IMG/VR virus record: IMGVR_UViG_3300043411_001170
Coordinates: 1-64,000 of that record
Reading direction: 5' to 3' (one strand)
Source: a virus
Length of the DNA: 64,000 bases
The stretch's first letter is position 1; each line of letters opens with the position of its first letter. The notes under the pieces were generated by a model that saw only the letters and a list, made by a program, of their open reading frames with translations, did not search any database and was not told the origin of the DNA. The position numbers and the translations under genes were made by a program. This document shows positions 1 through 64,000 of the stretch, in pieces.

Positions 1-71
1 TATTGAAAGAAGTCAGGTTGTGTATTCGTTACATTTTCTGCATCAACGAAAAACGAGTCTTTTGCGGCCAT
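1..71 (-). CDS. Partial virion-module protein, N-terminus only
   Basis: Only the first 23 codons lie in the window; the gene runs off the left edge on the minus strand. The product begins MAAKDSFFVDAENVTNTQPD. The start is chosen because GGTGAG sits a few bases upstream of the ATG, the same GTGAGATT-type spacing seen before the next gene. It follows the two paralogous virion-like genes in the same direction, so it probably belongs to the tail or fibre module. Nothing in the visible residues identifies a family. Confidence 0.6.
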   Translation of the reverse strand, partial: MAAKDSFFVDAENVTNTQPDFFQ

Positions 72-88
72 AATCTCACCTATTCTGA

Positions 89-1225
89 TTAAGAGATAAC
101 CCCATCTCTGGTTGCTCCGATAGTATTCCATCTAACTGTAGAACCATCCCAAGGTAATATATGTTTTACAACAGTTATCGAAGCTGATATACCAAAACAC
201 ATCCAAGTGGCCCCTACATTTGTATCATTTGGTGTAAAACCATAACAGACTCTCCAGAAATCAGGATCTGCTGTTCCGACATCCGAAAGATTTGAACATA
301 CTTTCATTGGATATAAACCATATCTATTCGGAGTATCCGTTTGCGTATTTGGCTGAACCTTTTCCATCGCTAAATTCCAACCAAATCCAACATCTTTTGT
401 TGTGACTCCATCTCTGCTAGTAATTCCTCCATCCCTAAGAGCCTCTGTACCTGTTGTAGTTCCCCATATATTTGTTCTATCTAAGCTTGCTCCTTGAGAA
501 GCGAACATGAATAAGGGGGCTACAGCCGTAATTTCTGAAGGAGGCAGATAAAATCCACCACCTACACAAAAGTTATCTAAAGTAGGAGTTCCACGGGCAG
601 CAATATTGATAAACCAATTATCTTCGTCTGCTATTAGATCCATAAACAGGTTAGTTGTTACGTTTGATGTATATCCCATCATGTTTTGTTTCGACGTTGC
701 AAACGCTCCACCTGTTGCATTAGATAGAGGGAACACATAGAGCGTTCCATTTGTCGGAGTAGTCCAAACAGGGTCTGATTTTACATGTGAACCCATTGAT
801 CCTGACGTGGGGATAAACGGGTTAAACGGAGCACCAAATTCGTCTAGGGCAGCAGCCATAGAAAAACCTAAATAAGATGCCGTTCCTGAACCTGCTGTTC
901 CACGAAATAATGCTGGATTACCTGGAGAAGTACCGAAAATAGGAGAGGCTGTCCATTGAAAATGAACATAATAAGGAAGAGGTCTTTGAACCGTTGCTAC
1001 AAATTCAAAAACTGCCCAGGCATTTGTTTGAAACGGATTTGCCCCATCATGAAAATCAGTCCCTGTAGCAGCGTTCCCATTATTTCTAGCTATTTCTGTG
1101 CAGTAACCTTGTGTTTCCAAGTATTTGAAGAAATCCCATGTTATTTTAAAGATGGATTGAGAATAGTTGGCTAAAGTGAGGCCAGTCAAATAACAGTTAG
1201 CTTTAAAATGGGGAGTTCCAGCCAT
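89..1225 (-). CDS. Virion-like protein, paralogue A
   Basis: This 378-residue protein is rich in Gly, Thr, Asn and aromatic residues and has few charged residues, a composition typical of beta-rich phage tail or decoration proteins. It is a paralogue of the next gene (1246-2469). Both begin with a Phe-Lys-x-(D/N)-C stretch, share CTEIARNNGNAAT around residues 40-55, NAWAVF, FSMAA, the DRTN-WG segment, DFWRV-YG and a C-terminal PWDGSTxR motif, and both end in GxIS. The gene lies 20 bases downstream of its paralogue and downstream of the large fibre gene, all on the minus strand. A receptor-binding, fibre-cap or head-decoration role is inferred from composition and context only. I do not recognise a named family. 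Confidence 0.75.
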   Translation of the reverse strand: MAGTPHFKANCYLTGLTLANYSQSIFKITWDFFKYLETQGYCTEIARNNGNAATGTDFHDGANPFQTNAWAVFEFVATVQRPLPYYVHFQWTASPIFGTSPGNPALFRGTAGSGTASYLGFSMAAALDEFGAPFNPFIPTSGSMGSHVKSDPVWTTPTNGTLYVFPLSNATGGAFATSKQNMMGYTSNVTTNLFMDLIADEDNWFINIAARGTPTLDNFCVGGGFYLPPSEITAVAPLFMFASQGASLDRTNIWGTTTGTEALRDGGITSRDGVTTKDVGFGWNLAMEKVQPNTQTDTPNRYGLYPMKVCSNLSDVGTADPDFWRVCYGFTPNDTNVGATWMCFGISASITVVKHILPWDGSTVRWNTIGATRDGVIS

Positions 1226-1245
1226 ATTTTAATCTCACATATTAA

Positions 1246-2469
1246 TTAGGATATTATTCCATTTCTTGTAAAATTACTACATCTTATTGTAGATCCATCC
1301 CAAGGCATCATTAGACTAGCTACATTAGGATCACTTGCTTGAGTAGTACCTGAAAACAGTATATGGCTCTTAGTAGATGTAGAGTCTCTAGGGTACAGTC
1401 CGTAAGTAACTCTCCAAAAATCTTGATCTGCGTGTCCAACATGAGATGTGCTTGCACATACTTGTAACGGGTATAATGGAAATTTTGAAGGGGACGTTGC
1501 AGTATCTGTTTCTAAATTCGCACGTCTTCTTTCCATTTGAGAGTCCCAACTAAAATCAACTGCTACATTTGCTGTTGGTGTGGCATTAGTTGTATTTCTA
1601 CCAATGGCACCTTCTCTTGTGCCTGTTCCTGCCGAAACGCCCCAAACATTTGTCCTATCTACAAAACTAGCGGTAGTTCTAGTATTGAGCATAAAAAGCG
1701 GGATTTCTGGACTAATATTAGAAGAATGGGGGAAGTAAAGACCGCCACCAACACAAGCCAAATCATTAAAAGCATTGTTTACATTAAAAGCAATAAACCA
1801 GTTATCTGCATCCCCGATACAGTCTATTCTTAATGACGAGGTTGCTGAACTTGTAGATAAGCCAATTGTATTTTGTTTATTCGTTGCATGGGTTCCACCT
1901 GTTTCGTTTGAGATAGGAAAGAAATAATTTGTGGGATTTCCAGCCGTTCCTTTGGCATTCCATACAGGTGTTTGTTTAGTATCAGATCCCAGCGATCCAG
2001 TAGCTGCAAAAGGCCAAGGCCCATCTGTAGCATGAGGAGATGATGCAGGAGCATCAGCAGAGGTTAATCCTGCTGCCATAGAAAAACCTACCTGAATATT
2101 TCCTGAGTTTCCTGCACTATTATAGATTAATCCAGGTGATCCAGGTGCTGTTCCAAACGCAGTTCCTGAAGCCCATTGCATGAGTACACAGTAGGGAAGA
2201 GTTCTACTAGGAGATGCTGGAAATTGAAATACTGCCCAAGCATTTTGCCCAAATGCAGAGGCTTCATCATAAAATCCAGTACCTAAAGGTGTAGGAGAAA
2301 ATGTAGCCGCGTTTCCGTTATTTCTGGCTATTTCAGTACAATGGCCTTCTGTTTCCATCTGTTTAAAGAAATCCCAGATAATCTTAAATGCTGCCTGATT
2401 TAGCTGTATCTGTGTAAGATTGGCAGGATCTAAAAAACAGTCTAGTTTGAAAACTTTTGTACCACTCAT
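1246..2469 (-). CDS. Virion-like protein, paralogue B
   Basis: This 407-residue protein is a paralogue of the neighbouring 89-1225 product. They share the motifs CTEIARNNGNAAT, NAWAVF, GFSMAA, DRTNVWG, a DFWRV-YG block and the PWDGSTIR C-terminus. This copy carries extra loop residues around positions 110-130 and 340-370, so the length difference comes from insertions rather than truncation. The start has a good ribosome site (AAGGTGG) about 8 bases upstream. It sits between the LRR gene and the other paralogue in the minus-strand tail module. The duplication suggests two related virion parts with diverged surface loops. Function is not established. Confidence 0.75.
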   Translation of the reverse strand: MSGTKVFKLDCFLDPANLTQIQLNQAAFKIIWDFFKQMETEGHCTEIARNNGNAATFSPTPLGTGFYDEASAFGQNAWAVFQFPASPSRTLPYCVLMQWASGTAFGTAPGSPGLIYNSAGNSGNIQVGFSMAAGLTSADAPASSPHATDGPWPFAATGSLGSDTKQTPVWNAKGTAGNPTNYFFPISNETGGTHATNKQNTIGLSTSSATSSLRIDCIGDADNWFIAFNVNNAFNDLACVGGGLYFPHSSNISPEIPLFMLNTRTTASFVDRTNVWGVSAGTGTREGAIGRNTTNATPTANVAVDFSWDSQMERRRANLETDTATSPSKFPLYPLQVCASTSHVGHADQDFWRVTYGLYPRDSTSTKSHILFSGTTQASDPNVASLMMPWDGSTIRCSNFTRNGIIS

Positions 2470-2493
2470 CGCACACCACCTTTAAAATATTAA

Positions 2494-2997
2494 TTAATCG
2501 TGGAATTCATATTTAATTTCACCCAATCTCGGATGTTTTTCTATGATTTTTCTTAATTCAGCCATTGCGTCTGGATTTTGCAGTCCATTTCTTGTAAGAT
2601 TAATAAAATTCAATTTCGGAAATTTCAATAGTTCTTCAAAACCACGATAATTTACAATATCATTCTTTCTCAGATTCAACATCTCAAGATTAGGAGCGTC
2701 TAAATTTCCTATACCAACAAACGAGGGAATATGACTATTTGTGAGATACAGGTATTTTAATTTTGGGGCATTAAATCCTTGAAAATCTCTAAAATTACCT
2801 ATACGTCCTCCAGTTAACCGTGCGACTTCGACATTCGGAGCCGTTATCCCCGTAAAGTGGTTTAGGGTTTCTATATAGGTATCCCACTGTCTTGCATTTA
2901 TATCTAGCCCTATTTCTCTTAATCTTGAGATAGAAGGATCGTCATCTGTTTGACGTATTTTTGCCGCTAGTTTTTTAATTGCTATTGATAAACTCAT
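2494..2997 (-). CDS. Small leucine-rich-repeat protein
   Basis: The 167-residue product has about four consecutive leucine-rich-repeat units from residue 60 onward, with recurring patterns such as PKLKYLYLTNSHI, PNLEMLNLRKNDI and PKLNFINLTRNGL. These fit the LxxLxLxxN/HxI consensus. The N-terminus (MSLSIAIKKLAAKIRQ) is a short basic amphipathic helix like those of several other small proteins in this window. I start at the ATG at 2997; an upstream in-frame TTG at 3009 is possible but less likely. It lies 21 bases after the fibre gene in the same direction. LRRs usually mediate protein binding. A fibre-associated or host-interaction role is inferred. Confidence 0.7.
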   Translation of the reverse strand: MSLSIAIKKLAAKIRQTDDDPSISRLREIGLDINARQWDTYIETLNHFTGITAPNVEVARLTGGRIGNFRDFQGFNAPKLKYLYLTNSHIPSFVGIGNLDAPNLEMLNLRKNDIVNYRGFEELLKFPKLNFINLTRNGLQNPDAMAELRKIIEKHPRLGEIKYEFHD

Positions 2998-3018
2998 GTT
3001 ACTATCCAATAGTTAGGG

Positions 3019-6000
3019 TTAGAATCCAATTTCTAACCAAGCTTTTGATAACTTTGTTATATCCGTACCTAAAGTGCCGTCATTTGTCATTCTTACTTCG
3101 TACATCGTTTCAACATCTCTTAATTCTCCAGCCCCAGATCCTACAACAAGTAATCCACTACGGTACGTTGTAGGTGAGTCACTTCCAGCACCTGTAGCTG
3201 TAAGAGTAGATCCCGTCACTAATTCTGTCCCAGGCTCATCGATATTTTGTAGATAAACAGTTCCTGTTAAAGCAGTGTCGGACATAGCTATTGTCGCACA
3301 AAATCTAAATGTTGTTCCTTGTCCATAAACAAGAGGATCTATTGGTGTATTTTCTTCAGTTAGTAAAGTAGAAGTTAAACCGTCTACTTCATTTTTACCT
3401 GCTAGATTCAAAATCTTTAGTTGTGGGAATCTAATACCTGTAGGTAGGACACCTTCATATACAAATGTTGTTGCAGTAGGAGTATTAAATCTGGGCAAGA
3501 TATTCGGAATACTAACATGGGTGATCCCAATAAATCTCAATTCGCTTCCTGCACCGTCATCTTCTGAAATATATATGTTTTGTGGGCTAGGTCCGAGTAC
3601 AGATATTTTAGTATTTGTCACAAGTACATTTAATGTCGAAGCAGATCGTGCAACAAAAATTGGAACATCTACCGTACCAGAGGCTGTTAGAATATGAATC
3701 GAGCAATTATTTAATACCGTTGAATTTGATCCGAAAGTATCGTCGTGACAAATAGCTGAGACAACCGAAGTAGATGCACCATCATTCTGACTAATTTCAA
3801 GGATACATTCGCTTAAGTTAATGGCACCAGCTACTACTGCTGTATCTTTGACAGTTATTGCAGCTATTTCTTGATCTTGACAGTCAGTACCTACAACCAA
3901 AGTACATTTCCTCAAAAAGATCTCATTGTCCGAGGATGTTGCTCGATATATAGCGGCGTAAAAAGTTCCAGAAGGAGTTGCGTGTGAAGCGGTGAAACTA
4001 AATCCGCTATTGTTGGCAACTAAAGTTCCCCCATTGATTCTAACCGCACTAGAATCACCTGTTTCTGCATCTTTTGCGATAGACACATTTACATTATTCA
4101 ATTCAGTGTACGAGATATTATTTATAATCAAAGCTGCTTGGTTAGGGACCACTTTAGCGGGAGTGCTCAACAAAGTAACGTCTTTTAAAGTACAGCTAGA
4201 GTTAGCAGTTACAATGACTTGAGTAATAATTGTCCTATCACCACGTCCAGCTAACGTGCATTGATCTGGCATGGTTACAATTTCGTTGTACGTTCCTGCT
4301 TCAGCAAAGATAAGAACATTTGTCTGTGCAGCCGTTATAATATCAGCACATGCACCATTAATTGATTGATATGGATGTTCTTGATCGAACATACTCAATC
4401 CAGTCCTTGTGTCTGATGCACGTTCATGTCCAGAAGATACCCATACTGTTTTTGCATAATTACTGGTTATTGGGAATCTAATACCCTGCACAGTTCCACT
4501 ATGATTAAAAATAAGAGTTGTCCCAGAGAAACGCTGTGGAATACTGGATTGTGGTTCTAAATAATGTTCTTCTGCAATAAATATTTGAATACTTCCGTTA
4601 TCATCTTCAGATACGAAATTATCTATTACAACAGTGTTAAATAAAATCGTGTTATTGGAAGCACTAAGTACAGTAACTGCATCCAATAATGAATATAAAA
4701 TTATATCATTTCCTGCTGCAAGGGATTCCAATTGGACATAGTTATTAGATGCTTTTATGTTTCTAACACCACCTGAAGTATCTGAAGAAATGAAAGATAA
4801 CTTACCAGTAGAAGCTCCATTTAAGCATCTAACGTGTACTTTACATGAGTCAATAAATATTTTGTTTGCGTTCCCTGAAGTGGTTCCGTAAATCGCACAG
4901 AAATTATCAGCAACTGTTGCACTATTCAATGATAATATTAAGTTTGAATTACGAATATCTACAGTATCCGAATTTCCAGATATCTCTATCAATGAATAGA
5001 ATCCAGTTCCAGGCCCAGTTAAAGATCCTGTAAATGTAACAGTTGTGTTGTTCAGAACAAGAGTAGAGGTAGCCCCTGTTATTTTTATACTGGTCTGATC
5101 TGTCCCAACAGCAGTTCTGGTACTTGATACAGTACAGTTATCTAATGTTACCTGAGCATTAACAACTTCTAATGTTAAGGTATTTGGGACTACTGTTGTA
5201 CCTGTATTTTCTATTTTTAGATCTTTTAGAGTAAATCCTAAAAATCCTGAGCATCCGACGTTAGAAATTATAGTTGTCGGACCCTCACCAATAAGATTGA
5301 CGGAAAATGCAGATAAGGTAACATACTCATCGTAAGTTGCTGCCGATATTTGAATAGCAGTACCTGCAACAGATACTGCATCAACAGCAGCCTGAATTGT
5401 TGCAAATGGATTCTCCATATCATATGGGTCTAATCCTGTTCTCGTATCCGTAGCCCTTTCGTGATTTTTCGCAACATAAATTGTTTTAGCGTAATTACTG
5501 GAATTTGGGAATTTAGTACCATCTGATAAAGTTCCCGTATGAACGTAAGTTCCAAGAGTAGCACCTATTCTAGCAGGTGGTACTGTTCCTGTGGGAAAAT
5601 CAGCCCATACAACATCTAATAATTTAAGTGTATTTCCTACTTGTTCAGAAGAACCTGCACCTGTAGGTGCTTGTCCTAGCACAAAAGTAGGGGAACTAAA
5701 AACAACATTAACTGTCCCAGAAGAATTCACAACAGCAGGAGTAATTGTTCCAGTACCACCCGAATTAAATCTAGGATAGGCACTTATACCACGAAGGTCT
5801 ACGTTACCCTGAGATGCTCCAATAGCACCAAATCCTGCTGCAATACCTGTAGGTCCAGAAGCTACACCATCGAAACTACCTGATAAAGATCCACCACCTA
5901 AAGAAAGGATATCATTAGCGGCATTGGTTCCTTCATGAAGGATACCATATACTTTTTGTGCGGCAGCATTTGACGAAGAGTAACAATCACAGTCCTGTAA

Positions 6001-6948
6001 GTAAAGAGTATTTACTCCTGCACCTGTTGTAATAATCCCGCCATAAGCAACAGTAGAAGCTCCTCCGTGCAGAGCTACAAGTCCAAATCTACAAGCATGT
6101 GCATTTAGTGATCCCCCATTTACAGTAACAGCACCTCTATCCCCTGCATCAGAATCAAGGTAGAAGTCTTCGTTATTTACTCTGGTTAAGTAAACTGACG
6201 TTCCATTACTTATTTCAAGTGGGCTTTCATTTGGAGCAACACTTGCTGCGGCATCATTATATAGTCTAACATCACTAATTCTATTATTAGCACCACTAGA
6301 ACAAATAACCCTAGTGATATAGACTTGTGATCCCATTCCTTTTATATCTATATACTCACCCAACGTAACTACTTCATCGTAATATTCATCAGCTACGTAA
6401 ATAGTAACATTGAATTCTAAGGCTGCTACGATCTCATCAACAGCAGCCTGAATCGTCTCAAAAGGATTCTCCATATCAAAAAGATCTAGCCCGATTCTAG
6501 TATCTGTAGCCCTTTCATGTCCTTTCGATACAAAAACCGTTTTCGCATATACACTTGTAGAATTACCACTACCCCCACCACCTGCTTGAGCAAAAACAAG
6601 AGGGGTAACACCTACAGTGATTGGATTGTCAGTAGTGACCATCCAAATTGAAGCAGCATTTGTAGTTCCTGCCCCAACAGCAACTAACATACCCTCTGAA
6701 ACTTTACCTGTAATTGCATCCTCAGATCTTTGTAAAAAATTTCCTGCAATTACGTCATAAATTCCATTTTGTGCAGGAGTAGATTGATCTTTTACAAGGA
6801 TTCTATCACCGACACTTAAGGATGCAGAATCAAGAGTCGCAAAACTGAGAGCAAGATTTATATTTATTCCTATAGTAGCTGCCCGAACAGACTTCTTTAT
6901 AGCTTGTGAAAGTTTATTTTGATCATTAAGCGTCAATAAATAAGTCAT
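3019..6948 (-). CDS. Tail fibre or spike with three beta-helix modules
   Basis: This 1309-residue protein starts with a phage tail-fibre N-terminal domain (about residues 20-120; GDRILVKDQ, NGIYDV and a GVTPLVFAQ end), a pattern common in tailed-phage fibres. Three repeated modules follow, each about 350 residues long and opening with YAKT-V-S/A-x-HERATDTRxGL, then (D/E)NPFxTIQAAVDxI. They start near residues 133, 482 and 829. This opening is typical of right-handed parallel beta-helix (pectate-lyase-like, DUF1565-type) domains, and the modules continue as beta-strand repeats rich in N, T, S and V. The last 130 residues form a separate Gly/Thr-rich domain ending in WLEIGF. It is the first gene of the minus-strand tail module. 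Host-receptor or polysaccharide binding is likely. Enzyme activity cannot be judged. Confidence 0.85.
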   Translation of the reverse strand: MTYLLTLNDQNKLSQAIKKSVRAATIGININLALSFATLDSASLSVGDRILVKDQSTPAQNGIYDVIAGNFLQRSEDAITGKVSEGMLVAVGAGTTNAASIWMVTTDNPITVGVTPLVFAQAGGGGSGNSTSVYAKTVFVSKGHERATDTRIGLDLFDMENPFETIQAAVDEIVAALEFNVTIYVADEYYDEVVTLGEYIDIKGMGSQVYITRVICSSGANNRISDVRLYNDAAASVAPNESPLEISNGTSVYLTRVNNEDFYLDSDAGDRGAVTVNGGSLNAHACRFGLVALHGGASTVAYGGIITTGAGVNTLYLQDCDCYSSSNAAAQKVYGILHEGTNAANDILSLGGGSLSGSFDGVASGPTGIAAGFGAIGASQGNVDLRGISAYPRFNSGGTGTITPAVVNSSGTVNVVFSSPTFVLGQAPTGAGSSEQVGNTLKLLDVVWADFPTGTVPPARIGATLGTYVHTGTLSDGTKFPNSSNYAKTIYVAKNHERATDTRTGLDPYDMENPFATIQAAVDAVSVAGTAIQISAATYDEYVTLSAFSVNLIGEGPTTIISNVGCSGFLGFTLKDLKIENTGTTVVPNTLTLEVVNAQVTLDNCTVSSTRTAVGTDQTSIKITGATSTLVLNNTTVTFTGSLTGPGTGFYSLIEISGNSDTVDIRNSNLILSLNSATVADNFCAIYGTTSGNANKIFIDSCKVHVRCLNGASTGKLSFISSDTSGGVRNIKASNNYVQLESLAAGNDIILYSLLDAVTVLSASNNTILFNTVVIDNFVSEDDNGSIQIFIAEEHYLEPQSSIPQRFSGTTLIFNHSGTVQGIRFPITSNYAKTVWVSSGHERASDTRTGLSMFDQEHPYQSINGACADIITAAQTNVLIFAEAGTYNEIVTMPDQCTLAGRGDRTIITQVIVTANSSCTLKDVTLLSTPAKVVPNQAALIINNISYTELNNVNVSIAKDAETGDSSAVRINGGTLVANNSGFSFTASHATPSGTFYAAIYRATSSDNEIFLRKCTLVVGTDCQDQEIAAITVKDTAVVAGAINLSECILEISQNDGASTSVVSAICHDDTFGSNSTVLNNCSIHILTASGTVDVPIFVARSASTLNVLVTNTKISVLGPSPQNIYISEDDGAGSELRFIGITHVSIPNILPRFNTPTATTFVYEGVLPTGIRFPQLKILNLAGKNEVDGLTSTLLTEENTPIDPLVYGQGTTFRFCATIAMSDTALTGTVYLQNIDEPGTELVTGSTLTATGAGSDSPTTYRSGLLVVGSGAGELRDVETMYEVRMTNDGTLGTDITKLSKAWLEIGF

Positions 6949-7165
6949 ATTTTAAAACTCGTGAACTATAGTTACTATTCAATAAAAAATTGCAAGCCAA
7001 TATAGGATAAAATTGTAATTCTATCATGGTAAACTATTAAAACTCTATTTTATCGAACCAATAATAGGAATGCCCAACATAAAAATATTATAATATTTTT
7101 ATGCTAAATCTACTATTAATAACATTAAACATGTCCAAGTAAGGATATGTTAAGGAGCATACTAT
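6949..7165. promoter_or_regulatory. Divergent intergenic region with AT palindrome
   Basis: This 217-base gap separates the minus-strand tail module from the plus-strand kinase operon, so promoters for both directions should lie here. A perfect 20-base palindrome, AAAAATATTATAATATTTTT, occupies 7081-7100 and includes a TATAAT match at 7089-7094. No good -35 box is seen at the usual distance. The ribosome site AAGGAG precedes the 7166 start. No RNA gene or ORF is visible. Confidence 0.4.
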
Positions 7166-7753
7166 ATGTTATTGATCGCGTTAGTTGGTGAAAGTGGTGC
7201 GGGAAAAACTACTCTTGAAACAAATTTATCTGCCGATGGTTACGCTCAAAAATTGATATCAACAACTTCTAGAGCCAAGAGAGCGTCAGATGCGGATAAT
7301 GCTTATTATTTCGTAACTAGAGAAGAATTTGAAAATTCAGATCAATTTTTAGAGAAGGAAATATATGGAAATAACTACTATGGTTTATCTAAAGCCGAAT
7401 TAAAGCGTGTAAAGGATAAAGCTTGCTTTGTCTGCACTCTTGGAGGTTATGAACAGATCGTAGCAAAAATAGATTTTAAAGCCATTTTGTTTTACATTAC
7501 CTGTGATAAAGAAATTTTGAAGAATAGAATGCTATCAAGAGGAGACTCACTAGAATCTATCGAATCTAGACTAGCACAAGATAAATCTCGCTTTAATGAC
7601 ATAGAGGAAATTTCTAAATACAATAATTTTGAAATAGTCGTGATAGATAAAATGTATCCAGCATATAAAATAGATACATCAAACCTAAATGAAGTGGAGA
7701 CACTTGAGTTAGTTAAGAAAATAATAGTCGGTGATTCTTTTTTCCCTCTATAA
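7166..7753 (+). CDS. gmk: Guanylate kinase-like nucleoside monophosphate kinase
   Basis: The 195-residue product matches the guanylate kinase family in length and layout. The P-loop is GESGAGKTT at residues 8-16. The nucleotide-binding region has STTSRAKRASDADNAYYFV followed by TREEF, close to the family pattern of Arg, Asp, YYFVSREEF. The lid region has YGLSKAELKRV, corresponding to the YGTPxxxV of guanylate kinases. It would phosphorylate GMP or dGMP for phage DNA synthesis. It has an AAGGAG ribosome site and is followed after 15 bases by an unknown gene. It complements the ThyX gene further on in nucleotide supply. Confidence 0.8.
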   Translation: MLLIALVGESGAGKTTLETNLSADGYAQKLISTTSRAKRASDADNAYYFVTREEFENSDQFLEKEIYGNNYYGLSKAELKRVKDKACFVCTLGGYEQIVAKIDFKAILFYITCDKEILKNRMLSRGDSLESIESRLAQDKSRFNDIEEISKYNNFEIVVIDKMYPAYKIDTSNLNEVETLELVKKIIVGDSFFPL

Positions 7754-7768
7754 CTAAAGGATGATTAA

Positions 7769-8716
7769 ATGGATTGGCAGAAAGAACTTGAAGAAGGAAG
7801 AACGGTTATAAGAAGGGATAGTTCTAATCCTATAGTAAAAGAAGCCATAAAAAATGGCCATGAATTTTGCGGAGAAGAACTATTAAGTACTCGTATACTA
7901 TCTGAACTCTATTACATAGTAAAAAGAATAATAGATACTGACTTTGATTCTGAAAACGATTATATTTATGACGCATCTTTCGATTTAATGATTGAAGACG
8001 CCATATTTACGGGTATACCAGAAGCAAATCAAATACTTGATAAAATTTTATCTCCAACTTTATCAGTGGCCGATGGAGAAATTAACAATAATTTCTCAAA
8101 TATCGATATTGAATCGGCTGATAAAATACTAGACGTAATAGTTCAAGTAACCCCTACTCATATACATTCTGACAGGCCATATAAAAAGACTTTTAATTTA
8201 TCGCATATTAATAATATAAGAGATGTAAAAAGGATCTTAATATATAAACTATGTGAAGAATTTACTTCTGTACTAAAAGAAAGTAGATACTCTGGATATC
8301 TTATTTTTAATAGCACAAGGATAGTAGATTCAAAAATTCATGAGGATACTTTAGAGGAATATCTTACTGGACGTGGAAGTGCTTATTTAACTATTTCTAC
8401 AAGAAGTTTAGAAATAGTGTCGAATAATAAATTCTCATTTTATGTAATGGTTTTATATAACGGTACTTCTATACAGTATTTTCAAATAAATATTAAAAAT
8501 AAAAAATATCAGGCATATGAGCGTCTAGTTGTAGAAGGGTTCTCTGATATTAGGTGGAACACGCCCTGGTTAAGTATACGTGTTGAAAACCATACATTAG
8601 AATTATTGAAGAATAAAATTCGTCTATACGAGTATAGGATAAAGAGAGTATACCATGAAATACTTTATATAGACGAAGATGACAAAGTTCTATTATTAAC
8701 CAGTCCTGCTTACTAA
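7769..8716 (+). CDS. Unknown protein, 315 residues
   Basis: I do not recognise this protein. The N-terminal half is acidic and helical (for example DTDFDSENDYIYD). The C-terminal half has alternating hydrophobic strands (YLTISTRSLEIVSNNKFSFYVMVLYNG) and ends in a basic/acidic segment. There is no signal peptide or membrane span, and no catalytic motif stands out. It has a clear ribosome site (AAAGGATG) and lies 15 bases after the guanylate kinase gene, so the two are probably co-transcribed. Confidence 0.65.
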   Translation: MDWQKELEEGRTVIRRDSSNPIVKEAIKNGHEFCGEELLSTRILSELYYIVKRIIDTDFDSENDYIYDASFDLMIEDAIFTGIPEANQILDKILSPTLSVADGEINNNFSNIDIESADKILDVIVQVTPTHIHSDRPYKKTFNLSHINNIRDVKRILIYKLCEEFTSVLKESRYSGYLIFNSTRIVDSKIHEDTLEEYLTGRGSAYLTISTRSLEIVSNNKFSFYVMVLYNGTSIQYFQINIKNKKYQAYERLVVEGFSDIRWNTPWLSIRVENHTLELLKNKIRLYEYRIKRVYHEILYIDEDDKVLLLTSPAY

Positions 8717-8721
8717 TAGAG

Positions 8722-8949
8722 TTAAGTATCTGAGTATTCAAATTTTAAAGATTCTAAAGTTGTTATCTTAAATTCTTTAGTTAGCATGGCTTTGAATAAA
8801 GACCATGTTCCATTTTTTATAAGCTCCTCTATAGATCCAGTTCCTTTAAAGATAATACGATCAAATTGATCCCCTATCTTTTTGGCTTCACCATAAAACA
8901 CATCAAAACTAGTTGCTGTAATTTTATACTTGATCACAAGAGTTGCCAT
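8722..8949 (-). CDS. Small unknown protein on the opposite strand
   Basis: This is a short gene of 75 residues reading against its neighbours. The ATG at 8949 is preferred over the upstream in-frame start at 8985 because GAGGG lies 5 bases before it. The product (MATLVIKYKITATSFDVFYG...) alternates beta strands and helix, has no membrane segment and ends FEYSDT. It converges on the 7769-8716 gene with a 5-base gap and diverges from the gene at 9020, so it is an isolated single-gene unit. Function unknown. Confidence 0.55.
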   Translation of the reverse strand: MATLVIKYKITATSFDVFYGEAKKIGDQFDRIIFKGTGSIEELIKNGTWSLFKAMLTKEFKITTLESLKFEYSDT

Positions 8950-9019
8950 TTTACCCTCTAAATTAGTCGAAACACCTTCCCCCATCTAGAAAAAAATAGA
9001 ATAGAAAAAAGGATAAAAA

Positions 9020-10522
9020 GTGGACCTTACAAGGTTAATAAAAACAGTAGAAATGGACAGATCTTATATTCCTCAGTTGAAAAGAGAAGTAAGAAGATCT
9101 GAGGACATAATACTATCATTATATGTTATATCCCTACACCTACCTAATAAATTGTTATGGAAAGGTGTACTCCATATATTTTCAGAGATTCTACGTAGAC
9201 TAGATAAAGACCAAATAGATGAGGCTACAGATAAAATAAATATATGGTTTTCACACTGGCCTGATAAAATTAGAGCTATCAGCGTCTATAACTCTAGTAC
9301 GGTAGTAGGGGATAAATATGAAGACTATATATTTATATCTAATTATTTTTTAAGAATATCTAAAACATTAATCTATTTAGGTAATATCGAACTAAATCAA
9401 ATTTACGAAGTGTTAGATATAAACAGACATTTATCTTCTCTTGTACTAAATGTAGATCTAGTGCAAAAACCTATTGAACTAGATCTGAGTAAATATACAA
9501 ATTTATCTTATTTCAAGATAAAAAAAGATAGATACAGTAATGATCCAGATATAAAAGTTCAATTACCCGATTCTATTGAATTTGTTGGTTTACATAGAGT
9601 ATTTCCAAATAGAATGTTAATTTTCAACAGTCGGTTATTTTCAAATTTAACTTCACTTCCTAATCTAAAAGCTATATCTGTTCCTATAGACACGTTGGAT
9701 TCAAAACAAGATTATTATGACCCGACCAATATTTCATTCCTGTCTAGTATAATAAAGGAGAAAAATATTTCGGGGCTTGATATGACAATAGGTATAGATA
9801 CTAATTTTAGGGCAGATCCGTTCTATACCCTTTTTGAAAGTATCGTATCTCGTTCACATCTTCTAGAAACATTAGCAATTCGTTTTACATCTGATTTTGC
9901 TAAAAGCATCATAGTATCTAATATGTTTAATCCATTGAATAATAAATGTATTAGTTTTAAAAATTTAAAGAAATTAAAAATAGCCAATTTTGATCTAAGT
10001 TCTATGGAACATATAGACTTTTCACGTCTAGAGGAAGTAAAAGGGAAATTTTCTTCCCCTGATACTATTTCAGAGATGCCAAGATTAAAAAAATTAACAG
10101 GGTATTTTTCAGCAGATATAAATACTGATCAGGCGTTCAAAAAAGTAAATAACGAAAATTTATTGCACTTGGATATACACTTAAAGAATTATTTTACTAA
10201 TATTTTTGACAAAGTATTACCTTTGCCAAGAGGAGTATTTCGATATGCAAGGTATTTTCCTAATTTACGAGTATTAAAAACAAAACAATTTCATCCAGAA
10301 AAACAATACTCCTATATAAAGAAAATGGGTAATGACTGTCATCTGGAAACAGTTATGATTAAAGGGAGTCAAAGTGCTCCTTTACTAAAACCAAAAGTAT
10401 CAGATAATATTATTGCTATGCAGTATCTATTTGGACATACGGATACAAAAAGTACTATATTTAACGAGAATAAGGGATTATTTATCATTGAAAGTAAGAA
10501 AAGATTAGATAGTCCGTTCTAA
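9020..10522 (+). CDS. Unknown protein with irregular leucine-rich character
   Basis: This 500-residue protein has a GTG start at 9020 with AAAAAAGGA upstream. The first 130 residues are helical. From about residue 140 there are irregular repeats of the type LxxLxLxxxL (for instance HLSSLVLNVDL, NLSYFKIKKD, NLKAISVPIDTL, NLKKLKIANFDL, RLKKLTGYF), which resemble degenerate leucine-rich repeats. No catalytic motif is seen. It precedes the two paralogous coiled-coil genes, 22 bases away. A protein-binding role is a guess from the repeats, and the family is unknown to me. Confidence 0.6.
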   Translation: MDLTRLIKTVEMDRSYIPQLKREVRRSEDIILSLYVISLHLPNKLLWKGVLHIFSEILRRLDKDQIDEATDKINIWFSHWPDKIRAISVYNSSTVVGDKYEDYIFISNYFLRISKTLIYLGNIELNQIYEVLDINRHLSSLVLNVDLVQKPIELDLSKYTNLSYFKIKKDRYSNDPDIKVQLPDSIEFVGLHRVFPNRMLIFNSRLFSNLTSLPNLKAISVPIDTLDSKQDYYDPTNISFLSSIIKEKNISGLDMTIGIDTNFRADPFYTLFESIVSRSHLLETLAIRFTSDFAKSIIVSNMFNPLNNKCISFKNLKKLKIANFDLSSMEHIDFSRLEEVKGKFSSPDTISEMPRLKKLTGYFSADINTDQAFKKVNNENLLHLDIHLKNYFTNIFDKVLPLPRGVFRYARYFPNLRVLKTKQFHPEKQYSYIKKMGNDCHLETVMIKGSQSAPLLKPKVSDNIIAMQYLFGHTDTKSTIFNENKGLFIIESKKRLDSPF

Positions 10523-10544
10523 ACAGCACAAGAGGATTTTAAAT

Positions 10545-11033
10545 ATGAAAGGAAGATTGTCGTTCACCGATGTTAAAAACGCATTAGGTGAAGAAAATGC
10601 TGTAATGGTATTATTGTCGAAGAAATTCTCATTAGAGAATGAAAAACTAGAGATACTAGATAAAATAAAAGAACTAGACAGTGAATCAGAATATATCGAC
10701 TCACAGATAGATATAATGGAAAAAGAAAAATCTGACATTAAAATGTTAGAGACTTTTCTAAACAAAGAATATGGTGGATACGATACACCGACTTCTTATA
10801 GAGAGAGTTTGATTTATTCTTTTTTGGATAAACTAGAAGCTGAGAAAATATACGAGGTATCTTCTGTAGAAATAAAAAATAGAGTATTTCCGACAGAATC
10901 AGATAACAAGGCAATACCTTCTATAATTGGTAAAGCAATAGAGAAATCTGGACGATGGGTAGCAAGGAGGAAAAAAGTTGCGGGTAAGGAATTCACACTT
11001 TACTGCTTCTTTCTCAACAAAAAGTCAAGGTAA
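10545..11033 (+). CDS. Coiled-coil plus winged-helix-like protein, copy 1
   Basis: This 162-residue protein has a helical coiled-coil segment (about residues 25-65, rich in E, K, L, I and D) and a compact C-terminal domain (about 85-160) with spacing like a small helix-turn-helix or winged-helix fold (SSVEIKNRVF, IIGKAIEKSGRWVARRKKVAGKEFTLYCF). The next gene encodes a protein of the same length with the same layout, so they look like a tandem duplication. The ribosome site is AAGAGGA. The family is not recognised, and DNA binding is only suggested by the basic C-terminus. Confidence 0.65.
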   Translation: MKGRLSFTDVKNALGEENAVMVLLSKKFSLENEKLEILDKIKELDSESEYIDSQIDIMEKEKSDIKMLETFLNKEYGGYDTPTSYRESLIYSFLDKLEAEKIYEVSSVEIKNRVFPTESDNKAIPSIIGKAIEKSGRWVARRKKVAGKEFTLYCFFLNKKSR

Positions 11034-11035
11034 GT

Positions 11036-11524
11036 ATGAAAATAAAAATAGAAGTCGATTCACAAATAATCACTGTCCCAGAAAATTACTCAAACAGGGT
11101 CGTAAATCTGCTTTTCTCAGAATTGAAAAGTACGATGGACATGGATACTAAATTATTAAATGGTCGTATTGACCATCTTAAAGAAAGAAAAGAAGAAGTC
11201 ATGGAATTGAAAAAAGTATATCTCAAGAATCTAAAAATCACAAATCAATTTTTATCCGAAATTGATAATGAAATAGACTCATTTAATCTAGGTGGATCTG
11301 TAATTAGTATTAAAGATGTCGATAGTGTACGACTCTACTTAGAAGAAGCTTTGAAACAAAATAAAGATTTTGTTAAAAGTGCAGATCTAGCATCTGTTGT
11401 GAATATTAAGAATGTGTCTGGACGAGCTTACTCTAAAATTACTACTATTATCGCAAAATTTTTCCCAGACTGGAAAAAGGCATACTATTCAGGTGCTAGA
11501 GGATACAGATTTTGTAAAAATTAG
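11036..11524 (+). CDS. Coiled-coil plus winged-helix-like protein, copy 2
   Basis: This 162-residue protein starts 3 bases after the stop of its apparent paralogue. It has a helical coil around residues 35-80 and a C-terminal domain (about 100-162) in which KSADLASVVNIKNV and ITTIIAKFFPDWKKAYYSGARGYRF align with the corresponding segments of the first copy. Overall identity looks low, so the duplication is old. The pair is probably translated from one mRNA. Function unknown. A DNA-binding or adaptor role is possible. Confidence 0.65.
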   Translation: MKIKIEVDSQIITVPENYSNRVVNLLFSELKSTMDMDTKLLNGRIDHLKERKEEVMELKKVYLKNLKITNQFLSEIDNEIDSFNLGGSVISIKDVDSVRLYLEEALKQNKDFVKSADLASVVNIKNVSGRAYSKITTIIAKFFPDWKKAYYSGARGYRFCKN

Positions 11525-11541
11525 TACAAATACTCTATAAT
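11512..11541 (+). promoter_or_regulatory. Putative sigma-70-like promoter
   Basis: TTGTAA at 11512-11517 and TATAAT at 11536-11541 are separated by 18 bases, overlapping the end of the preceding gene. A 7-bp hairpin (11548-11566, ACCATCA/TGATGGT with a 5-base loop) follows directly at the expected 5' end of the transcript. This would drive the gene starting at 11600. The -35 box matches consensus at only four of six positions. Confidence 0.4.
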
Positions 11542-11599
11542 TTAAGTACCATCACAATATGATGGTATACAAGACAATAAAAAACTGAAGGTACAAGTG

Positions 11600-12790
11600 A
11601 TGAAGAAGACAAAGAAAGCAGAAAGTACCCAAGAAAACAAAATACAAGATACTGCTCCTACAGAGACGGTGTCAGATCAGCAGTTGGAGTCCAATTTCGA
11701 GTATATCGTAAAACATCTGACAAGGGGAACATACAATAATAATTATTTTAGACTCCTGTTGAATTCTGTATTTAATGGGAAAATTTATAGAGAGTATGCA
11801 GATTTTCTAAGACGATCTACCGTTTACGGCTTTATAAAGAACTTCTTATACGATAGTTGCTATCAGTATGAAACCGTTCATACAGGTAGAAGGGAAAAAC
11901 CTGATAGGATCAGGATCTTTTCTCTTTCCTTTATGAAGGAACTAAATATTGATATTACCATGAACTATGTCAAGGTATTTTTCAATATTTTTGAGACTAT
12001 AAATAGGATGTCGGATACGGAAAAATATGTATATCCTAGCAGAGGACATTTAAATGCCTCTAATCTCCTCGTTCTAAATCAGGACGAAGATATTGCCCTA
12101 TATAATACTGTATACCAATTATTGAGAGATTTTCCTATCGTAAGCAGTGTTAAAACATTATCTGTCGGTAATCTAAAGAATAATTACCTATTTATTAATG
12201 AGTTGGCAAAAAATATTCCTCTTGGACCTTGGTTATCTTTTGATGCTGTGCCTACAAAAGATAACGAGGCTCATTTGTCAAAGGTTCTTGAAAAGTACCA
12301 AGATCTTTTTCGATGGAAAAACTATAAGGGATTCTTTGTAGATCCTTGGAAATATGTATATGGTACTCTCAAAAATTCTAAGGCAGATTCATTTGATTTC
12401 AATAAGTTTTCTTATTTTGAGAAGGCAATTAATTCGTACTATAAGTTATGTGTAAATAGTGGAAATATTCATTGTGTAAAACCTATTATCGATTTTTTCA
12501 ATTCCGATGAGTTTTCAGACGAAAATTTATTGAAAGTCTATGAATTAATCGAAAAGGGATTTGCTACAAAGAAAGTATCAGAGAAGCAGGCTGTTGAAGT
12601 TAATTGGCGTTCTATGTTAGATGTGATTATTTTGATTGCTGGTGATTATCAAGAAATCCGTAACAACGCTCCTATTGACAGAACACCAAATGAAAAAACT
12701 TTTACTGATTATTACTTAAAATCTAATATAGAGAAGGTAATAGATAGAGTATCTATTTTTAGAAGGGATGTTCTAAAGGTAGTCGGATAA
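11600..12790 (+). CDS. Unknown helical protein, 396 residues
   Basis: I start at the ATG at 11600, seven bases after GAAGG; a GTG immediately upstream is in frame. The product has a disordered basic/polar N-terminus (about 30 residues, KKTKKAESTQENK) and then a long helical region with many aromatic residues and no recognisable catalytic motif. It has its own putative promoter and leader hairpin. The position between small unknown genes and the DUF1257-like gene gives no functional hint. Confidence 0.6.
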   Translation: MKKTKKAESTQENKIQDTAPTETVSDQQLESNFEYIVKHLTRGTYNNNYFRLLLNSVFNGKIYREYADFLRRSTVYGFIKNFLYDSCYQYETVHTGRREKPDRIRIFSLSFMKELNIDITMNYVKVFFNIFETINRMSDTEKYVYPSRGHLNASNLLVLNQDEDIALYNTVYQLLRDFPIVSSVKTLSVGNLKNNYLFINELAKNIPLGPWLSFDAVPTKDNEAHLSKVLEKYQDLFRWKNYKGFFVDPWKYVYGTLKNSKADSFDFNKFSYFEKAINSYYKLCVNSGNIHCVKPIIDFFNSDEFSDENLLKVYELIEKGFATKKVSEKQAVEVNWRSMLDVIILIAGDYQEIRNNAPIDRTPNEKTFTDYYLKSNIEKVIDRVSIFRRDVLKVVG

Positions 12791-12857
12791 ACTCTATCTA
12801 ACAATATGTGTCTAAGACTTGTTCTAGTAAAACCAGAAAAGAGAGAAGGAAAATCAA

Positions 12858-13430
12858 ATGAGCCAAGTATATCAAATCCGTCTTGAAGGCAACGTCACCC
12901 AAAATATCTGCATCGATGACCACATGACTCATCGTGTAGAATTGACGGACATTCTCACCACAGGTGAAATGAACGAAATCCTCAAGCAAGAACTTCTGAA
13001 GCAAGGTTGGAAACAACAAGGTGATAACGTCTTTGTAAAAGAAGAAGACGGTGAGAAGGTAGAATGGGACGTTGAAAGCGGTGAAGTTAAAGCAAAGATG
13101 AGGAAAGAACAAGAAGTATCTATCGATGTTGAAGTTACGGGATCTTCTGGAAATAGATCTGCTGCACATGAAAATGCAGAACGTGCTCTCAAGCAGAAAA
13201 AAGCAGATGCAGCCCTGAAGATTGCAGATCAACAACAGAAAGAACTCGAAAAGATTTCTGCCGAACTTCAAAAGAACGAAAAAGAACGCACTAGAAAAAT
13301 CAATGGAGTACTTTCTCGTGTTTATACAGAAGCCTTGCAGAAGAAAGCTGCTTCATTAGGCTCTATCACAAGCGTTGAAGAAAGCCAACTTGGTGACAAC
13401 CACCAAGTAATCATCCGAGTAGAAGCCTAA
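12858..13430 (+). CDS. DUF1257 (Ycf35)-like protein
   Basis: This 190-residue protein has GC-richer codons than its neighbours, suggesting high expression. The N-terminal part (about 35-80: ILKQELLKQGWKQQG, then a DGEKVEWDVESGEV strand pair) and the C-terminal end (about 150-190: LSRVYTEALQKKAASLG followed by strands ending HQVIIRVEA) resemble the DUF1257/Ycf35 family, widespread in cyanobacteria and in many phages. Between them is a charged coiled coil (about 105-145). The biochemical role of that family is not settled. It has an AGAAGGA ribosome site and a strong terminator directly downstream, so it is the last gene of its unit. Confidence 0.5.
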   Translation: MSQVYQIRLEGNVTQNICIDDHMTHRVELTDILTTGEMNEILKQELLKQGWKQQGDNVFVKEEDGEKVEWDVESGEVKAKMRKEQEVSIDVEVTGSSGNRSAAHENAERALKQKKADAALKIADQQQKELEKISAELQKNEKERTRKINGVLSRVYTEALQKKAASLGSITSVEESQLGDNHQVIIRVEA

Positions 13431-13436
13431 AAATAG

Positions 13437-13479
13437 CCCCTCAGTTTATTGTCCTTATTTAATAAACTGAGGGGTTTTT
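13437..13479 (+). terminator. Intrinsic terminator
   Basis: A 14-bp perfect stem (CCCCTCAGTTTATT pairing with AATAAACTGAGGGG) with a 10-base loop is followed by TTTTT. It closes the transcript of the DUF1257-like gene. Confidence 0.9.
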
Positions 13480-13497
13480 GTATTTAAGGGAGGACAG

Positions 13498-14016
13498 ATG
13501 GAACCGTTAAATAACTACGAAGAATATAGAGAAAATTTCGATTATTTATGGAATGATCTTGATTACAAGTCAAAGTATTTATTATTAAATAATGATGAAT
13601 GGAGAAATTTGGCAGAAAGTTCTTTTACTTTATTTTCAATTTTAATATTAAAAAACAAAAACAGTGATACTCAAATATTAGATTTCTTCCGCTATAAAAA
13701 ATTGGACCGAAATTTTATCGAATTTCTACTTATGAGTATACCTGATACAGAATCTGTAAAGTACATTCTGAATGATGCAGAAGAAAATCAAGAAATAGTA
13801 ATGGCTATGGTTATAAAGTTGGTACAGTTTTGGTGGGTTTCTGAATACTTTAATGAAATTTTTCCTTTCCATTGTGAACATATAAAAGATCAAGTATTAG
13901 AATCTTTACATTGGATTGTTCAGACAGAAAACACTTCAGAATATAGTTTAGTAAGTATCACCATCAAACAATTTGTGGAAACGATACGTGAATCTATTAA
14001 CAATCTTTTCATCTAA
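13498..14016 (+). CDS. Unknown acidic protein, 172 residues
   Basis: This acidic, helix-rich protein has a good ribosome site (GGGAGGA) eight bases upstream. It contains several aromatic clusters (for example FWWVSEYFNEIFPFHCEHI) but no transmembrane segment or catalytic motif that I recognise. It lies just after a terminator and 14 bases before the metallophosphoesterase gene, so it is the first gene of that unit. Confidence 0.6.
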   Translation: MEPLNNYEEYRENFDYLWNDLDYKSKYLLLNNDEWRNLAESSFTLFSILILKNKNSDTQILDFFRYKKLDRNFIEFLLMSIPDTESVKYILNDAEENQEIVMAMVIKLVQFWWVSEYFNEIFPFHCEHIKDQVLESLHWIVQTENTSEYSLVSITIKQFVETIRESINNLFI

Positions 14017-14030
14017 AGAGTTATTAAAAA

Positions 14031-14753
14031 ATGTCTAAAAAAGTACAGAAACAACTAGACAAGGTAGTATCCATTTCAGATACCCATTTTGGTATACAAG
14101 ACCAAAATGCCATAAATACTGTGCTTTCATTTGTAAGGCATGAAAAGCCACAAACTGTCGTACTAAACGGTGATATTTTAGATACACACAGTCTTTCAGA
14201 TTTCTTGAAAGACCCTACTAGATCAGAGTCTTTTAAAGACGAAGTAGAGATGACAAAAGATTTCTTAGCAAGTCTAAGAATGATCGTTCCAAATGCTACA
14301 ATAAAGTTCATAGAAGGAAACCATGAGGACAGACTAAGAAAGTTTTTATGGAAACATCCTAGTATTTTTGCAGTAAAGGAATTGACCTTTCAGTCACTAC
14401 TTCAACTAGATCAACTAAATATAGAATGGTTTGCATACGGTGAACACTATATTTATAAGGGATGTGTGTTTACACATGGATCAAGAGTGTCGAAAAGTTG
14501 TGCGTTAGATAACTTACAATCGTATGGTAATAGTGGAACCTCTGGACATACCCATAGGCTATCCATGTCTAGCAAAACAGTATTGGGACGCACTCTATAT
14601 TGGGTAGAATCTGGATGTCTATGCAGTCTAAAGCCTGACTTTATTAAGGGTGTTGCTGACTGGCAACATGGATTTGCTTTTGGATGGTGTGTAGGATCTG
14701 ATGATAATCTTATTCTAAAACCTATGAGAGTTGTAGATTCTGATGTTTTCTAA
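14031..14753 (+). CDS. Calcineurin-like metallophosphoesterase
   Basis: The 240-residue product carries the complete metallophosphoesterase motif series: SDTHFG (D17, H19), NGDILD, GNHEDR, THGS and SGHTHR. These residues bind the two catalytic metal ions in this superfamily. The substrate cannot be read from the sequence; candidates include phosphoproteins, cyclic nucleotides or DNA ends. It is shorter than Mre11/SbcD and lacks their capping region, so it is not the recombination nuclease, which is encoded separately at 59609. It is co-oriented with, and 14 bases from, the genes on both sides. Confidence 0.85.
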   Translation: MSKKVQKQLDKVVSISDTHFGIQDQNAINTVLSFVRHEKPQTVVLNGDILDTHSLSDFLKDPTRSESFKDEVEMTKDFLASLRMIVPNATIKFIEGNHEDRLRKFLWKHPSIFAVKELTFQSLLQLDQLNIEWFAYGEHYIYKGCVFTHGSRVSKSCALDNLQSYGNSGTSGHTHRLSMSSKTVLGRTLYWVESGCLCSLKPDFIKGVADWQHGFAFGWCVGSDDNLILKPMRVVDSDVF

Positions 14754-14767
14754 AAAAGAGTAGGCAA

Positions 14768-15256
14768 ATGTCTAAGAAGACAGTGGTACTGAATTTTTCA
14801 TACGATCCATTAAGAGAAATAACGTGGCAAAAAGCAGTGACACTTATATTTCTTAATAAAGCAGAAGTGATCTCAAATCACGACAAATTTATAGCAAGTC
14901 CATCAATAAAAATGCAAATCCCTGCCATAATCAGATTAACTTCTCAAGTTAAATGGAAATGGACTTCTACAAGATTCAGCCGTCAAAATGTCTTTAGAAG
15001 AGATAAGTTCAGATGTCAGTATTGTGGAACAAAGCATACAGCGTCTGAACTTACCTTTGACCATGTTGTTCCAAAAAGTATCGGTGGAAAAACTGGTTGG
15101 TATAATATAGTGTCAGCTTGTAAAGCATGTAACCAGAAAAAAGGTGATAGGACGCCTCAACAAGCAAATATGACTCTATTATCTGATCCAAAGCCTCCTA
15201 AAATATCACTGCACCAATTTTCTGAATTTATAGAAGATACGCCAGAAACCGAATAA
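14768..15256 (+). CDS. HNH endonuclease of the bacterial chromosomal type
   Basis: This 162-residue protein matches the common bacterial HNH family that begins with a VLNxSYxPL-type motif (here VVLNFSYDPLREITWQKAV) and ends with the HNH core. The core has zinc cysteines C83 and C86 (CQYCG) and C118 and C121 (CKACNQKKG), with the catalytic DH pair at D98-H99 (FDHVVPKSIGGKT). All key residues are present. Such proteins can act as homing or restriction-like nucleases. Its neighbour is a GIY-YIG-type protein, so this spot may be a nuclease insertion site. A terminator follows 13 bases downstream. Confidence 0.85.
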   Translation: MSKKTVVLNFSYDPLREITWQKAVTLIFLNKAEVISNHDKFIASPSIKMQIPAIIRLTSQVKWKWTSTRFSRQNVFRRDKFRCQYCGTKHTASELTFDHVVPKSIGGKTGWYNIVSACKACNQKKGDRTPQQANMTLLSDPKPPKISLHQFSEFIEDTPETE

Positions 15257-15269
15257 ATATTATTAACTA

Positions 15270-15300
15270 AGGCTCCTTAACTGGAGCCTATTTTATTTTT
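15270..15300 (+). terminator. Intrinsic terminator
   Basis: A 7-bp stem (AGGCTCC/GGAGCCT) with a 6-base loop is followed by the U-rich tract TTTTATTTTTTT. It lies between the HNH gene and the next start codon, which begins almost at the end of the U tract. Confidence 0.85.
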
Positions 15301-15306
15301 TTACCT

Positions 15307-15828
15307 ATGCAATACGTAAAACAATTTATAGATAACTGCTTACTAACTGAGAATAATATCACAACACCTATTTATGATATTATATATAGTTACTCCTACT
15401 GGTTAACTAGATGCTACATAGGAAAACTAATAAATCCAACATCAGAATATAAATGGAAGTCGATTCTAAAATCTAACGGATTTATAGTAAATAATGATAT
15501 TATATTAAACGGTATGATTAAAGAGGAAGAAGATTGGGAGTACGTTTCTAGTATACAGTATAATTGTTTTATCTATTTAATAGAAAATACAGACACAGGT
15601 CATATTAAGATTGGCGTTTCTCGTAAACCTCATCGTAGGCTAAAACAATTACAGACAGGTAATCATATCCCTTTAAAGATGCTTGGTACTATACAAGTAG
15701 GGAATGCTTTTGAAGTAGAGTCTATTATTCATAAAGTATTTTCTAAATCCCGTGTTCATGGGGAATGGTTTAATATAAACCGTGATGAAATAGACTATTT
15801 AAGTAGTTATTTTTTAGAAAGTAAATAA
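15307..15828 (+). CDS. T5orf172 / GIY-YIG-type protein
   Basis: This 173-residue protein has a C-terminal domain (about residues 88-165) of the T5orf172/MUG113 type, a GIY-YIG nuclease relative. It shows FIYLIENTDTGHIKIGVSRKP, RLKQLQTGN, IQVGNAFEVESIIHKVF and HGEWFNI in order. In this family the Arg after IGxS and the Glu in the E-x-x-H helix are the expected catalytic residues. The N-terminal 85 residues are unassigned. The ATG follows directly on the U tract of a terminator and no Shine-Dalgarno site is visible, so either translation is weak or the start is leaderless. It neighbours an HNH nuclease. Confidence 0.7.
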   Translation: MQYVKQFIDNCLLTENNITTPIYDIIYSYSYWLTRCYIGKLINPTSEYKWKSILKSNGFIVNNDIILNGMIKEEEDWEYVSSIQYNCFIYLIENTDTGHIKIGVSRKPHRRLKQLQTGNHIPLKMLGTIQVGNAFEVESIIHKVFSKSRVHGEWFNINRDEIDYLSSYFLESK

Positions 15829-15875
15829 ACTGCTTTTTTGATACTATGCAGTTACTTAATTTTTAAGAGGTTATT

Positions 15876-16814
15876 ATGCTGAGAGAATTATTAGAAAAGA
15901 AAAAATTAGAACTTAAAAGCGAAGATGTCCAAGAGGAAATAAAAACAGTAATCGAATCATATGTATCACAGAAAATCAAAAATCTATTTCTGAGTAATTT
16001 TTTTACAATTGGATCGTTATTTAAGAATACTATAAAGGGAACAGATGAGGAACAGACTAAAGTTATACAACTATTATTTGCTTTTTCTTATGCGTGTCTT
16101 GCTGGACAAGGAGCAGTTAATAGGATTATGTTTGGCGTCCCTATCGAAATATCAGATAACATAGTTAAGACCTCATTTAGTGAAGTTGTCTATGTAAATA
16201 GACCAGAAGAACCACCTACACCGAAGAAATTATCGTTATCTGTTTTTAGTACCTACATTAATGTGATCAAAGAGATCAATACTAATTTAGAATTGGATCA
16301 TTTAAAAATGGTATCTGATTTTGATAGTATCTGTACAGATCATTTTAATAATGATCCTAGAGCAGCATTACATTATGCCAGTCATTTATTTGAATCAACT
16401 CTCGTTGTCTACACACGTCTTTCAGCTACTCTTTTACTAAGAGCCTTATCTGATGTGAACAGTGCAAGTATTTTAGAAACGTTTAATAAGTTATACATGA
16501 AATCAAAGATAAAACAGATGAAGGTCATAAACAAGCAGTTTGACAATTTAATTATTACTGAGGATACGTATACTGGTGAGACTGCTATAGATGAAAAAAT
16601 TATTGATTCATCTGGAATTTTTAAAGAAGTAAAGAACGATGATATTACCAATTTATACTGTCAAGAAGCCTTATTGAGAAAATGTGAGACATCAAATGTT
16701 AAGATAATCGACGAGTCTATCACAGGCAATTTTAAACATTTATCAAAGCATTTGAATATTCATTTTAAAGCAGCCCGTAGTAAGGTAAATCCTTCTAAGT
16801 TTTATATGAATTAA
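15876..16814 (+). CDS. Unknown helical protein, 312 residues
   Basis: This protein has a TTAAGAGG ribosome site, a helical N-terminus with charged heptads, a hydrophobic stretch near residue 70 (VIQLLFAFSYACLAGQ) too polar overall for a confident membrane span, and a basic C-terminus. No family is recognised. It is followed by a well-formed promoter, so it is likely the end of its unit. Confidence 0.6.
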   Translation: MLRELLEKKKLELKSEDVQEEIKTVIESYVSQKIKNLFLSNFFTIGSLFKNTIKGTDEEQTKVIQLLFAFSYACLAGQGAVNRIMFGVPIEISDNIVKTSFSEVVYVNRPEEPPTPKKLSLSVFSTYINVIKEINTNLELDHLKMVSDFDSICTDHFNNDPRAALHYASHLFESTLVVYTRLSATLLLRALSDVNSASILETFNKLYMKSKIKQMKVINKQFDNLIITEDTYTGETAIDEKIIDSSGIFKEVKNDDITNLYCQEALLRKCETSNVKIIDESITGNFKHLSKHLNIHFKAARSKVNPSKFYMN

Positions 16815-16830
16815 TTGTCTTTAAATCGTT

Positions 16831-16890
16831 TTGATCAGTATACGATAAATATAGTATAATAGGTGTAGGCAGCAGTGTGGTTGCCTACAC
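16831..16890 (+). promoter_or_regulatory. Sigma-70-like promoter and 5' leader hairpin
   Basis: TTGATC at 16831-16836 and a perfect TATAAT at 16855-16860 are 18 bases apart. A 9-bp hairpin (16863-16890, GTGTAGGCA/TGCCTACAC with a 10-base loop) follows at once and has no U tract. It would sit at or near the 5' end of the mRNA, where such hairpins commonly slow decay. The gene at 16923 follows with an AGAAGGA ribosome site. Confidence 0.6.
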
Positions 16891-16922
16891 GAAACCGAAA
16901 AAGAAAGAAGAAGGAATAGAGT

Positions 16923-17291
16923 ATGCGTAAAGCAGATTTGAAAGCAACTGGCCTGTACATTTGTCGTGAATCCCTTAAAAGCCCTGATTCTCCTCGCGTT
17001 TTAGCGAAACTTGCACAATCTACGGGTGAAGGAGAGGGAGATCGTTCGGTTAACTTGATGGTAGTTAAAAATCCAAGAGGACAACACTCTGTTGGGTCTA
17101 CTTTCAAGGTTGCAGTTGCACAGATTACTACAGAATATACAGGGTCTGTAGAGGAATTTTCCGAGTCGATGGCTCTAAAGCTGGAAAGTCAACGGAAAGA
17201 GAGGGAAGAAAAGTTTGCTCTTGATCTTCCAATGATTAAGGAAATTTACCTAGATGATCCTGAAACATTCAGGAATCTACTTAATCTTTAA
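16923..17291 (+). CDS. Unknown small basic/acidic protein, probably highly expressed
   Basis: This 122-residue protein is unknown to me. Its N-terminus is basic (MRKADLKATGLYICRESLK) and it contains a Gly/Glu/Gly loop (STGEGEGDRS). A beta-rich middle (VNLMVVKNPRGQHSVGSTFKVAVAQI) precedes a charged helical C-terminus. It is a single-gene unit with its own consensus-like promoter, leader hairpin and terminator, and its codons are GC-richer than those of neighbours. These signs suggest strong expression. Confidence 0.65.
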   Translation: MRKADLKATGLYICRESLKSPDSPRVLAKLAQSTGEGEGDRSVNLMVVKNPRGQHSVGSTFKVAVAQITTEYTGSVEEFSESMALKLESQRKEREEKFALDLPMIKEIYLDDPETFRNLLNL

Positions 17292-17325
17292 TCTCAGACT
17301 AAAAATAAAATAAAAACAGACGATG

Positions 17326-17356
17326 AAGGCACATTTATTTTGTGCCTTTTCTATTT
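17326..17356 (+). terminator. Intrinsic terminator
   Basis: An 8-bp stem (AAGGCACA/TGTGCCTT) with a 7-base loop is followed by TTCTATTTT. An in-frame ATG at 17323 lies at this hairpin, which is one reason to reject it as the start of the ThyX gene. Confidence 0.85.
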
Positions 17357-17367
17357 TAAGAGGAAAA

Positions 17368-18783
17368 ATGAAGGTAACACTTACAAATGGTTTTGACAAT
17401 TCCTATAATAACGCTATAGCATGTGCTTACTCATGCTATTCTCCAAAAATAGTCACAGAGGAGGTTGTAGAGAAAAATCCTGAACGTAGAGATTCAGTAG
17501 CAGATTCTACTTTTAAAGCTAACCATTTTACAGTCTACCAACATGCTCACTTTCAATTTGCTATTGAAGGAGTCAGTAGACAATGTATCTGGTCTTTTTT
17601 ACATAATCAAAAATTTTACAATTCAGAACAACAGTCTCAGCGTTATGTAAAGATGAAAAGGGAGAAAGTTTATACACCTCCTTTTGTCGGAAACTTAGAC
17701 TATGATAAATTTGTCAGTCATATATTTTCGATTTATGAGGATTTATCAAAACTTTTATATCCAATAGCTTCTGAAAAATATTACAGTATTTTCAAAGCAA
17801 GAAAAAAGCATGACAATATTTATTCAAAGACGATTGAGAAGAAATGTATTGAATCTGCTAGAGCTATTCTTCCTACAGCTATGTTGAGTCATCTATATCA
17901 TACAGTAAATCTTACTACCTTACATAGATTAAGAATGGAAGCACACAAATCACAGACACCTGATGAAAGTATTCCATTAATAAAAGAAATGTGTAGACTC
18001 GTTGAAGAACGCCATCCAGGTATATTCAGAATACAGTATGAAGATCAAGATCCTATTTATTCAGAGACAGATTATAGTAGGGCTTTATTTGCAGTTTTTG
18101 AACCAGAATCAAAAATTGTAAATTTCTTACCGATTTCAGAAGAACAGTTAGTCTTTATCGCTAAAAATTATGATCCCTCTATTTTAAGTGATGACGTATA
18201 TAATAGTGTGATGCTGGATGAAGATTTATTATCGACTACAGGACAACTAAAGAATCTAGTACAATATACTTTTGAGAAATCAACTACACATTACACAGAT
18301 TCACAAGAACAACGTCATAGAGAACTTGCACAGGTACGAGGGAAAGTCAGAGAAAACGCTAGATATTCGATTCCTAACATTATACAAGAATCTACAGAGG
18401 CAACAAATAAATTTAGAGAAGGGATAGATGTCATAAGGCAGTTTATTTTTGAAGCAAATAGGTATGAAGAGAATAAAAAGTATACACAATATCTTTTACC
18501 CAATGCTGTAGAGGTTAACACCTTAACTTCTGGAAATTTATTTGGATATCTGAATAAATGGAAGATGAGACTGTGTTTAAATGCTCAAGAAGAAGCTTTT
18601 GACATAGCCATGCAGGAAATTGAACAGGTTAAAAAGATACACCCTAATCTTGGACAGTGGATCGGTGCTCCTTGTCATATAAGGAAATGGAAGGGTATAA
18701 AGCCAATTTGCCCAGAGGGTGATAGGTTTTGTGGCATACCTGTTTGGAAAGAAGATATAACCAAAGTCACAAGACTTCTTTAA
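17368..18783 (+). CDS. thyX: Flavin-dependent thymidylate synthase, long tandem form
   Basis: The start at 17368 follows TTTTAAGAGG. The 471-residue product is about twice the length of classical ThyX (about 220-250). The first half has a ThyX-like block around residues 70-95 (GVSRQCIWSFLHNQ, then NSEQQSQRYV with S90 and R92) and an ARAILPTAMLSHLYHTVNL segment. The second half has an RHR triplet (R316-H317-R318) and a second C-terminal-type segment (LLPNAVEVNTLTSGNLFGYLN and a basic helix), so two ThyX-like units seem fused. Long ThyX forms with this QQSQRY motif exist in some bacteria. It would methylate dUMP to dTMP using methylene-tetrahydrofolate, FAD and NADPH. Whether both halves bind flavin cannot be told. 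Confidence 0.8.
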   Translation: MKVTLTNGFDNSYNNAIACAYSCYSPKIVTEEVVEKNPERRDSVADSTFKANHFTVYQHAHFQFAIEGVSRQCIWSFLHNQKFYNSEQQSQRYVKMKREKVYTPPFVGNLDYDKFVSHIFSIYEDLSKLLYPIASEKYYSIFKARKKHDNIYSKTIEKKCIESARAILPTAMLSHLYHTVNLTTLHRLRMEAHKSQTPDESIPLIKEMCRLVEERHPGIFRIQYEDQDPIYSETDYSRALFAVFEPESKIVNFLPISEEQLVFIAKNYDPSILSDDVYNSVMLDEDLLSTTGQLKNLVQYTFEKSTTHYTDSQEQRHRELAQVRGKVRENARYSIPNIIQESTEATNKFREGIDVIRQFIFEANRYEENKKYTQYLLPNAVEVNTLTSGNLFGYLNKWKMRLCLNAQEEAFDIAMQEIEQVKKIHPNLGQWIGAPCHIRKWKGIKPICPEGDRFCGIPVWKEDITKVTRLL

Positions 18784-18791
18784 TTTTGATA

Positions 18792-18820
18792 AAATGCCCT
18801 TTTATGAGGGCATTTATTTT
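18792..18820 (+). terminator. Intrinsic terminator
   Basis: A 9-bp stem (AAATGCCCT/AGGGCATTT) with a 6-base loop and a TATTTT tail follows the thyX stop. An in-frame ATG at 18794 lies inside the hairpin and is not used as the next gene's start. Confidence 0.85.
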
Positions 18821-18841
18821 CAGTCTGTAATAAGAGGAACC

Positions 18842-19342
18842 ATGAAACAGTATACGATGGACGAGAAAAGAGAAATATATAAAAAGTGGAGATCATTAAT
18901 TAATATGGATCTCTCTGAACTTGAAAAATGGTTAAAGAATCCTTGGAAAATGAAGGCATCTTTATCAAAAGATCAAGCAACTGCACATGATATTGTATCA
19001 GGGCATACATCATTTAACCAAATAATGAACATGGTAGAGATGACGTTTAAAGATTGGGAAGATGAAGACTTTTACCATGCTAGACGACATAACAGTTTTA
19101 ATTCAAGAATGTTAGGAAATAATCCAGGTAAGCCTGTGAGTTCTGATGTTCCCATGTCAAAATGGGAGATCTCATTAAGAAATTGGGGACATGACCCAAG
19201 AAAAGGAAATAGTCCAGGTAAAGATAAAGTAGAAGCGTGGTTAAAAGATTATTTTCCTGAAAAGGAAGCATCAGACAAAACCAATAATATGGTAGACATT
19301 ATAAAGATAGCAGCTATGGGGTTAAGAAATGTACATAGATAA
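18842..19342 (+). CDS. Small protein with DUF3140-like N-terminus
   Basis: The ATG at 18842 follows TAAGAGGAACC and is chosen over an upstream ATG within a terminator. The 166-residue product has an N-terminal segment (INMDLSELEKWLKNP) resembling the MTPxELEKWL opening of DUF3140-type proteins. A middle follows with two related NPGKP/SPGKD turns, each next to a KWEISL or KVEAWL helix. The C-terminus is a basic/hydrophobic helix. It overlaps the next gene by 14 bases, so the two are translationally coupled. Function is not known, and the family link is weak. Confidence 0.55.
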   Translation: MKQYTMDEKREIYKKWRSLINMDLSELEKWLKNPWKMKASLSKDQATAHDIVSGHTSFNQIMNMVEMTFKDWEDEDFYHARRHNSFNSRMLGNNPGKPVSSDVPMSKWEISLRNWGHDPRKGNSPGKDKVEAWLKDYFPEKEASDKTNNMVDIIKIAAMGLRNVHR

Positions 19343-20210
19343 TGATGAACCATTGATTCAGGTGTCAAAAGATCCACTCTATGAGTTATGGATGGATAAA
19401 ATGGCAGCCGAGTCATTACCAAATGCACAAGCAGTTGTATCTTATTTAAAATCTAGGATCAGTTCTTCTTTTGAGGGTCTTTACCTAGATATTTATGTTA
19501 AGAACGACAATAACGAGGATCATGTTATAATTGATTACTTTCAGGCTTCTAGTAAACTTCCAGCAAATGAAGTTATGAAGTCATCTGTTTATGTAAAAAT
19601 TAAAATATCAGCAGATACAGGATTTAGATGGATCTCTGGGACTTCGGTTCCTGATAGAATCAGAGCAATACCTATAAGCCCTATTCCAAATATCCCTACA
19701 TTTAGAAAAAGATCTGGAAAACCTCTAAATGTTTTGAAATCTACCGTAGAATACTTTATTGCCAATCAAAGCATTTTAAAGACACCTATGGGTGGAGACA
19801 ATAAAGATCTTCTCACACCTTCAGTTTCAGATGAAGATGCTATACAGAATCCTCAAAAAAGAAAAATAAACTACATAGAGGGAAATAAACCTAAATCCCA
19901 AGTAGTAGATACGACTATAAGCGTTAATAGAACACCAGACGGTCAAGGGTTTCATCCTTGGACAAGATCAGATAAAGATCTACTACAGACTTTAGATGCA
20001 TTGGTTCCAGGATATAAACTCAAGATTAATAATCAAGAGTTTCCAATCTATGAAGTAAAGAAAGTAGAAAAAACACAGAGAGGTCTGACAGTATTTATAG
20101 CATCTCCTTCAGATAAAGCTTTATTAAAGAAAGTTCAAAATACAAAAACTCTGAAGTATGTATCGAGAGAGAGTGAAGGTCTAGTTTCTTCTATGAAAGT
20201 AAAGAAATAA
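19329..20210 (+). CDS. Unknown protein, 293 residues
   Basis: The start overlaps the end of the previous gene by 14 bases in another frame. Around residues 15-30 the protein has YELWMDKMAAESLPNAQAV, similar in feel to the short N-terminal helices of nearby proteins. A mixed alpha/beta domain (about 30-150) follows, then a long polar linker (about 150-200) and a C-terminal beta-rich domain (about 205-293; GYKLKINNQEFPIYEVKKVEK). No catalytic motif is visible. A strong terminator follows. It may be a virion or head-assembly protein by context, which is inference. Confidence 0.6.
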   Translation: MYIDNDEPLIQVSKDPLYELWMDKMAAESLPNAQAVVSYLKSRISSSFEGLYLDIYVKNDNNEDHVIIDYFQASSKLPANEVMKSSVYVKIKISADTGFRWISGTSVPDRIRAIPISPIPNIPTFRKRSGKPLNVLKSTVEYFIANQSILKTPMGGDNKDLLTPSVSDEDAIQNPQKRKINYIEGNKPKSQVVDTTISVNRTPDGQGFHPWTRSDKDLLQTLDALVPGYKLKINNQEFPIYEVKKVEKTQRGLTVFIASPSDKALLKKVQNTKTLKYVSRESEGLVSSMKVKK

Positions 20211-20235
20211 TATAAGATAGTAAATAACGGTAATA

Positions 20236-20272
20236 AAAAGGGTCACTTGTAATGAGTGACCCTTTTATTTTG
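20236..20272 (+). terminator. Intrinsic terminator
   Basis: A 12-bp stem (AAAAGGGTCACT/AGTGACCCTTTT) with a 7-base loop is followed by a U-rich run ending TATTTTG. It separates the preceding operon from the long leader of the acidic protein gene. Confidence 0.9.
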
Positions 20273-20317
20273 TATCTTTTATCCATAATTCGTTTATAGA
20301 AAAAACATAGGTGTCAC

Positions 20318-20502
20318 GCTTCATTTATTCTAAAAGTCCTTTCTATTTATTTAATAGAAAGTCATAAGTGAAGCAGATAATTCTTTAATAGAGTTTCTTA
20401 AGAGAGAGAGGAACTTTTTGTTAAAGAATCTTCTTCAACATGCACTCATGCTCCAATAACTAAATTATTTTGTTTTGACCTATCCACAATCCCAAGATTG
20501 TG
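20318..20502 (+). promoter_or_regulatory. Long structured leader of the acidic-protein gene
   Basis: Three stems precede the start codon at 20532. One is two-tiered (GCTTCA 20318-20323 with TGAAGC 20369-20374, enclosing a 9-bp hairpin at 20339-20361). One is a 9-bp stem (ATTCTTTAA 20380-20388 with TTAAAGAAT 20421-20429). One is a 7-bp hairpin at 20485-20502. The second encloses TTAAGAGAGAGAG at 20398, which recurs in the leader at 24924. No convincing promoter could be fixed. The ribosome site is AAGGGA at 20520-20525. Confidence 0.5.
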
Positions 20503-20531
20503 TGAGAAGGTGTTACCCAAGGGACTTAAAA

Positions 20532-21257
20532 ATGTCGTTAGAAAATGCACTTATCAAGATGGCTTCTGAAAACCCTGAGCTTGCCGAAGATGTGATCGAC
20601 ATCCTCGCAGCTGCTGAAGACGAAGACGAAGATTTCTATGCTGATGAAGATGAAGACTTTTGGGCTTCCGATGACGAAGACGAAGATTTCTACGCCGAAG
20701 ACGAAGAAGATGATGAGGAAGATGAATTGATCGAAGCCATGTTGCACCTTGCAGCAGAAGGCGGATCAGGCGCTTCTAAGTCCAAGCGCAAGGGCAAGCG
20801 TGGTGTTCAACTTACTGGCGAAATGGGTCGTGCTCTTGCTCCCCACGTTCGCGGTAGAAAATCACAATTCCCTATGGGCCTCTACCTTGCATTCTTGAAA
20901 GAAAAGGGCGAACCCGTTTCGATTCCTCCTTTCAAGCAAAATGCTGCTGCCTTCAAGAAATGGATCAAGACCAAGGCCAAGAAAGGCGGCGCATGGTACA
21001 AAGCCCGTATGAAGAAAATCCAAGGTCGTAAGCAAGCTCTCCGCGATGCTTTTGAATCTGCTGGTGGCGCTCCTGGTGCCAAGGACAGCACCATTAGCAA
21101 CACTCTCCGCAAGGTCAAGAGTGTAATGCGCGGTCGTAAGGCCGTTGAGCCTACTGGCAAGGGAACTCCCGGTAACGCTTGGTCCAAGGAAGATCGCGCA
21201 GCCCTCCGTGGCGCTCGCAACAAGTCTGCTTCCTTGGCAGAAATCCTCGGATACTAA
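20532..21257 (+). CDS. Acidic-repeat protein with basic C-terminus, probably abundant virion or assembly protein
   Basis: The ATG at 20532 is preferred over an in-frame TTG at 20475 because it has a spaced AAGGGA site and the N-terminal helix typical of neighbours (MSLENALIKMASENPELAED). Residues 30-72 are almost pure Asp/Glu, with three tandem DEDEDF(Y/W)A repeats. From residue 85 the protein turns strongly basic, with an RKSQFPMGLYLAFLKEKG segment and many Lys/Arg/Gly. Codons are clearly GC-richer than in surrounding genes and the leader is long and structured, as expected for a highly expressed gene. The acidic/basic split resembles scaffold, core or DNA-condensing proteins. The role is inferred. 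Confidence 0.75.
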   Translation: MSLENALIKMASENPELAEDVIDILAAAEDEDEDFYADEDEDFWASDDEDEDFYAEDEEDDEEDELIEAMLHLAAEGGSGASKSKRKGKRGVQLTGEMGRALAPHVRGRKSQFPMGLYLAFLKEKGEPVSIPPFKQNAAAFKKWIKTKAKKGGAWYKARMKKIQGRKQALRDAFESAGGAPGAKDSTISNTLRKVKSVMRGRKAVEPTGKGTPGNAWSKEDRAALRGARNKSASLAEILGY

Positions 21258-21473
21258 GTTCTATAGGGTATAGGTAACGAGCAAAAGTAGGGAGAGGTTG
21301 ACTCTCCCTCAAAAAAGGTTCCTAGCCGTGTACTCTAAAAGTTAAAATTAAGAAAGGGTAGGTGTTTTACACCTACCCTTTTCTTTTTTATAGTTAGTTT
21401 TTACGCTTAGGTTTGTCTACTGATACACTATCAATTCCTATAAAAATATGGAAAATACGAGCGGGGATTTTAT
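21258..21473 (+). terminator. Intergenic gap with hairpin and strong terminator
   Basis: A 7-bp hairpin at 21290-21308 (GGGAGAG/CTCTCCC) is followed by A residues rather than U, so it is not a classical terminator. At 21353-21389 a 12-bp stem (AAGGGTAGGTGT/ACACCTACCCTT, 3-base loop) followed by TTCTTTTTTA is a strong one. The remaining sequence up to the start at 21474 carries the GCGGGGA ribosome site. No further gene is seen. Confidence 0.85.
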
Positions 21474-22517
21474 ATGGATGAGTTTAATGATGCCTTAGAG
21501 TATTTTGACTATGCCGATAGTGAAGAAGGAAAATTAAAAGAAGAAGAGAAGAAAAGGTGGCTACCAGTACAGTTAATTTTAAAAGACCTTTATCCTTTGC
21601 TTGGAAAAGTAACGAATAGAAAACTTGCAAAGGTAACATTTTCGTGGAACGAATGCTGTATTCGATTTAAAATTAACGATGAACTTTTTAAATTTGTCCT
21701 TGATATGGATGAAGAAGATAATTTACAACTTTTACTTTCTTCTGGAAGAGGAAAGAAAAAGCAAGAAACAACGTTGTTGGAGTTTGATAGCGGAGATTTC
21801 TTAAATAAAGAAGAACGTGCTGAAGTCGTTCGAGAACTTCTAAAATGTGTTCTTGGTGTTTTAAATAACTATCTCCCAGACCTAGTTAATACTCCAAAAT
21901 GGTTAAAAGACGAACAGAAAAAAGAACAGAAAGCTCAAGAACTGGAAGATGATCTTGATGATGAAGAGGATGACGGAGAATATGAGGACGAGGATTCTGT
22001 AGCCTATGATGATGACGAAGAAGATTACTTAGCGGGTGCTAAATATGACTATGACGAGTATATAAAATTAGTAGATGATCTTTTTGAAGATGGGCAGATT
22101 GATGAGGAAGAGAAAGAGGATATTCTCGATCTTGCTTATGAAATGATCCATGTTATTGATGATCCTTCTCTTACACCTGCTGGTGGTAAGGGAAAAAGTA
22201 CAAGATCAGTTAAAAAAGCTCCTGCAAAGACATCAAAATCACCCGTTAAAAGAAATCGTGTACTTACTGATTCTGACGGATTTACGGAAGTACAAAGAAA
22301 ATTCCTCTCATATATGGATCAAGTAAGATCCCATGCCAAATCTGAATTAAAAAGAAAGAAAAACATTGTTAATAATAAAAGAACTGTAGGATTTATTACA
22401 GGCATTATAGATACTATACATAGAGGGAAAGAATTAACTCCTGGCCAACGATCTGGTCTGGCTAAGGTTCTAAATTACTATAAGCAAAATGTTTTCGGTT
22501 TTGGTATTGACGACTAA
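21474..22517 (+). CDS. Acidic unknown protein, 347 residues
   Basis: The first 140 residues look like a folded alpha/beta domain (LKDLYPLLGKVTNRKLAKVTFSW). Residues about 150-185 are an extreme Asp/Glu/Tyr run, followed by an acidic helical segment, a basic Lys/Ser/Pro linker (GKGKSTRSVKKAPAKTSKSPVKR, about 235-260) and a basic helical C-terminus. The alternation of acidic and basic parts parallels the 20532 gene product. It has a GCGGGGA ribosome site and is 18 bases before the next gene. It is probably structural or DNA-associated. I do not recognise a family. Confidence 0.6.
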   Translation: MDEFNDALEYFDYADSEEGKLKEEEKKRWLPVQLILKDLYPLLGKVTNRKLAKVTFSWNECCIRFKINDELFKFVLDMDEEDNLQLLLSSGRGKKKQETTLLEFDSGDFLNKEERAEVVRELLKCVLGVLNNYLPDLVNTPKWLKDEQKKEQKAQELEDDLDDEEDDGEYEDEDSVAYDDDEEDYLAGAKYDYDEYIKLVDDLFEDGQIDEEEKEDILDLAYEMIHVIDDPSLTPAGGKGKSTRSVKKAPAKTSKSPVKRNRVLTDSDGFTEVQRKFLSYMDQVRSHAKSELKRKKNIVNNKRTVGFITGIIDTIHRGKELTPGQRSGLAKVLNYYKQNVFGFGIDD

Positions 22518-22535
22518 CTATATTGGGGTAAATAT

Positions 22536-23111
22536 ATGAATATGAGAAAATTAGCAGCTGCTCTGACAAGTTTTGTAAATAAGGTAGCCGTTTTAGGTTT
22601 ACCAACTGACAATTCAGGATATGCTCAAGCAAAAGAAATACGTTACAATTTACTGAGGGAATTGAAACTCCAGAAAGTAAAGTATGACGTAGATTTATTG
22701 CCTATGGGATCATATGGAAATCTATTCGGTCAGCATCGACCAGTAGCAATAACATCTAATGACGATCTTGAACCAGTTCATATCGGAATCGATGATGAAT
22801 TGGAAGACGACGATAAATTAGCTGTTTATATTGGAAGACCTAAGAATAAATATGCTTATCTTTATTTCAAATCTGACTTATCAGATTTAGATGGTAAGCT
22901 CGATGTTTTAATTGGAATCGTTAATGACTATATGGGAAGTGAAGATCAAGATGAAGCAGACTCTGTTCTTGAGCTAGCTAAGAGACAATATCCAGAAAGA
23001 AAATATGATAGCGTTGATGTACATCCTGCGGTAAAGGGAATTAAATTTCTCCCTTCAACGAAAAATCGCCCTGATGTCGCTTATCCCCGTGGACGCCAAA
23101 GAACAAGATAA
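22536..23111 (+). CDS. Small protein with MNMRKLA-type N-terminus, paralogue 1
   Basis: This 191-residue protein starts MNMRKLAAALTSFVNKVA, a basic amphipathic helix. The product of 25023-25475 begins with the same seven residues (MNMRKLA) and has a similar layout: an alpha/beta core with a DLLPMG or NVIPPD turn, and a C-terminal helix with (Y/F)xxxxxQxEAxxxL. They are likely paralogues. This copy has an extra C-terminal tail (KFLPSTKNRPDVAYPRGRQRTR). The shared N-terminus might be a head-targeting or cleaved leader. That is inference from its recurrence on unrelated neighbours. Confidence 0.65.
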   Translation: MNMRKLAAALTSFVNKVAVLGLPTDNSGYAQAKEIRYNLLRELKLQKVKYDVDLLPMGSYGNLFGQHRPVAITSNDDLEPVHIGIDDELEDDDKLAVYIGRPKNKYAYLYFKSDLSDLDGKLDVLIGIVNDYMGSEDQDEADSVLELAKRQYPERKYDSVDVHPAVKGIKFLPSTKNRPDVAYPRGRQRTR

Positions 23112-23128
23112 TAGCTATAAGAAAGAAA

Positions 23129-23160
23129 AAGGGGCGTAAAAGCCCCTTACTCTATTTTAA
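23129..23160. terminator. Bidirectional terminator between convergent genes
   Basis: A 7-bp stem (AAGGGGC/GCCCCTT) with a 6-base loop is flanked by A-rich sequence on the left and a U-rich stretch on the right. It can serve both the plus-strand gene ending at 23111 and the minus-strand gene ending at 23157. Confidence 0.75.
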
Positions 23161-23501
23161 TAGGTTTCCGTAACCAAATCAAAAAGATTACGGGCTAAAC
23201 GATCTACGTCAGATAAGGGTACTTTCAATACTGTCTTACCTGTTTTATTATTTTTCACTGTAATACTCTTTCCAGCTAAGGACAGAGATAATTCTAGAAT
23301 TTTATCTACAGATTGAGTGTTATCTGATACCAGTAAGACATCTCTTTTTGAATATGACTTAAGAGGGGAATCTTTTTTTCTAGCCATAGCATTAAAAATA
23401 ATAGACGCCCTATTTGTAATCTCATGGATATCATTTGACATCGCTGCTATTTTAATGAGCAGCTTATTAAAACTGTTAGCTAGTCTTGTAGTGTTTGACA
23501 T
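23157..23501 (-). CDS. Small unknown protein with hydrophobic/basic N-terminal helix
   Basis: This 114-residue protein begins MSNTTRLANSFNKLLIKIAAM, a basic amphipathic helix like those of neighbouring small proteins. The rest is mixed alpha/beta with a Lys-rich beta hairpin (SITVKNNKTGKTVLKVPL). It lies 11 bases downstream of the 421-residue gene on the same strand, so the two form one transcript. Family unknown. Confidence 0.6.
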   Translation of the reverse strand: MSNTTRLANSFNKLLIKIAAMSNDIHEITNRASIIFNAMARKKDSPLKSYSKRDVLLVSDNTQSVDKILELSLSLAGKSITVKNNKTGKTVLKVPLSDVDRLARNLFDLVTETY

Positions 23502-23512
23502 GATTAAACCTA

Positions 23513-24778
23513 TTATTTCTGTATTACGTTAAAAAGACCAAAGAATGTAAGAATACTATGAATAGTCAGAATATCAGATAAATACTGACTTGCTGTAAAA
23601 GGTTCATTAGCTTCTGCTGCTTTTTTGAATGCCGCAAAAACTTTGGGCAGTATTTTTACACCGTAAGTAAAGAAGAGTTTCGTGTTTGCATCCTTTACAA
23701 GTTTTCCTTCCTTATATGCTTTCCTAATATTAGTTGCAATATTTTTACATCTTACTTCTACATTGGAAATGGCATCAGGTGCAAATTTTTGAGGTCTAGG
23801 AAGATTATCCATTGTATAGACATCTGGAATAACTGTTGTAACTGGAGGAGATGAAAGTACAATTTGATCTGCTTTCTTCCATTTTCTCAAAATTGCAAAA
23901 ATAATGGACTTATATATTGTCTTTGCAACAGAATCTACATTTTCAGTTGAAAGTCTATTTAAGCATAATTCAAGAAGCATCTCTACATTTAACGCCTTTG
24001 AAGGTTTCCCATTATCTTTTTCGGTATAGAAAATGTAATTTAAAATATTACTGATCATGGAGTATTCAGAAGGAGATAAGAAATTCTTACTGATTCCATT
24101 CATCTGATTTAATACTTGGACTCTATGAGTAAGTTTTTTATTTCTTTTTCTACCACCACCTTTAAGATTGGTGAGAAATTCTTGTACCCTGGAAACTTCA
24201 TTTTGAGGAAGTACGTTAGATGTGAGTAGTTTTTGTAAGGTGCTTGTTTTTACCTGAACGGAAGAAAAATAAGATTTCTTCCATGTACCAAATAACTTCT
24301 CTACTTCCTTTCTGATATTAGAGTTGTACTCTCTGAGTCTCTTTCTTTTCTCAGGATCTTGAATAGTATCAAATAGATTTTCGTCCTTATACCATGTTTT
24401 CGGTACAGTTTCTTTTTTAGTAATAGGATTTAAAACAGGCTTTGATCCACCATTATCTCTAGTGTCATAAGCCCATAATAAAAAAGGAACTGTAATAGCG
24501 CGATCTCTTACACCGGGTTGATATACTGCTTGTGGTGCTGGTGGATTTGCAGGTTGAGGACCAATAGGGACAGGGGGAGGTGTAGGAGCGGGTTTTTGAG
24601 CAGGTGGAGGAGTAGAAGGGACAGGAGTTGCGTTTTGAACGGGAGGTGTAGGAGCAGCTTGTGGGAGAGTAGATTGAGGAGGAGGTACAACGTCTAAACC
24701 TAGATCAAGAGGATCTATGTTTTCCTGCTCTGCTAATCTCATTAAAGTTTGAAAACGATTAAATCGTGGTGATGACAT
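23513..24778 (-). CDS. Proline-rich-linker protein, 421 residues
   Basis: The N-terminus (MSSPRFNRFQTLMRLAEQENI) is again a short helix. Residues about 32-85 are a long Pro/Ala/Gln linker (VVPPPQSTLPQAAPTPP and similar). The rest is a helical, Lys-rich domain with no recognised motif. A long proline linker joining a short anchoring helix to a folded domain suggests a virion protein or an adaptor. It is the first gene of a two-gene minus-strand unit that runs toward the convergent terminator at 23129. Confidence 0.6.
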   Translation of the reverse strand: MSSPRFNRFQTLMRLAEQENIDPLDLGLDVVPPPQSTLPQAAPTPPVQNATPVPSTPPPAQKPAPTPPPVPIGPQPANPPAPQAVYQPGVRDRAITVPFLLWAYDTRDNGGSKPVLNPITKKETVPKTWYKDENLFDTIQDPEKRKRLREYNSNIRKEVEKLFGTWKKSYFSSVQVKTSTLQKLLTSNVLPQNEVSRVQEFLTNLKGGGRKRNKKLTHRVQVLNQMNGISKNFLSPSEYSMISNILNYIFYTEKDNGKPSKALNVEMLLELCLNRLSTENVDSVAKTIYKSIIFAILRKWKKADQIVLSSPPVTTVIPDVYTMDNLPRPQKFAPDAISNVEVRCKNIATNIRKAYKEGKLVKDANTKLFFTYGVKILPKVFAAFKKAAEANEPFTASQYLSDILTIHSILTFFGLFNVIQK

Positions 24779-25022
24779 TTTATATTGACCTATTTAGTTA
24801 GGATTTTTCTTTAATAGAGTACAGTATATTTACCCAATCAAAAGATAATAACACTCAATTCCCTATTTTATTATAAGAATAGGAAGGTCGGACATAACTT
24901 GTCCGATTTAATAGTTTTATATTTTAAGAGAGAGAGAGTAACTATTTTTTGTTACTAAAACGTAAAACTATTTAACTTTTTTCTACATAAGGGTAGAAAA
25001 TTCTAACAAAGGTAATAAATAT
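24779..25022 (+). promoter_or_regulatory. Divergent region and structured leader of the 25023 gene
   Basis: The gap holds the promoters for genes on both strands. On the plus side it contains CCTATT/AATAGG (24862-24883), a 7-bp hairpin TCGGACA/TGTCCGA (24888-24906), and TTAAGAGAGAGAG at 24924 followed by an AGTAAC/GTTACT hairpin (24937-24956) with a U-rich loop. The TTAAGAGAGAGAG plus U-run plus GTTA arrangement matches the 20398-20423 leader. A promoter was not identified with confidence. Confidence 0.5.
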
Positions 25023-25475
25023 ATGAATATGAGAAAGTTAGCATCAATCTTGAAATTAGCAATCAACATGGAAAAATATAATAAAGAGTTGGATGAGCGG
25101 CACGCGAAAAAAGTGAAAGAGTCCAAAGAAACAGGGCTGCTTTCTAATAGTGTTATCAAAACGTTGAAAGCTATTGGATATTCAGTAAATGTCATCCCTC
25201 CAGATGAGGATGTGCAACCCTATTGGCATCCTACCATAACTGTCGAATCTGAAACAAATGCCCTAAAGGATCTACATATTAATATTCCTCTTTGGAGGGA
25301 TAATCAGGGAAAGATAGATGCAGGAGTTGTAACCGAGTTTTATGTTGGAGATGGAGGAGGAGAAGTTAAAAGCAAAAATAGTGCTACTGTTCTCAAGACT
25401 ATAGTACGATTAGTAAAAGAATATTTTTCAGCAGGAAATCAAAAAGAAGCAAACAAGATTTTAGGACTGAGATAA
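25023..25475 (+). CDS. Small protein with MNMRKLA-type N-terminus, paralogue 2
   Basis: This 150-residue protein begins MNMRKLASILKLAINMEKY and resembles the 22536-23111 product in its N-terminal helix, in a central NVIPPDEDVQPYW turn and strands (KDLHINIPLW), and in its C-terminal helix (LVKEYFSAGNQKEANKIL). The ribosome site is AAAGG. It has its own structured leader and a terminator just after the stop. Role unknown. A virion-internal protein is a reasonable guess. Confidence 0.65.
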   Translation: MNMRKLASILKLAINMEKYNKELDERHAKKVKESKETGLLSNSVIKTLKAIGYSVNVIPPDEDVQPYWHPTITVESETNALKDLHINIPLWRDNQGKIDAGVVTEFYVGDGGGEVKSKNSATVLKTIVRLVKEYFSAGNQKEANKILGLR

Positions 25476-25485
25476 AAAGAAAAAA

Positions 25486-25515
25486 GGGAAGCACTGTAAA
25501 ATGCTTCCCCTTTTT
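25486..25515. terminator. Terminator between convergent genes
   Basis: An 8-bp stem (GGGAAGCA/TGCTTCCC) with an 8-base loop is followed by CTTTTT and preceded by A6 on the left, so it can act for both the plus-strand gene and the minus-strand HU gene. Confidence 0.8.
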
Positions 25516-25544
25516 CGTATCTAGCTATTTATTTTACTAAGTAT

Positions 25545-25838
25545 TTATTCAGCGACAGCTTGTTTGAGAGCAGGGCTTGGTTTAAACTTGAGAACATCGT
25601 GAGCGGGAACAACGAGAGATTCACCAGTTTTGGGATTACGACCGTTACGTTCCTTACGTTCCTTCAATTCAAAAGTACCAAATCCACGGCATGACACTTT
25701 ACGATCTTCTTGGATCGATTCACCCAATACACGGAAAAATAGTTCCGTCATGGATTCTGCGTCCTTCTTGGTAACAGTGTGACCTTCACTGGTCAAAGAA
25801 GCGTGGAAACGTTCAGATAGTGTTTTGCGAGTTGCCAT
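25545..25838 (-). CDS. HU/IHF-family DNA-binding protein
   Basis: This 97-residue protein is a full-length HU/IHF family member. It has two N-terminal helices, the conserved GFGTFELKERKERNGRNPKTGE beta-arm region (about residues 52-73, including the GRNPKTGE arm motif) and the C-terminal helix starting FKPSPALKQAV. It would bend and compact phage DNA or help recombination and transcription. The start is supported by GGAG upstream. It is a single-gene unit ending at a terminator. Whether it is closer to HU or to IHF cannot be settled by eye. Confidence 0.92.
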   Translation of the reverse strand: MATRKTLSERFHASLTSEGHTVTKKDAESMTELFFRVLGESIQEDRKVSCRGFGTFELKERKERNGRNPKTGESLVVPAHDVLKFKPSPALKQAVAE

Positions 25839-26138
25839 TAAAAATTCTCCGTTACATCGTTTTGAAACTATTAAACTAAAATAGTTTCTTAAGTAAGGTA
25901 CTATTTACTAGGACTACCAACTGTAGTCCAGACATGGTCATATTACCATGTTCCCTATAAAGTTATAATAAAAATCTTGGGAAGAAGTACAAATTTTATA
26001 TGACGAGGGTTTTTCCCACGTGTATTTTCTAACATGGCTTTAAACTGGTTAAACTATGTTTTCTGGAAGAAACTTTAATCCTTTAATATTCATTTATAAT
26101 GGAATATCTAAATCTCACTTTAACTATACGATAATATT
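25839..26138. promoter_or_regulatory. Divergent gap between HU and TnpB genes
   Basis: This 300-base gap has no ORF of note. It contains an 8-bp hairpin near 25865 (AAACTATT/AATAGTTT) and a 7-bp hairpin ACATGGT/ACCATGT near 25933-25952, both on the HU side. The stretch 25980-26138 would include the left end of the TnpB element, but I cannot define its boundary or target motif. Confidence 0.35.
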
Positions 26139-27239
26139 ATGAATTTAGCACATAAAATAGAATTCCGTCCGTGTACGGACAAACAGGAAATCTTATTAAA
26201 GAAATCCTGTGGTGTAGCTAGATTCACCTATAATTGGGCGCTAGCCCAATGGAACTCTCAATATAAATTAGGTAATAAACCTACTCCCAATAAATTAAAG
26301 AAACAATTTAATTCTATTAGGAGAGAAGAATTTCCCTGGACTTATGAAGTTTCTAAATGTGCATCGGAGCAGGCTTTTGCCAACCTTGGCACCTCCTTCT
26401 CCAACTTTTTTAAAAAGATAGGTAAATACCCTAAGTTCAAAAAGAAGGGAGCCAAAGACTCCTTCTATATCTCTAACGAGGCATTTAAATTAGAAGAAAA
26501 TAAACTCAAATTATCTAAAATAGGGTGGGTCAAGTTAACTGAAAAATTAAGATTTAAGGGAAAGATAATGAATTTAACGGTCAGCAGAAAAGCTGACCGA
26601 TGGTTTGTATCTTTTAACGTTGAATTAACTTCCGAAGAGGAGTCTTCCTATAGACTCGAAAACCAAGAGTCTATAGGAGTTGATCTAGGAATTAAAAAGA
26701 TAGCCACGTTATCAAATGGAGAATCCTTCGATGGCCCCAGGCCCATGAAGAAATTATTAAAGAAAGTAAAGAAATTATCTAGAAAGGTATCAAAGAAAGT
26801 AAAAGGATCTAAAAATAGAGAAAAAGCTAAAGAGAAGTTAGCTAAGTTACATATGAAAATAGGAAATATAAGAAAAGACAGCCTACATAAGTTAACGACT
26901 AATCTTGTAAAAGATTATGGAGTAATATGTATGGAGGATTTAAATGTGAGAGGGATGGTAAAGAATCACAAGCTGGCAAGAGCCATAAGTGATATGGGAT
27001 TTGGAGAATTTAGAAGACAGTTAGAGTATAAGAGTAAATTAAGAAATGGAAGGATATTATATGTGAATAGATTTTATCCTTCAAGTAAAACATGTAGTTG
27101 TTGTAACTATAGAAAAGAAGAATTAAGTTTAAGTGAAAGAGAATACGTATGTGAGAATTGTGGAATAGTAATAGATAGAGATGTAAATGCAGCTATAAAT
27201 ATAAGAAGAGAAGGGATAAGGGCTTGTGAAAGCCCGTGA
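26139..27239 (+). CDS. tnpB: TnpB-family RNA-guided nuclease (IS200/IS605 type)
   Basis: The 366-residue product has the TnpB layout. There is an N-terminal helix-turn-helix/RNA-binding part (FRPCTDKQEILLKKSCGVARFTYNWAL) and a split RuvC domain with GVDLGIKK (D182), CMEDLNVRGM (E266) and DRDVNAAINI (D346/D348). A zinc ribbon (CSCCNYRKE...CENCG) lies between the last two. All three acidic sites and the cysteines are intact, so the nuclease should be active. Family members cut DNA next to a target motif using an RNA made from the element's right end. No TnpA transposase is present here. The coding sequence holds several strong hairpins, reported separately. Nothing obvious is interrupted by the insertion. 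Confidence 0.9.
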   Translation: MNLAHKIEFRPCTDKQEILLKKSCGVARFTYNWALAQWNSQYKLGNKPTPNKLKKQFNSIRREEFPWTYEVSKCASEQAFANLGTSFSNFFKKIGKYPKFKKKGAKDSFYISNEAFKLEENKLKLSKIGWVKLTEKLRFKGKIMNLTVSRKADRWFVSFNVELTSEEESSYRLENQESIGVDLGIKKIATLSNGESFDGPRPMKKLLKKVKKLSRKVSKKVKGSKNREKAKEKLAKLHMKIGNIRKDSLHKLTTNLVKDYGVICMEDLNVRGMVKNHKLARAISDMGFGEFRRQLEYKSKLRNGRILYVNRFYPSSKTCSCCNYRKEELSLSEREYVCENCGIVIDRDVNAAINIRREGIRACESP

Positions 27240-27325
27240 GTTGTTTTAGTTTTTTAGAGTAGGTGTATAGTACCGTAGGCTATACGGGAATTAAAGTCTG
27301 TGGAGATTGAACCTCTGGTTTTAAA
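27219..27325 (+). ncRNA. Candidate TnpB guide RNA (omega RNA) and right end
   Basis: TnpB guide RNAs normally overlap the 3' end of the gene and extend to the element end. Here a 6-bp hairpin (GGGCTT/AAGCCC, 27219-27234) spans the stop codon. A second hairpin region follows at about 27267-27292 (GTATAG/CTATAC or, alternatively, CCGTA/TACGG), then CTGTGGAGATTGAACCTC at about 27297-27314. The CTGTGGAGA stretch is common near right ends of such elements as I remember them. The exact boundary and guide start are not determined. Confidence 0.45.
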
Positions 27326-27400
27326 TTTATTTAGGATTAAGTTTGATCGATGAAACAGAAAATTATTGTGCGTTCACTTTTGATGTAGCAGGTTAATTCA

Positions 27401-28093
27401 ATGATTTCTCCAAGAGATGTACTAAATTTAGCGATAACACACCCTGGACATAAAAAGAAAATCCTTGCTATTCTAGTAGACGAAGGATTTCCTATAGGTA
27501 TGCTTAAAATTGCGATGTTTACGTTAGAAAGAAAACATCGCACTATGATGAAATTAGCCGAAGAGGGTATAGACTATAATATAAAGCATATGAACTGGAA
27601 CGGTGCTCTGTATGGAAAATTCGTAAAAGAATATAAACAGAGAAGTGAAGACGAACAGAGACTTATCTGGGGAAATAAATGGAATAAATTTAATAAAGAA
27701 TTAACTGAAGATGGTAGAAAAATATGGAATGAATGGCAAAAATCTAATTTGATTGATAATATTGGACATAGATCTAAAGTAGAGCAGAGAAGAAAAGAAG
27801 AGGGATTAGGTCCATTACCAAAACCGCCAAAGAAACCTAGAAAAAGTAATCAGAAGGAGACTCCTTTACCACGTCCACCTTCCGAAAGTGCCTCATCTGA
27901 GAGCAATCCATCAACGGGTACAGCACCTAAGAAAAAGAAACAAAAAGCCCCTAAAAAAGAAAAACCTGTACAGCAGGATTTTTCTGGTGGAGTTGATATC
28001 GATGCCCTTGTAACTCAACAAATGAGTCCAAAACCAGCTACTGCTGAAGATACCAACGCTTTGTTTAGAGACAACGTTGATGACTTCAGCTAA
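27401..28093 (+). CDS. Unknown protein with N-terminal helix and Lys/Pro linker
   Basis: This 230-residue protein starts MISPRDVLNLAITHPGHKKKILAILVDEGFP, a helical segment with the same feel as other N-termini here. Residues 40-125 are helical, Trp- and Lys-rich. Residues 135-195 form a basic Pro/Lys/Ser linker (PKPPKKPRKSNQKE and GTAPKKKKQKAPKKEK), and the acidic tail ends NALFRDNVDDFS. No catalytic motif is visible. The start follows AGCAGG. Role unknown, with possible DNA or virion association from the basic linker. Confidence 0.6.
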   Translation: MISPRDVLNLAITHPGHKKKILAILVDEGFPIGMLKIAMFTLERKHRTMMKLAEEGIDYNIKHMNWNGALYGKFVKEYKQRSEDEQRLIWGNKWNKFNKELTEDGRKIWNEWQKSNLIDNIGHRSKVEQRRKEEGLGPLPKPPKKPRKSNQKETPLPRPPSESASSESNPSTGTAPKKKKQKAPKKEKPVQQDFSGGVDIDALVTQQMSPKPATAEDTNALFRDNVDDFS

Positions 28094-28117
28094 ATCCCGA
28101 AAAAGGGGATGCTCTCT

Positions 28118-28420
28118 ATGACTTACGAAAATCTCATGTTAAATTTTACTTTCTCTAATTTAGAAAAGTATATAGAAGACAATATCAAGACAAGTCCGAC
28201 TATTTCTGTAGAGAAAGCAAATCAGTTACAGGTTATCATCGATAAAATAAATACCATGATGGATAAAAACCTGTTTGATCCAAATGCAAAAACTCCCATC
28301 TTTCACTGGATGAGAGTCAACATGACCTTAAAACTTTTGCTAGAATCAAACAGACATAAATTAACCCAAGCTCTTTCAAAGACCCATGAAGAACCTACGA
28401 AATTACATGATAGAGATTGA
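28118..28420 (+). CDS. Small helical unknown protein
   Basis: The 100-residue product starts at 28118, nine bases after AAAAGGGG; an in-frame ATG at 28109 abuts the ribosome site and is less suitable. It is helical and contains a Met/Lys-rich C-terminal helix (HWMRVNMTLKLLLESNRHK). It lies close downstream of the 27401 gene and converges on the spanin-like genes. Family unknown. Confidence 0.55.
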   Translation: MTYENLMLNFTFSNLEKYIEDNIKTSPTISVEKANQLQVIIDKINTMMDKNLFDPNAKTPIFHWMRVNMTLKLLLESNRHKLTQALSKTHEEPTKLHDRD

Positions 28421-28426
28421 ATTTTA

Positions 28427-28975
28427 TCAGTCTATGGCATAAATCCCTACTATGATACCAACTGCTGTAAAAACTACAGCAGTTGATCCAGAGATTAACC
28501 ACAATTCCATAGTTGTATGGGATTTTTCTAATTTATCTGAGATTTTTACATTTTCTTTATACGCTTTTTCTAAATCTGTGACGAGATCATTTCTCTGATT
28601 AGATATGTTAGTTATTTCCAGACTCAATGTTTCATAGGACTCTTTTTCAGAGTCATATAAACCTTTATAAGAATCTCGTTGAAAACTAGCTTCGTCTAGT
28701 AATTTACGGTATTCATCTCTTTCCTTTAAGACTTGTGGAAGTAGGGTTGATGTGTTTATTAGATCTTCCATAAGAAGTTTAGGGATTAGAAAACCATCTT
28801 GCCATGCTGTATTGCCAGAACATAGCCAGAAATTAGGTCTGGAGTTTCTGCATCTTGTTTCATTTACAAGATTAGGATCAGGGAGGGGTGTTAGTTCCTG
28901 TGCTTCCAATTTTGGTTTTAATCCAAGATCCAATAGAGTCAATGTCAAGACTAGGAGGGTTGTTAATTTTTTCAT
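28427..28975 (-). CDS. Signal-peptide, coiled-coil and C-terminal membrane protein, possible spanin partner
   Basis: This 182-residue protein has an N-terminal secretion signal (MKKLTTLLVLTLTLLDLGL), a Cys pair near residues 42-52, a long coiled coil (about 80-150) and a C-terminal membrane span (LWLISGSTAVVFTAVGIIVGIYAI). Its 5' end overlaps the upstream i-spanin-like gene by 98 bases in another frame, the arrangement typical of Rz/Rz1 lysis genes. It lacks a clear lipobox cysteine, which argues against a standard outer-membrane spanin. A spanin-like role in final envelope disruption is plausible but not proven. Confidence 0.6.
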   Translation of the reverse strand: MKKLTTLLVLTLTLLDLGLKPKLEAQELTPLPDPNLVNETRCRNSRPNFWLCSGNTAWQDGFLIPKLLMEDLINTSTLLPQVLKERDEYRKLLDEASFQRDSYKGLYDSEKESYETLSLEITNISNQRNDLVTDLEKAYKENVKISDKLEKSHTTMELWLISGSTAVVFTAVGIIVGIYAID

Positions 28976-29273
28976 CTGTTTCTCTCGATAATATGTCTAA
29001 TTCCAAAAGAGTCGTCTTTAACGTGTTTTCTCTGTTTTCTAATAGAATCAAAGTTTCTTGATGTTTCTTCTGCATCTCTGTATACTCATCAGAGATGATT
29101 TTTAAACGTGATACTGAATCATCTCTTTCTTTTTTTATCTTTTCGACTTGTTCTTGTGTAATCTTATCAAGCCTATTATAATGTATAGTAATACCTACAA
29201 TAATACTTACAAATAATAGAATAATCAGTACTATTATTACAATCCAGCCCCATAACTTGTAATTAGAATCCAT
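28878..29273 (-). CDS. Inner-membrane coiled-coil protein, i-spanin-like
   Basis: This 131-residue protein has an N-terminal membrane anchor (residues about 8-30, WIVIIVLIILLFVSIIVGI) followed by a charged coiled coil (about 35-100) and a short Gly/Thr/Pro tail. This is the architecture of phage i-spanins (Rz-like). The next gene overlaps its 3' end by 98 bases in a different frame. The ribosome site is AGGA. The unit is on the minus strand and is separate from the chaperonin operon, which diverges from it. Other anchored coiled-coil proteins look similar, so the assignment is tentative. Confidence 0.6.
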   Translation of the reverse strand: MDSNYKLWGWIVIIVLIILLFVSIIVGITIHYNRLDKITQEQVEKIKKERDDSVSRLKIISDEYTEMQKKHQETLILLENRENTLKTTLLELDILSRETDEKINNPPSLDIDSIGSWIKTKIGSTGTNTPP

Positions 29274-29353
29274 ATAGCTGTCCTATTGTGTGGGGATTTA
29301 TTTTGCAATCTTAGGTAAGATAAAATAGGTTATCCCTCTAAGGACGAAATTAC

Positions 29354-29806
29354 ATGACTAATAAAAAACAAATAACAAATCCTATTGAAATTGAAAATTT
29401 TGTAAAAGAGTTCCAAGAAAAGGTACGGGTAAAGCTGAACGCCTACGATACTGTATTATCTACCATCATAGAAGAAGAGTTAGAAAATACTTTAAATACT
29501 AAAAGTATGATGGAGATAAAATCTAGTGTGTTTGCATATTACCTGATTCTTGGAATCCTATTAGAGAAAATGAAAGCCACGGCTATAGATACAGGAATAC
29601 CTGAAGAGTTACTAAATGAAAAAATTGAAGAAATTAAAAATAGTAATTCTGACACAACGAGTTCTTATGTTTCAATAAAAAATAGAAAAATAACTGAAGA
29701 AGACAGTGTACCAGAAGGAAATTTTAAAGTAGAAGACGAGATGGATGGTTTATACGAGGATGTTGCCTTATTAAATCTTACGTCGAGTAAAAAGGACAGA
29801 AACTAA
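29354..29806 (+). CDS. Unknown protein upstream of the chaperonin
   Basis: This 150-residue, mostly helical acidic protein (VKEFQEKVRVKLNAYDTVLSTI at the N-terminus) has a central hydrophobic helix (SSVFAYYLILGILLEKM, about 60-75) and an acidic C-terminal tail. It ends one base before the chaperonin ATG, so the two are surely translated from one mRNA. It does not resemble GroES. The ribosome site is AAGGA. Function unknown, possibly a cofactor or substrate of the chaperonin. Confidence 0.65.
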   Translation: MTNKKQITNPIEIENFVKEFQEKVRVKLNAYDTVLSTIIEEELENTLNTKSMMEIKSSVFAYYLILGILLEKMKATAIDTGIPEELLNEKIEEIKNSNSDTTSSYVSIKNRKITEEDSVPEGNFKVEDEMDGLYEDVALLNLTSSKKDRN

Positions 29807-29807
29807 G

Positions 29808-31373
29808 ATGATAGCTTCGGAAAACTGTACACAAAAGAAACTTTTATCTGGGATAAATAAATGTGAAGATTTACTGACTTCGTGTTACGGTCCAAGAGGT
29901 ACATCTGTTTTAATGGAATCTTTTGGACGTAGATACCTTACTAAGTATGGGTCACAAATACTAAGAGAGTTAGTATTTGAAGACCCTATAGAAGATATAG
30001 CTAGGCGATGTTTAGCAGATGTTTCTGTAAGAACAGAATCATTTTGTGGGGATGGTACAAAGACGGCTGTACTTCTACAATGCTCATTATATAAAACAAT
30101 GCGTAAATTGATAGTAGGAGGTATGTCAGAGAAAGAAGTATATGATAAAATCTCGACTATAAAAAATGAGATTATAGATAGAGTTAATAAAATGAAACTG
30201 GATATAGGAAGAGAGTCTTTACAAGATTTAATAGACTCCAAAATAGAAGATAGATCATTAGCATCCTTAGTAAAGGAAGCTTATTTTAAATCTGGTAGAG
30301 GAACCATGATTTCTATTGGGGATTCTAAAGGAATTGATCCCTATATAGAATTCAAAGAAGGATACACTACAGAAGATGTAATGATAAGCCGTGACTTTTT
30401 TAAATCCGATGTAAAATGTATCAAAGAAGGATGTCTAGTGGCAGTTACTCATTTACCTCTAATTAATATAGAGGACATTACACCCTTCTTACAATTTGCA
30501 TCAAAACACCCTATGCTAATCGTAGCTCCTTTTATATATGGAGATGCCTTCCGTACATTAATGATGAATAAAGAGAAGGGTGTTATAGATGGCATATGTG
30601 TTAGTATTTCTTCTGAGAATATTAGAAACGATATAGCAGCAATTACTAAATCCACGCTTCTCACAAGATTTGATTTAAAGGATGACTTCGACGTTGAATT
30701 ATTAGGATCATGTAAAGAAGTTATCGCTTCAAGTCAAGAGTCAACAGTGCTTGGAAAATTAGGGATATTAACTCATGATGCACATGAGGAAAATATCAGT
30801 AGATATCTTGTGAAATTAAAAAACGAAGCAGAAGCCACAGAATCTTCGTTTAGTAGGAGAGATATTCTTAGACGTATTTCTAAAATATCAGGGGGAATCT
30901 GTCAGATAAAGATAGGTGGTTTTACAGAACTTGAAAAGAAAGACAAAAGATCTAAATTGGAAAAGGTTTTATCGTCTATAGGATTATCTATAAAGACGGG
31001 AGTAGTTCCTGGTGGGAACACTTCTATACTTTATGCTTTTTTAGATCTAAAAGAAAAATATAAAAATGATGAATTAGGACTAGAATGTTTAAAAGCGTTC
31101 ATATCTCCAATCGCTAAATTATGTAGAATATCAAATAGTCATGTTTTAGACATACTGGATAGGAATAAAGAGAATTTTAGTGACTGGAAGGGTATTGATG
31201 TAAGCGGTGTAGAGTTAGAGATGAGAAATTTTAACGCAAAGCCTCTTATCTGTGATCCTTGTGGTGGGATGGTTTATATACTAAATATCGCATTATCGTC
31301 TGCCCTAGAACTTTCAAAATCAAGTGTATATGTAAGTAAGAAAAAGGGTAAAAATGAAACGAGAAAAAGGTGA
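29808..31373 (+). CDS. Divergent GroEL-type (group I) chaperonin
   Basis: This 521-residue protein aligns along most of GroEL. It has CYGPRGTSVLMESFG and LTKYG (residues 26-48), GDGTKTA (81-87; GroEL GDGTTTA), an SGGICQIKIGG block with an EKKDKRSKLEK helix (361-386), GVVPGGN, and a C-terminal DPCGGMVYILNIALSSAL. D82 corresponds to GroEL D87. However, the positions of catalytic D52 and D398 are Tyr47 and Lys386, so ATP hydrolysis should be slow or lost. There is no GGM C-terminal tail and no GroES gene in the window. Phage-encoded GroEL-like proteins are known from other jumbo phages. It probably folds phage proteins, perhaps by an altered cycle, which is inference. It is co-transcribed with the genes on both sides. 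Confidence 0.88.
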   Translation: MIASENCTQKKLLSGINKCEDLLTSCYGPRGTSVLMESFGRRYLTKYGSQILRELVFEDPIEDIARRCLADVSVRTESFCGDGTKTAVLLQCSLYKTMRKLIVGGMSEKEVYDKISTIKNEIIDRVNKMKLDIGRESLQDLIDSKIEDRSLASLVKEAYFKSGRGTMISIGDSKGIDPYIEFKEGYTTEDVMISRDFFKSDVKCIKEGCLVAVTHLPLINIEDITPFLQFASKHPMLIVAPFIYGDAFRTLMMNKEKGVIDGICVSISSENIRNDIAAITKSTLLTRFDLKDDFDVELLGSCKEVIASSQESTVLGKLGILTHDAHEENISRYLVKLKNEAEATESSFSRRDILRRISKISGGICQIKIGGFTELEKKDKRSKLEKVLSSIGLSIKTGVVPGGNTSILYAFLDLKEKYKNDELGLECLKAFISPIAKLCRISNSHVLDILDRNKENFSDWKGIDVSGVELEMRNFNAKPLICDPCGGMVYILNIALSSALELSKSSVYVSKKKGKNETRKR

Positions 31374-31740
31374 TAATAGTGGAACTTTTTGTGTCGAAGT
31401 TTGGATAACCTTATCAAAGGATAATAAAACGTCTAGCTGTCATATACTAAGAAAAGAAGATCAGCTTATTTGTCAGGATTTACCTTTTCATGGTGAGACT
31501 CTAATTTTACAGGGTCTTAGCCAAGAATCTGTGAAGAGGGAAATTTACTATGACCTACTAACCCGTTTGACAGAAGACGCTCATTTAATAGCAAAGGTTG
31601 CAGCCGACCCTGTGTTTAGAGTGTCATTAAATGATAAAATAAAAGAGTCTGTTATAAAGCAGATAGTAGATAGTGTAAAATCACAAACTATAGATTCTGT
31701 GATAGACGAGTTTATAAAGCGAACCAAACAAGGTCGTTGA
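31354..31740 (+). CDS. Unknown protein overlapping the chaperonin gene end
   Basis: The start at 31354 lies 20 bases inside the chaperonin gene in another frame, with AAAAAGGG just upstream, indicating translational coupling. The 128-residue product has a beta-rich first half (TFCVEVWITLSKDNKTSSCHIL) and a helical second half ending KRTKQGR. It does not look like GroES, which has a mobile loop and a different size and pattern. Its tight linkage makes it a candidate partner of the chaperonin. Function unknown. Confidence 0.6.
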   Translation: MKREKGDNSGTFCVEVWITLSKDNKTSSCHILRKEDQLICQDLPFHGETLILQGLSQESVKREIYYDLLTRLTEDAHLIAKVAADPVFRVSLNDKIKESVIKQIVDSVKSQTIDSVIDEFIKRTKQGR

Positions 31741-31817
31741 TTATCTAATTTTTTTATAAAATTGATTGACAGAGACTTTTAAAGTATTTCTGCATTTTTT
31801 GTTTTTAAGAGGAATCA

Positions 31818-34800
31818 ATGTTAGATAAAAACCAAATTAATAAAATGGCTTCACTACACAGCCTTCTAACAAATGTAAGAAGAGATATCGCTTCTTTAAT
31901 GAAGGAACACCACAATATCGAAGACTCTCTCGACACATTAGAAAATCAAGAAATCGTAAGTGGTGTCAAAAAAGCCTCTCTATTACCTCAAAAAGCAAAA
32001 ATCAATAAGTCTAAAACAGAGATAACAAATAAAATTGCTTCCCTAGTAAAGCAGGCTTCTACTTTACAAGCAAAAAATGATAGAGCACTACGTCTGATGT
32101 TCTTGGACGGTGCATATGCCTACATGTCAAATCCAGCAGCTATGGAAAAATTATTAGATCTCGTTAATGATCTAATGGTAGCTGATAAAAAGCGCGCACA
32201 AGACGCTGATGATGATTTAGAAGTAGACGAGCAAGGAAATGCGTACAATAAAAAAAGCGTAGAATACGCAGAAATTGTTAACCAACTATCGGATCGTGCC
32301 AATTTCAGCAAATATAAAGTATTCTCCAGAGGTCCGTCATTTCCTGGAATTATTAACAATTCGGGTGAGTCAGAAGCAACTAAGTCCCAAATAAATGATA
32401 AACTAAAAGATCTTAATAGTTTATTAGATAATACTTTAATGCAGGCTAGTACAGCCATAGATAAATTTAGAGATACATCAAGTGTTCGCAATAGGCAGCA
32501 ATTTGATGATAAAATAGCTGATGAGATTAAAAATCTTGAAAAATCTTTGGCCTCTCTTAATAAGAAAAAAGACGCATTAAAGAAAGAAATTGATAAGGTT
32601 GAAAATATTCTTGTTAATGAGAATGAAGATAAAGAAAAACACGCTTTGACAATGAATTTTATCAATGATAAATTCAAGAAATATGTTACAGATGCAAATG
32701 AACTTTTTGAAATTTTAGAAGAAGGTATTAAGCAGTTAGGCGAAGATAAAGTAGACGAGGCTTTTTTAGCAGACCATAGAGACATCTTAAAGAAAAGTAT
32801 TGCGTCTATCATTCAGCATATAGACGTAGGAATTAGACCTACACCAAAATCATCAAATCCAAAAGTGTTTAAATCATATAACCCAAATGCATTTGAAGAG
32901 AACGATGTAACCAAGCTTCGTTTGATCATTTTCTTAGACAGACTTGTAAAGAAGCTAAATATTAATATTGCTTTAGTATCAGTAACAGTTACTGACTATA
33001 TTACAGGAACACAAGAAGATAGTTTGGCAACTATCAAATACACTCCTACAGGTAGTTTCGATAATACCAACTTGAGCAGTAGAGAAGCTGCTGCATTAAA
33101 AGTAAAAATTAATGAGTTGGTTCAGTTAGGTAAAGGTACAAAACTAGGAATACTTGAAAGTGATTCCAGAATATTCGCTGCATTTAAAGAACTTACAGGT
33201 TTCACAGACGATAAAACAAAAGACTTATCTCAAGCACAAAAAGAAAGTTATGCAGCATGGGTTACATCTTGGTTAGGTCGTGTAGATCAGGGATGGTACA
33301 GAAATATCATGTCAGCTATTTCTGGCTATACTAAAAACCTAAAAACATCTTACTTAGACAGTGAAGACGTTTATCAGACTCTATTTTTCGGTGTTTCAAA
33401 AACACAACAAGAGAGATTGAGAAGCGTACAAGAATCTTCTACAGAGGTAGCAGATTTTTATATCGACCCTTTATTCCTTGCTGGACTTTTAACTTGCAGT
33501 AAGAAAAGCAGAGGAATTGATCTTGTTAAAGACACTCCTATTTTAAAGAGTGTTGTTGGTGTGGTCGGAAAAGAATATCTATGGTCTGATAAAGGAAATA
33601 AATTATCTTTTATTTTCCCAAATAACCAAGCTATTTTAAAGTTTATTAACAAGAAAACCAATAAAATTGCTGGTTCTTTAATTCGTAAGCGAAGCGAGTT
33701 AACAATGTACAAGATTGTAGAATCTGACACATTGATGACTCCACGTGACTATCGTTCTTACATCGAAGGATTATTAATTAGAGAAGGGAAATTAACTAAG
33801 ACCACGACACCAAAAGATAAGAAATCTTTAATTACTAAGAAAAGAGAAGAATTAGAAGATAAGAATAAGATTAAAGAAATCCGTGTGAAGATGTATGAGG
33901 CATCTATCGATGCTCCTATAACAGGACAAGATGGAACCACATTTGATGATTCTGGGGCAGGAAGAATTGAAGATGTAAGTAACTCTCTATCCGACATGGG
34001 TGGATTAAAGGGAACTTTTGAATATCAAGACACCTTAACAAGTGCAAGTATTTTTGATAAAGGGGGTTACTCTATTAATCAAATTTATTTGGACATGTTA
34101 AGCGGTGATAAAACACGTTTAATGAGTTTAGTGGACTCTTACCAAGACAGAATCGTAGACCTATTAAATAGAAATCCGACAGTTAAAGAAAGTCTCACAG
34201 ATTCGTTGTCTGGAATTATTCCTGACTATGTGAGACACTCTGATAATCTATTTACATCAAAGAACGTAACGTTCTACCGTAATCAGGTACGTAGTCGTAT
34301 AAATTCGGCATTAATTCCAAAGAAAAGAATGGAATTACATGTGAATAAATTAAAAATGAATGCCATATTAGCCGCAGAAGAAGTATTTGAGGGTAATGAC
34401 GAATGGCTCAGAGATGAGTTAAAGAAAATCGATCCTCAAGCTCTTTCTTTTGCAGGATTAACGAGAATTCTAACAAGTAACGAATATAACGATCCACGAT
34501 CCCCAGAAGATAATAAACTAGTAAAGTTAGAAAAATTACTAGAGGAAGTAAGCAACCAGGATCTCACATCTACTGTTGCAGATTTAAATAAAGAGTATGA
34601 TGAACAATTAAAGAAATCTACAGATACAAAGTATCAACTAGATACGGTACAAAAACTCATTAAGACTCTTGAAATAAAGAAAGATGGTAAGTGGGACGTA
34701 AGCCAGATTTCTGCCATCAGAAATTATTTTAAAACTCCTGCTTTCGCATATTCTTCTGGAAAATTATTGGGACTTAGTGACGCCGAGATTTTTGACAAGA

Positions 34801-37800
34801 TTAGTAATTTAGAAATGTCAGATCTTGTCAAAATAAAGTCGGAATTAGAACAGTCCTATAAAACAGAATCTGAAGCCGCAAAGAAACAAAGAGCAGAAAT
34901 CTTCCGTTTATCGGACGAACAGAGAGCATTAAAAAGAAGACAAGAGGTTCTTAATAAGTTGTTAGATCTGTCCGTAGAAATGGGCGTATCGAGAGTAAAT
35001 GCAAAGGATGTCATTTATGATCTAAAGACACCCACTGAATTACAGAAAGATTTGGCTATTGCCAACTCAAATCTAAAGAAAACATTACTATCTATCGCTT
35101 CTGTAGAAGAACAAATCTCTGTCGAAGAAGATACTTTTAATAGAAAATCCTTAGAGATACACTTAGAAGGAATTAGACACATTGAGAAAAGACAATTAGA
35201 AATAAAAGAAAAATTAGAGCAAGATTTAGAAAAAAGAAAAGTCCAGTATGAAGCAGAATCTGCGGCTGTAAAAATACAAAAAGCCTTAAAGAAGAATAGA
35301 TACGAAAAGATCTTAGATCAAGAGTCTTTTGATTACAAAATTCAAAATAAGATAAATGAGTTGGAAGAACTCAGACTACAACATTTTGATGATCCAAATG
35401 ACGAGGCTAGGAGATTAGAGAAGATAAAGAAACTTGATTTAACTATTAAGGATATGAAAATCCAATCGAGAAGCATAAATGTTAATATTATGCGAAATAT
35501 GTCTGATGAAATGGATGCTCTTGCAAAAGATTATGATAACAAATCTGATCTTCCAAAAGCACAAGATAACTACAAGGCTGTAGTAGACTATCTTAATAGT
35601 ATTATTAAGAAGCTTGTGCGTTTTGAGGGTGATAATAGTCATATCCGTGATAAAATAGAAACTCGTGATAAGTTAGATAACTTAGTTAAAGAACTAGGTA
35701 ATAAAGATGGAAAATGGACTCCGTCTCAATATACTATTTTACGAAAATATCTATTGGAAAACACCAATAGACTAGACAATAAGACTACAGAGCAGCAGAT
35801 TGCAGAGTTAGACAACTATAGCACTAAGCAATTTAAAACTGAGCATGACACTCTGAAATCACAAATCGAAGACGAAGAGAAGAAGACAGAAGCAGATACT
35901 AGAGATGCCTATGTTTCTCGTTATAGAGAGATGAGAAAGAATGCTCAAGATGAATCGGCAATTCATTTGCGTTATGCTTCACCTAAAGTAATTTTTGCAA
36001 AAATTGAAGAATTACTAAAGCAGTCAAAAGATAAGTCTAAAATTCCTGCCTTGGAAGGTGAATTTGCAGAAATGACTAATCTTACATCCCTTGGTGACGA
36101 TGGGATTAACGTTAAGACCTATAACAAGATATATACTCTAATGGAATCCGTATGGTCACAGATCTATGTAAGATCTGCTATGATCGAAAAGAATAATATG
36201 GAGAGTAAATTAAATAGTCTTCTCGATAAAAAAGATCAGATGGAAGAAGAGAAGGCAAGCATGGAAGCTGATAAGTCTGTATCAAAAGAAGATATGAAGA
36301 GACACCTGTCTAGTATGGAAGATCTACAGAGATCAATTAAAAAAGTTGAAAAGCACTTAGAAGATTTTTCAACTAAAACAGGAATTTCTTCACAGATTGA
36401 GGATAAGGACAAAGAAGCCAGCATTATCGAGCTTGTCAAGAATATGGAGCAGTATATCGCCTATATTTCTGGATCTGCTCCATTGCTACTAAAGAAAGTT
36501 CCTAAAAAGGAATTGGATATCTATAGAGATATTCACAGAAAGGCTATTAAAACAGCACCTAATTTGATGTCTCTATTTGAGGGTAGAATAGAAACTCTTA
36601 GAAATAAACATGTTTCTGTTCTTTACGGAGATATCAAAAAGAAACTGCTTACAGACGGTTTAAATATAGATTCTAATATCATCAAATTGCATACCATCTC
36701 TGATGTATTTAGTGATTACGATAATGCTATCACAATGAATGCCAATATTATGGCATCTTCTGAAGTTATTCGTAATAGCATGAAACATCTATTAACAAGT
36801 GATGATGTAAAAATTGAAAGTAACAATGACGCATTAGCAAGAAAGTTATGGGATTTTTACTTTGAATTAATCAAAGTATCTGGAGATGAAGCTTTACATG
36901 TAAAAGACATTGATGATAGATTACAGGAAATAGATGCAAGAATCTCTGTAAATGAAGGGGAAATAAGGAAAATTATTGAAGCTGTTGGAAAAGATCTTAA
37001 AGAAACAACTGACCCCACAATTCAAGTTATTGTGGATAAAATAAATAGATCTGAAAAAGGCATAGAATTACCTAAAACTGACTTTAATTTAGATCCAGAA
37101 AAAAAGAATAGTTTAGTTTCTATGTTGCTCCGTCTAAAAGACGAAAGGGTCAAGTTATTAGAAGAAAGAAGAATGGAGAACATTACTAAAACATCTCTCA
37201 ATGGTTTAAGAAGATTGCAAAATATCTGGAGAATCTCACAAATACCCAATAAGCATTTCAAAGATAAAATCTCCAAGACGGTAAAGGGTACAAGTGGTTC
37301 CTTAGATGTCGGTGAAGACAAATATAATGAAGAATATTACAAGAACTTACTAGCTATACTAGAAGGTGACGTTGATCCTTGGACAAAAGGATTCACAGAG
37401 ATACTACTAGAAAAGAGAAAAGAGGACGCTAGACAAGATAACAGAGAAGCAGAAGAAGATAATGAAGATGAGTCAACGGGTTCACAATTTGTAAATAAAC
37501 GAATTGCCACCGTTGTTTGTGAAGCATTACGAGTATTTGCTGGAAAATCTATGGTGAAAAATGAGCAGAATAAAATGCAGGAAGCTGGATGGGTAGAATG
37601 GATTCGTAAAGATCCCAAAAAGCAAAAATCTATCGGTTCGGCTTTATTTAATATCATCAAAAAAGCTGAAAATATTAGAAAATTTGTATTAGCTGGAAAG
37701 AATAATTCCGAAGAAAATAGCTTATTAAATAAGCTTATTTCTTTACCTACTCCAAAATCATTGTTATCCGACACTGGAAAAAGAGAACCTGATTTAACTC

Positions 37801-40061
37801 AAAGAGAAAAGGCAGAAGCTGCAAAAAGCCGTAAATTGTCTGATGCCGATTTTAAGATGCTTGATAATTATTTAGCTATGATGCGTCCTGCTGGAAGTGT
37901 TCCAGACAGAATACAGACAATTATGGGAGAGCGAGCTAGAGCTATTTTTAATCCAAAAACAGCTATTCAATCGATCTATAAATATCTCCCTTCTCTACCT
38001 GTACAGTTTGGATTTATTAATGAAACGCTTTCACAATCTTCCGACACATTAATGCAAACTAATAGAAAGAAGAAAGCGAAAGAACAACAGGTAAAAGTCC
38101 GTTATTACTTGGATGGTACAGTAGAATCAACTATACAAGAAAAAAGAACTAGAGGTAAGTTCGGCCTTACTCAATTAAATGCCTTAAAGGGTTCTTTTAT
38201 TGGTAGTTCCTTCAGTAACGCCATAGCCGTAGCTAAAGTTACAGATAGTTTATTTGACAGTGGATTATTTGTAGATGAAATACTTGATAGATATTCAGGT
38301 ATCGGAATGGTAATGAATATCGGAAATAAAGAAGCGCAGAATTATTTCAAAAAACCCGATGCCTTTACTATGTCAGACTTTAACATAGATATTAGAAGTC
38401 TGCAAGAAGCCTATAGAATGTCCGAGGGGATTATAACAGACGAGGTAAAAGAGATTACACGTAAAATCATTACTTCATTCGGTGAAGTAACAAATGAAAA
38501 AGATCGTGATGCACTTATTAACCTCAATAGATCTCTCATTGAATTAGGAAAAGTATCTCCTACAGAAAACACAGACGGATTCCTAAGACAACATCTTGGG
38601 ATGGGTAATACGGACATTGAAGGAAATAAAGTTGGTTTTTTCTATGACCTGTATAAGGATACCGATATGTTGTCTCCTGAAGCAGGAAGAGTCATGAGCC
38701 AACTAAATTGTTTCTTTATTCAAAAAAAGAAGGGGAAGACTAAGCCTATTTGTTTATTTAATATGAACAAAATACCTAAGAATTTAAAAACATTATCGAA
38801 AGTAAGAATTGAGCTTTTAGCGCTAACAGAGAAGTATGAAAACGAAGTCGTTGATCTTAATCAAATGATTAAGGCAGCCAGAATTGAGAAAGGAAAAACA
38901 AGTACTACAAATAAAAGGGATGTAGCCAGCTATATTGCATCTTTAGTAGAGGCTAAAAGAAAACTCGTAAGAAATATCTTGGATGTAAAATATATTCTAG
39001 ATAAAAGAGGTGCAGGAGAGTACTGCAATACAAAAATTGCAGAATTAAACAGGGAATATGCAATTTTAGAAGAAGATCAAAAAAATAATCCCTTGGAAGC
39101 AAGGGCAGATACTATGAAAGATCTTCAATTAGAAATCCAAGTATACAATGGAGAAAAAACAGCTATTGGAAAATATTTAGCAGTGAGAACAGCAGAATAT
39201 GAAGACACGAAGAAAAAAGAAATAAAGAAATATGGTACTTCTGTGTCCAAGCTAAAGACTTATGATCTTGAAGATATGATTTCGGAAGTAAACACTAAAT
39301 ATACTTCTGTCTTCAATGCTTATAATCTAATAGACCCATCTATTGTACAATCAGAGTGGAATCTTGTAAAACAAGAAAAGAAGCTACGAGAGATGAGAAT
39401 ACCTATCACCTTTAACTTAGACAAAGACATTAATGTCAGTAATTTTATAGAAGAGGAGATGGAAAGATTTAAATCCTTACTTACAAATGAAGAAGATGAA
39501 AATGCAAATGTACAAGATATATTGAGAAGCCACAAAAATTACATAACAAAACTATACAAAGAAGCTATTGTAACAGTTGCCTTATCTCTAAATGGAAATA
39601 GAGAATATGAAGTCGATCTAAAGAGTCGGGAAGTTAATAGAATACTATATGTAGACGAAATGGTTTCATTCTTTGCTAGTGTAAATCCTGTCATAGACGA
39701 ACTATATAATCTAAAACAAAAAACGGATAGTATTATAAATACCCTAAAGGACGTATTACCTGTACTTTCTGATTACAATACATCAGATAAAAATAAACTA
39801 TATGAAGTCGTAAAGAATGAACTCATCAGAGAAAGTGGCGGTGACATCACAGATGAAGATATTGAAGATAACAAAGAATATCAAAATGAAATCTATTTCC
39901 GAATGAATCAAATAATGACAGGAAAGACGGCTAGAAATGAGAATTTCATCAGATATTTAAAAGAAGCTATTTCTGAGTATGGCGGTTCAGCCGTTAACTC
40001 TATATCTGCATATGCAAATGAATCTTTCTCGACTCTAAAAAAGATCGTACAAAAAGTATAA
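31818..40061 (+). CDS. Giant helical protein, 2747 residues
   Basis: This is the largest gene in the window, with a clear TTTTAAGAGG ribosome site. The product is almost entirely helical, rich in Lys, Glu, Asp, Leu and Ile, with many coiled-coil stretches (for example around residues 150-300 and 1100-1200). It starts MLDKNQINKMASLHSLL, similar to the short helices of nearby proteins. A repeat is visible: about residues 945-1030 and 1280-1365 both have a basic Leu helix, then DGKW, SQ, IR(N/K)Y and a following helix. No catalytic motif, signal peptide or membrane span is seen. Possible roles are tape-measure-like, internal-virion or ejected protein. None is supported directly. Confidence 0.8.
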   Translation: MLDKNQINKMASLHSLLTNVRRDIASLMKEHHNIEDSLDTLENQEIVSGVKKASLLPQKAKINKSKTEITNKIASLVKQASTLQAKNDRALRLMFLDGAYAYMSNPAAMEKLLDLVNDLMVADKKRAQDADDDLEVDEQGNAYNKKSVEYAEIVNQLSDRANFSKYKVFSRGPSFPGIINNSGESEATKSQINDKLKDLNSLLDNTLMQASTAIDKFRDTSSVRNRQQFDDKIADEIKNLEKSLASLNKKKDALKKEIDKVENILVNENEDKEKHALTMNFINDKFKKYVTDANELFEILEEGIKQLGEDKVDEAFLADHRDILKKSIASIIQHIDVGIRPTPKSSNPKVFKSYNPNAFEENDVTKLRLIIFLDRLVKKLNINIALVSVTVTDYITGTQEDSLATIKYTPTGSFDNTNLSSREAAALKVKINELVQLGKGTKLGILESDSRIFAAFKELTGFTDDKTKDLSQAQKESYAAWVTSWLGRVDQGWYRNIMSAISGYTKNLKTSYLDSEDVYQTLFFGVSKTQQERLRSVQESSTEVADFYIDPLFLAGLLTCSKKSRGIDLVKDTPILKSVVGVVGKEYLWSDKGNKLSFIFPNNQAILKFINKKTNKIAGSLIRKRSELTMYKIVESDTLMTPRDYRSYIEGLLIREGKLTKTTTPKDKKSLITKKREELEDKNKIKEIRVKMYEASIDAPITGQDGTTFDDSGAGRIEDVSNSLSDMGGLKGTFEYQDTLTSASIFDKGGYSINQIYLDMLSGDKTRLMSLVDSYQDRIVDLLNRNPTVKESLTDSLSGIIPDYVRHSDNLFTSKNVTFYRNQVRSRINSALIPKKRMELHVNKLKMNAILAAEEVFEGNDEWLRDELKKIDPQALSFAGLTRILTSNEYNDPRSPEDNKLVKLEKLLEEVSNQDLTSTVADLNKEYDEQLKKSTDTKYQLDTVQKLIKTLEIKKDGKWDVSQISAIRNYFKTPAFAYSSGKLLGLSDAEIFDKISNLEMSDLVKIKSELEQSYKTESEAAKKQRAEIFRLSDEQRALKRRQEVLNKLLDLSVEMGVSRVNAKDVIYDLKTPTELQKDLAIANSNLKKTLLSIASVEEQISVEEDTFNRKSLEIHLEGIRHIEKRQLEIKEKLEQDLEKRKVQYEAESAAVKIQKALKKNRYEKILDQESFDYKIQNKINELEELRLQHFDDPNDEARRLEKIKKLDLTIKDMKIQSRSINVNIMRNMSDEMDALAKDYDNKSDLPKAQDNYKAVVDYLNSIIKKLVRFEGDNSHIRDKIETRDKLDNLVKELGNKDGKWTPSQYTILRKYLLENTNRLDNKTTEQQIAELDNYSTKQFKTEHDTLKSQIEDEEKKTEADTRDAYVSRYREMRKNAQDESAIHLRYASPKVIFAKIEELLKQSKDKSKIPALEGEFAEMTNLTSLGDDGINVKTYNKIYTLMESVWSQIYVRSAMIEKNNMESKLNSLLDKKDQMEEEKASMEADKSVSKEDMKRHLSSMEDLQRSIKKVEKHLEDFSTKTGISSQIEDKDKEASIIELVKNMEQYIAYISGSAPLLLKKVPKKELDIYRDIHRKAIKTAPNLMSLFEGRIETLRNKHVSVLYGDIKKKLLTDGLNIDSNIIKLHTISDVFSDYDNAITMNANIMASSEVIRNSMKHLLTSDDVKIESNNDALARKLWDFYFELIKVSGDEALHVKDIDDRLQEIDARISVNEGEIRKIIEAVGKDLKETTDPTIQVIVDKINRSEKGIELPKTDFNLDPEKKNSLVSMLLRLKDERVKLLEERRMENITKTSLNGLRRLQNIWRISQIPNKHFKDKISKTVKGTSGSLDVGEDKYNEEYYKNLLAILEGDVDPWTKGFTEILLEKRKEDARQDNREAEEDNEDESTGSQFVNKRIATVVCEALRVFAGKSMVKNEQNKMQEAGWVEWIRKDPKKQKSIGSALFNIIKKAENIRKFVLAGKNNSEENSLLNKLISLPTPKSLLSDTGKREPDLTQREKAEAAKSRKLSDADFKMLDNYLAMMRPAGSVPDRIQTIMGERARAIFNPKTAIQSIYKYLPSLPVQFGFINETLSQSSDTLMQTNRKKKAKEQQVKVRYYLDGTVESTIQEKRTRGKFGLTQLNALKGSFIGSSFSNAIAVAKVTDSLFDSGLFVDEILDRYSGIGMVMNIGNKEAQNYFKKPDAFTMSDFNIDIRSLQEAYRMSEGIITDEVKEITRKIITSFGEVTNEKDRDALINLNRSLIELGKVSPTENTDGFLRQHLGMGNTDIEGNKVGFFYDLYKDTDMLSPEAGRVMSQLNCFFIQKKKGKTKPICLFNMNKIPKNLKTLSKVRIELLALTEKYENEVVDLNQMIKAARIEKGKTSTTNKRDVASYIASLVEAKRKLVRNILDVKYILDKRGAGEYCNTKIAELNREYAILEEDQKNNPLEARADTMKDLQLEIQVYNGEKTAIGKYLAVRTAEYEDTKKKEIKKYGTSVSKLKTYDLEDMISEVNTKYTSVFNAYNLIDPSIVQSEWNLVKQEKKLREMRIPITFNLDKDINVSNFIEEEMERFKSLLTNEEDENANVQDILRSHKNYITKLYKEAIVTVALSLNGNREYEVDLKSREVNRILYVDEMVSFFASVNPVIDELYNLKQKTDSIINTLKDVLPVLSDYNTSDKNKLYEVVKNELIRESGGDITDEDIEDNKEYQNEIYFRMNQIMTGKTARNENFIRYLKEAISEYGGSAVNSISAYANESFSTLKKIVQKV

Positions 40062-40087
40062 TATAAAAATAGGTTAAGAGGTTTATT

Positions 40088-43000
40088 ATGAGCAGCCACA
40101 ATAGTCTATGGGATCTATTCTTATCAGAAGTTGAAAAACAGGAGGCTCCTTACAAGGAGCCATTGACAAAAGAAGCATCTTCTCACTCGTCTAAAGAAAT
40201 ACTACGAGAAGCTTTTACAGAGTATACAGGAACAATTAAAACAGCAGCTACAAAGAAAAAGCCTGTTCTAAAGGAGGTTGTCCAAAGGCAACCTTTTCTT
40301 GAGTCTAGTGAAAGTATAACATCTCTTCTTATGGAAGACTATCAGTATATCGTAAATGATGCTGACGGGGTTATACCTGATTTAATTAGAATTATTCGTT
40401 CCTCAAATAAAGGAACAAGCGAAGAAAAAGAAAAAGCCGTAAAAATTCTTAATGAGTTCAAGAGTGTATTAGAGAGTACAAACTCAAAGATTTTAAGATA
40501 TATAAACGAATTAAAATCGAATAAGAATATATTTTATGCAGAAGAACAAGCATATAGAAATAAAACTATAGAGCTATTTACTAGAATGATTCAATCGGAA
40601 GTGTTGTTAAACTTATTTAGAGATAATATTCAAGACAAGAGAAATAGTACTGACATTAAAGAAGAAGAAGCAGGTGATGAAAAATTAAATAGAGGAACAC
40701 CTATCATATCAAAAGCAGATGGGGAATCTTATGAAGTTGACGAAGATGGACATGTTATATCTACAACAACTTCTAAATTACTAAGCTCAAGACGTACTCA
40801 TACAGTACAAGACATGACAAGAAAGAATACTATTACGAGAGACTTAAATATCTCTTATGTCAATAAATATATTGACAATCTAGTTAAGGATATTTACGAA
40901 AATTCTAATGTCTATCCTATTCCTTTAAAACCTTCAAGAGGAACTAGAGATGAGCAAGTTGCGGATAGAGAGCGTGCTTTAGGATATTTACGTCCAGTAT
41001 TTGAAGTTATTTTGGATACTATTAGAACACAAGTAGTAAATTTAACGGCTGACGCAAATAATCTACTTCAAAAACACCTAGAAGAATTAAAAAGGTTTAA
41101 ATCTGAAGTAAAAAAAGATAAAAATGCAAAAAGGCCCATGTTAGATTTAGAAAATACATTCTTTACTTGGAAAAAAATAGATAAAACCAGAAGTATCACA
41201 TTAGACACCCACAATAAGAACTTGCATTTATACTTACGTCCTATAGTCGTAAATGCAGTGCGTAATATATCAAGCAGTGTAGAAGGATCTACGCATGAAA
41301 AATTAATAGATGATAAATCAAATGATTTTATTCAAAGCGTGCTATACGATGAATCTTCCAATATTAATATTGGTAATATTATCATCAATAAAATTGCTTT
41401 GATTGATATGTCATATAATGAGTCAACAAAGAAAAAACAAGAAACCATCAATGAAGATATGCTGGATTCTTTATATGGGGCAATTTTCAATACGACGGCA
41501 AAAAGTACTGAAGAAAAAACTAAAAAGATTCGTGGCTATGTAAAAGAATATGCAATGGGTGTTATAAATAATTTGGAATCTGGAATAAAAAAGAGCATGA
41601 GCGATAATTATTTCACAGATCTTATCTCTCTGACTTTATCTGAATTTATGCCACTCCATGTAAAAGCAGAGAAAAATAACGTAGAAAATGAACTATTGCT
41701 TGGATTTAATAAATATATACAATCCAGTATCAGATCAAGAAAAGCACCATTTTCAATCAATACTACAGGTATTGGTGACGATTACAGAGCACAATATGGT
41801 GATTTAACAACAAAAGAAGAAAGAAATAAGTCCATAGCCGTGAGTACAGCCATAAGAGAGCTTGTAGGTAAATCACCTGTTAAGGGTGTAGACACCACAA
41901 CTAATAAATTACCAGTATCTGATCTGGATCTTATAAAAGATAAAGAAATAGATGAGCTAGCTAAAACCTATCCTGGCGTTCCTACGGCTATATCAAGAGT
42001 CGTAAATGATTTAATTGGATTAGGATCTAAAGGATCATCCGTTTTAGATGAGTCAACTAAATATATTTTACAAGGAAACGAAGGAAAAGTAGCAAAGAAG
42101 ATAGCAGATATTTTAAATCTAAAAGAAGAACAAGAGATCATAAAAAATAATCCTGATCTTTTAAATTATCCTGAGCCTGAAAGAAAAGAAAAGATCAAAA
42201 AAATCAAAGAAGAGGGATTAGGTGTAAAAGCAAAATTGAAAAAACAGAGAGATAATTTACGACTCTGGTTTATCAATATGGGAATTTCCCCAGATATTAA
42301 AAATCCTTACGATTTTAATTCTAGTATAAATGATGTTAAAATCAAGTTAAAATCTAAGGTCGATCCTCTTATAGAAGTAAGAACAAATCTGATTAATGAA
42401 CTTGAAGGTGTCGGAAAAATAAAAGATCAAGGGTTAAATAAGAAATATGACGAACTATATAATAGGTTCACGAAAGATACAAAGAATGTGATAGAGTTAT
42501 CAACTCTCAAGACCACTTCTCTGGATAAATTAAAAATAACCCCAGAGGTACTTAGAACATTCAAAAGTGTGTTTGATAGCCTATCCAATTATGCAAGTTA
42601 CTATGTAAAGGACACAGAAGAAGCTACCTCTGGGCAAGGTCTTCCAAAAGACGTTATGGATTATACGTCTAGATTAAAGATCAATAACAATACAGACGCT
42701 CTTACATCTAGAATGGGAATACCAAAAGAGTTAGTTAATTTCTTTTTTGAAGAAGTTAATAAACTCATGGAATCTGACAATAAAGCCGATAAGGAAAAGT
42801 TATCAACCATTCTGGGTGAAGTAATAGATGTTTTACTATCCATCAGGGGAAATATCTCAGTCTGTATTAAAGTTTTTACAAATTACGAAAAGAATATAAC
42901 AGATCATAATCCGAGAGGGATTAGTAATATAAATGCAAATTTAATTAATTATGAAGCGGCCTATAAACTACTAATTTCTACAGAAAAAGAATATAAAGAT

Positions 43001-44995
43001 ACGATGGAAACATTGGATACGATAGAGTCAACAAGTAAGGCAAATAAAAATGAAGAAATGAAAAATAGAGAATTAAAGGAAAAAGAAAAAGTAGAATCTA
43101 TTATTTCATTATTAAATGAAGAAGCTGAAAATATAATGAAAAACATTGAGCCAGATGCCATTTTATCAGAAATTGTAGATGAAAAGGCAAATGAGAGTGT
43201 CTATGTCAACAGTAAAGGTATAGATGCTTTGGTAAGAGTAAACCAAATTCCAAGAAAAGTATTCATGTCAGTAGTAGTAGGAAAAGACGATGTATTAGCT
43301 ATCTATGAGCCTAATACAAATAAATTCCTACCTCCTGAGTTCAATACTGATGAATTTAATATTAAAGAAATTAGGGATCAAGATCCTTTAGATTTAGAAG
43401 CTGAATTAAACGAATACTTGTCATCTAAAGATGGATCTAAAATCATTATTGATTACTATAGACAATGTGTAGAAGAAAAATTTGTAGAGTCAGCTAATAG
43501 ATGGGCATTTAAAATATATGTCCAGATTCTAGCTGAAAATGCAAATGAACTATACCCCCATAAAAATAAGTATGATCTTAAGAAAGAGTTGCTAGGAAAT
43601 CTCAAACAATTTTTAGGAAGTTCACAGAACAGGGGTTATGGAGTTCTAGCTTTTAATAAATTCCTTGAAGATAATCAAGGCGTTTCTTTGGCTATATCTC
43701 CAAAAGTCATCTCATTTGTAGAATATATCAATCAGAGCGTATTTAATGGTTCTGATCTTTTAGTTATTGACGATATTACAAAATTGATTGTATATAATCC
43801 GAATGCAAAGTTAACATTAGCAGCTAAACTTCCAGATAGTATATCTATAGCAAAGAGTTTAGCAAATAAAGTAGTAAGTAAGATAGAAACATACCAGAAC
43901 AACAAAAAGGTATTATCTACTCTTATTTCAGAAAAAGAAAGATATATTGAAAAAATCCCATTAGGGGATATAGCGGCTGTATTAAAAGGTATGGCTCAAA
44001 GTAAGGATCAGGCAAATCAAATTCAGTTACAGTTTGAAAAAGACTGGATTGAATACGTACAACTTCTAGTAAAGAACAGGCAGATAGAGGTAGAGGCTGA
44101 CCTACTTGAAAATTTAGGTGTTAGTTCCAAAAATAAATTGTTTGCAAAACAGGATAGAGACAATTTCGATATAGTGGCAAACAAGGCAACAGACTATTTA
44201 AATGAAATTTCAGATAAAGTAGATGAACTACTTGCAGAGATGGACGAAGAAGTAATGGATGAAGAGGGTGATTCTGTACCTCTTAGCCAATTCAGCCCTG
44301 ATTATGCTAAAGGGCTAAGTACTACAAGTATTCTACAGAAACTTAAAAACACTGCAAATCATCTGCAAAAAGATATTAATAAGCAAATTTCTTTAATAGA
44401 GAAGGCAGAACAGAAAGATGAATCAGAGGATGTCGGAATAGATATAAATATATTCTCAGAATTAGATGGTCCTTCTGAATCGACTACAGATGAAGATACA
44501 GAAGCTGGTGAATTATTCGTTCAGGATATAATTGGTTTTGTAAAGGTAGGTGTAGATAAATATGTAGAATTGAAAAGTTTCTTTGACGTAGGTGCTTCTC
44601 AAGAAGCAATCTTAAAAGCAAATGATATGTGGGAAAAGAGACTAGAAAGAGTAAAGATTGTAGAAGAAGCTCAAGCAGCTAGTAAAGGCGGAACAAAAGG
44701 TGTCAAACAAGAGGGAGGAGAAGAAGAGGATGTTGACACTTCAGGTCTATCAGAGGACGATAAGATGCTTTTGGAAATGGGACTTTTACAGGTAGAAACC
44801 CCTGCTACACCAGCAGCAAAACCCAAGATACAAGATACTAGAGTCGATACTAAGATTAAGAAACCAAGAGCAAATAAAAAGAAACCTGATAACACATCAA
44901 AAGCTATGACCTCGGCTCAAGTTAGAACTCTTTCACCAGAAGAAAGAGAAATCGGTATGAGTATTACTATAGTTAAGCCGACAAAAAAGAAGTAA
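40088..44995 (+). CDS. Second giant helical protein, 1635 residues
   Basis: It starts 27 bases after the 2747-residue gene with a TTAAGAGG site and has the same composition: charged helices and coiled coils, no enzymatic motif and no membrane span. The N-terminus (MSSHNSLWDLFLSEVEKQ) is acidic. The C-terminus holds an acidic run followed by a basic Lys/Pro tail (KIKKPRANKKKPDNTSKA) that ends VKPTKKK. Two strong hairpins lie in the first 210 bases of the coding sequence (40144-40161 and 40275-40294). The pair is presumably made together and may form one large virion-associated assembly. That is inference from adjacency and similar make-up. Confidence 0.8.
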   Translation: MSSHNSLWDLFLSEVEKQEAPYKEPLTKEASSHSSKEILREAFTEYTGTIKTAATKKKPVLKEVVQRQPFLESSESITSLLMEDYQYIVNDADGVIPDLIRIIRSSNKGTSEEKEKAVKILNEFKSVLESTNSKILRYINELKSNKNIFYAEEQAYRNKTIELFTRMIQSEVLLNLFRDNIQDKRNSTDIKEEEAGDEKLNRGTPIISKADGESYEVDEDGHVISTTTSKLLSSRRTHTVQDMTRKNTITRDLNISYVNKYIDNLVKDIYENSNVYPIPLKPSRGTRDEQVADRERALGYLRPVFEVILDTIRTQVVNLTADANNLLQKHLEELKRFKSEVKKDKNAKRPMLDLENTFFTWKKIDKTRSITLDTHNKNLHLYLRPIVVNAVRNISSSVEGSTHEKLIDDKSNDFIQSVLYDESSNINIGNIIINKIALIDMSYNESTKKKQETINEDMLDSLYGAIFNTTAKSTEEKTKKIRGYVKEYAMGVINNLESGIKKSMSDNYFTDLISLTLSEFMPLHVKAEKNNVENELLLGFNKYIQSSIRSRKAPFSINTTGIGDDYRAQYGDLTTKEERNKSIAVSTAIRELVGKSPVKGVDTTTNKLPVSDLDLIKDKEIDELAKTYPGVPTAISRVVNDLIGLGSKGSSVLDESTKYILQGNEGKVAKKIADILNLKEEQEIIKNNPDLLNYPEPERKEKIKKIKEEGLGVKAKLKKQRDNLRLWFINMGISPDIKNPYDFNSSINDVKIKLKSKVDPLIEVRTNLINELEGVGKIKDQGLNKKYDELYNRFTKDTKNVIELSTLKTTSLDKLKITPEVLRTFKSVFDSLSNYASYYVKDTEEATSGQGLPKDVMDYTSRLKINNNTDALTSRMGIPKELVNFFFEEVNKLMESDNKADKEKLSTILGEVIDVLLSIRGNISVCIKVFTNYEKNITDHNPRGISNINANLINYEAAYKLLISTEKEYKDTMETLDTIESTSKANKNEEMKNRELKEKEKVESIISLLNEEAENIMKNIEPDAILSEIVDEKANESVYVNSKGIDALVRVNQIPRKVFMSVVVGKDDVLAIYEPNTNKFLPPEFNTDEFNIKEIRDQDPLDLEAELNEYLSSKDGSKIIIDYYRQCVEEKFVESANRWAFKIYVQILAENANELYPHKNKYDLKKELLGNLKQFLGSSQNRGYGVLAFNKFLEDNQGVSLAISPKVISFVEYINQSVFNGSDLLVIDDITKLIVYNPNAKLTLAAKLPDSISIAKSLANKVVSKIETYQNNKKVLSTLISEKERYIEKIPLGDIAAVLKGMAQSKDQANQIQLQFEKDWIEYVQLLVKNRQIEVEADLLENLGVSSKNKLFAKQDRDNFDIVANKATDYLNEISDKVDELLAEMDEEVMDEEGDSVPLSQFSPDYAKGLSTTSILQKLKNTANHLQKDINKQISLIEKAEQKDESEDVGIDINIFSELDGPSESTTDEDTEAGELFVQDIIGFVKVGVDKYVELKSFFDVGASQEAILKANDMWEKRLERVKIVEEAQAASKGGTKGVKQEGGEEEDVDTSGLSEDDKMLLEMGLLQVETPATPAAKPKIQDTRVDTKIKKPRANKKKPDNTSKAMTSAQVRTLSPEEREIGMSITIVKPTKKK

Positions 44996-45005
44996 GAACC
45001 AAATT

Positions 45006-45032
45006 AAAAAGCCCTCTTGATGAGGGCTTTTT
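45006..45032. terminator. Bidirectional terminator
   Basis: An A5/U5-flanked stem (GCCCTC/GAGGGC, 5-base loop) lies between the giant gene ending at 44995 and the convergent gene ending at 45039. It can end both transcripts. Confidence 0.85.
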
Positions 45033-45038
45033 AATTTA

Positions 45039-45746
45039 TTAGTCGTCAAATTCTTCGTTTCCGTCACTTTCCTCATCATCCTCTTCATCAAGGATATTTA
45101 CAAAAGATTTTAATACAGATCGGAAAGAATTATTACCTAGCAAAGGGTTCTTTTTAAGATCTACTTTTTTAGGCTCCTCAATAACAGGTTTTGAAGATTC
45201 TAATTTTTTAGTTTCTTTAATTAAATTAGTTTTGGATAAATCTGAAGAATAAGATTCGGAAGCATCTGACTGATGATATTCAACTCCTGGTGTCTCATTA
45301 ATTTTCTCAATGACAGGTTTTTTACACCCTTTTTGAATTTTAATATTAGTTGTTTTTGCGGGTTTTCTTTGTTGAAAAGGTCTTTTCTTACGGTATTTCC
45401 AACGTTCAGCTATAGCTCTAGCTCTTGGTGGTTCCATCATATAATCAAAAAGAGCGTTGTCTTTTGTGACAACTAGGCTCTTTCTATATTTAAATTTTAG
45501 AGTGAGTTTTTCTTTGGATTCAGCAAAACCAGTTTCACTAAGGGGTGCTGTCTTCATAGCTGATGGACTATGTCTCCAGTAAAATTTTCCAAAAGGAAAT
45601 AATAAAGACTCCCCTTTTCTAATCTGGTAAAATAAAATTGTCATTCCCTTCAAAACATCTCTTACATAGTCTTTAGGAACACCTGTTAATTCATTTAATT
45701 TGTCTATGACACCAGTAAATAGAACACTGTATTTATCAATAGGCAT
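45039..45746 (-). CDS. HU-fold-like protein with charged tail
   Basis: This 235-residue protein has an N-terminal region of about 100 residues with the order of an HU-type fold. A helix pair (GVIDKLNELTGVPKDYVRDVLKGMTILFYQI) leads into RKGESLLFPFGKFYWRHSP, matching the turn and GxFxxR strand of HU-like proteins, then more strands. The HU beta-arm motif is not evident. The rest is a low-complexity basic region (RARAIAERWKYRKKRPFQQRK) and an acidic tail ending DGNEEFDD. DNA binding is likely but not proven. It is a second HU-like gene besides 25545-25838. Confidence 0.6.
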   Translation of the reverse strand: MPIDKYSVLFTGVIDKLNELTGVPKDYVRDVLKGMTILFYQIRKGESLLFPFGKFYWRHSPSAMKTAPLSETGFAESKEKLTLKFKYRKSLVVTKDNALFDYMMEPPRARAIAERWKYRKKRPFQQRKPAKTTNIKIQKGCKKPVIEKINETPGVEYHQSDASESYSSDLSKTNLIKETKKLESSKPVIEEPKKVDLKKNPLLGNNSFRSVLKSFVNILDEEDDEESDGNEEFDD

Positions 45747-45773
45747 AATTAATTCCTTTGATGAGGATAAAGT

Positions 45774-46286
45774 ATGTTATCAAAAATAGCTAAAGCGATT
45801 GTTCCAATTATCAGACAACAGACTCAATTTACATGTAGTGCCGTATCTATATCTGCCTGTTTGCAATTTTTTGACAAACCATATAACGAAGATGATGTAA
45901 ATAGAGTTTTAAAGTGCGTACCTAAAAAGGGAGCTTCTTGGGAAGAGATTCTTCTATGCTTACAGTATTTCGGCATGAAGGGTGAATTAATAGTACCATG
46001 TAATTTTAAGATATTAAAAGAATGGACGGATAATGGAAATCCTGCTATTATAGGATGGAATCCACAAGGAAGACCTTGGTCACATGCTTCTGTAGTCTGT
46101 GACGTATCTAAGAGTAAAGGAATATTAATCATGGACCCAAACTCTGTTAATACAGATAAGACATTAAAATGGTGGTCATTCGATGATTTTTCAGACAGAT
46201 GGTACGAAAAGAGCGGTGATTTTGTAGTTAGAAGACCTGCATTAAAAGTATCTAAAGAAGTTGGAGTAAATGGTGAACTTCTGTAA
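45774..46286 (+). CDS. C39-like papain-fold cysteine peptidase
   Basis: The 170-residue product has the C39-family order of residues. The nucleophile region is QQTQFTCSAVS (C21 with upstream Gln for the oxyanion hole), the histidine region WSHASVV (H104), and the acid in MDPN (D121). There is no transporter domain and no signal peptide, so it is a stand-alone, probably cytoplasmic or virion enzyme. C39 peptidases typically cut after GG-type leaders, but other stand-alone members have unknown substrates. The ribosome site is GAGGA, and the gene starts 27 bases from the divergent HU-like gene. Confidence 0.7.
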   Translation: MLSKIAKAIVPIIRQQTQFTCSAVSISACLQFFDKPYNEDDVNRVLKCVPKKGASWEEILLCLQYFGMKGELIVPCNFKILKEWTDNGNPAIIGWNPQGRPWSHASVVCDVSKSKGILIMDPNSVNTDKTLKWWSFDDFSDRWYEKSGDFVVRRPALKVSKEVGVNGELL

Positions 46287-46293
46287 AAAATAA

Positions 46294-46318
46294 AAAAGAG
46301 AGGGCGTACCTCTCTTTT
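46294..46318. terminator. Bidirectional terminator
   Basis: A 10-bp stem (AAAAGAGAGG/CCTCTCTTTT) with a 5-base loop lies between the convergent C39-like gene and the sigma-like gene on the minus strand. Confidence 0.85.
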
Positions 46319-46351
46319 AAAAACTACTACACTTATTTAATAAGTCAGAAA

Positions 46352-47275
46352 TCAGTCTAAGAAATCTGATTTATCAAAATCTCCCAAAGTTTTAATTTTC
46401 TCTGACCAGTACCATGCAGATGGAATACTTTCTTTTATTTCAGCCGAAGAACTACCTAGTAGTTTCATTTTAATCAACGTATGAATAATACGTTTATCAC
46501 TTTCTTTCATATCTTCGGTCTGTTCCTCAAGAAGCTCTAAAAATTTTATGATAGCTTCCTTGTGTTCATAATCTTTTACAGGATTATGAAATGAACTACT
46601 TGATATGACATCATCAATACTAAAACATTCTAAAGTTCTATGTTTTCTATGATATTTAGAAACATAGGTGGCGTATTTCACACACCAGTATCCAAAAGCT
46701 TCTGGTGTAATACTCCCATATTTCAGAATGGCCGACTTTAATAAGTCTCTATCAAGACATTTAATGATAAAGTCGTTGATAAAATCATCAACGTCAGACG
46801 GTGACATTTCATTAAAATTCTTTAATCCTCTCTTAAATACTACACGTCTTACTTCATTAAGATAATCTTCCGTAATTTTTGAAAAGAAAACCTTTGTAAA
46901 AGTATCCCTATTTACACCTGATAAATAACCATAGAGATTAGAATCTTTTGGGAGACTCTCCAAAAGAGAGGGATTAGTTCCTAAAATATCTTGGGCTTTT
47001 ACTCCCATACCTATAATAATAGAAGAAGCAGATAATTTAGCGTTGTTTTCTTTTATAATATAACCTTCTTTTTTCATAAACTTGAGAAGATTACTTATAA
47101 ATTTTGATTTATTTTCGGGGGGAGTAAGTCTTTTCTCCACCAAAAGTAAATCAAATACAACTTCAGAGTTAGAGATAATTTTTGAAGGAGATGGATGTTT
47201 AAATCCGTACCAATTAAAGAAACTGAACGTGAATCCAATAGCTTCCATACCTGTTTCTACAATAAGTGGATTCAT
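46352..47275 (-). CDS. Sigma-factor-like protein
   Basis: The 307-residue product has a C-terminal half that reads like an ECF-type sigma factor. Region 2 is suggested by SPSDVDDFINDFIIKCLD and then FGYWCVKYATYVSKYHRKHR, corresponding to the D-x-(E/D)DLVQ and FxxWLxxIARNxxxDxxRRR patterns. A linker with FSIDDV follows, and then a region 4-like part (IIKFLELLEEQ, IHTLIKMKLLGSSSAEIKESI). The first 130 residues are extra and include a possible winged-helix stretch. It would redirect host RNA polymerase to phage promoters. The start is supported by GAGGG. It reads away from the structured noncoding region, whose first hairpin lies in its leader. Confidence 0.5.
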   Translation of the reverse strand: MNPLIVETGMEAIGFTFSFFNWYGFKHPSPSKIISNSEVVFDLLLVEKRLTPPENKSKFISNLLKFMKKEGYIIKENNAKLSASSIIIGMGVKAQDILGTNPSLLESLPKDSNLYGYLSGVNRDTFTKVFFSKITEDYLNEVRRVVFKRGLKNFNEMSPSDVDDFINDFIIKCLDRDLLKSAILKYGSITPEAFGYWCVKYATYVSKYHRKHRTLECFSIDDVISSSSFHNPVKDYEHKEAIIKFLELLEEQTEDMKESDKRIIHTLIKMKLLGSSSAEIKESIPSAWYWSEKIKTLGDFDKSDFLD

Positions 47276-47300
47276 ATATCTCCCTCAATCCTGATTTAAG

Positions 47301-47355
47301 GTTCTTCTTACATACAAGAGAAGGAATCAATTCCTTCGCCCTATGTGACTAGAAC
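47301..47355. promoter_or_regulatory. Three-tier inverted repeat upstream of the sigma-like gene
   Basis: Three nested stems share one axis: GTTCT/AGAAC (47301-47305, 47351-47355), ACATA/TATGT (47310-47314, 47342-47346) and GAAGGAA/TTCCTTC (47320-47326, 47331-47337, 4-base loop). The element sits 26 bases upstream of the start codon of the minus-strand sigma-like gene, so it would form in its 5' leader, or act as a protein-binding site. Confidence 0.55.
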
Positions 47356-47505
47356 TTTAATAGTTTTATTGAGGAAGTCAAGGGTTTACAAAATAAATCG
47401 TAAGACCTCAATAAACACATATACTTAAATATACACTTAAAAAGAATATGGATATAAAATCCATAAAAATATATGTATTATGACATTCCCTAATAGGAGG
47501 AAGGT

Positions 47506-47578
47506 AAGACTTATCAAGTCAGATCTTGATAAATACTATTTCTAATAGTTATCAAGAAAATTTGAAATGATAAGTCTT
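47506..47578 (+). ncRNA. Candidate structured RNA element, nested stem
   Basis: An outer 10-bp stem (AAGACTTATC 47506-47515 with GATAAGTCTT 47569-47578) encloses CTTGATAA (47525-47532), which can pair either with TTATCAAG upstream (47511-47518) or with TTATCAAG downstream (47549-47556). A 6-bp hairpin (47535-47549) sits inside. The two alternatives are mutually exclusive with the outer stem or compatible with it, as in a switch. It is followed by U-rich sequence (CTTTTCAATAATTATTAATTTTT). Strand is assumed plus. No homology is known to me. Confidence 0.45.
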
Positions 47579-47949
47579 TTCAATAATTATTAATTTTTCA
47601 AAGAAAACTCACAAGAAAAAGGAGGGAAAAGGAATAAAGAATAGGGAGAGAGTATACTGACGATACTTATTCTTACTCTTCTTCTATAGTAACAAGAAAA
47701 ACTTTTGGAAGGAAAGATTCATAGACAAGATCAGAATGAACGAGATGATGTTATACATAGAGATCAACAACCACATGATGAGAAAGTTCAGAAACAAGAT
47801 TAGATTAATCTACTAGATGATTTTCTTTTTTTGGTGTTTTAAGAGATTGTATATTGTAAAGAAAGATATCTATATTCAATAATATATTATTCAAATTATC
47901 TATATAGTAAGAATATATCTTATATCCCTTTAATATATTCTTATAGACA
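47579..47949. other. AT-rich gene-free stretch
   Basis: Purine-rich then AT-rich sequence without ORFs. It includes a perfect 14-base palindrome AATAATATATTATT at 47878-47891, and several TATATT-like boxes at 47920-47940 that could be a promoter for the structured region that follows. I see no gene. Confidence 0.4.
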
Positions 47950-48520
47950 GTTCGAATCCTCGTATAGAGGCCAATATCTTTCAAAGGCTATGGGGGTTAA
48001 ATTTACCAGATCTAACCTAAGTCTCCAATCAAGACCGCCAACACCTTCAGGCTCTAGTAATCTGCTGCCGTTTCAAGGCAGCCTGGATCGATTCACTAGA
48101 TACATTTACTTCTCAGCTTATGACCACTCCTCATCCAGAAATCTTTCCCTTATAAACTTAAACAATTTTATTTAACTTTATAGTGAGTCTGATTTCTTTA
48201 GAGTACGCACCAGTTCAAGTGGCTAGCCTTTAAAGGCGGGTACGCCACTCCCGCAAGATTTTCATCTCTACCTCCCATCATCTGCTTTGATTCTCACAGT
48301 TCATGTCTACTATTTTTCAAGTAATAGACACTCCTCCGTTATTGAGAGAACCAACATAATGGCTTTCTTTCAGAAATAATTTGTTTTACGATGATTACTT
48401 CTAAAATCTGCCATAGTGCCTTTAAGGGTCAGCACTACGATGATCCGCCAACGCAAGGTACACCCTAAAATCAATTAATTTAATTAGTTATCTTATTTTA
48501 GTTTCTTGTCAGGAAACTTA
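47950..48520 (+). ncRNA. Candidate large structured noncoding RNA
   Basis: This stretch is less AT-rich than its surroundings, lacks a credible ORF and holds a series of hairpins: CCTC/GAGG (47958-47970), GGTTA/TAACC (47995-48017), GTCT/AGAC (48021-48035), GCTGCC/GGCAGC with a 7-base loop (48064-48082), AGTGGC/GCCACT enclosing GCCTTT/AAAGGC (48218-48249), GTCTA/TAGAC (48305-48329) and TAGTGC/GCACTA (48414-48437). It ends with AGTTTC/GAAACT followed by TATTTTG (48500-48525), a weak terminator on the plus strand. CCGCCAAC occurs twice (48035-48042, 48446-48453). Large ornate RNAs of the ROOL or GOLLD type occur in phages. I cannot confirm membership. Strand is inferred from the terminator. Confidence 0.45.
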
Positions 48521-48666
48521 TTTTGATTAACTGTTAAAATTTAATCAATAATAGGTAAGGACTTTGTCGATATGTAGTTGTAAAAGAGCAGGCAAGCAAA
48601 ACAGATCGCTTGCTAGACAACACATCATACCAGAATTATTTAAGAGTTATCAACTTTGGTGAAAAA

Positions 48667-49182
48667 ATGTCAGAGAAAAACAAATTCTTTATAGATTTCG
48701 ATGGGAAGCCAGACGATTATCGCACAAGGTCAGATAGAAATAGGGGTACGGGTTTAGGAGAATCAGATCGTGTAGGTACAGTAGTAGATCCTGATATAAA
48801 GTATCAGTATTATTTTTTGAAGGGAACGGCAAATTATGTATTTGTAGAACAAATAGCATTTGCTTGTTATGGTATTTTGATAAATGCGTTACAGCCTTTA
48901 TTTCCTTTATCGAATGAAGCAGCACCATCACCTTTTGTGTTAATTACTCCAACAATTGCCCCATTACCCGGTAATATATCAAAGTTACGCTATCCCCTTA
49001 CAGTAAGATGGGATATGTGGCAATTTTCAGCGGTTCCAGTCATAGGGATGGAAGAAATAAATCCTAACAATCCTATAAATACGCAGGATATACAATACAA
49101 TTTTTTAAGATACTTTAGAAAACTGTATTATTACGTATATAACTCATTAATAGAGAATGGATTTCTTCCACCGTTAAATTAA
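48667..49182 (+). CDS. Unknown protein, 171 residues
   Basis: The ATG at 48667 has TTGGTG upstream; an in-frame TTG at 48610 falls in the structured leader and is rejected. The product (MSEKNKFFIDFDGKPDDYRTR...) has a charged N-terminus, then hydrophobic aromatic strands and helices rich in Pro and Tyr (LRYFRKLYYYVYNSLIENG near the end). A structural protein is possible, but I recognise no family. It is the first gene of the plus-strand unit after the noncoding region. Confidence 0.6.
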   Translation: MSEKNKFFIDFDGKPDDYRTRSDRNRGTGLGESDRVGTVVDPDIKYQYYFLKGTANYVFVEQIAFACYGILINALQPLFPLSNEAAPSPFVLITPTIAPLPGNISKLRYPLTVRWDMWQFSAVPVIGMEEINPNNPINTQDIQYNFLRYFRKLYYYVYNSLIENGFLPPLN

Positions 49183-49193
49183 AGGAATAAAAG

Positions 49194-49397
49194 ATGGCCG
49201 ATAACAGTCCAATTAAAGTAGGTTCTTACGTCACTATTAGATGTCAAGTCAGAAGGAACGATGGAAATGAACCCTGTAAAGGAAGTACAGCTATCTTGAT
49301 TGCTAAAGTGCAACCCTCTGATATAGCTTTACAGGCAACCATTACTGCATCGTTCCAATGTTGTACTTGTAAAGGCGTTTTTACAATATCTCATTAA
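49194..49397 (+). CDS. Small Cys-containing beta protein
   Basis: This 67-residue protein has a good AAAGGA ribosome site. It reads as short beta strands (VGSYVTIRCQVRRNDGNEPCKG) with four or five cysteines, including CCTC near the C-terminus, which might bind metal. It resembles small phage proteins of unknown role. A terminator follows. Confidence 0.55.
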   Translation: MADNSPIKVGSYVTIRCQVRRNDGNEPCKGSTAILIAKVQPSDIALQATITASFQCCTCKGVFTISH

Positions 49398-49418
49398 TTT
49401 TAACTATTCCCCAACAGT

Positions 49419-49452
49419 AGTTCTAGGTGAACAGCCTCACCTAGAACTTTTA
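49419..49452 (+). terminator. Intrinsic terminator
   Basis: A 12-bp stem (AGTTCTAGGTGA/TCACCTAGAACT) with a 6-base loop is followed by TTTAAT. It separates the small genes from the clamp-loader unit. Confidence 0.85.
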
Positions 49453-49464
49453 ATAGGGGATAAA

Positions 49465-50094
49465 ATGAGTTCAAAGAAGAAGATCTTATTTCACGGTCCA
49501 AATGCAAAATCTGCATTTGAGAAGCATTTATCAAAGTGTTTTACAAGTTTTCCTATTTTACATATTAACGAAGAAACGACAATAGATACCATCAGAGACT
49601 TTTCTAGTTGGTTATTAGTCCCTTCATTTTCATCGAATAGTTGGATTGGTTTTGGGCCAGTAGACCAAATGAAACCAAGTTATTTTGATGCTATGCTGAA
49701 GGGAGTTGAAGAGAGCTTACATCATATTGTTTCATGGTGTAATTCGATTGCTTCTGTTTCTGAGACATATCAGTCAAGAGTTCAAACAATATGGTGTTAT
49801 GATCCTGCTGTAAAACCTACTAAAAAAGTAGAAGACAATATTATCAGTGAACTTCTGCAAAGTCATATTTATGAGGTGATCTCTATATTTAGTAGAGATC
49901 TTACTTCTGAAGATTTAATGAAAGAATTAGCTATAGACTTTATTAATTACAAAGACAACAGTAAGCATACAAAACTTTGGGAGTCATTAAGATCTATTGA
50001 TAAATATGACTCTGTGTCTGAAGGATTAAAGAAGAAGCTGATATTAAAATGTTTATTAGAGTACGCTGAAAGTACAAAAACAGGAAAGAAGTAG
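49465..50094 (+). CDS. Degenerate clamp-loader delta-prime-like subunit
   Basis: This 209-residue protein resembles the delta-prime/gamma AAA fold but has lost the ATPase motifs. It begins ILFHGPNAKSAF where a Walker A (GPxGxGKT) would be. Further on, WIGFGPVDQMKPSYFDAMLKGVEESLHHIVSWCNSI corresponds to the DEAxxLxxxxxNALLKxLEEPP and sensor strand of clamp loaders, without the Walker B acids. YQSRVQTIWC corresponds to the SRC motif. Bacterial delta-prime also lacks ATPase activity. It ends one base before the delta-like gene. The motor subunit is not in this window. Confidence 0.6.
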   Translation: MSSKKKILFHGPNAKSAFEKHLSKCFTSFPILHINEETTIDTIRDFSSWLLVPSFSSNSWIGFGPVDQMKPSYFDAMLKGVEESLHHIVSWCNSIASVSETYQSRVQTIWCYDPAVKPTKKVEDNIISELLQSHIYEVISIFSRDLTSEDLMKELAIDFINYKDNSKHTKLWESLRSIDKYDSVSEGLKKKLILKCLLEYAESTKTGKK

Positions 50095-50095
50095 C

Positions 50096-51031
50096 ATGTT
50101 ATACTTTATAATCGGGAACGATGACTTTTTAATGTACCGTGCAAAAATAAATATGCTTAATAAGCATATAAATGCGGGGTTTCATCACTTTTCGTCAGAA
50201 GCAGGCTTAAAAGATACTGTTCTATCTTCTAAAATTTCCATGTATAAGACAGTTATTGTACATGATAATTTAAAGAAATCCGAACTTCCCTTATTAGAAC
50301 CTATTTTATATGACGATGATAAATCCATGATTATTTGTGGTATCTCCACCATAGATAAATCAGTATTAAAAGATTTAACATCAAGTGATAGGGTGATAGA
50401 ATATTATCAGCCTTATTCACAGACTGATAAAGAGTCATTTTACTTTAATATGCTTAAGAAGTTATGTAGAGATCAAAAGATCACGATAACTGATAAGACG
50501 GCTAGGACTATTGTAGACTTAACAGGTGTCTCACATACTGCTGATACAGGATTTTTATACTATGAAACGTTAAAGCTAATAAATTTTTGTAGATCACATA
50601 AAAAATCGGAGATACAGGAGTCAAGCCTAAATATTGTTGAGTCGTCTGGGGACTCAGGATTTTTTACGTTATTTGATGATTTATTAAATATAACTACAGA
50701 AACATTTTCGCAATTTGTAGGAAGAATTAATCAGTATGTAACTAAAGACCCGCAATTTTTATACGGGTTTTTTAATTATAGTTTTGGCATATTGGTGTTA
50801 CTAAAGGGATCTCAATTAGATAAAAGACAGAATGCAAAAGAAATAGCTAGTATTCTTGGAAAGAAGGAATTTTATATTAAGAGTGTTTTAAACAAAAAAG
50901 TTTTAAAAAATAGAGTAAGTTTATTATTGTCTATAGTAACAGATTCCCTTGTGTACTTAGAAACTATTCAGGGGGATTCTGTCGGTAAGTTTTTAACAGA
51001 CGTGTTCAGAGGGATAGAGAAGGGAAATTAG
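50096..51031 (+). CDS. DNA polymerase III delta-like clamp-loader subunit
   Basis: The 311-residue product matches bacterial HolA/delta in length and layout. It starts FIIGNDDFLMYRAKINML (delta proteins have a GxdxYLxxxxxxxL start), then a strand/helix domain (TVIVHDNLKKSELPLLEPIL, SMIICGIS), a helical collar region (SGFFTLFDDLLN) and a GKKEFYIKSVLNKKV segment typical of the C-terminal domain. Delta opens the beta clamp. A clamp gene lies at 61925. It follows the delta-prime-like gene by one base and precedes IF-1 by one base, forming one operon. Confidence 0.65.
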   Translation: MLYFIIGNDDFLMYRAKINMLNKHINAGFHHFSSEAGLKDTVLSSKISMYKTVIVHDNLKKSELPLLEPILYDDDKSMIICGISTIDKSVLKDLTSSDRVIEYYQPYSQTDKESFYFNMLKKLCRDQKITITDKTARTIVDLTGVSHTADTGFLYYETLKLINFCRSHKKSEIQESSLNIVESSGDSGFFTLFDDLLNITTETFSQFVGRINQYVTKDPQFLYGFFNYSFGILVLLKGSQLDKRQNAKEIASILGKKEFYIKSVLNKKVLKNRVSLLLSIVTDSLVYLETIQGDSVGKFLTDVFRGIEKGN

Positions 51032-51032
51032 T

Positions 51033-51257
51033 ATGGCAAAGAACGGATTGGAATTTCAAGCAACTATTTTGGAAGCATTTCCCAATGCATCATTTAAAGT
51101 AGAATTTATGCATGGGGAAACTAAAGCTCAAGCATTGTGTACTATTTCTGGAAAAATTCGGCTCCATCAGATTAAGATTATTCCAGGTGATAAAGTATTG
51201 ATCGATATTAGTGAATATGATCTGACAAAAGGACGGATCATTAGACGCTTAGTTTGA
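51033..51257 (+). CDS. infA: Translation initiation factor IF-1
   Basis: The 74-residue product is a recognisable IF-1. It starts MAKNGLEFQATILEAFPNASFKVE, has the HISGKIR-type strand (here TISGKIRLHQIKIIPGDKVL), and ends YDLTKGRIIRRLV, matching the YDLSKGRIVFR end of bacterial IF-1. The OB-fold length is normal. It would bind the 30S A site and, in a phage, could bias initiation toward phage mRNAs. It is translated directly after the delta gene (one base gap) and is followed by a terminator. Other large phages encode translation factors, so this is not unique but is uncommon. Confidence 0.9.
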   Translation: MAKNGLEFQATILEAFPNASFKVEFMHGETKAQALCTISGKIRLHQIKIIPGDKVLIDISEYDLTKGRIIRRLV

Positions 51258-51269
51258 CAATTTAACTAA

Positions 51270-51302
51270 AAGGGAACTGTAGAGTTCCCTTCATCTATTT
51301 TT
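51270..51302 (+). terminator. Intrinsic terminator
   Basis: A 9-bp stem (AAGGGAACT/AGTTCCCTT) with a 4-base loop is followed after CATC by TATTTTTT. It ends the clamp-loader/IF-1 unit. Confidence 0.75.
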
Positions 51303-51314
51303 TAGGGATTTAAT

Positions 51315-51701
51315 ATGTTTCAACCTGAACTTTTACGATTTCATTTAGATGTCAACGGAATCGTATTCTCTTATGACGAAAACGAAAATTTTGCAAAAGA
51401 AGAGAATTTATTTAATTATTTAAATAAATATCAAGATAAGGACATTAATTTCGGTTTAGCTATATTGGGAAAAGTAGATTTTTTCTCCGATGGTATTTTC
51501 CAGTATGATCACCTTTTAAATAAAATTACCTTAACGGAAAAAGATAAAGTATCTACATTCATGCTTAATGACTATGCAGGTATGTTCTGTACTTTTTTCG
51601 CTTCTCACAAATTTGAAGCAAAATCAGAAAATCCACGTATGTCTTCAGAAGAATTAAAGAAAAGCGTAGAGTTCTTAAAATCTATACTAGATAAGAAATA
51701 A
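51315..51701 (+). CDS. Unknown protein, 128 residues
   Basis: This mixed alpha/beta acidic protein begins MFQPELLRFHLDVNGIVFSYDENENF and has a helical, Lys-rich C-terminus (SSEELKKSVEFLKSIL). No motif is recognised. The ribosome site is TTTAGGGA. It is 18 bases before the RecD-like helicase start and presumably co-transcribed, which links it to DNA metabolism by context only. Confidence 0.55.
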   Translation: MFQPELLRFHLDVNGIVFSYDENENFAKEENLFNYLNKYQDKDINFGLAILGKVDFFSDGIFQYDHLLNKITLTEKDKVSTFMLNDYAGMFCTFFASHKFEAKSENPRMSSEELKKSVEFLKSILDKK

Positions 51702-51719
51702 AGTTTGACAGAGGTTTTT

Positions 51720-53330
51720 ATGTTTGAGCAAGAAGTTTTGGAATTAGTAACAAAAAACGAACAACTAGGTTCACTCTATGTGACAGTTGATTATATCATT
51801 AAAGGGATGGAACATAAGAATCTATCTACAGATGCTATCTTAGACATTCTTATGGCTCTTATTTCAAAGAAAGAGATTCATGTAGACTCTAGCTTTGGTA
51901 CTCCTTATAGAGTGTATAAAACAGAAACTTATATTAAAGAGAAATTTTGTTCTGATATTTTATTGAAAAGAAAATCTGAAATTAGTTCTGCATCTTATGA
52001 TTCCATCAGCATGTCTGATTTTAAAACTTTAATGCAACAGAGAGTAGATGATGAGGATGGTTTGCTAAGTTCTATGGAACTTACTGCATTACAGAAGCAA
52101 GCTATTGTAAATTCTTTGGTACATCCTGTGTCTATTATTACGGGTTATCCAGGTACAGGTAAAACGACGTGTCTTCGTGTACTGACAAATATATTGAAAA
52201 AGAATAATATAAATTTTTTGTTGCTAGCTCCTACAGGAATTGCTGCTAAAAGATTGTCTAATTTAACAGGGGCAAAAGCAAGTACTGTACATAGAGCATT
52301 TCAAGCTCAAGGAGAAATAGAGGACAGGGATTTTAGTTATGTCGGTATACAAAAAACAGTTCAAGAATCTGTTACTGATCAAGATTCTACATGGACGTGG
52401 GGTATTGAAGGAAGTCATTATCCAGCGGATATAGTAATCATAGATGAATCTTCTATGCTGGATACGAATTTATTATATCGTATTCTGATGTACACTAAAC
52501 CTCTATGTAGGGTTGTTTTGATAGGTGATCAAGAACAACTACCCTCTGTTGGTCCAGGGTCGGTATTAAAAGACTTAATAGCCTCAAATGCTTTTCCTGT
52601 GACAAGGTTTGAAGAGATATTTAGACAGGATGGTACAAGTCCGATTATTGTATCTGCTCATGATATAGTTAAGGGAAATTTTCCATCATCTGTTGATGGT
52701 GATTTTAAGTTCATAGAAATAAATGATGAGCAGGAAATATTAGACAAGGTTTTGGAAACTGTCTGTAACTTTTATAAAAATCAACTTAATTTCCAGGTGT
52801 TTTCTCCTAAACATGCTGGGTTATTAGGTGTTACGAACTTAAATTCTGAAATACGTGAGAAAATAAATAGTAAAAGTAATAAGAAGAAAGAATTTCAGAT
52901 TGATAAGTTTTCTTATGTGAGAGAAGGTGATCGTGTAATGGTGATTAAAAATCATTACAAAAATAATTTATTTAACGGTGATTTTGGTAAGGTCCATTTA
53001 ATAAATTTTTCTAAGAAAAGTATAGAAGTCAAGATCTTTGGCGATATTCCTAGAATATTCTCCTATAAAATAGAAGAGTTTTCTAAATATTTTAGATTAT
53101 GTTATGCTTGTACGGTACATAAGGCACAAGGATTGGAGATGGATACAATTATATTTCCAATCGTAAGAAGTCATGGCTTTATGTTACAGCGTAATCTTTT
53201 ATATACGGCTGTTACCAGAGCAAAGAAAAATGTGATATTGATAGGTCAGAGGGCAGCACTTCTTCAGGCTGTGCAAAATAACAGAGAAGATAAAAGAAAC
53301 ACCTCTTTACGAGAAAGACTTGGATCATAA
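51720..53330 (+). CDS. RecD-like superfamily 1B DNA helicase
   Basis: The start at 51720 follows ACAGAGG at a good distance; the upstream TTG at 51705 is not used. The 536-residue product has an N-terminal domain of about 120 residues. The helicase motifs follow: GYPGTGKTT (Walker A, residues 142-150), VIIDESSMLD (Walker B), IGDQEQLPSVGPGSVL (motif III), VREGDRVMVIKNHY, and the C-terminal TVHKAQGLEMDTIIFP and YTAVTRAKKNVILIG (motifs V/VI). It resembles RecD2 and Dda helicases and would unwind DNA 5' to 3' during replication or recombination. It is long enough to be complete. Confidence 0.88.
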   Translation: MFEQEVLELVTKNEQLGSLYVTVDYIIKGMEHKNLSTDAILDILMALISKKEIHVDSSFGTPYRVYKTETYIKEKFCSDILLKRKSEISSASYDSISMSDFKTLMQQRVDDEDGLLSSMELTALQKQAIVNSLVHPVSIITGYPGTGKTTCLRVLTNILKKNNINFLLLAPTGIAAKRLSNLTGAKASTVHRAFQAQGEIEDRDFSYVGIQKTVQESVTDQDSTWTWGIEGSHYPADIVIIDESSMLDTNLLYRILMYTKPLCRVVLIGDQEQLPSVGPGSVLKDLIASNAFPVTRFEEIFRQDGTSPIIVSAHDIVKGNFPSSVDGDFKFIEINDEQEILDKVLETVCNFYKNQLNFQVFSPKHAGLLGVTNLNSEIREKINSKSNKKKEFQIDKFSYVREGDRVMVIKNHYKNNLFNGDFGKVHLINFSKKSIEVKIFGDIPRIFSYKIEEFSKYFRLCYACTVHKAQGLEMDTIIFPIVRSHGFMLQRNLLYTAVTRAKKNVILIGQRAALLQAVQNNREDKRNTSLRERLGS

Positions 53331-53331
53331 T

Positions 53332-53655
53332 ATGTCTGATTTAGATATAAATATAAAGATTAGAGATACTTTATTAAAGATAAAAGATAATTTAAGTATT
53401 GCAAATATAAAAATAACGAAAACTAGAGGGTCATATATTTCTACATTTGAATTGGACTGTCAAGAAAATGACTCTTCAACAAATTTATTAAGTTTTCATT
53501 ATACATCCATGTTGATGGAGATAGCTCTTGTGAGGAATTGTTATGGATCTGGAGAAATACATAACCAAGAGCAGCTTACTCAGATACGGATTATAAAATC
53601 CAGGTATGCCGATATTTTTCGTGCTTTATGCACAGAAAAAGAAGAAAGCGAATAA
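53332..53655 (+). CDS. Unknown small protein after the helicase
   Basis: The start at 53332 is just after the helicase stop. The in-frame TTG at 53320 would overlap it and is not needed. The 107-residue product has an N-terminal helix with charged residues and a second helical part ending RALCTEKEESE. It has no recognisable motif. The start lacks a strong Shine-Dalgarno site, so translation is probably coupled to the helicase. Confidence 0.5.
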   Translation: MSDLDINIKIRDTLLKIKDNLSIANIKITKTRGSYISTFELDCQENDSSTNLLSFHYTSMLMEIALVRNCYGSGEIHNQEQLTQIRIIKSRYADIFRALCTEKEESE

Positions 53656-53683
53656 AAGATCTAATCTCAATTAGGGTTTTAAA

Positions 53684-54415
53684 ATGTCCGAAAATCAAAA
53701 TACAGACTTGTCAGATTCTCAGTTTCAAGAAGAGTTGGAAAAATATGCTGACAGTATTTATAGCAGCATCTCAAAATTAGAAGTAGAATTGGATCAAGAT
53801 CCATTAGTTCATGGTCCAGCAGCTTTAAATAAAAAAACAGCAGTGGCTAGAAATTTCCTAACGTCAGCTACACATATGCACATGGAAGTATCTAACCATT
53901 TACGATCTGCAAAACGACAATTAATTTACGAAGAAGGTATCCTTGATGCAAAAATTAAGGATATTGTCATTAATGATAAGACAGCTAGAGGGTACTCTTC
54001 TATCAAAGAAAGAGAATATTATGCCCAGCTACAACATAAAGAAGGAGTCATTAAACTTAATAACTTAAAACAATATGTTCAAAATCTTGAATTTCTATTA
54101 GAAGCTATTAAACTAAAAATAGCTGACCTAAAAGATGTTCAGGTACGTGTTCAAAATCAAGTTCGTCTATGTCAAGACGAACTCAGTACAGGAAATAAAT
54201 GGGGAAATCAAGCATCATCCTTGAAAGATGAAAAAAACGCTAATAAATATCTTGAGTTCAAGAAAAGTATCCAGCAGAGAAAAGATACTGAGATACTTAT
54301 TTCTAGTAAGGACAGCGGCTGTCCTATTCCAGAAATACTGTTACCTATGAATAACACTCAAGATTCTGCGTCTAATGACATATTAGACGATGTGGATGCA
54401 TTTTTAAACAGTTGA
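53684..54415 (+). CDS. Coiled-coil protein before the SSB-like gene
   Basis: This 243-residue protein is almost all helix with heptad-like spacing (about 70-205, rich in K, E, Q and L). The acidic N-terminus is SENQNTDLSDSQFQEEL and the C-terminus is NDILDDVDAFLNS, an acidic, hydrophobic tail. Its place immediately before the SSB-like gene and after the helicase suggests a recombination accessory (mediator) protein, but no family match is evident. The ribosome site is weak (AGGG). It is followed by the structured leader of the SSB-like gene. Confidence 0.55.
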   Translation: MSENQNTDLSDSQFQEELEKYADSIYSSISKLEVELDQDPLVHGPAALNKKTAVARNFLTSATHMHMEVSNHLRSAKRQLIYEEGILDAKIKDIVINDKTARGYSSIKEREYYAQLQHKEGVIKLNNLKQYVQNLEFLLEAIKLKIADLKDVQVRVQNQVRLCQDELSTGNKWGNQASSLKDEKNANKYLEFKKSIQQRKDTEILISSKDSGCPIPEILLPMNNTQDSASNDILDDVDAFLNS

Positions 54416-54433
54416 TCGGTAGTATAAGTACAA

Positions 54434-54583
54434 GCAGCAAGTTTTAATTTCTAAACTTGTTGCAAGTAATCGCCAAAATCTAATATAGAAACCGAGGGCA
54501 GTTAGAAGCGTCAAAGAGAAAAAAACCTGTAAAGGTGAACCTCAAAAAGACAAAATTGCTTCTAACTTAGACCATGAGGTTCA
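54434..54583 (+). promoter_or_regulatory. Leader with hairpin and pseudoknot-like pairing before the SSB-like gene
   Basis: An 11-bp hairpin spans 54434-54463 (8-base loop, one G-U). Downstream, AGTTAGAAGC (54500-54509) is complementary to GCTTCTAACT (54558-54567), and TGAACCTCA (54536-54544) is complementary to TGAGGTTCA (54575-54583). Both are perfect (10 and 9 bp) and interleaved, so both forming gives an H-type pseudoknot with loops of 26, 13 and 7 bases. Alternatively they are competing structures. The ribosome site GGAGA begins 3 bases after the last stem. Phage T4 gene 32 is autoregulated through a leader pseudoknot. Similar autoregulation here is inference. Confidence 0.7.
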
Positions 54584-54595
54584 ACGGAGAGAAAA

Positions 54596-55408
54596 ATGGC
54601 AACAACACTTAGTTTTGATGATCGTGACTTGCAATCTTCTGGTAAGACACCTTGGCTCAAGCTTGCTGATAGTAAGCCTGTGCGTGTCAGCTTTGCGAGT
54701 TTTGCCGTTGATAAGAACGGTGATCCTGTCTCTAAGGTCGATTCACAGAAAAAAACTCCTGTGTATCTTAAAGAAGGATCTGATGGGAAGTACGTTGACG
54801 AGCAAGGATTTGACGTTCCAAAGGAAAATGTAAAGGATGCATTTCCAGAAGTCGTCGAAGAACGTGGATATTTTATTAAAGGTGTTGGTTATATTACCGA
54901 AACACCTGATGTAAAAGAATACATGAGTGGAAAAGAATCTGAGCAAAGGTATGCTACTGTAGTTGTACAGTGGAATGTTCTCGATGACGAGAAGCCTAAG
55001 TCAACCAACGACTATACTGTATCTGTCTTCGGGTTTTCTGTAAAAGTTTTACAGAAGATTATTTTTAATAATAAGAAGTGGCCTATGGTGAAGTACGATG
55101 TCAACCTAAACAAAACAGGTAATGACATCACTCCTTCTCCAGAAAGTGATAATCTTTTTGTGTGGGTTCGTGAGAACAAACCAGAGCTTTTTGCAAAGCT
55201 TTGGGAATCCATTAAGAAGGTTAAACCTCAAGCACTTCCAACTCGCTCTATGGAATCGGAACAAATTAGGAAGAAATTGAATGGTGCTTCTGGAAGCACA
55301 GAAGAATCTTCCGATAAGAAACCGAAGCCACAAGTTGATACGTCCAAGGCGTCAAGAGAAATTGAGGGTAAACTCAATAATTTGACGGTAGAAGGTTTGC
55401 CATTCTAA
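54596..55408 (+). CDS. SSB-like single-stranded DNA-binding protein candidate
   Basis: This 270-residue protein begins MATTLSFDDRDLQ and has several OB-like strands in the first 170 residues (KPVRVSFASFAVDK, YATVVVQWNVLDDE, YTVSVFGFSVKVL). A Pro/Ser/Lys-rich linker (GSTEESSDKKPKPQVD) follows, then a C-terminus ending TVEGLPF. A hydrophobic Pro-Phe tip after a disordered linker is the hallmark of bacterial SSB tails, which bind partner proteins. GC-richer codons, a long structured leader and neighbours for RuvC, RecA and helicase fit an abundant SSB-like protein. No OB family was confirmed, so the call is tentative. Confidence 0.6.
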   Translation: MATTLSFDDRDLQSSGKTPWLKLADSKPVRVSFASFAVDKNGDPVSKVDSQKKTPVYLKEGSDGKYVDEQGFDVPKENVKDAFPEVVEERGYFIKGVGYITETPDVKEYMSGKESEQRYATVVVQWNVLDDEKPKSTNDYTVSVFGFSVKVLQKIIFNNKKWPMVKYDVNLNKTGNDITPSPESDNLFVWVRENKPELFAKLWESIKKVKPQALPTRSMESEQIRKKLNGASGSTEESSDKKPKPQVDTSKASREIEGKLNNLTVEGLPF

Positions 55409-55429
55409 CAATTAGTTAGAATAAACTAT

Positions 55430-55462
55430 AAGGCAGGATAATATCCTGCCTTTTTATTTTTT
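55430..55462 (+). terminator. Intrinsic terminator
   Basis: An 8-bp stem (AGGCAGGA/TCCTGCCT) with a 5-base loop leads to TTTTATTTTTTT. It ends the SSB-like gene's transcript. Confidence 0.9.
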
Positions 55463-55472
55463 TGGTATCTAT

Positions 55473-56132
55473 ATGAAAGTATTAGGATTAGATCCTTCTT
55501 TTTCTAATTTTGGTTGGTGTACTATAGAAGATGAGAAAGATTTATTTAGTAATGTGACGATAGATAAAGGGAGGATTCGGTGGAAGGAGAAAACAGATGA
55601 GAGGGAATATGACTTTGTAGATAAATTTATCCTTTTGGAAAAGTATTTAAGATCTTTATTAGCTTCTACAAAGCCAGATTACATAGCAATAGAACAACCG
55701 ACATATGGTACTTCGTATGCTGAAGGTATGTACGCTCTTTTTATACAGAATATGAAGATTATAAAAGAGTTAAAATTTAATGTGTTAACCGTAGATAATA
55801 ATGAAACGAAGAGTCGTGTCCGAGATTATCTGAAGAAGGATGATAAATCAAAGGTTACTAAATCTGAGATTAAATTAGCTGCGAGAAAACATACTGGAAT
55901 TCAGAAGTGGACGGGCGATGAGGCAGATGCTTATTGGATTGGGCATTTAGGTATGAAGTTTTGGAAACTACAATCAGGTCAAATCACAGATGCTGATTTT
56001 GAACCTATTGATGTTGAACAAATTTCATGCTTTTCACTATTTGTAAAAGGTCCGAAGAAGGGTACACCTAAGAAAGTCGGACTGATTCACAGACCAAAAG
56101 ATCGTTATTTTATTTGGTCTACACAAGGGTAA
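55473..56132 (+). CDS. RuvC-like Holliday-junction or RNase H-fold nuclease
   Basis: The 219-residue product shows the RuvC fold active-site set: LDPSFSNFGW (D7), IAIEQPTYG (E74) and GDEADAYWIG (D149 and D152). Length and order match phage and bacterial RuvC-like resolvases. It would resolve recombination intermediates or trim branched DNA during packaging. There is no strong Shine-Dalgarno site, and the gene starts just after a terminator, as the T5orf172 gene does. The RecA gene follows after 4 bases. Confidence 0.85.
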   Translation: MKVLGLDPSFSNFGWCTIEDEKDLFSNVTIDKGRIRWKEKTDEREYDFVDKFILLEKYLRSLLASTKPDYIAIEQPTYGTSYAEGMYALFIQNMKIIKELKFNVLTVDNNETKSRVRDYLKKDDKSKVTKSEIKLAARKHTGIQKWTGDEADAYWIGHLGMKFWKLQSGQITDADFEPIDVEQISCFSLFVKGPKKGTPKKVGLIHRPKDRYFIWSTQG

Positions 56133-56136
56133 GAAT

Positions 56137-57333
56137 ATGGCTAGACCTACTTCATCTGGAATTAGTCCTCTTCAAAGGGGACTAGACGCTATAGTTGCTT
56201 TAAAAGGTAAAGATATTGTACCTGTAACTATTGATACGTCAAGCCTATCTAAAAGTAAAGCAGTTATTAATTCTGGATCTATCGAAATTAACTATGCTAT
56301 CGGCGGTGAACCTAATGATGCAGGTGTACCTCCCTGCCCTGGATATCCTAAAGGATGCCTCATTCAGATTTGGGGTGAAGAGTCGGCAGGTAAAACAACG
56401 CTCGTATTACATGCATGTGCAAGTTTGCATAGTGCAGGTGGTTGTGTTGTCTATATCGATTGGGAACACGTTCTTGACCTTAAATATGCAGAAGTATTAG
56501 GTGTTGAAGTTAGAGATCCAAGTAAATTCCTTCTATTCCAGCCCAATACATTAGAAGAGGGCATTACCATTGCCTCTGAAATGATTAAAGCAGGTGTAGA
56601 TGTTGTTGTATTTGACTCTGTTGGTGCAGGCACACCAGAAAAGACGTTTAATAACTTTATCGATGATCCTTCAGAGACAGATAATCAGACCATGCTATTG
56701 GCAAAAATTTGGAGCCAAAAGCTTCCAATGCTGACATCTATGGCTGAACAAAGCGGAACTACTATCTTTGCTATTTCTCAGCAAAGAGAAGCTGTTTCTA
56801 TGGGGTTCTCAAAATCCTTTGCACCTATCCCACCAAAACCTCAAGGTGGTAATGCTTTTAAGTTTTACTCTTCTCTTCGTATCTCTTTGAAGAAGTGCCT
56901 TGCACTAAAATGCAAAGTATATGATGCGTTGTTGGCAGAAAAGGTTGAAAAAGTCATCGGTTCAAAAGTCCGAATGACTATCCAGAAGAATAAATGGGCA
57001 CCAACAGCACAGAATTGCGTAGAATTCTATGTTATTTTTGGAAAAGGCATAGATAATACAAGATCTCTTGTTGATATTGGTATTGCTCATAAAATCATCG
57101 AAAAGAAAACAAAATCTTCGTTTGTTTGGTTCTTTGAGGGTGAGGAAATTAAAGTTAATGGTCAGGAAAAATTGGTTAAGTCCTTGATTCCTTCAGGAAG
57201 TAAGGAAGAAAGGGAGTTAGCTGTTAGGAAGCAGCAAGATCTTTGGAATCAGATTAAAGCAAAATTTAAGGTTCCAAAGGGTGAGTTGGAAGATCAAGAA
57301 GAATTTATCCTTACTCCAGATGACGTAGATTAA
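56137..57333 (+). CDS. RecA-family recombinase
   Basis: The 398-residue product has the RecA core: SGSIEINYAIGG, IWGEESAGKTT (Walker A, residues 80-88, K86), VVYIDWEHVLD, VDVVVFDSVGAGTPEK (Walker B region), a strand ending TTIFAISQQRE, and a GGNAFKFYSSLRISL segment. Relative to bacterial RecA it has a longer N-terminus and a charged C-terminus ending ILTPDDVD. It would pair homologous strands with the help of SSB, RuvC and the Mre11/Rad50 genes around it. It lies 4 bases after the RuvC-like gene and is followed by a terminator. Confidence 0.9.
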   Translation: MARPTSSGISPLQRGLDAIVALKGKDIVPVTIDTSSLSKSKAVINSGSIEINYAIGGEPNDAGVPPCPGYPKGCLIQIWGEESAGKTTLVLHACASLHSAGGCVVYIDWEHVLDLKYAEVLGVEVRDPSKFLLFQPNTLEEGITIASEMIKAGVDVVVFDSVGAGTPEKTFNNFIDDPSETDNQTMLLAKIWSQKLPMLTSMAEQSGTTIFAISQQREAVSMGFSKSFAPIPPKPQGGNAFKFYSSLRISLKKCLALKCKVYDALLAEKVEKVIGSKVRMTIQKNKWAPTAQNCVEFYVIFGKGIDNTRSLVDIGIAHKIIEKKTKSSFVWFFEGEEIKVNGQEKLVKSLIPSGSKEERELAVRKQQDLWNQIKAKFKVPKGELEDQEEFILTPDDVD

Positions 57334-57352
57334 TTTAATAGTTTAGAAAACT

Positions 57353-57376
57353 AAGCCCCGAATAGGGGCTTTTTAT
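57353..57376 (+). terminator. Intrinsic terminator
   Basis: A 6-bp GC-rich stem (AGCCCC/GGGGCT) with a 5-base loop is followed by TTTTAT. Confidence 0.9.
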
Positions 57377-57392
57377 ATGGGGAATCGAAATT

Positions 57393-58598
57393 ATGATCAA
57401 AGTAAGAGTAAAGAATTTTCAATCTTTGGTTGATTGTGAGATGTTAATTGACGGATTCACAACATTAACAGGTAAAAATAACACAGGAAAATCAGCACTT
57501 ATACGTGCTATTTATTCTATGTTTACGAATCCTACTTATCTTCCTATAGCTAATGATATTACAAAACCTGTAGAAGTTGAGCTTACAGGTGATGGTTTTC
57601 ATATATTATGGAAGAAAAGTAAAACTGATAATATGTACGTTATTGATGGTGTAACTTACGAAAAAGTTGATAGAGATTTACCAGAGGCACTGAATAAAAT
57701 AGGTATTAACAGCATTAATATTAATGGTAAGACAATATTTCCACAGTTTGCTATGCAACTTACAGGGCAATTATTTTTAACCAATATGCCGGGTTCTTAT
57801 TTATCTGAGGCAGTGGCTGATACTGATTCTGTTCAGTTACTGACAGATGCGTATAAGTTATCAGAAAAATCCAGAAAAAACGCGACTTCTGAGTTAAAAA
57901 TAAGAAAGAAAGATCTAGTAGATACTAATAAAACATTAGCAAGCTACGACTCATTTTTTAGTATAAAAGACGAATTTGAAATATTAACGCAAGATAAGAG
58001 TGCTATTGATTTATTGACAGGCAAAATCAAAATTTTAAAAGATATATATACTAAGATTACTACTTGTAAGAACACACTTAGTAAATTAGTAAATGTTAAC
58101 AGTGTTATTTCTGATATGAAAGAACTAAAGTTTGATGATATCAATATACTTTTAGAAAAAAGAATAACAGTTACTGACTTGCTTAAGAATTATAGTATAA
58201 GAAAGAAGGAACTGAATTCCATAGAGGCATTTGATTCTAAGGTTGAATCCAATAATATCGAAAATCTTATTTTATGTGTTGGAGATATAAAGAAAGTATT
58301 TAATTCATATTTTGAGTTGTTATCCTTGCGATCAAAAATAGAAAATCAGAGGAAGGTATTAGACGAAATTCCAGATGTAGAAGATCCTGTTTCAGTGGAT
58401 GAAGTTAATAAATTAAAACAGCTATTTAATTTATTAACTTCTTTAAATTCTCTTATTATACAAAGAAGATTATTATCTAATGAAATATGTGATACGACGA
58501 ACAGTGTTGACAGATTGGTGACTGAACATAGTCAGATAAAAAAAGACATCGCAGTATTTTTGAAGCAGCAGGGAAAATGTCCTGTATGTTCTGTGTGA
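57393..58598 (+). CDS. Rad50/SbcC N-terminal half ending in a zinc-hook motif
   Basis: The 401-residue product has the N-terminal ATPase lobe of Rad50/SbcC. The start is IKVRVKNFQSLVDCE, with Walker A GKNNTGKS at residues 27-34 and a conserved FAMQLTGQLFL-type Q-loop region near residue 120. A coiled coil runs from about 160 to 390, and the protein stops at GKCPVCSV (C396, C399), a CxxC zinc-hook. Normal Rad50 would continue with the descending coil and the Walker B lobe. That lobe is encoded separately at 63202-63828. The upstream ribosome site is good, and the stop is clean rather than frameshifted in the surrounding sequence. Confidence 0.85.
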   Translation: MIKVRVKNFQSLVDCEMLIDGFTTLTGKNNTGKSALIRAIYSMFTNPTYLPIANDITKPVEVELTGDGFHILWKKSKTDNMYVIDGVTYEKVDRDLPEALNKIGINSININGKTIFPQFAMQLTGQLFLTNMPGSYLSEAVADTDSVQLLTDAYKLSEKSRKNATSELKIRKKDLVDTNKTLASYDSFFSIKDEFEILTQDKSAIDLLTGKIKILKDIYTKITTCKNTLSKLVNVNSVISDMKELKFDDINILLEKRITVTDLLKNYSIRKKELNSIEAFDSKVESNNIENLILCVGDIKKVFNSYFELLSLRSKIENQRKVLDEIPDVEDPVSVDEVNKLKQLFNLLTSLNSLIIQRRLLSNEICDTTNSVDRLVTEHSQIKKDIAVFLKQQGKCPVCSV

Positions 58599-58642
58599 TA
58601 TTTTTTTGAGATTTTTTGCTATTATAGGTAATATGTAGATGC

Positions 58643-58667
58643 TTATTCGGATATGTTTACCGAATAA
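58643..58667 (+). promoter_or_regulatory. Leader hairpin before the cold-shock gene
   Basis: An 8-bp hairpin (TTATTCGG/CCGAATAA) with a 9-base loop lies about 40 bases upstream of the start at 58708. TATTAT/ATTATA matches are found at 58620-58626, consistent with a promoter just before it. It has no U tract, so it is a leader structure rather than a terminator. Confidence 0.45.
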
Positions 58668-58707
58668 TGTTTACATAAAATTGAAAGATTGAAAGAAAGG
58701 CTGAAAA

Positions 58708-59526
58708 ATGTCACTAACGAAAGAAGCAGTTATCGATATGCGTAAAGATTTAATTTTAGAATTGTTGGCCGACAATGCTGTGAAAGCAGAATATTTGGGT
58801 GATGGATTGGTTGATGGAAACCAATTCTTGTTGCCTTTTGAAGTAAGATCTTGGGAAAAGGACACCGTAGAAATTCCCCTTGGAATGCTACTCGGTGTTT
58901 TTATTTCTGATGATGATGTTGGGCTTGCTGAATTGAAAAAAGCTTTCTTTAAAAAAGCTAAGACAGTTCATTTCTCAAAAGCTTGCTTCGTAACTATTCC
59001 AAATTTTGCAGATGCAAAATTGGATGATGCTCTATCTATTGCTACAATGGTATCTGTATTACTTACGTTAGACGTAAATAATCAAGGATATAAATCAGTA
59101 GTATTAAATAGAGATCTAACCTATCAAGTATATAACGCTCAGAAATCACCTAAGAAAGTAGCGGATAAGAAGCCTTCTCAAAGGTCGGAAAATCCTAAAC
59201 ATTTTGATTACCGCCCTCGTGATAGTCAATTTTCAGAAAGTGATAGTAGAGATTCTCAGCCCCAACATGAAACCTGTGGGGAAATTAAAACTTATTTTGT
59301 AGATAGAGGATTTGGATTTGTCGTGTCAAATGATGGAACACAGACATTTTTCCATATTAATAATGTAAGCGACCCAGAACTCGCTGATTTTCTTGAATCT
59401 ACTAAGCCAGAAGATATTCAAAAGCGACACATTAAAGTGTTGTGTAAAAGACGCAAGGATGCGGGTGTAAAGTATCATACAGCCATTTCTATTGAAATGA
59501 CTACACCATATCCACTGTTTAAATAA
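58708..59526 (+). CDS. Cold-shock-domain protein with unknown N-terminal domain
   Basis: This 272-residue protein has an N-terminal region (about 1-130) rich in helices and strands of unknown type, a polar linker (about 150-190) and a C-terminal cold-shock domain. The domain starts near residue 191 and shows GEIKTYFVDRGFGFVV (RNP-like motif), TQTFFHINNV and a final KYHTAISIEM strand. The GFGFV and FFH motifs are those of nucleic-acid-binding cold-shock proteins. It probably binds RNA or single-stranded DNA. It lies inside the Rad50/Mre11 cluster. GAAAGG precedes the start, and a terminator follows. Confidence 0.75.
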   Translation: MSLTKEAVIDMRKDLILELLADNAVKAEYLGDGLVDGNQFLLPFEVRSWEKDTVEIPLGMLLGVFISDDDVGLAELKKAFFKKAKTVHFSKACFVTIPNFADAKLDDALSIATMVSVLLTLDVNNQGYKSVVLNRDLTYQVYNAQKSPKKVADKKPSQRSENPKHFDYRPRDSQFSESDSRDSQPQHETCGEIKTYFVDRGFGFVVSNDGTQTFFHINNVSDPELADFLESTKPEDIQKRHIKVLCKRRKDAGVKYHTAISIEMTTPYPLFK

Positions 59527-59556
59527 AACTAGAAAAAACTAGTATTTATAGATACG

Positions 59557-59587
59557 AAGGCCAGATAGCTATCTGGCCTTTTTTATT
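59557..59587 (+). terminator. Intrinsic terminator
   Basis: A 10-bp stem (AAGGCCAGAT/ATCTGGCCTT) with loop AGCT is followed by TTTTATTA. Confidence 0.9.
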
Positions 59588-59608
59588 ACTAAAAGGATAT
59601 AAATACTT

Positions 59609-60610
59609 ATGCCTATAAAACTTCTGTGGCGAACAGATATGCATTGTTCAGATAGAACCCCGTCATATAGAACAGATAATTGGATGGAGGTTATATCTGA
59701 TAAGCTAATGCAGATAAGTAGGATTGTAAATAAAGAGGAAATCGATGCGGTTATTGACGGTGGAGATGTGTTTGATAAGAAATCTCCGTCTATGAACTCA
59801 CATAGTATGGTTAGACAGTTAGCTGATATCCATAATAAATTCTATAATTGTAAAGTCTATTGTAATGTTGGAAATCATGATTGTGTTTATGGTGATATAG
59901 CTCACATTGATTCACAGCCGTTGGGAGTTTTATTTTCTACAGGTGTATTCAAAAGACTTTATTATGAGAATGAATTGGTTCTTATTAAAGACGGAATCAA
60001 AGTTAGAGTAGTAGGTGTACCATATCACGGCGTAAAATATGATTTAGAAAAATTAAATATTAAAAAGGGAGACGAAGACTATTTAGTTATCAATGCTCAT
60101 CTACTTGCGTCGAAGCAAGGTGGGTCAATGTTTGAGTCCGAAGATATCGTATCATATGATTATCTTTCTGAATTAGATGCAGATGTATGGTGTTTTGGTC
60201 ATTGGCATAAAGATCAAGGGATTACAGAGATTGCTTCTAATAAATATGTGGTAAATGTTGGGAGTTTGACGAGAGGATCTATTGCAGAGGATCACCTAAC
60301 AAGATCTCCTTGTGTAGTGAATTTAATTTTTTCTAAGTCAGGGATTAAAATAAATCGAATAGATTTGGAAGTAAAACCTGCTTCAGTTTGTTTTGATATC
60401 GAAAGAAAAGAGAGTGTCACTGATAAAAAGCAGTTTATAGATAACTTTGTTAATATATTGAAGAATTCTAAATTCAAAACAGATCGGTCTAGTATCTATG
60501 ATAATATAAGATCTTGGTATAATAATAGTGATGCTCATAAGGATTATATTGACGTGGTTAAAGAAAGAGCGATAATTCTTGTAGAAGAGGCGGAAAAAAA
60601 TGCTCGATGA
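59609..60610 (+). CDS. Mre11/SbcD-type nuclease
   Basis: The 333-residue product has the metallophosphoesterase motifs of Mre11/SbcD: WRTDMHCSD (D10, H12), DGGDVFD, VGNHDCVYGD, INAHLL and GHWHKDQG. A C-terminal capping region and a helical tail follow. It would pair with Rad50/SbcC, whose two halves flank it in this cluster, to process DNA ends and hairpins (T4 gp47 role). It overlaps the next gene by 11 bases, so the two are translated together. The ribosome site is AAAAGGA. Confidence 0.85.
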   Translation: MPIKLLWRTDMHCSDRTPSYRTDNWMEVISDKLMQISRIVNKEEIDAVIDGGDVFDKKSPSMNSHSMVRQLADIHNKFYNCKVYCNVGNHDCVYGDIAHIDSQPLGVLFSTGVFKRLYYENELVLIKDGIKVRVVGVPYHGVKYDLEKLNIKKGDEDYLVINAHLLASKQGGSMFESEDIVSYDYLSELDADVWCFGHWHKDQGITEIASNKYVVNVGSLTRGSIAEDHLTRSPCVVNLIFSKSGIKINRIDLEVKPASVCFDIERKESVTDKKQFIDNFVNILKNSKFKTDRSSIYDNIRSWYNNSDAHKDYIDVVKERAIILVEEAEKNAR

Positions 60611-61553
60611 TAAAAGAGGAAAACGCGACGTTGCTCCTGATAGTTCACATTACGTTATGCGATGGGTTTATTATAGTGAATATAATTCGTGCCCGCAGAA
60701 GTATTTATGGAATTGGGGGCATGAAGAAATTGATTTAGGGAATGGATTAGGAAATCCAAAAACACCTACTGATCTGTTATCGTCTCATGATTCTGCAATG
60801 GGAATAGCCATTGCCTATGCTATTGAAAAATTTTATAATGAATCATTGTGGAAAGCATCTACAATGGAGGAAATGAAAATAAAATTAAAGAAAATAGCTG
60901 TCGATAAATTAAAAGAGGAATGTGAAAATAACTATATTAATTGGGCAGCATGTCCTAGTTTATCGGAAATGGAAGTAATATGTACAGAAGGTGTTTATAG
61001 CTTTTTAACTACGTTAAAAGGAAATAAGTTACTAAGTAGTAATACAAAATCTGAGATTATTTTACGTCATCTTGTAGATGATGAGTTCTATATCAAAGGG
61101 ACATTAGATATTCTTATTGAGAAAGACGATAACTATACTATATTAGATGGGAAAAATACCAAGTATAGAGAGAAGTATCTAAAGAAAGAACAACTACTAT
61201 ATTATGCTTTACTTGTATACTTAAATTCATCTAAATTAGTTGAAAGAATTGGGTGGTTATACTATAGATTTCCTTATATTGAGGGGAATCCAGAGGAAAA
61301 GGGAGTTAAATGGGTAGATTATACTTTATTAGACTTAGAGATTTTAATGGGGAAAGTAAAATCTACTTGGGAAGGTATTAAGAATAAAAGATTTGATCCT
61401 ACACCTTCCAGCTTTGAATGTAGATTTTGTCCGTTTCAAACAGGGTGTACTTCTAGGCATGTTCCAAAAAAGAGAAATCCAAAAGAACATGAATTAGAAG
61501 TGGTAAAAACAGACATAAAAAACGGAAAAAAAATAGTCTCATTTGATGACTAA
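60600..61553 (+). CDS. PD-(D/E)XK nuclease with Cas4/AddB-type Fe-S cysteines
   Basis: The 317-residue product has the PD-(D/E)XK core: GTLDIL (D170), ILDGKNTK (D183, K185) and QLLYYALLV (QxxxYA motif). It also has four cysteines placed like those of Cas4/AddB Fe-S nucleases: C31 near the N-terminus (NSCPQKY) and C274, C277 and C283 near the C-terminus (CRFCPFQTGC). It lacks a helicase domain. A role in end resection or recombination is likely, given its overlap with the Mre11 gene. All signature residues are present, so it should be active. Confidence 0.82.
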   Translation: MLDDKRGKRDVAPDSSHYVMRWVYYSEYNSCPQKYLWNWGHEEIDLGNGLGNPKTPTDLLSSHDSAMGIAIAYAIEKFYNESLWKASTMEEMKIKLKKIAVDKLKEECENNYINWAACPSLSEMEVICTEGVYSFLTTLKGNKLLSSNTKSEIILRHLVDDEFYIKGTLDILIEKDDNYTILDGKNTKYREKYLKKEQLLYYALLVYLNSSKLVERIGWLYYRFPYIEGNPEEKGVKWVDYTLLDLEILMGKVKSTWEGIKNKRFDPTPSSFECRFCPFQTGCTSRHVPKKRNPKEHELEVVKTDIKNGKKIVSFDD

Positions 61554-61567
61554 ACGGAGTAATACCT

Positions 61568-61837
61568 ATGGATATTAAAGAAACAAAAGAAACAATTATC
61601 TCTTTATCTAATCAGAGAGATAAATTAGCGTCGGATATACAACGATTAGCTATTAAAAAAGAAGAGGCTGAGAAAAATCTAAAGTTATTGGAAGAAAAAT
61701 GTGTAGACCTTGGATTTGATCCATCTACCTTGGGCAATGAGATTGAAAAATTAGAGGAAAAATGTACGGCTATGGTCAATGATTTAGCGACCAAACTTAA
61801 AAAAGTAGAAGAGAGAATCAAGGTATTTAAGGATTAA
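61568..61837 (+). CDS. Small coiled-coil protein in the Rad50/Mre11 cluster
   Basis: This 89-residue protein is entirely predicted helix with two coiled-coil halves separated by LGFDPSTLG (about residues 50-60), giving a helix-turn-helix hairpin. Each half carries a KC or CT cysteine. Its location between the two Rad50 halves, and the fact that the C-half is missing most of the descending coil, make it a candidate partner. That is speculation. The ribosome site is CGGAG. Confidence 0.6.
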   Translation: MDIKETKETIISLSNQRDKLASDIQRLAIKKEEAEKNLKLLEEKCVDLGFDPSTLGNEIEKLEEKCTAMVNDLATKLKKVEERIKVFKD

Positions 61838-61844
61838 TCTCTTA

Positions 61845-61903
61845 TTGCAAATTAACAGAGTAAATAGATATTATAGAAGGTTCCCCGCTTTGCGGGGTTT
61901 TCT
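61845..61903 (+). promoter_or_regulatory. Putative promoter and terminator-like hairpin before the clamp gene
   Basis: TTGCAA at 61845-61850 and TATTAT at 61869-61874 are 18 bases apart. A GC-rich 6-bp hairpin (CCCCGC/GCGGGG, loop TTT, 61883-61897) followed by TTTTCTC ends at about 61903. The hairpin can terminate the upstream unit. For a transcript starting near 61881 it would be its 5' end hairpin. The clamp gene follows at 61925 with a GAAGGAAGAAG ribosome site. Confidence 0.55.
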
Positions 61904-61924
61904 CAAAAAAGAAGGAAGAAGAAC

Positions 61925-63136
61925 ATGTCGAAGTTTGCGTTTACGGTAGAAGCAGGGTTATTGAAGGATGTTGTCAAGTACTTGTCTAGGTCAGTTGCAC
62001 GGGGCGAATCGACACACGTGTCATCTCACTTCGTATTTAAAAAATATGAAGGATCTAGCGGTCTTAATGCAAGTTCCTTTAATGGTAATTTCTTTTGCGC
62101 TGTAGACATTACGGAAATGGGTCTTGATCCGAGCCTTGCGTTTGGATTTACATTGGAGGCAAAAAGATTCTCTGATGCTGTGTCTCTTTTGAAAGATAAA
62201 GACGCTGTAAACTTTTTGTTGGACGACTATATTTCGAGTTCTCCAAAAATTACGGTAAAAACAACTACAGGTAGAATTAAATTCCAGTCGATGAATTGGG
62301 AAGATGCTCCAGACTGGAAGGCATTTACATTTAAGTCGTCTATCTCTCTTGATATTGAATTACTTAAAGATTCGTTTGGTTTTTGTTCTAACTTTTGTAA
62401 AAATCTACCGCAGAATCCATCAATCAGTATTATTGAGTGTGTTGACGGTACGGTAAAATCAACAGATGGTGTTGTTATTGCCCAGGTTAAATGTGTTGAT
62501 TTTGACGGGATTTCGTTAAAGACTCACATTAATAACTATCCTACATTAAAACATGCCTTGTCATTTGCCAAAACTAATTCAAAAGTACAAGTACAAGAGT
62601 CGGAGAATGGATCTGTAACTTTTTATAGTTACACGAATGACGACGGCCCTCTACAGAATTTTTGTTTTGGTGAAACAAAAGTCCTTTATTCTATCCCAGA
62701 AGAAAAAACAAAATGGGATGATGTGTGTGACGGTTATTTATCAGTTGCAAAGAACGATCTGTTAACGGCCTTAAATTTTATTAATTGCGGGTCGGTTGTA
62801 ACAAACACAAGCCCTGTACAATTTGTTTCTGTGAGCACTAATGAGGGTAAGTTGGTATTAGAAATGGCATCTAATATTGATGACGAACCTTGTGTTGGTG
62901 AAGTTAATCTAGAAACAGATCCAGTTCTTGAAAACGATGCCGTTCAAGTTATGAATCTTCAAAAGTGCTTATTTTCTTTTAAAGACCTACTCAACGTTAT
63001 TAAGAACATGAAAACTGATAATGTTGTAGCTATGGTGTATGCTAGTGACAAAAATGTTGTTCTGTGCTTTAGATCTTTTACGACGGGACTAAAATATCAA
63101 GTGACTTTAGGTGGATTTATTAAACCTGCCGAATAA
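61925..63136 (+). CDS. dnaN: DNA polymerase sliding clamp, beta-type (DnaN)
   Basis: This 403-residue protein has the length and repeating strand/helix pattern of bacterial beta clamps. It begins MSKFAFTVEAGLLKDVVKYLSRS, contains EAKRFSDAVSLLKDKDAVNFLLDD and TVKTTTGRIKFQSMNWEDAPDW (the beta-clamp strand and FP-type edge), and has related helices and strands in the second and third thirds. It is slightly longer than the usual 366 residues through loop insertions. It works with the delta-like subunits at 49465-51031. GC-richer codons and its own promoter hint at strong expression. Confidence 0.75.
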   Translation: MSKFAFTVEAGLLKDVVKYLSRSVARGESTHVSSHFVFKKYEGSSGLNASSFNGNFFCAVDITEMGLDPSLAFGFTLEAKRFSDAVSLLKDKDAVNFLLDDYISSSPKITVKTTTGRIKFQSMNWEDAPDWKAFTFKSSISLDIELLKDSFGFCSNFCKNLPQNPSISIIECVDGTVKSTDGVVIAQVKCVDFDGISLKTHINNYPTLKHALSFAKTNSKVQVQESENGSVTFYSYTNDDGPLQNFCFGETKVLYSIPEEKTKWDDVCDGYLSVAKNDLLTALNFINCGSVVTNTSPVQFVSVSTNEGKLVLEMASNIDDEPCVGEVNLETDPVLENDAVQVMNLQKCLFSFKDLLNVIKNMKTDNVVAMVYASDKNVVLCFRSFTTGLKYQVTLGGFIKPAE

Positions 63137-63155
63137 TTAAGTATCTTTAACCAGA

Positions 63156-63188
63156 CATAAAAGGACCGTAATCGGTCCTTTTATGTTT
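63156..63188 (+). terminator. Intrinsic terminator
   Basis: A long 13-bp stem (CATAAAAGGACCG/CGGTCCTTTTATG) with loop TAAT closes the clamp gene. The 3' side contains the U-run. Confidence 0.9.
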
Positions 63189-63201
63189 ATAGGAGTATAA
63201 A

Positions 63202-63828
63202 ATGTTGGAAATGTTTGACTCGTTAAAAAACGATATTTTAGTAATTGACTCAAAAGTAAAGAATCTGAATAAGACGGTTGTATCATTAGTAGATAGGATT
63301 AGTTTTCTAGAGAAAGAAGAAAAAATATTAACATTGGTATCTGCGTTATACCAGAAAATGATAGATAGTTGTTTGACAGAGAATAAAGATGTATTAAGAG
63401 ATCTGATGAAAGAAGCTATGAGAAGTGTATTTGTAGATCAAGATATAGATGTTGATGTTGAATTGGGGATGGATAGGAAAAAAGTTTCTATGGAATTAGT
63501 AACCATTACAAAAAATAAAGATGGTAGAGTAGTAAAGGGAAATGCAAATGAGTCGTTTGGTGGATCGCTAGCAACAATTCAGTCTCTAGTTCTCCGTATC
63601 TTAGTCACTCTAAAACGAGGATTACGCCCCGTCATTTTTATAGACGAGGGATTATCTGCGTTAGAAGATGATTACGCATCGAAAACAGGTTCTTTTTTGA
63701 AGATACTTTGTAACAGGTTAAATATTGATATTCTTATAATTACACATAGTACTGCTTTGTTCGATGAAGGTGATAAGAGATATATAGCAATCCCTACTAA
63801 AAAGAATGTTATATTCAAACCTGTTTAA
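63202..63828 (+). CDS. Rad50/SbcC C-terminal half (Walker B lobe)
   Basis: The 208-residue product begins with a short helical stretch (about 1-65). The C-terminal ATPase lobe follows: a signature-like ESFGGSLATIQSL (residues 117-129; ABC signature position), Walker B with D-loop VIFIDEGLSALEDD (144-157), and the H-loop ITHST (H182). No Walker A is present. It therefore needs the separate N-terminal half (57393-58598) to form an ATPase. The two genes are 4.6 kb apart, and this one follows the clamp gene with its own GGAG ribosome site. It also has far less coiled coil than the N-half, so the hook is asymmetric. Confidence 0.85.
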   Translation: MLEMFDSLKNDILVIDSKVKNLNKTVVSLVDRISFLEKEEKILTLVSALYQKMIDSCLTENKDVLRDLMKEAMRSVFVDQDIDVDVELGMDRKKVSMELVTITKNKDGRVVKGNANESFGGSLATIQSLVLRILVTLKRGLRPVIFIDEGLSALEDDYASKTGSFLKILCNRLNIDILIITHSTALFDEGDKRYIAIPTKKNVIFKPV

Positions 63829-63838
63829 AGGATATGAT

Positions 63839-64000
63839 ATGAAGTCGGAATCAGATGTAAGAAATAAATTAAAAGAAGTTAAATACAGATACTTAAAGAA
63901 AAATATAAAGCAAAAAAGAAAACATATCCCACAAAATTGTAGTTTTAATGCAGAATTAGTCTCGTCTAAGGACGAGGCTAGCGCTATTAGTATCTGTACA
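63839..64000 (+). CDS. Partial unknown protein with Cys motif
   Basis: The start at 63839 (AAAGGATATGAT upstream) opens a frame that runs to the window edge without a stop, so only 54 codons are visible. It is very Lys/Arg-rich (VRNKLKEVKYRYLKKNIKQ) and contains IPQNCSFN and later a Cys, like the small Cys-containing basic phage proteins sometimes seen next to recombination genes. The family is not recognised from this fragment. Confidence 0.5.
   Translation, partial: MKSESDVRNKLKEVKYRYLKKNIKQKRKHIPQNCSFNAELVSSKDEASAISICT

What the first reader, a model, noticed from the sequence alone, without database searches (positions are those of the whole stretch)
54434..54600. Interleaved 10-bp and 9-bp stems (possible pseudoknot) abutting the start of an SSB-like gene
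AGTTAGAAGC/GCTTCTAACT and TGAACCTCA/TGAGGTTCA are both perfect and interleaved, so they can form an H-type pseudoknot ending three bases before the ribosome site. An upstream 11-bp hairpin completes the leader. The encoded protein has an SSB-like Pro-Phe tail. In T4 the unrelated gene 32 SSB is autoregulated through a leader pseudoknot, so this may be a convergent solution. The two stems could instead be a two-state switch, since the 7-base third loop is tight for a 10-bp stem.
Basis: partly seen in the sequence, partly recalled or inferred. Interest (0 to 1): 0.8.

Follow-up and report, generated by a model that had tools for sequence, protein, structure and literature searches.

The report
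Structured RNA leader of phage SSB gene
The start of this phage's single-stranded-DNA-binding-protein mRNA folds into a stem that, in varied sequence, recurs at the same place in dozens of distantly related large phages, which suggests that these phages control that protein through its own mRNA, as phage T4 does; the extra pseudoknot seen here is real as sequence but not shared by the relatives.

Summary
The 10-bp (54500-54509/54558-54567) and 9-bp (54536-54544/54575-54583) perfect stems interleave just before the Shine-Dalgarno sequence of 54596-55408. No leader shuffle of 5000 reproduces the pair. The protein belongs to an uncharacterised family. About 60 leaders from large phages with the same gene order (RecD-like helicase, unknown gene, SSB, RuvC-like, RecA) were compared. 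They keep a stem (P1) ending mostly 11-30 nt before the start codon, often enclosing a short GTC...GAC helix (P2). P1 exceeds chance (Fisher 2e-8), unlike four control genes. It shows compensatory changes, was replicated on new leaders, and in one subfamily is the only significant copy in a 436-kb phage record. The window's 10-bp stem with its GTC/GAC is the likely P1/P2 counterpart. Its 9-bp pseudoknot stem has no general counterpart in relatives (Fisher 0.92) and no close relatives were found to test it. Its energy is about equal to the nested fold. Most likely reading: a cis-acting translational operator of a gp32-like SSB, with a pseudoknot elaboration here. Autoregulation is inferred, not shown.

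The parts
54418..54431 (+). GGTAGTATAAGTAC, possible counterpart of the GGTAA/GCGTAA promoter-like element that relatives carry in the same intergenic region (weak)
   Evidence: position after the upstream stop codon; in relatives GCGTAA recurs, strand-biased, just before many genes; in the window the motif is not enriched
54434..54463 (+). upstream 11-bp hairpin (arms 54434-54444 and 54453-54463, extended by UAC 54429-54431/GUA 54466-54468)
   Evidence: many relatives also have a hairpin upstream of their GGTA element (by inspection); no terminator signature in the window
54500..54509 (+). stem S1 (= P1 of relatives), 5' arm AGTTAGAAGC
54510..54512 (+). P2 5' strand GTC
   Evidence: most enriched complementary 3-mer inside P1 across leaders, window included; replicated on new leaders
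54536..54544 (+). stem S2 (pseudoknot) 5' arm TGAACCTCA, inside the P1/P2 loop
54549..54551 (+). P2 3' strand GAC
54558..54567 (+). stem S1 (P1) 3' arm GCTTCTAACT
54575..54583 (+). stem S2 (pseudoknot) 3' arm TGAGGTTCA, 2 nt before the Shine-Dalgarno
54586..54589 (+). Shine-Dalgarno GGAG
   Evidence: sequence
54596..55408 (+). SSB-like protein, 270 aa, gp32-fold family by its homologue's model
   Evidence: homology to L002 5723-6448 E=8e-11; family of 30+; homologue model matches T4/RB69 gp32; same gene order as relatives

Best explanation
The leader 54413-54595 is the cis-acting RNA operator of a gp32-like SSB gene. The mRNA forms stem P1 (10 bp) with an inner GTC/GAC helix just upstream of the Shine-Dalgarno; this P1/P2 element is the ancestral part, found at the same place in many large phages. 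In this lineage a 9-bp pairing of the P1 loop with the stretch between P1 and the Shine-Dalgarno can add a pseudoknot. When free SSB exceeds the available single-stranded DNA, the protein binds the folded leader, spreads onto the A-rich ribosome site and shuts off its own translation. Shown: sequence, family-wide stem, covariation in subfamilies, specificity for the SSB gene, gp32-like fold of a homologue. Inferred: that the window's stem is homologous to P1, that the pseudoknot forms, that the leader is RNA-level control, and that the ligand is the SSB itself.
For: P1-type stem at a fixed place in SSB leaders, Fisher 2e-8 over 33 leaders, with upstream regions of RuvC, RecA, RecD and the unknown gene not significant. 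Validation on 22 new leaders, Fisher 0.025. GTC/GAC inside P1 in 12 of 39 leaders against 4 for the next of 64 three-mers, window included; replicated 5 against 1, and 8 against 5 at a laxer cut. In a subfamily of 9, 100% of cells paired, 4 pairs with changes on both sides, covariation score reached by 0 of 500 shuffles. The model of that subfamily finds only the SSB leader in a 435,804-base phage record (E=1.4e-10, next 0.96). Window leader z=-4.6. Only strong PDB fold matches of a homologue are T4 and RB69 gp32, probability 0.98-0.99. T4 precedent: pseudoknot 5' of an unstructured ribosome site, bound by gp32 (PMC3014915, PMC535899).
Against: The window leader does not match the covariance model, so its membership rests on gene order, position and the GTC/GAC frame. 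The pseudoknot stem has no general counterpart in relatives. The window protein's own model found no PDB match; it has no Cys or His and so no gp32-type zinc site. No binding or expression data exist. T4's operator differs in size, place and sequence. The in-vivo mRNA 5' end in the window is unknown; no promoter motif was recognised. P1 counterparts in relatives were partly chosen by eye.
Confidence: 0.55

Rival explanations
1. A protein-independent 5' structure: P1 near the mRNA 5' end protects the SSB message from decay or tunes ribosome access (or senses temperature), with no SSB binding.
For: P1 lies only about 10 nt after the promoter-like GTA element in most relatives, i.e. near the expected 5' end; P1 sequences vary widely while the pairing is kept, as for a purely structural role.
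Against: The internal GTC/GAC and, in one subfamily, much of P1 are conserved in sequence, which a plain stability stem does not need; it is confined to the SSB gene rather than spread over abundant mRNAs.
Confidence: 0.22
2. The two stems are mutually exclusive states of a switch (S1 alone or S2 alone) that opens or closes the ribosome site.
For: The stems interleave and could exclude each other; the 7-nt loop 3 is short for a 10-bp stem.
Against: S1-containing folds beat S2-containing ones by about 10 kcal/mol, and a pseudoknot estimate is about equal to the nested optimum (-46.1 against -46.6; local -25.2 against -23.6). The 13-nt loop 2 relaxes the geometry. Relatives show no alternative second stem.
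Confidence: 0.08
3. The 9-bp second stem is a chance match and only P1/P2 matters.
For: No counterpart in relatives; p=0.005 given S1, not overwhelming for a feature picked out of a 64-kb reading; 2 of 12 shuffled windows hold a 10/9 pseudoknot somewhere.
Against: It is perfect over 9 bp, fills exactly the stretch between P1 and the Shine-Dalgarno, and ends 12 nt before ATG, close to where P1 itself ends (11-16 nt) in many relatives.
Confidence: 0.4
4. The repeats act in DNA (replication or recombination site, cruciform, single-strand hairpin in a replication gene cluster), not in RNA.
For: The locus is a replication/recombination cluster. A test of G.U against A.C tolerance did not favour the sense RNA strand.
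Against: Position is fixed relative to the start codon and downstream of a promoter-like element, as for an mRNA leader; absent at the neighbouring gene starts.
Confidence: 0.07

Closest known systems
T4/RB69 gene 32 translational operator (leader pseudoknot bound by gp32)
   Same: Leader of a phage SSB gene; fold upstream of the ribosome site; possible H-type pseudoknot in the window; the protein family is gp32-like by fold.
   Different: T4: a ~28-nt pseudoknot near -67 followed by >40 nt with UUAAA repeats (PMC535899, PMC3014915). Here: P1/P2 directly at the Shine-Dalgarno, long loops, no UUAAA repeats, pseudoknot not conserved in relatives, no sequence similarity found.
T4/RB69 gene 43 operator (hairpin bound by DNA polymerase)
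   Same: A simple hairpin upstream of the ribosome site of a replication gene, as P1/P2 is in most relatives (PMC3014915).
   Different: Different protein; 16-18-nt hairpin about 40 nt upstream with a UAAC loop.
STAXI motif (tandem pseudoknots near SSB, topoisomerase and integrase genes)
   Same: Pseudoknots near SSB genes (PMC2864571).
   Different: STAXI is repeated two or three times; here a single one, and no Rfam family matches the leader.

Membership tests
gp32-like phage SSB (protein) | gp32-type OB-fold core | tested here: met
   for the homologue L053 (23% identical to the window protein): top PDB matches 8gme_A E=1.1e-3 and 2a1k_A/B, probability 0.98-0.99, TM only 0.39-0.46; viral library matches include annotated ssDNA-binding proteins
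gp32-like phage SSB (protein) | same match for the window protein itself | tested here: not met
   model of the window protein, pLDDT 76, no PDB match with E below 0.2; linked to L053 only through the family alignment
gp32-like phage SSB (protein) | zinc site (T4 gp32 is a Zn(II) protein) | tested here: not met
   the window protein has no Cys and no His (translation); some relatives have conserved Cys/His
gp32-like phage SSB (protein) | binds single-stranded DNA | not testable with these tools
   needs purified protein
P1/P2 SSB leader element of large phages (defined here) | lies between the homologous upstream gene and the SSB gene in the same gene order | tested here: met
P1/P2 SSB leader element of large phages (defined here) | stem with 3' arm about 11-30 nt before ATG | tested here: met
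   28 nt in the window; 11-30 nt in 29 of the 30 relatives tabulated
P1/P2 SSB leader element of large phages (defined here) | GTC/GAC helix inside the stem | tested here: met
P1/P2 SSB leader element of large phages (defined here) | match to the covariance model of one subfamily | tested here: not met
   best window score 0.3 bits; no match in the whole record
T4 gene 32 operator | compact leader pseudoknot | tested here: inconclusive
   sequence allows an H-type pseudoknot, energy about equal to the nested fold, not conserved
T4 gene 32 operator | UUAAA/UAAA repeats 3' of the pseudoknot | tested here: not met
   54584-54595 is ACGGAGAGAAAA
T4 gene 32 operator | bound by its own SSB, translation repressed | not testable with these tools
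   needs experiments
STAXI and other Rfam families | match to a curated covariance model | tested here: not met
   no match in the window or in 10 relatives, only chance-level matches on the leader

The most novel reading that the evidence does not exclude
A previously undescribed family of cis-regulatory RNAs, P1 with an inner GTC/GAC helix, controls gp32-like SSB genes across a wide group of large and huge phages, so that SSB autoregulation through an mRNA fold is widespread and possibly as old as the gp32-type SSB; in the window's lineage it has become a pseudoknot.
Probability: 0.45. Interest if true: 0.75.

Novelty: new variant of a known kind. Interest (0 to 1): 0.6.

Why it matters
Autogenous control of an SSB through a leader pseudoknot is textbook knowledge from T4 and its relatives, where it is not even universal (RB49 shows no sign of a pseudoknot, PMC535899). 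Finding a recurrent leader fold at SSB genes in dozens of uncultivated large phages, with a protein that looks gp32-like, makes it testable whether this control is an old and general device of phage replication. It also gives a defined set of RNA-protein pairs for study; the T4 review notes that the gp32-RNA complex has not been solved.

Tried and rejected
Fold search with the window protein's own model gave only noise, so a homologue was modelled. TATAAGTA as a T4-late-like promoter in the window: not enriched; no k-mer stood out in window leaders; no sigma-70 promoter or terminator pattern at the leader. Loop-to-downstream and upstream-to-loop pairing as a general pseudoknot of the family: not above chance. 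MAFFT could not align the leaders structurally across subfamilies, so family-wide tests used shuffles and position instead, and formal covariation was counted only in one subfamily. G.U against A.C tolerance to decide the strand of action: uninformative because leaders are A/C-rich. Rfam gave no match. First constrained folds were not applied correctly and were redone.

Full report
Observation. Both stems are exactly as described and interleave. The 10/9 arrangement is unique on the + strand of the window and absent from 5000 leader shuffles. The second stem, given the first, has p=0.005. The 170-nt leader folds far better than shuffles (z=-4.6) and its stem ranks first among 53 gene starts of the window.

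The gene. The 270-aa product matches no Pfam, PHROG or PDB sequence family at a usable level. Its neighbours are a RecD-like helicase, a RuvC-like resolvase and a UvsX/RecA-type recombinase. The same gene order occurs in the 485-kb uncultured phage LR745208.1, whose protein at the same place is homologous (E=8e-11). A RecA-based scan brought 80 loci from IMG/VR, many of them from phages of 100-500 kb, and 34 distinct homologues of the protein. The window sequence is an outlier at about 22% identity. AlphaFold2 of the homologue in L053 is confident (core pLDDT above 90). Its only strong PDB matches are T4 gp32 and RB69 gp32 (probability 0.98-0.99, E about 1e-3 to 6e-3, TM 0.39-0.46), and the viral library adds annotated ssDNA-binding proteins. 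The window protein's own model is poorer and finds nothing. I therefore take the family as gp32-like SSBs, with the window's assignment one step removed.

Anatomy of relatives' leaders. Between the upstream gene and SSB lie mostly 77-138 nt, against 180 nt in the window. The common order is: often a G-rich hairpin; a GCGTAA/GGTAA/GAGTAGA element; about 10 nt; a stem P1 of 5-10 bp; inside it often GTC...GAC; then the Shine-Dalgarno and ATG. GCGTAA also occurs just before several other genes of the same phages and only on the sense strand in most loci examined, so it is probably a phage promoter element rather than part of the RNA. This is an inference.

Tests. A fixed stem statistic (3' arm 9-29 nt before ATG, loop 14-50 nt) against dinucleotide shuffles gives Fisher p=2e-8 over 33 leaders. 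The same test upstream of RuvC, RecA, the unknown gene and RecD gives p=0.06, 0.47, 0.43 and 0.10, against 2.5e-7 for SSB. Leaders are related to each other, so these values are optimistic, and P1 in several GC-rich leaders is individually weak. Among all 64 complementary 3-mers framed by a stem of at least 6 bp, GTC/GAC occurs in 12 of 39 leaders, the next in 4, and the window's 10-bp stem is one of the 12. A second scan gave 22 further leaders: stem test p=0.025, GTC again first (8 against 5 at the laxer cut, 5 against 1 at the stricter).

Covariation. In a subfamily with consensus TGACGGAACCT-GTC-loop-GAC-nnn-GTTCCGTCC, a covariance model built from six sequences finds three more SSB leaders. 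On nine sequences all cells are paired, four pairs change on both sides, and the covariation score is not reached by any of 500 shuffles or slid versions. L053 and L043, 92% identical in protein, differ by two full double substitutions and one C-G to U.G change in P1 without breaking it. In the 435,804-base record of L127 the only significant match is the SSB leader (E=1.4e-10, next 0.96). The window does not match this model.

The pseudoknot. Pairing of the P1 loop with the stretch 3' of P1 is not above chance in relatives (Fisher 0.92; only L006 and the window below 0.05). In the window an estimate with a standard pseudoknot penalty puts S1+S2 at -46.1 against -46.6 kcal/mol for the nested optimum, and at -25.2 against -23.6 for the local segment. 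It is therefore plausible but undecided. S2 alone is about 10 kcal/mol worse than S1. Loop 3 is 7 nt, but loop 2 of 13 nt relaxes the geometry; this point rests on general knowledge of pseudoknots.

Interpretation. T4 gp32 represses its own mRNA by binding a leader pseudoknot and then spreading over the unstructured ribosome site (PMC3014915, PMC535899). The leader described here sits at the same kind of gene, is confined to it, and mixes structural with sequence conservation. A translational operator for the SSB itself is the most likely reading. Binding, repression and the RNA level of action are not shown. Nothing in the papers I could search describes this element, and Rfam holds no match. 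Both are limited searches.

Noticed in passing
L002 (LR745208.1) 2074-4863: The RecD-like helicase reading frame carries an insert resembling a mini-intein (..DECFHYKQSILTESG...HNYVAGNVIVSNCSM..) in its Walker B region; the window's helicase has none.
   Followed up: no
L002 6522-7238: An HNH-endonuclease-like reading frame sits between the SSB-like and RuvC-like genes of LR745208.1, as a homing endonuclease would; the T4 gene 32 region also hosts one (segG, PMC535899).
   Followed up: no
L003, L008, L028, L053 and others, e.g. L008 611, 5945, 9853: GGGCGTAA recurs on the sense strand shortly before start codons (sometimes about 8 nt), with no antisense copies in several loci: a probable phage promoter element giving very short leaders.
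   Followed up: partly
window 54525-54536: ACCU-GUAA-AGGU, a small hairpin with a GNRA-type loop, lies inside the P1 loop and shares its last base with the S2 arm.
   Followed up: no
window 54596-55408: The window protein has no Cys or His and a unique ..LPF end, while relatives have conserved Cys/His and acidic ..MLDDIL-type tails: the window lineage may have changed both metal binding and tail partners.
   Followed up: no
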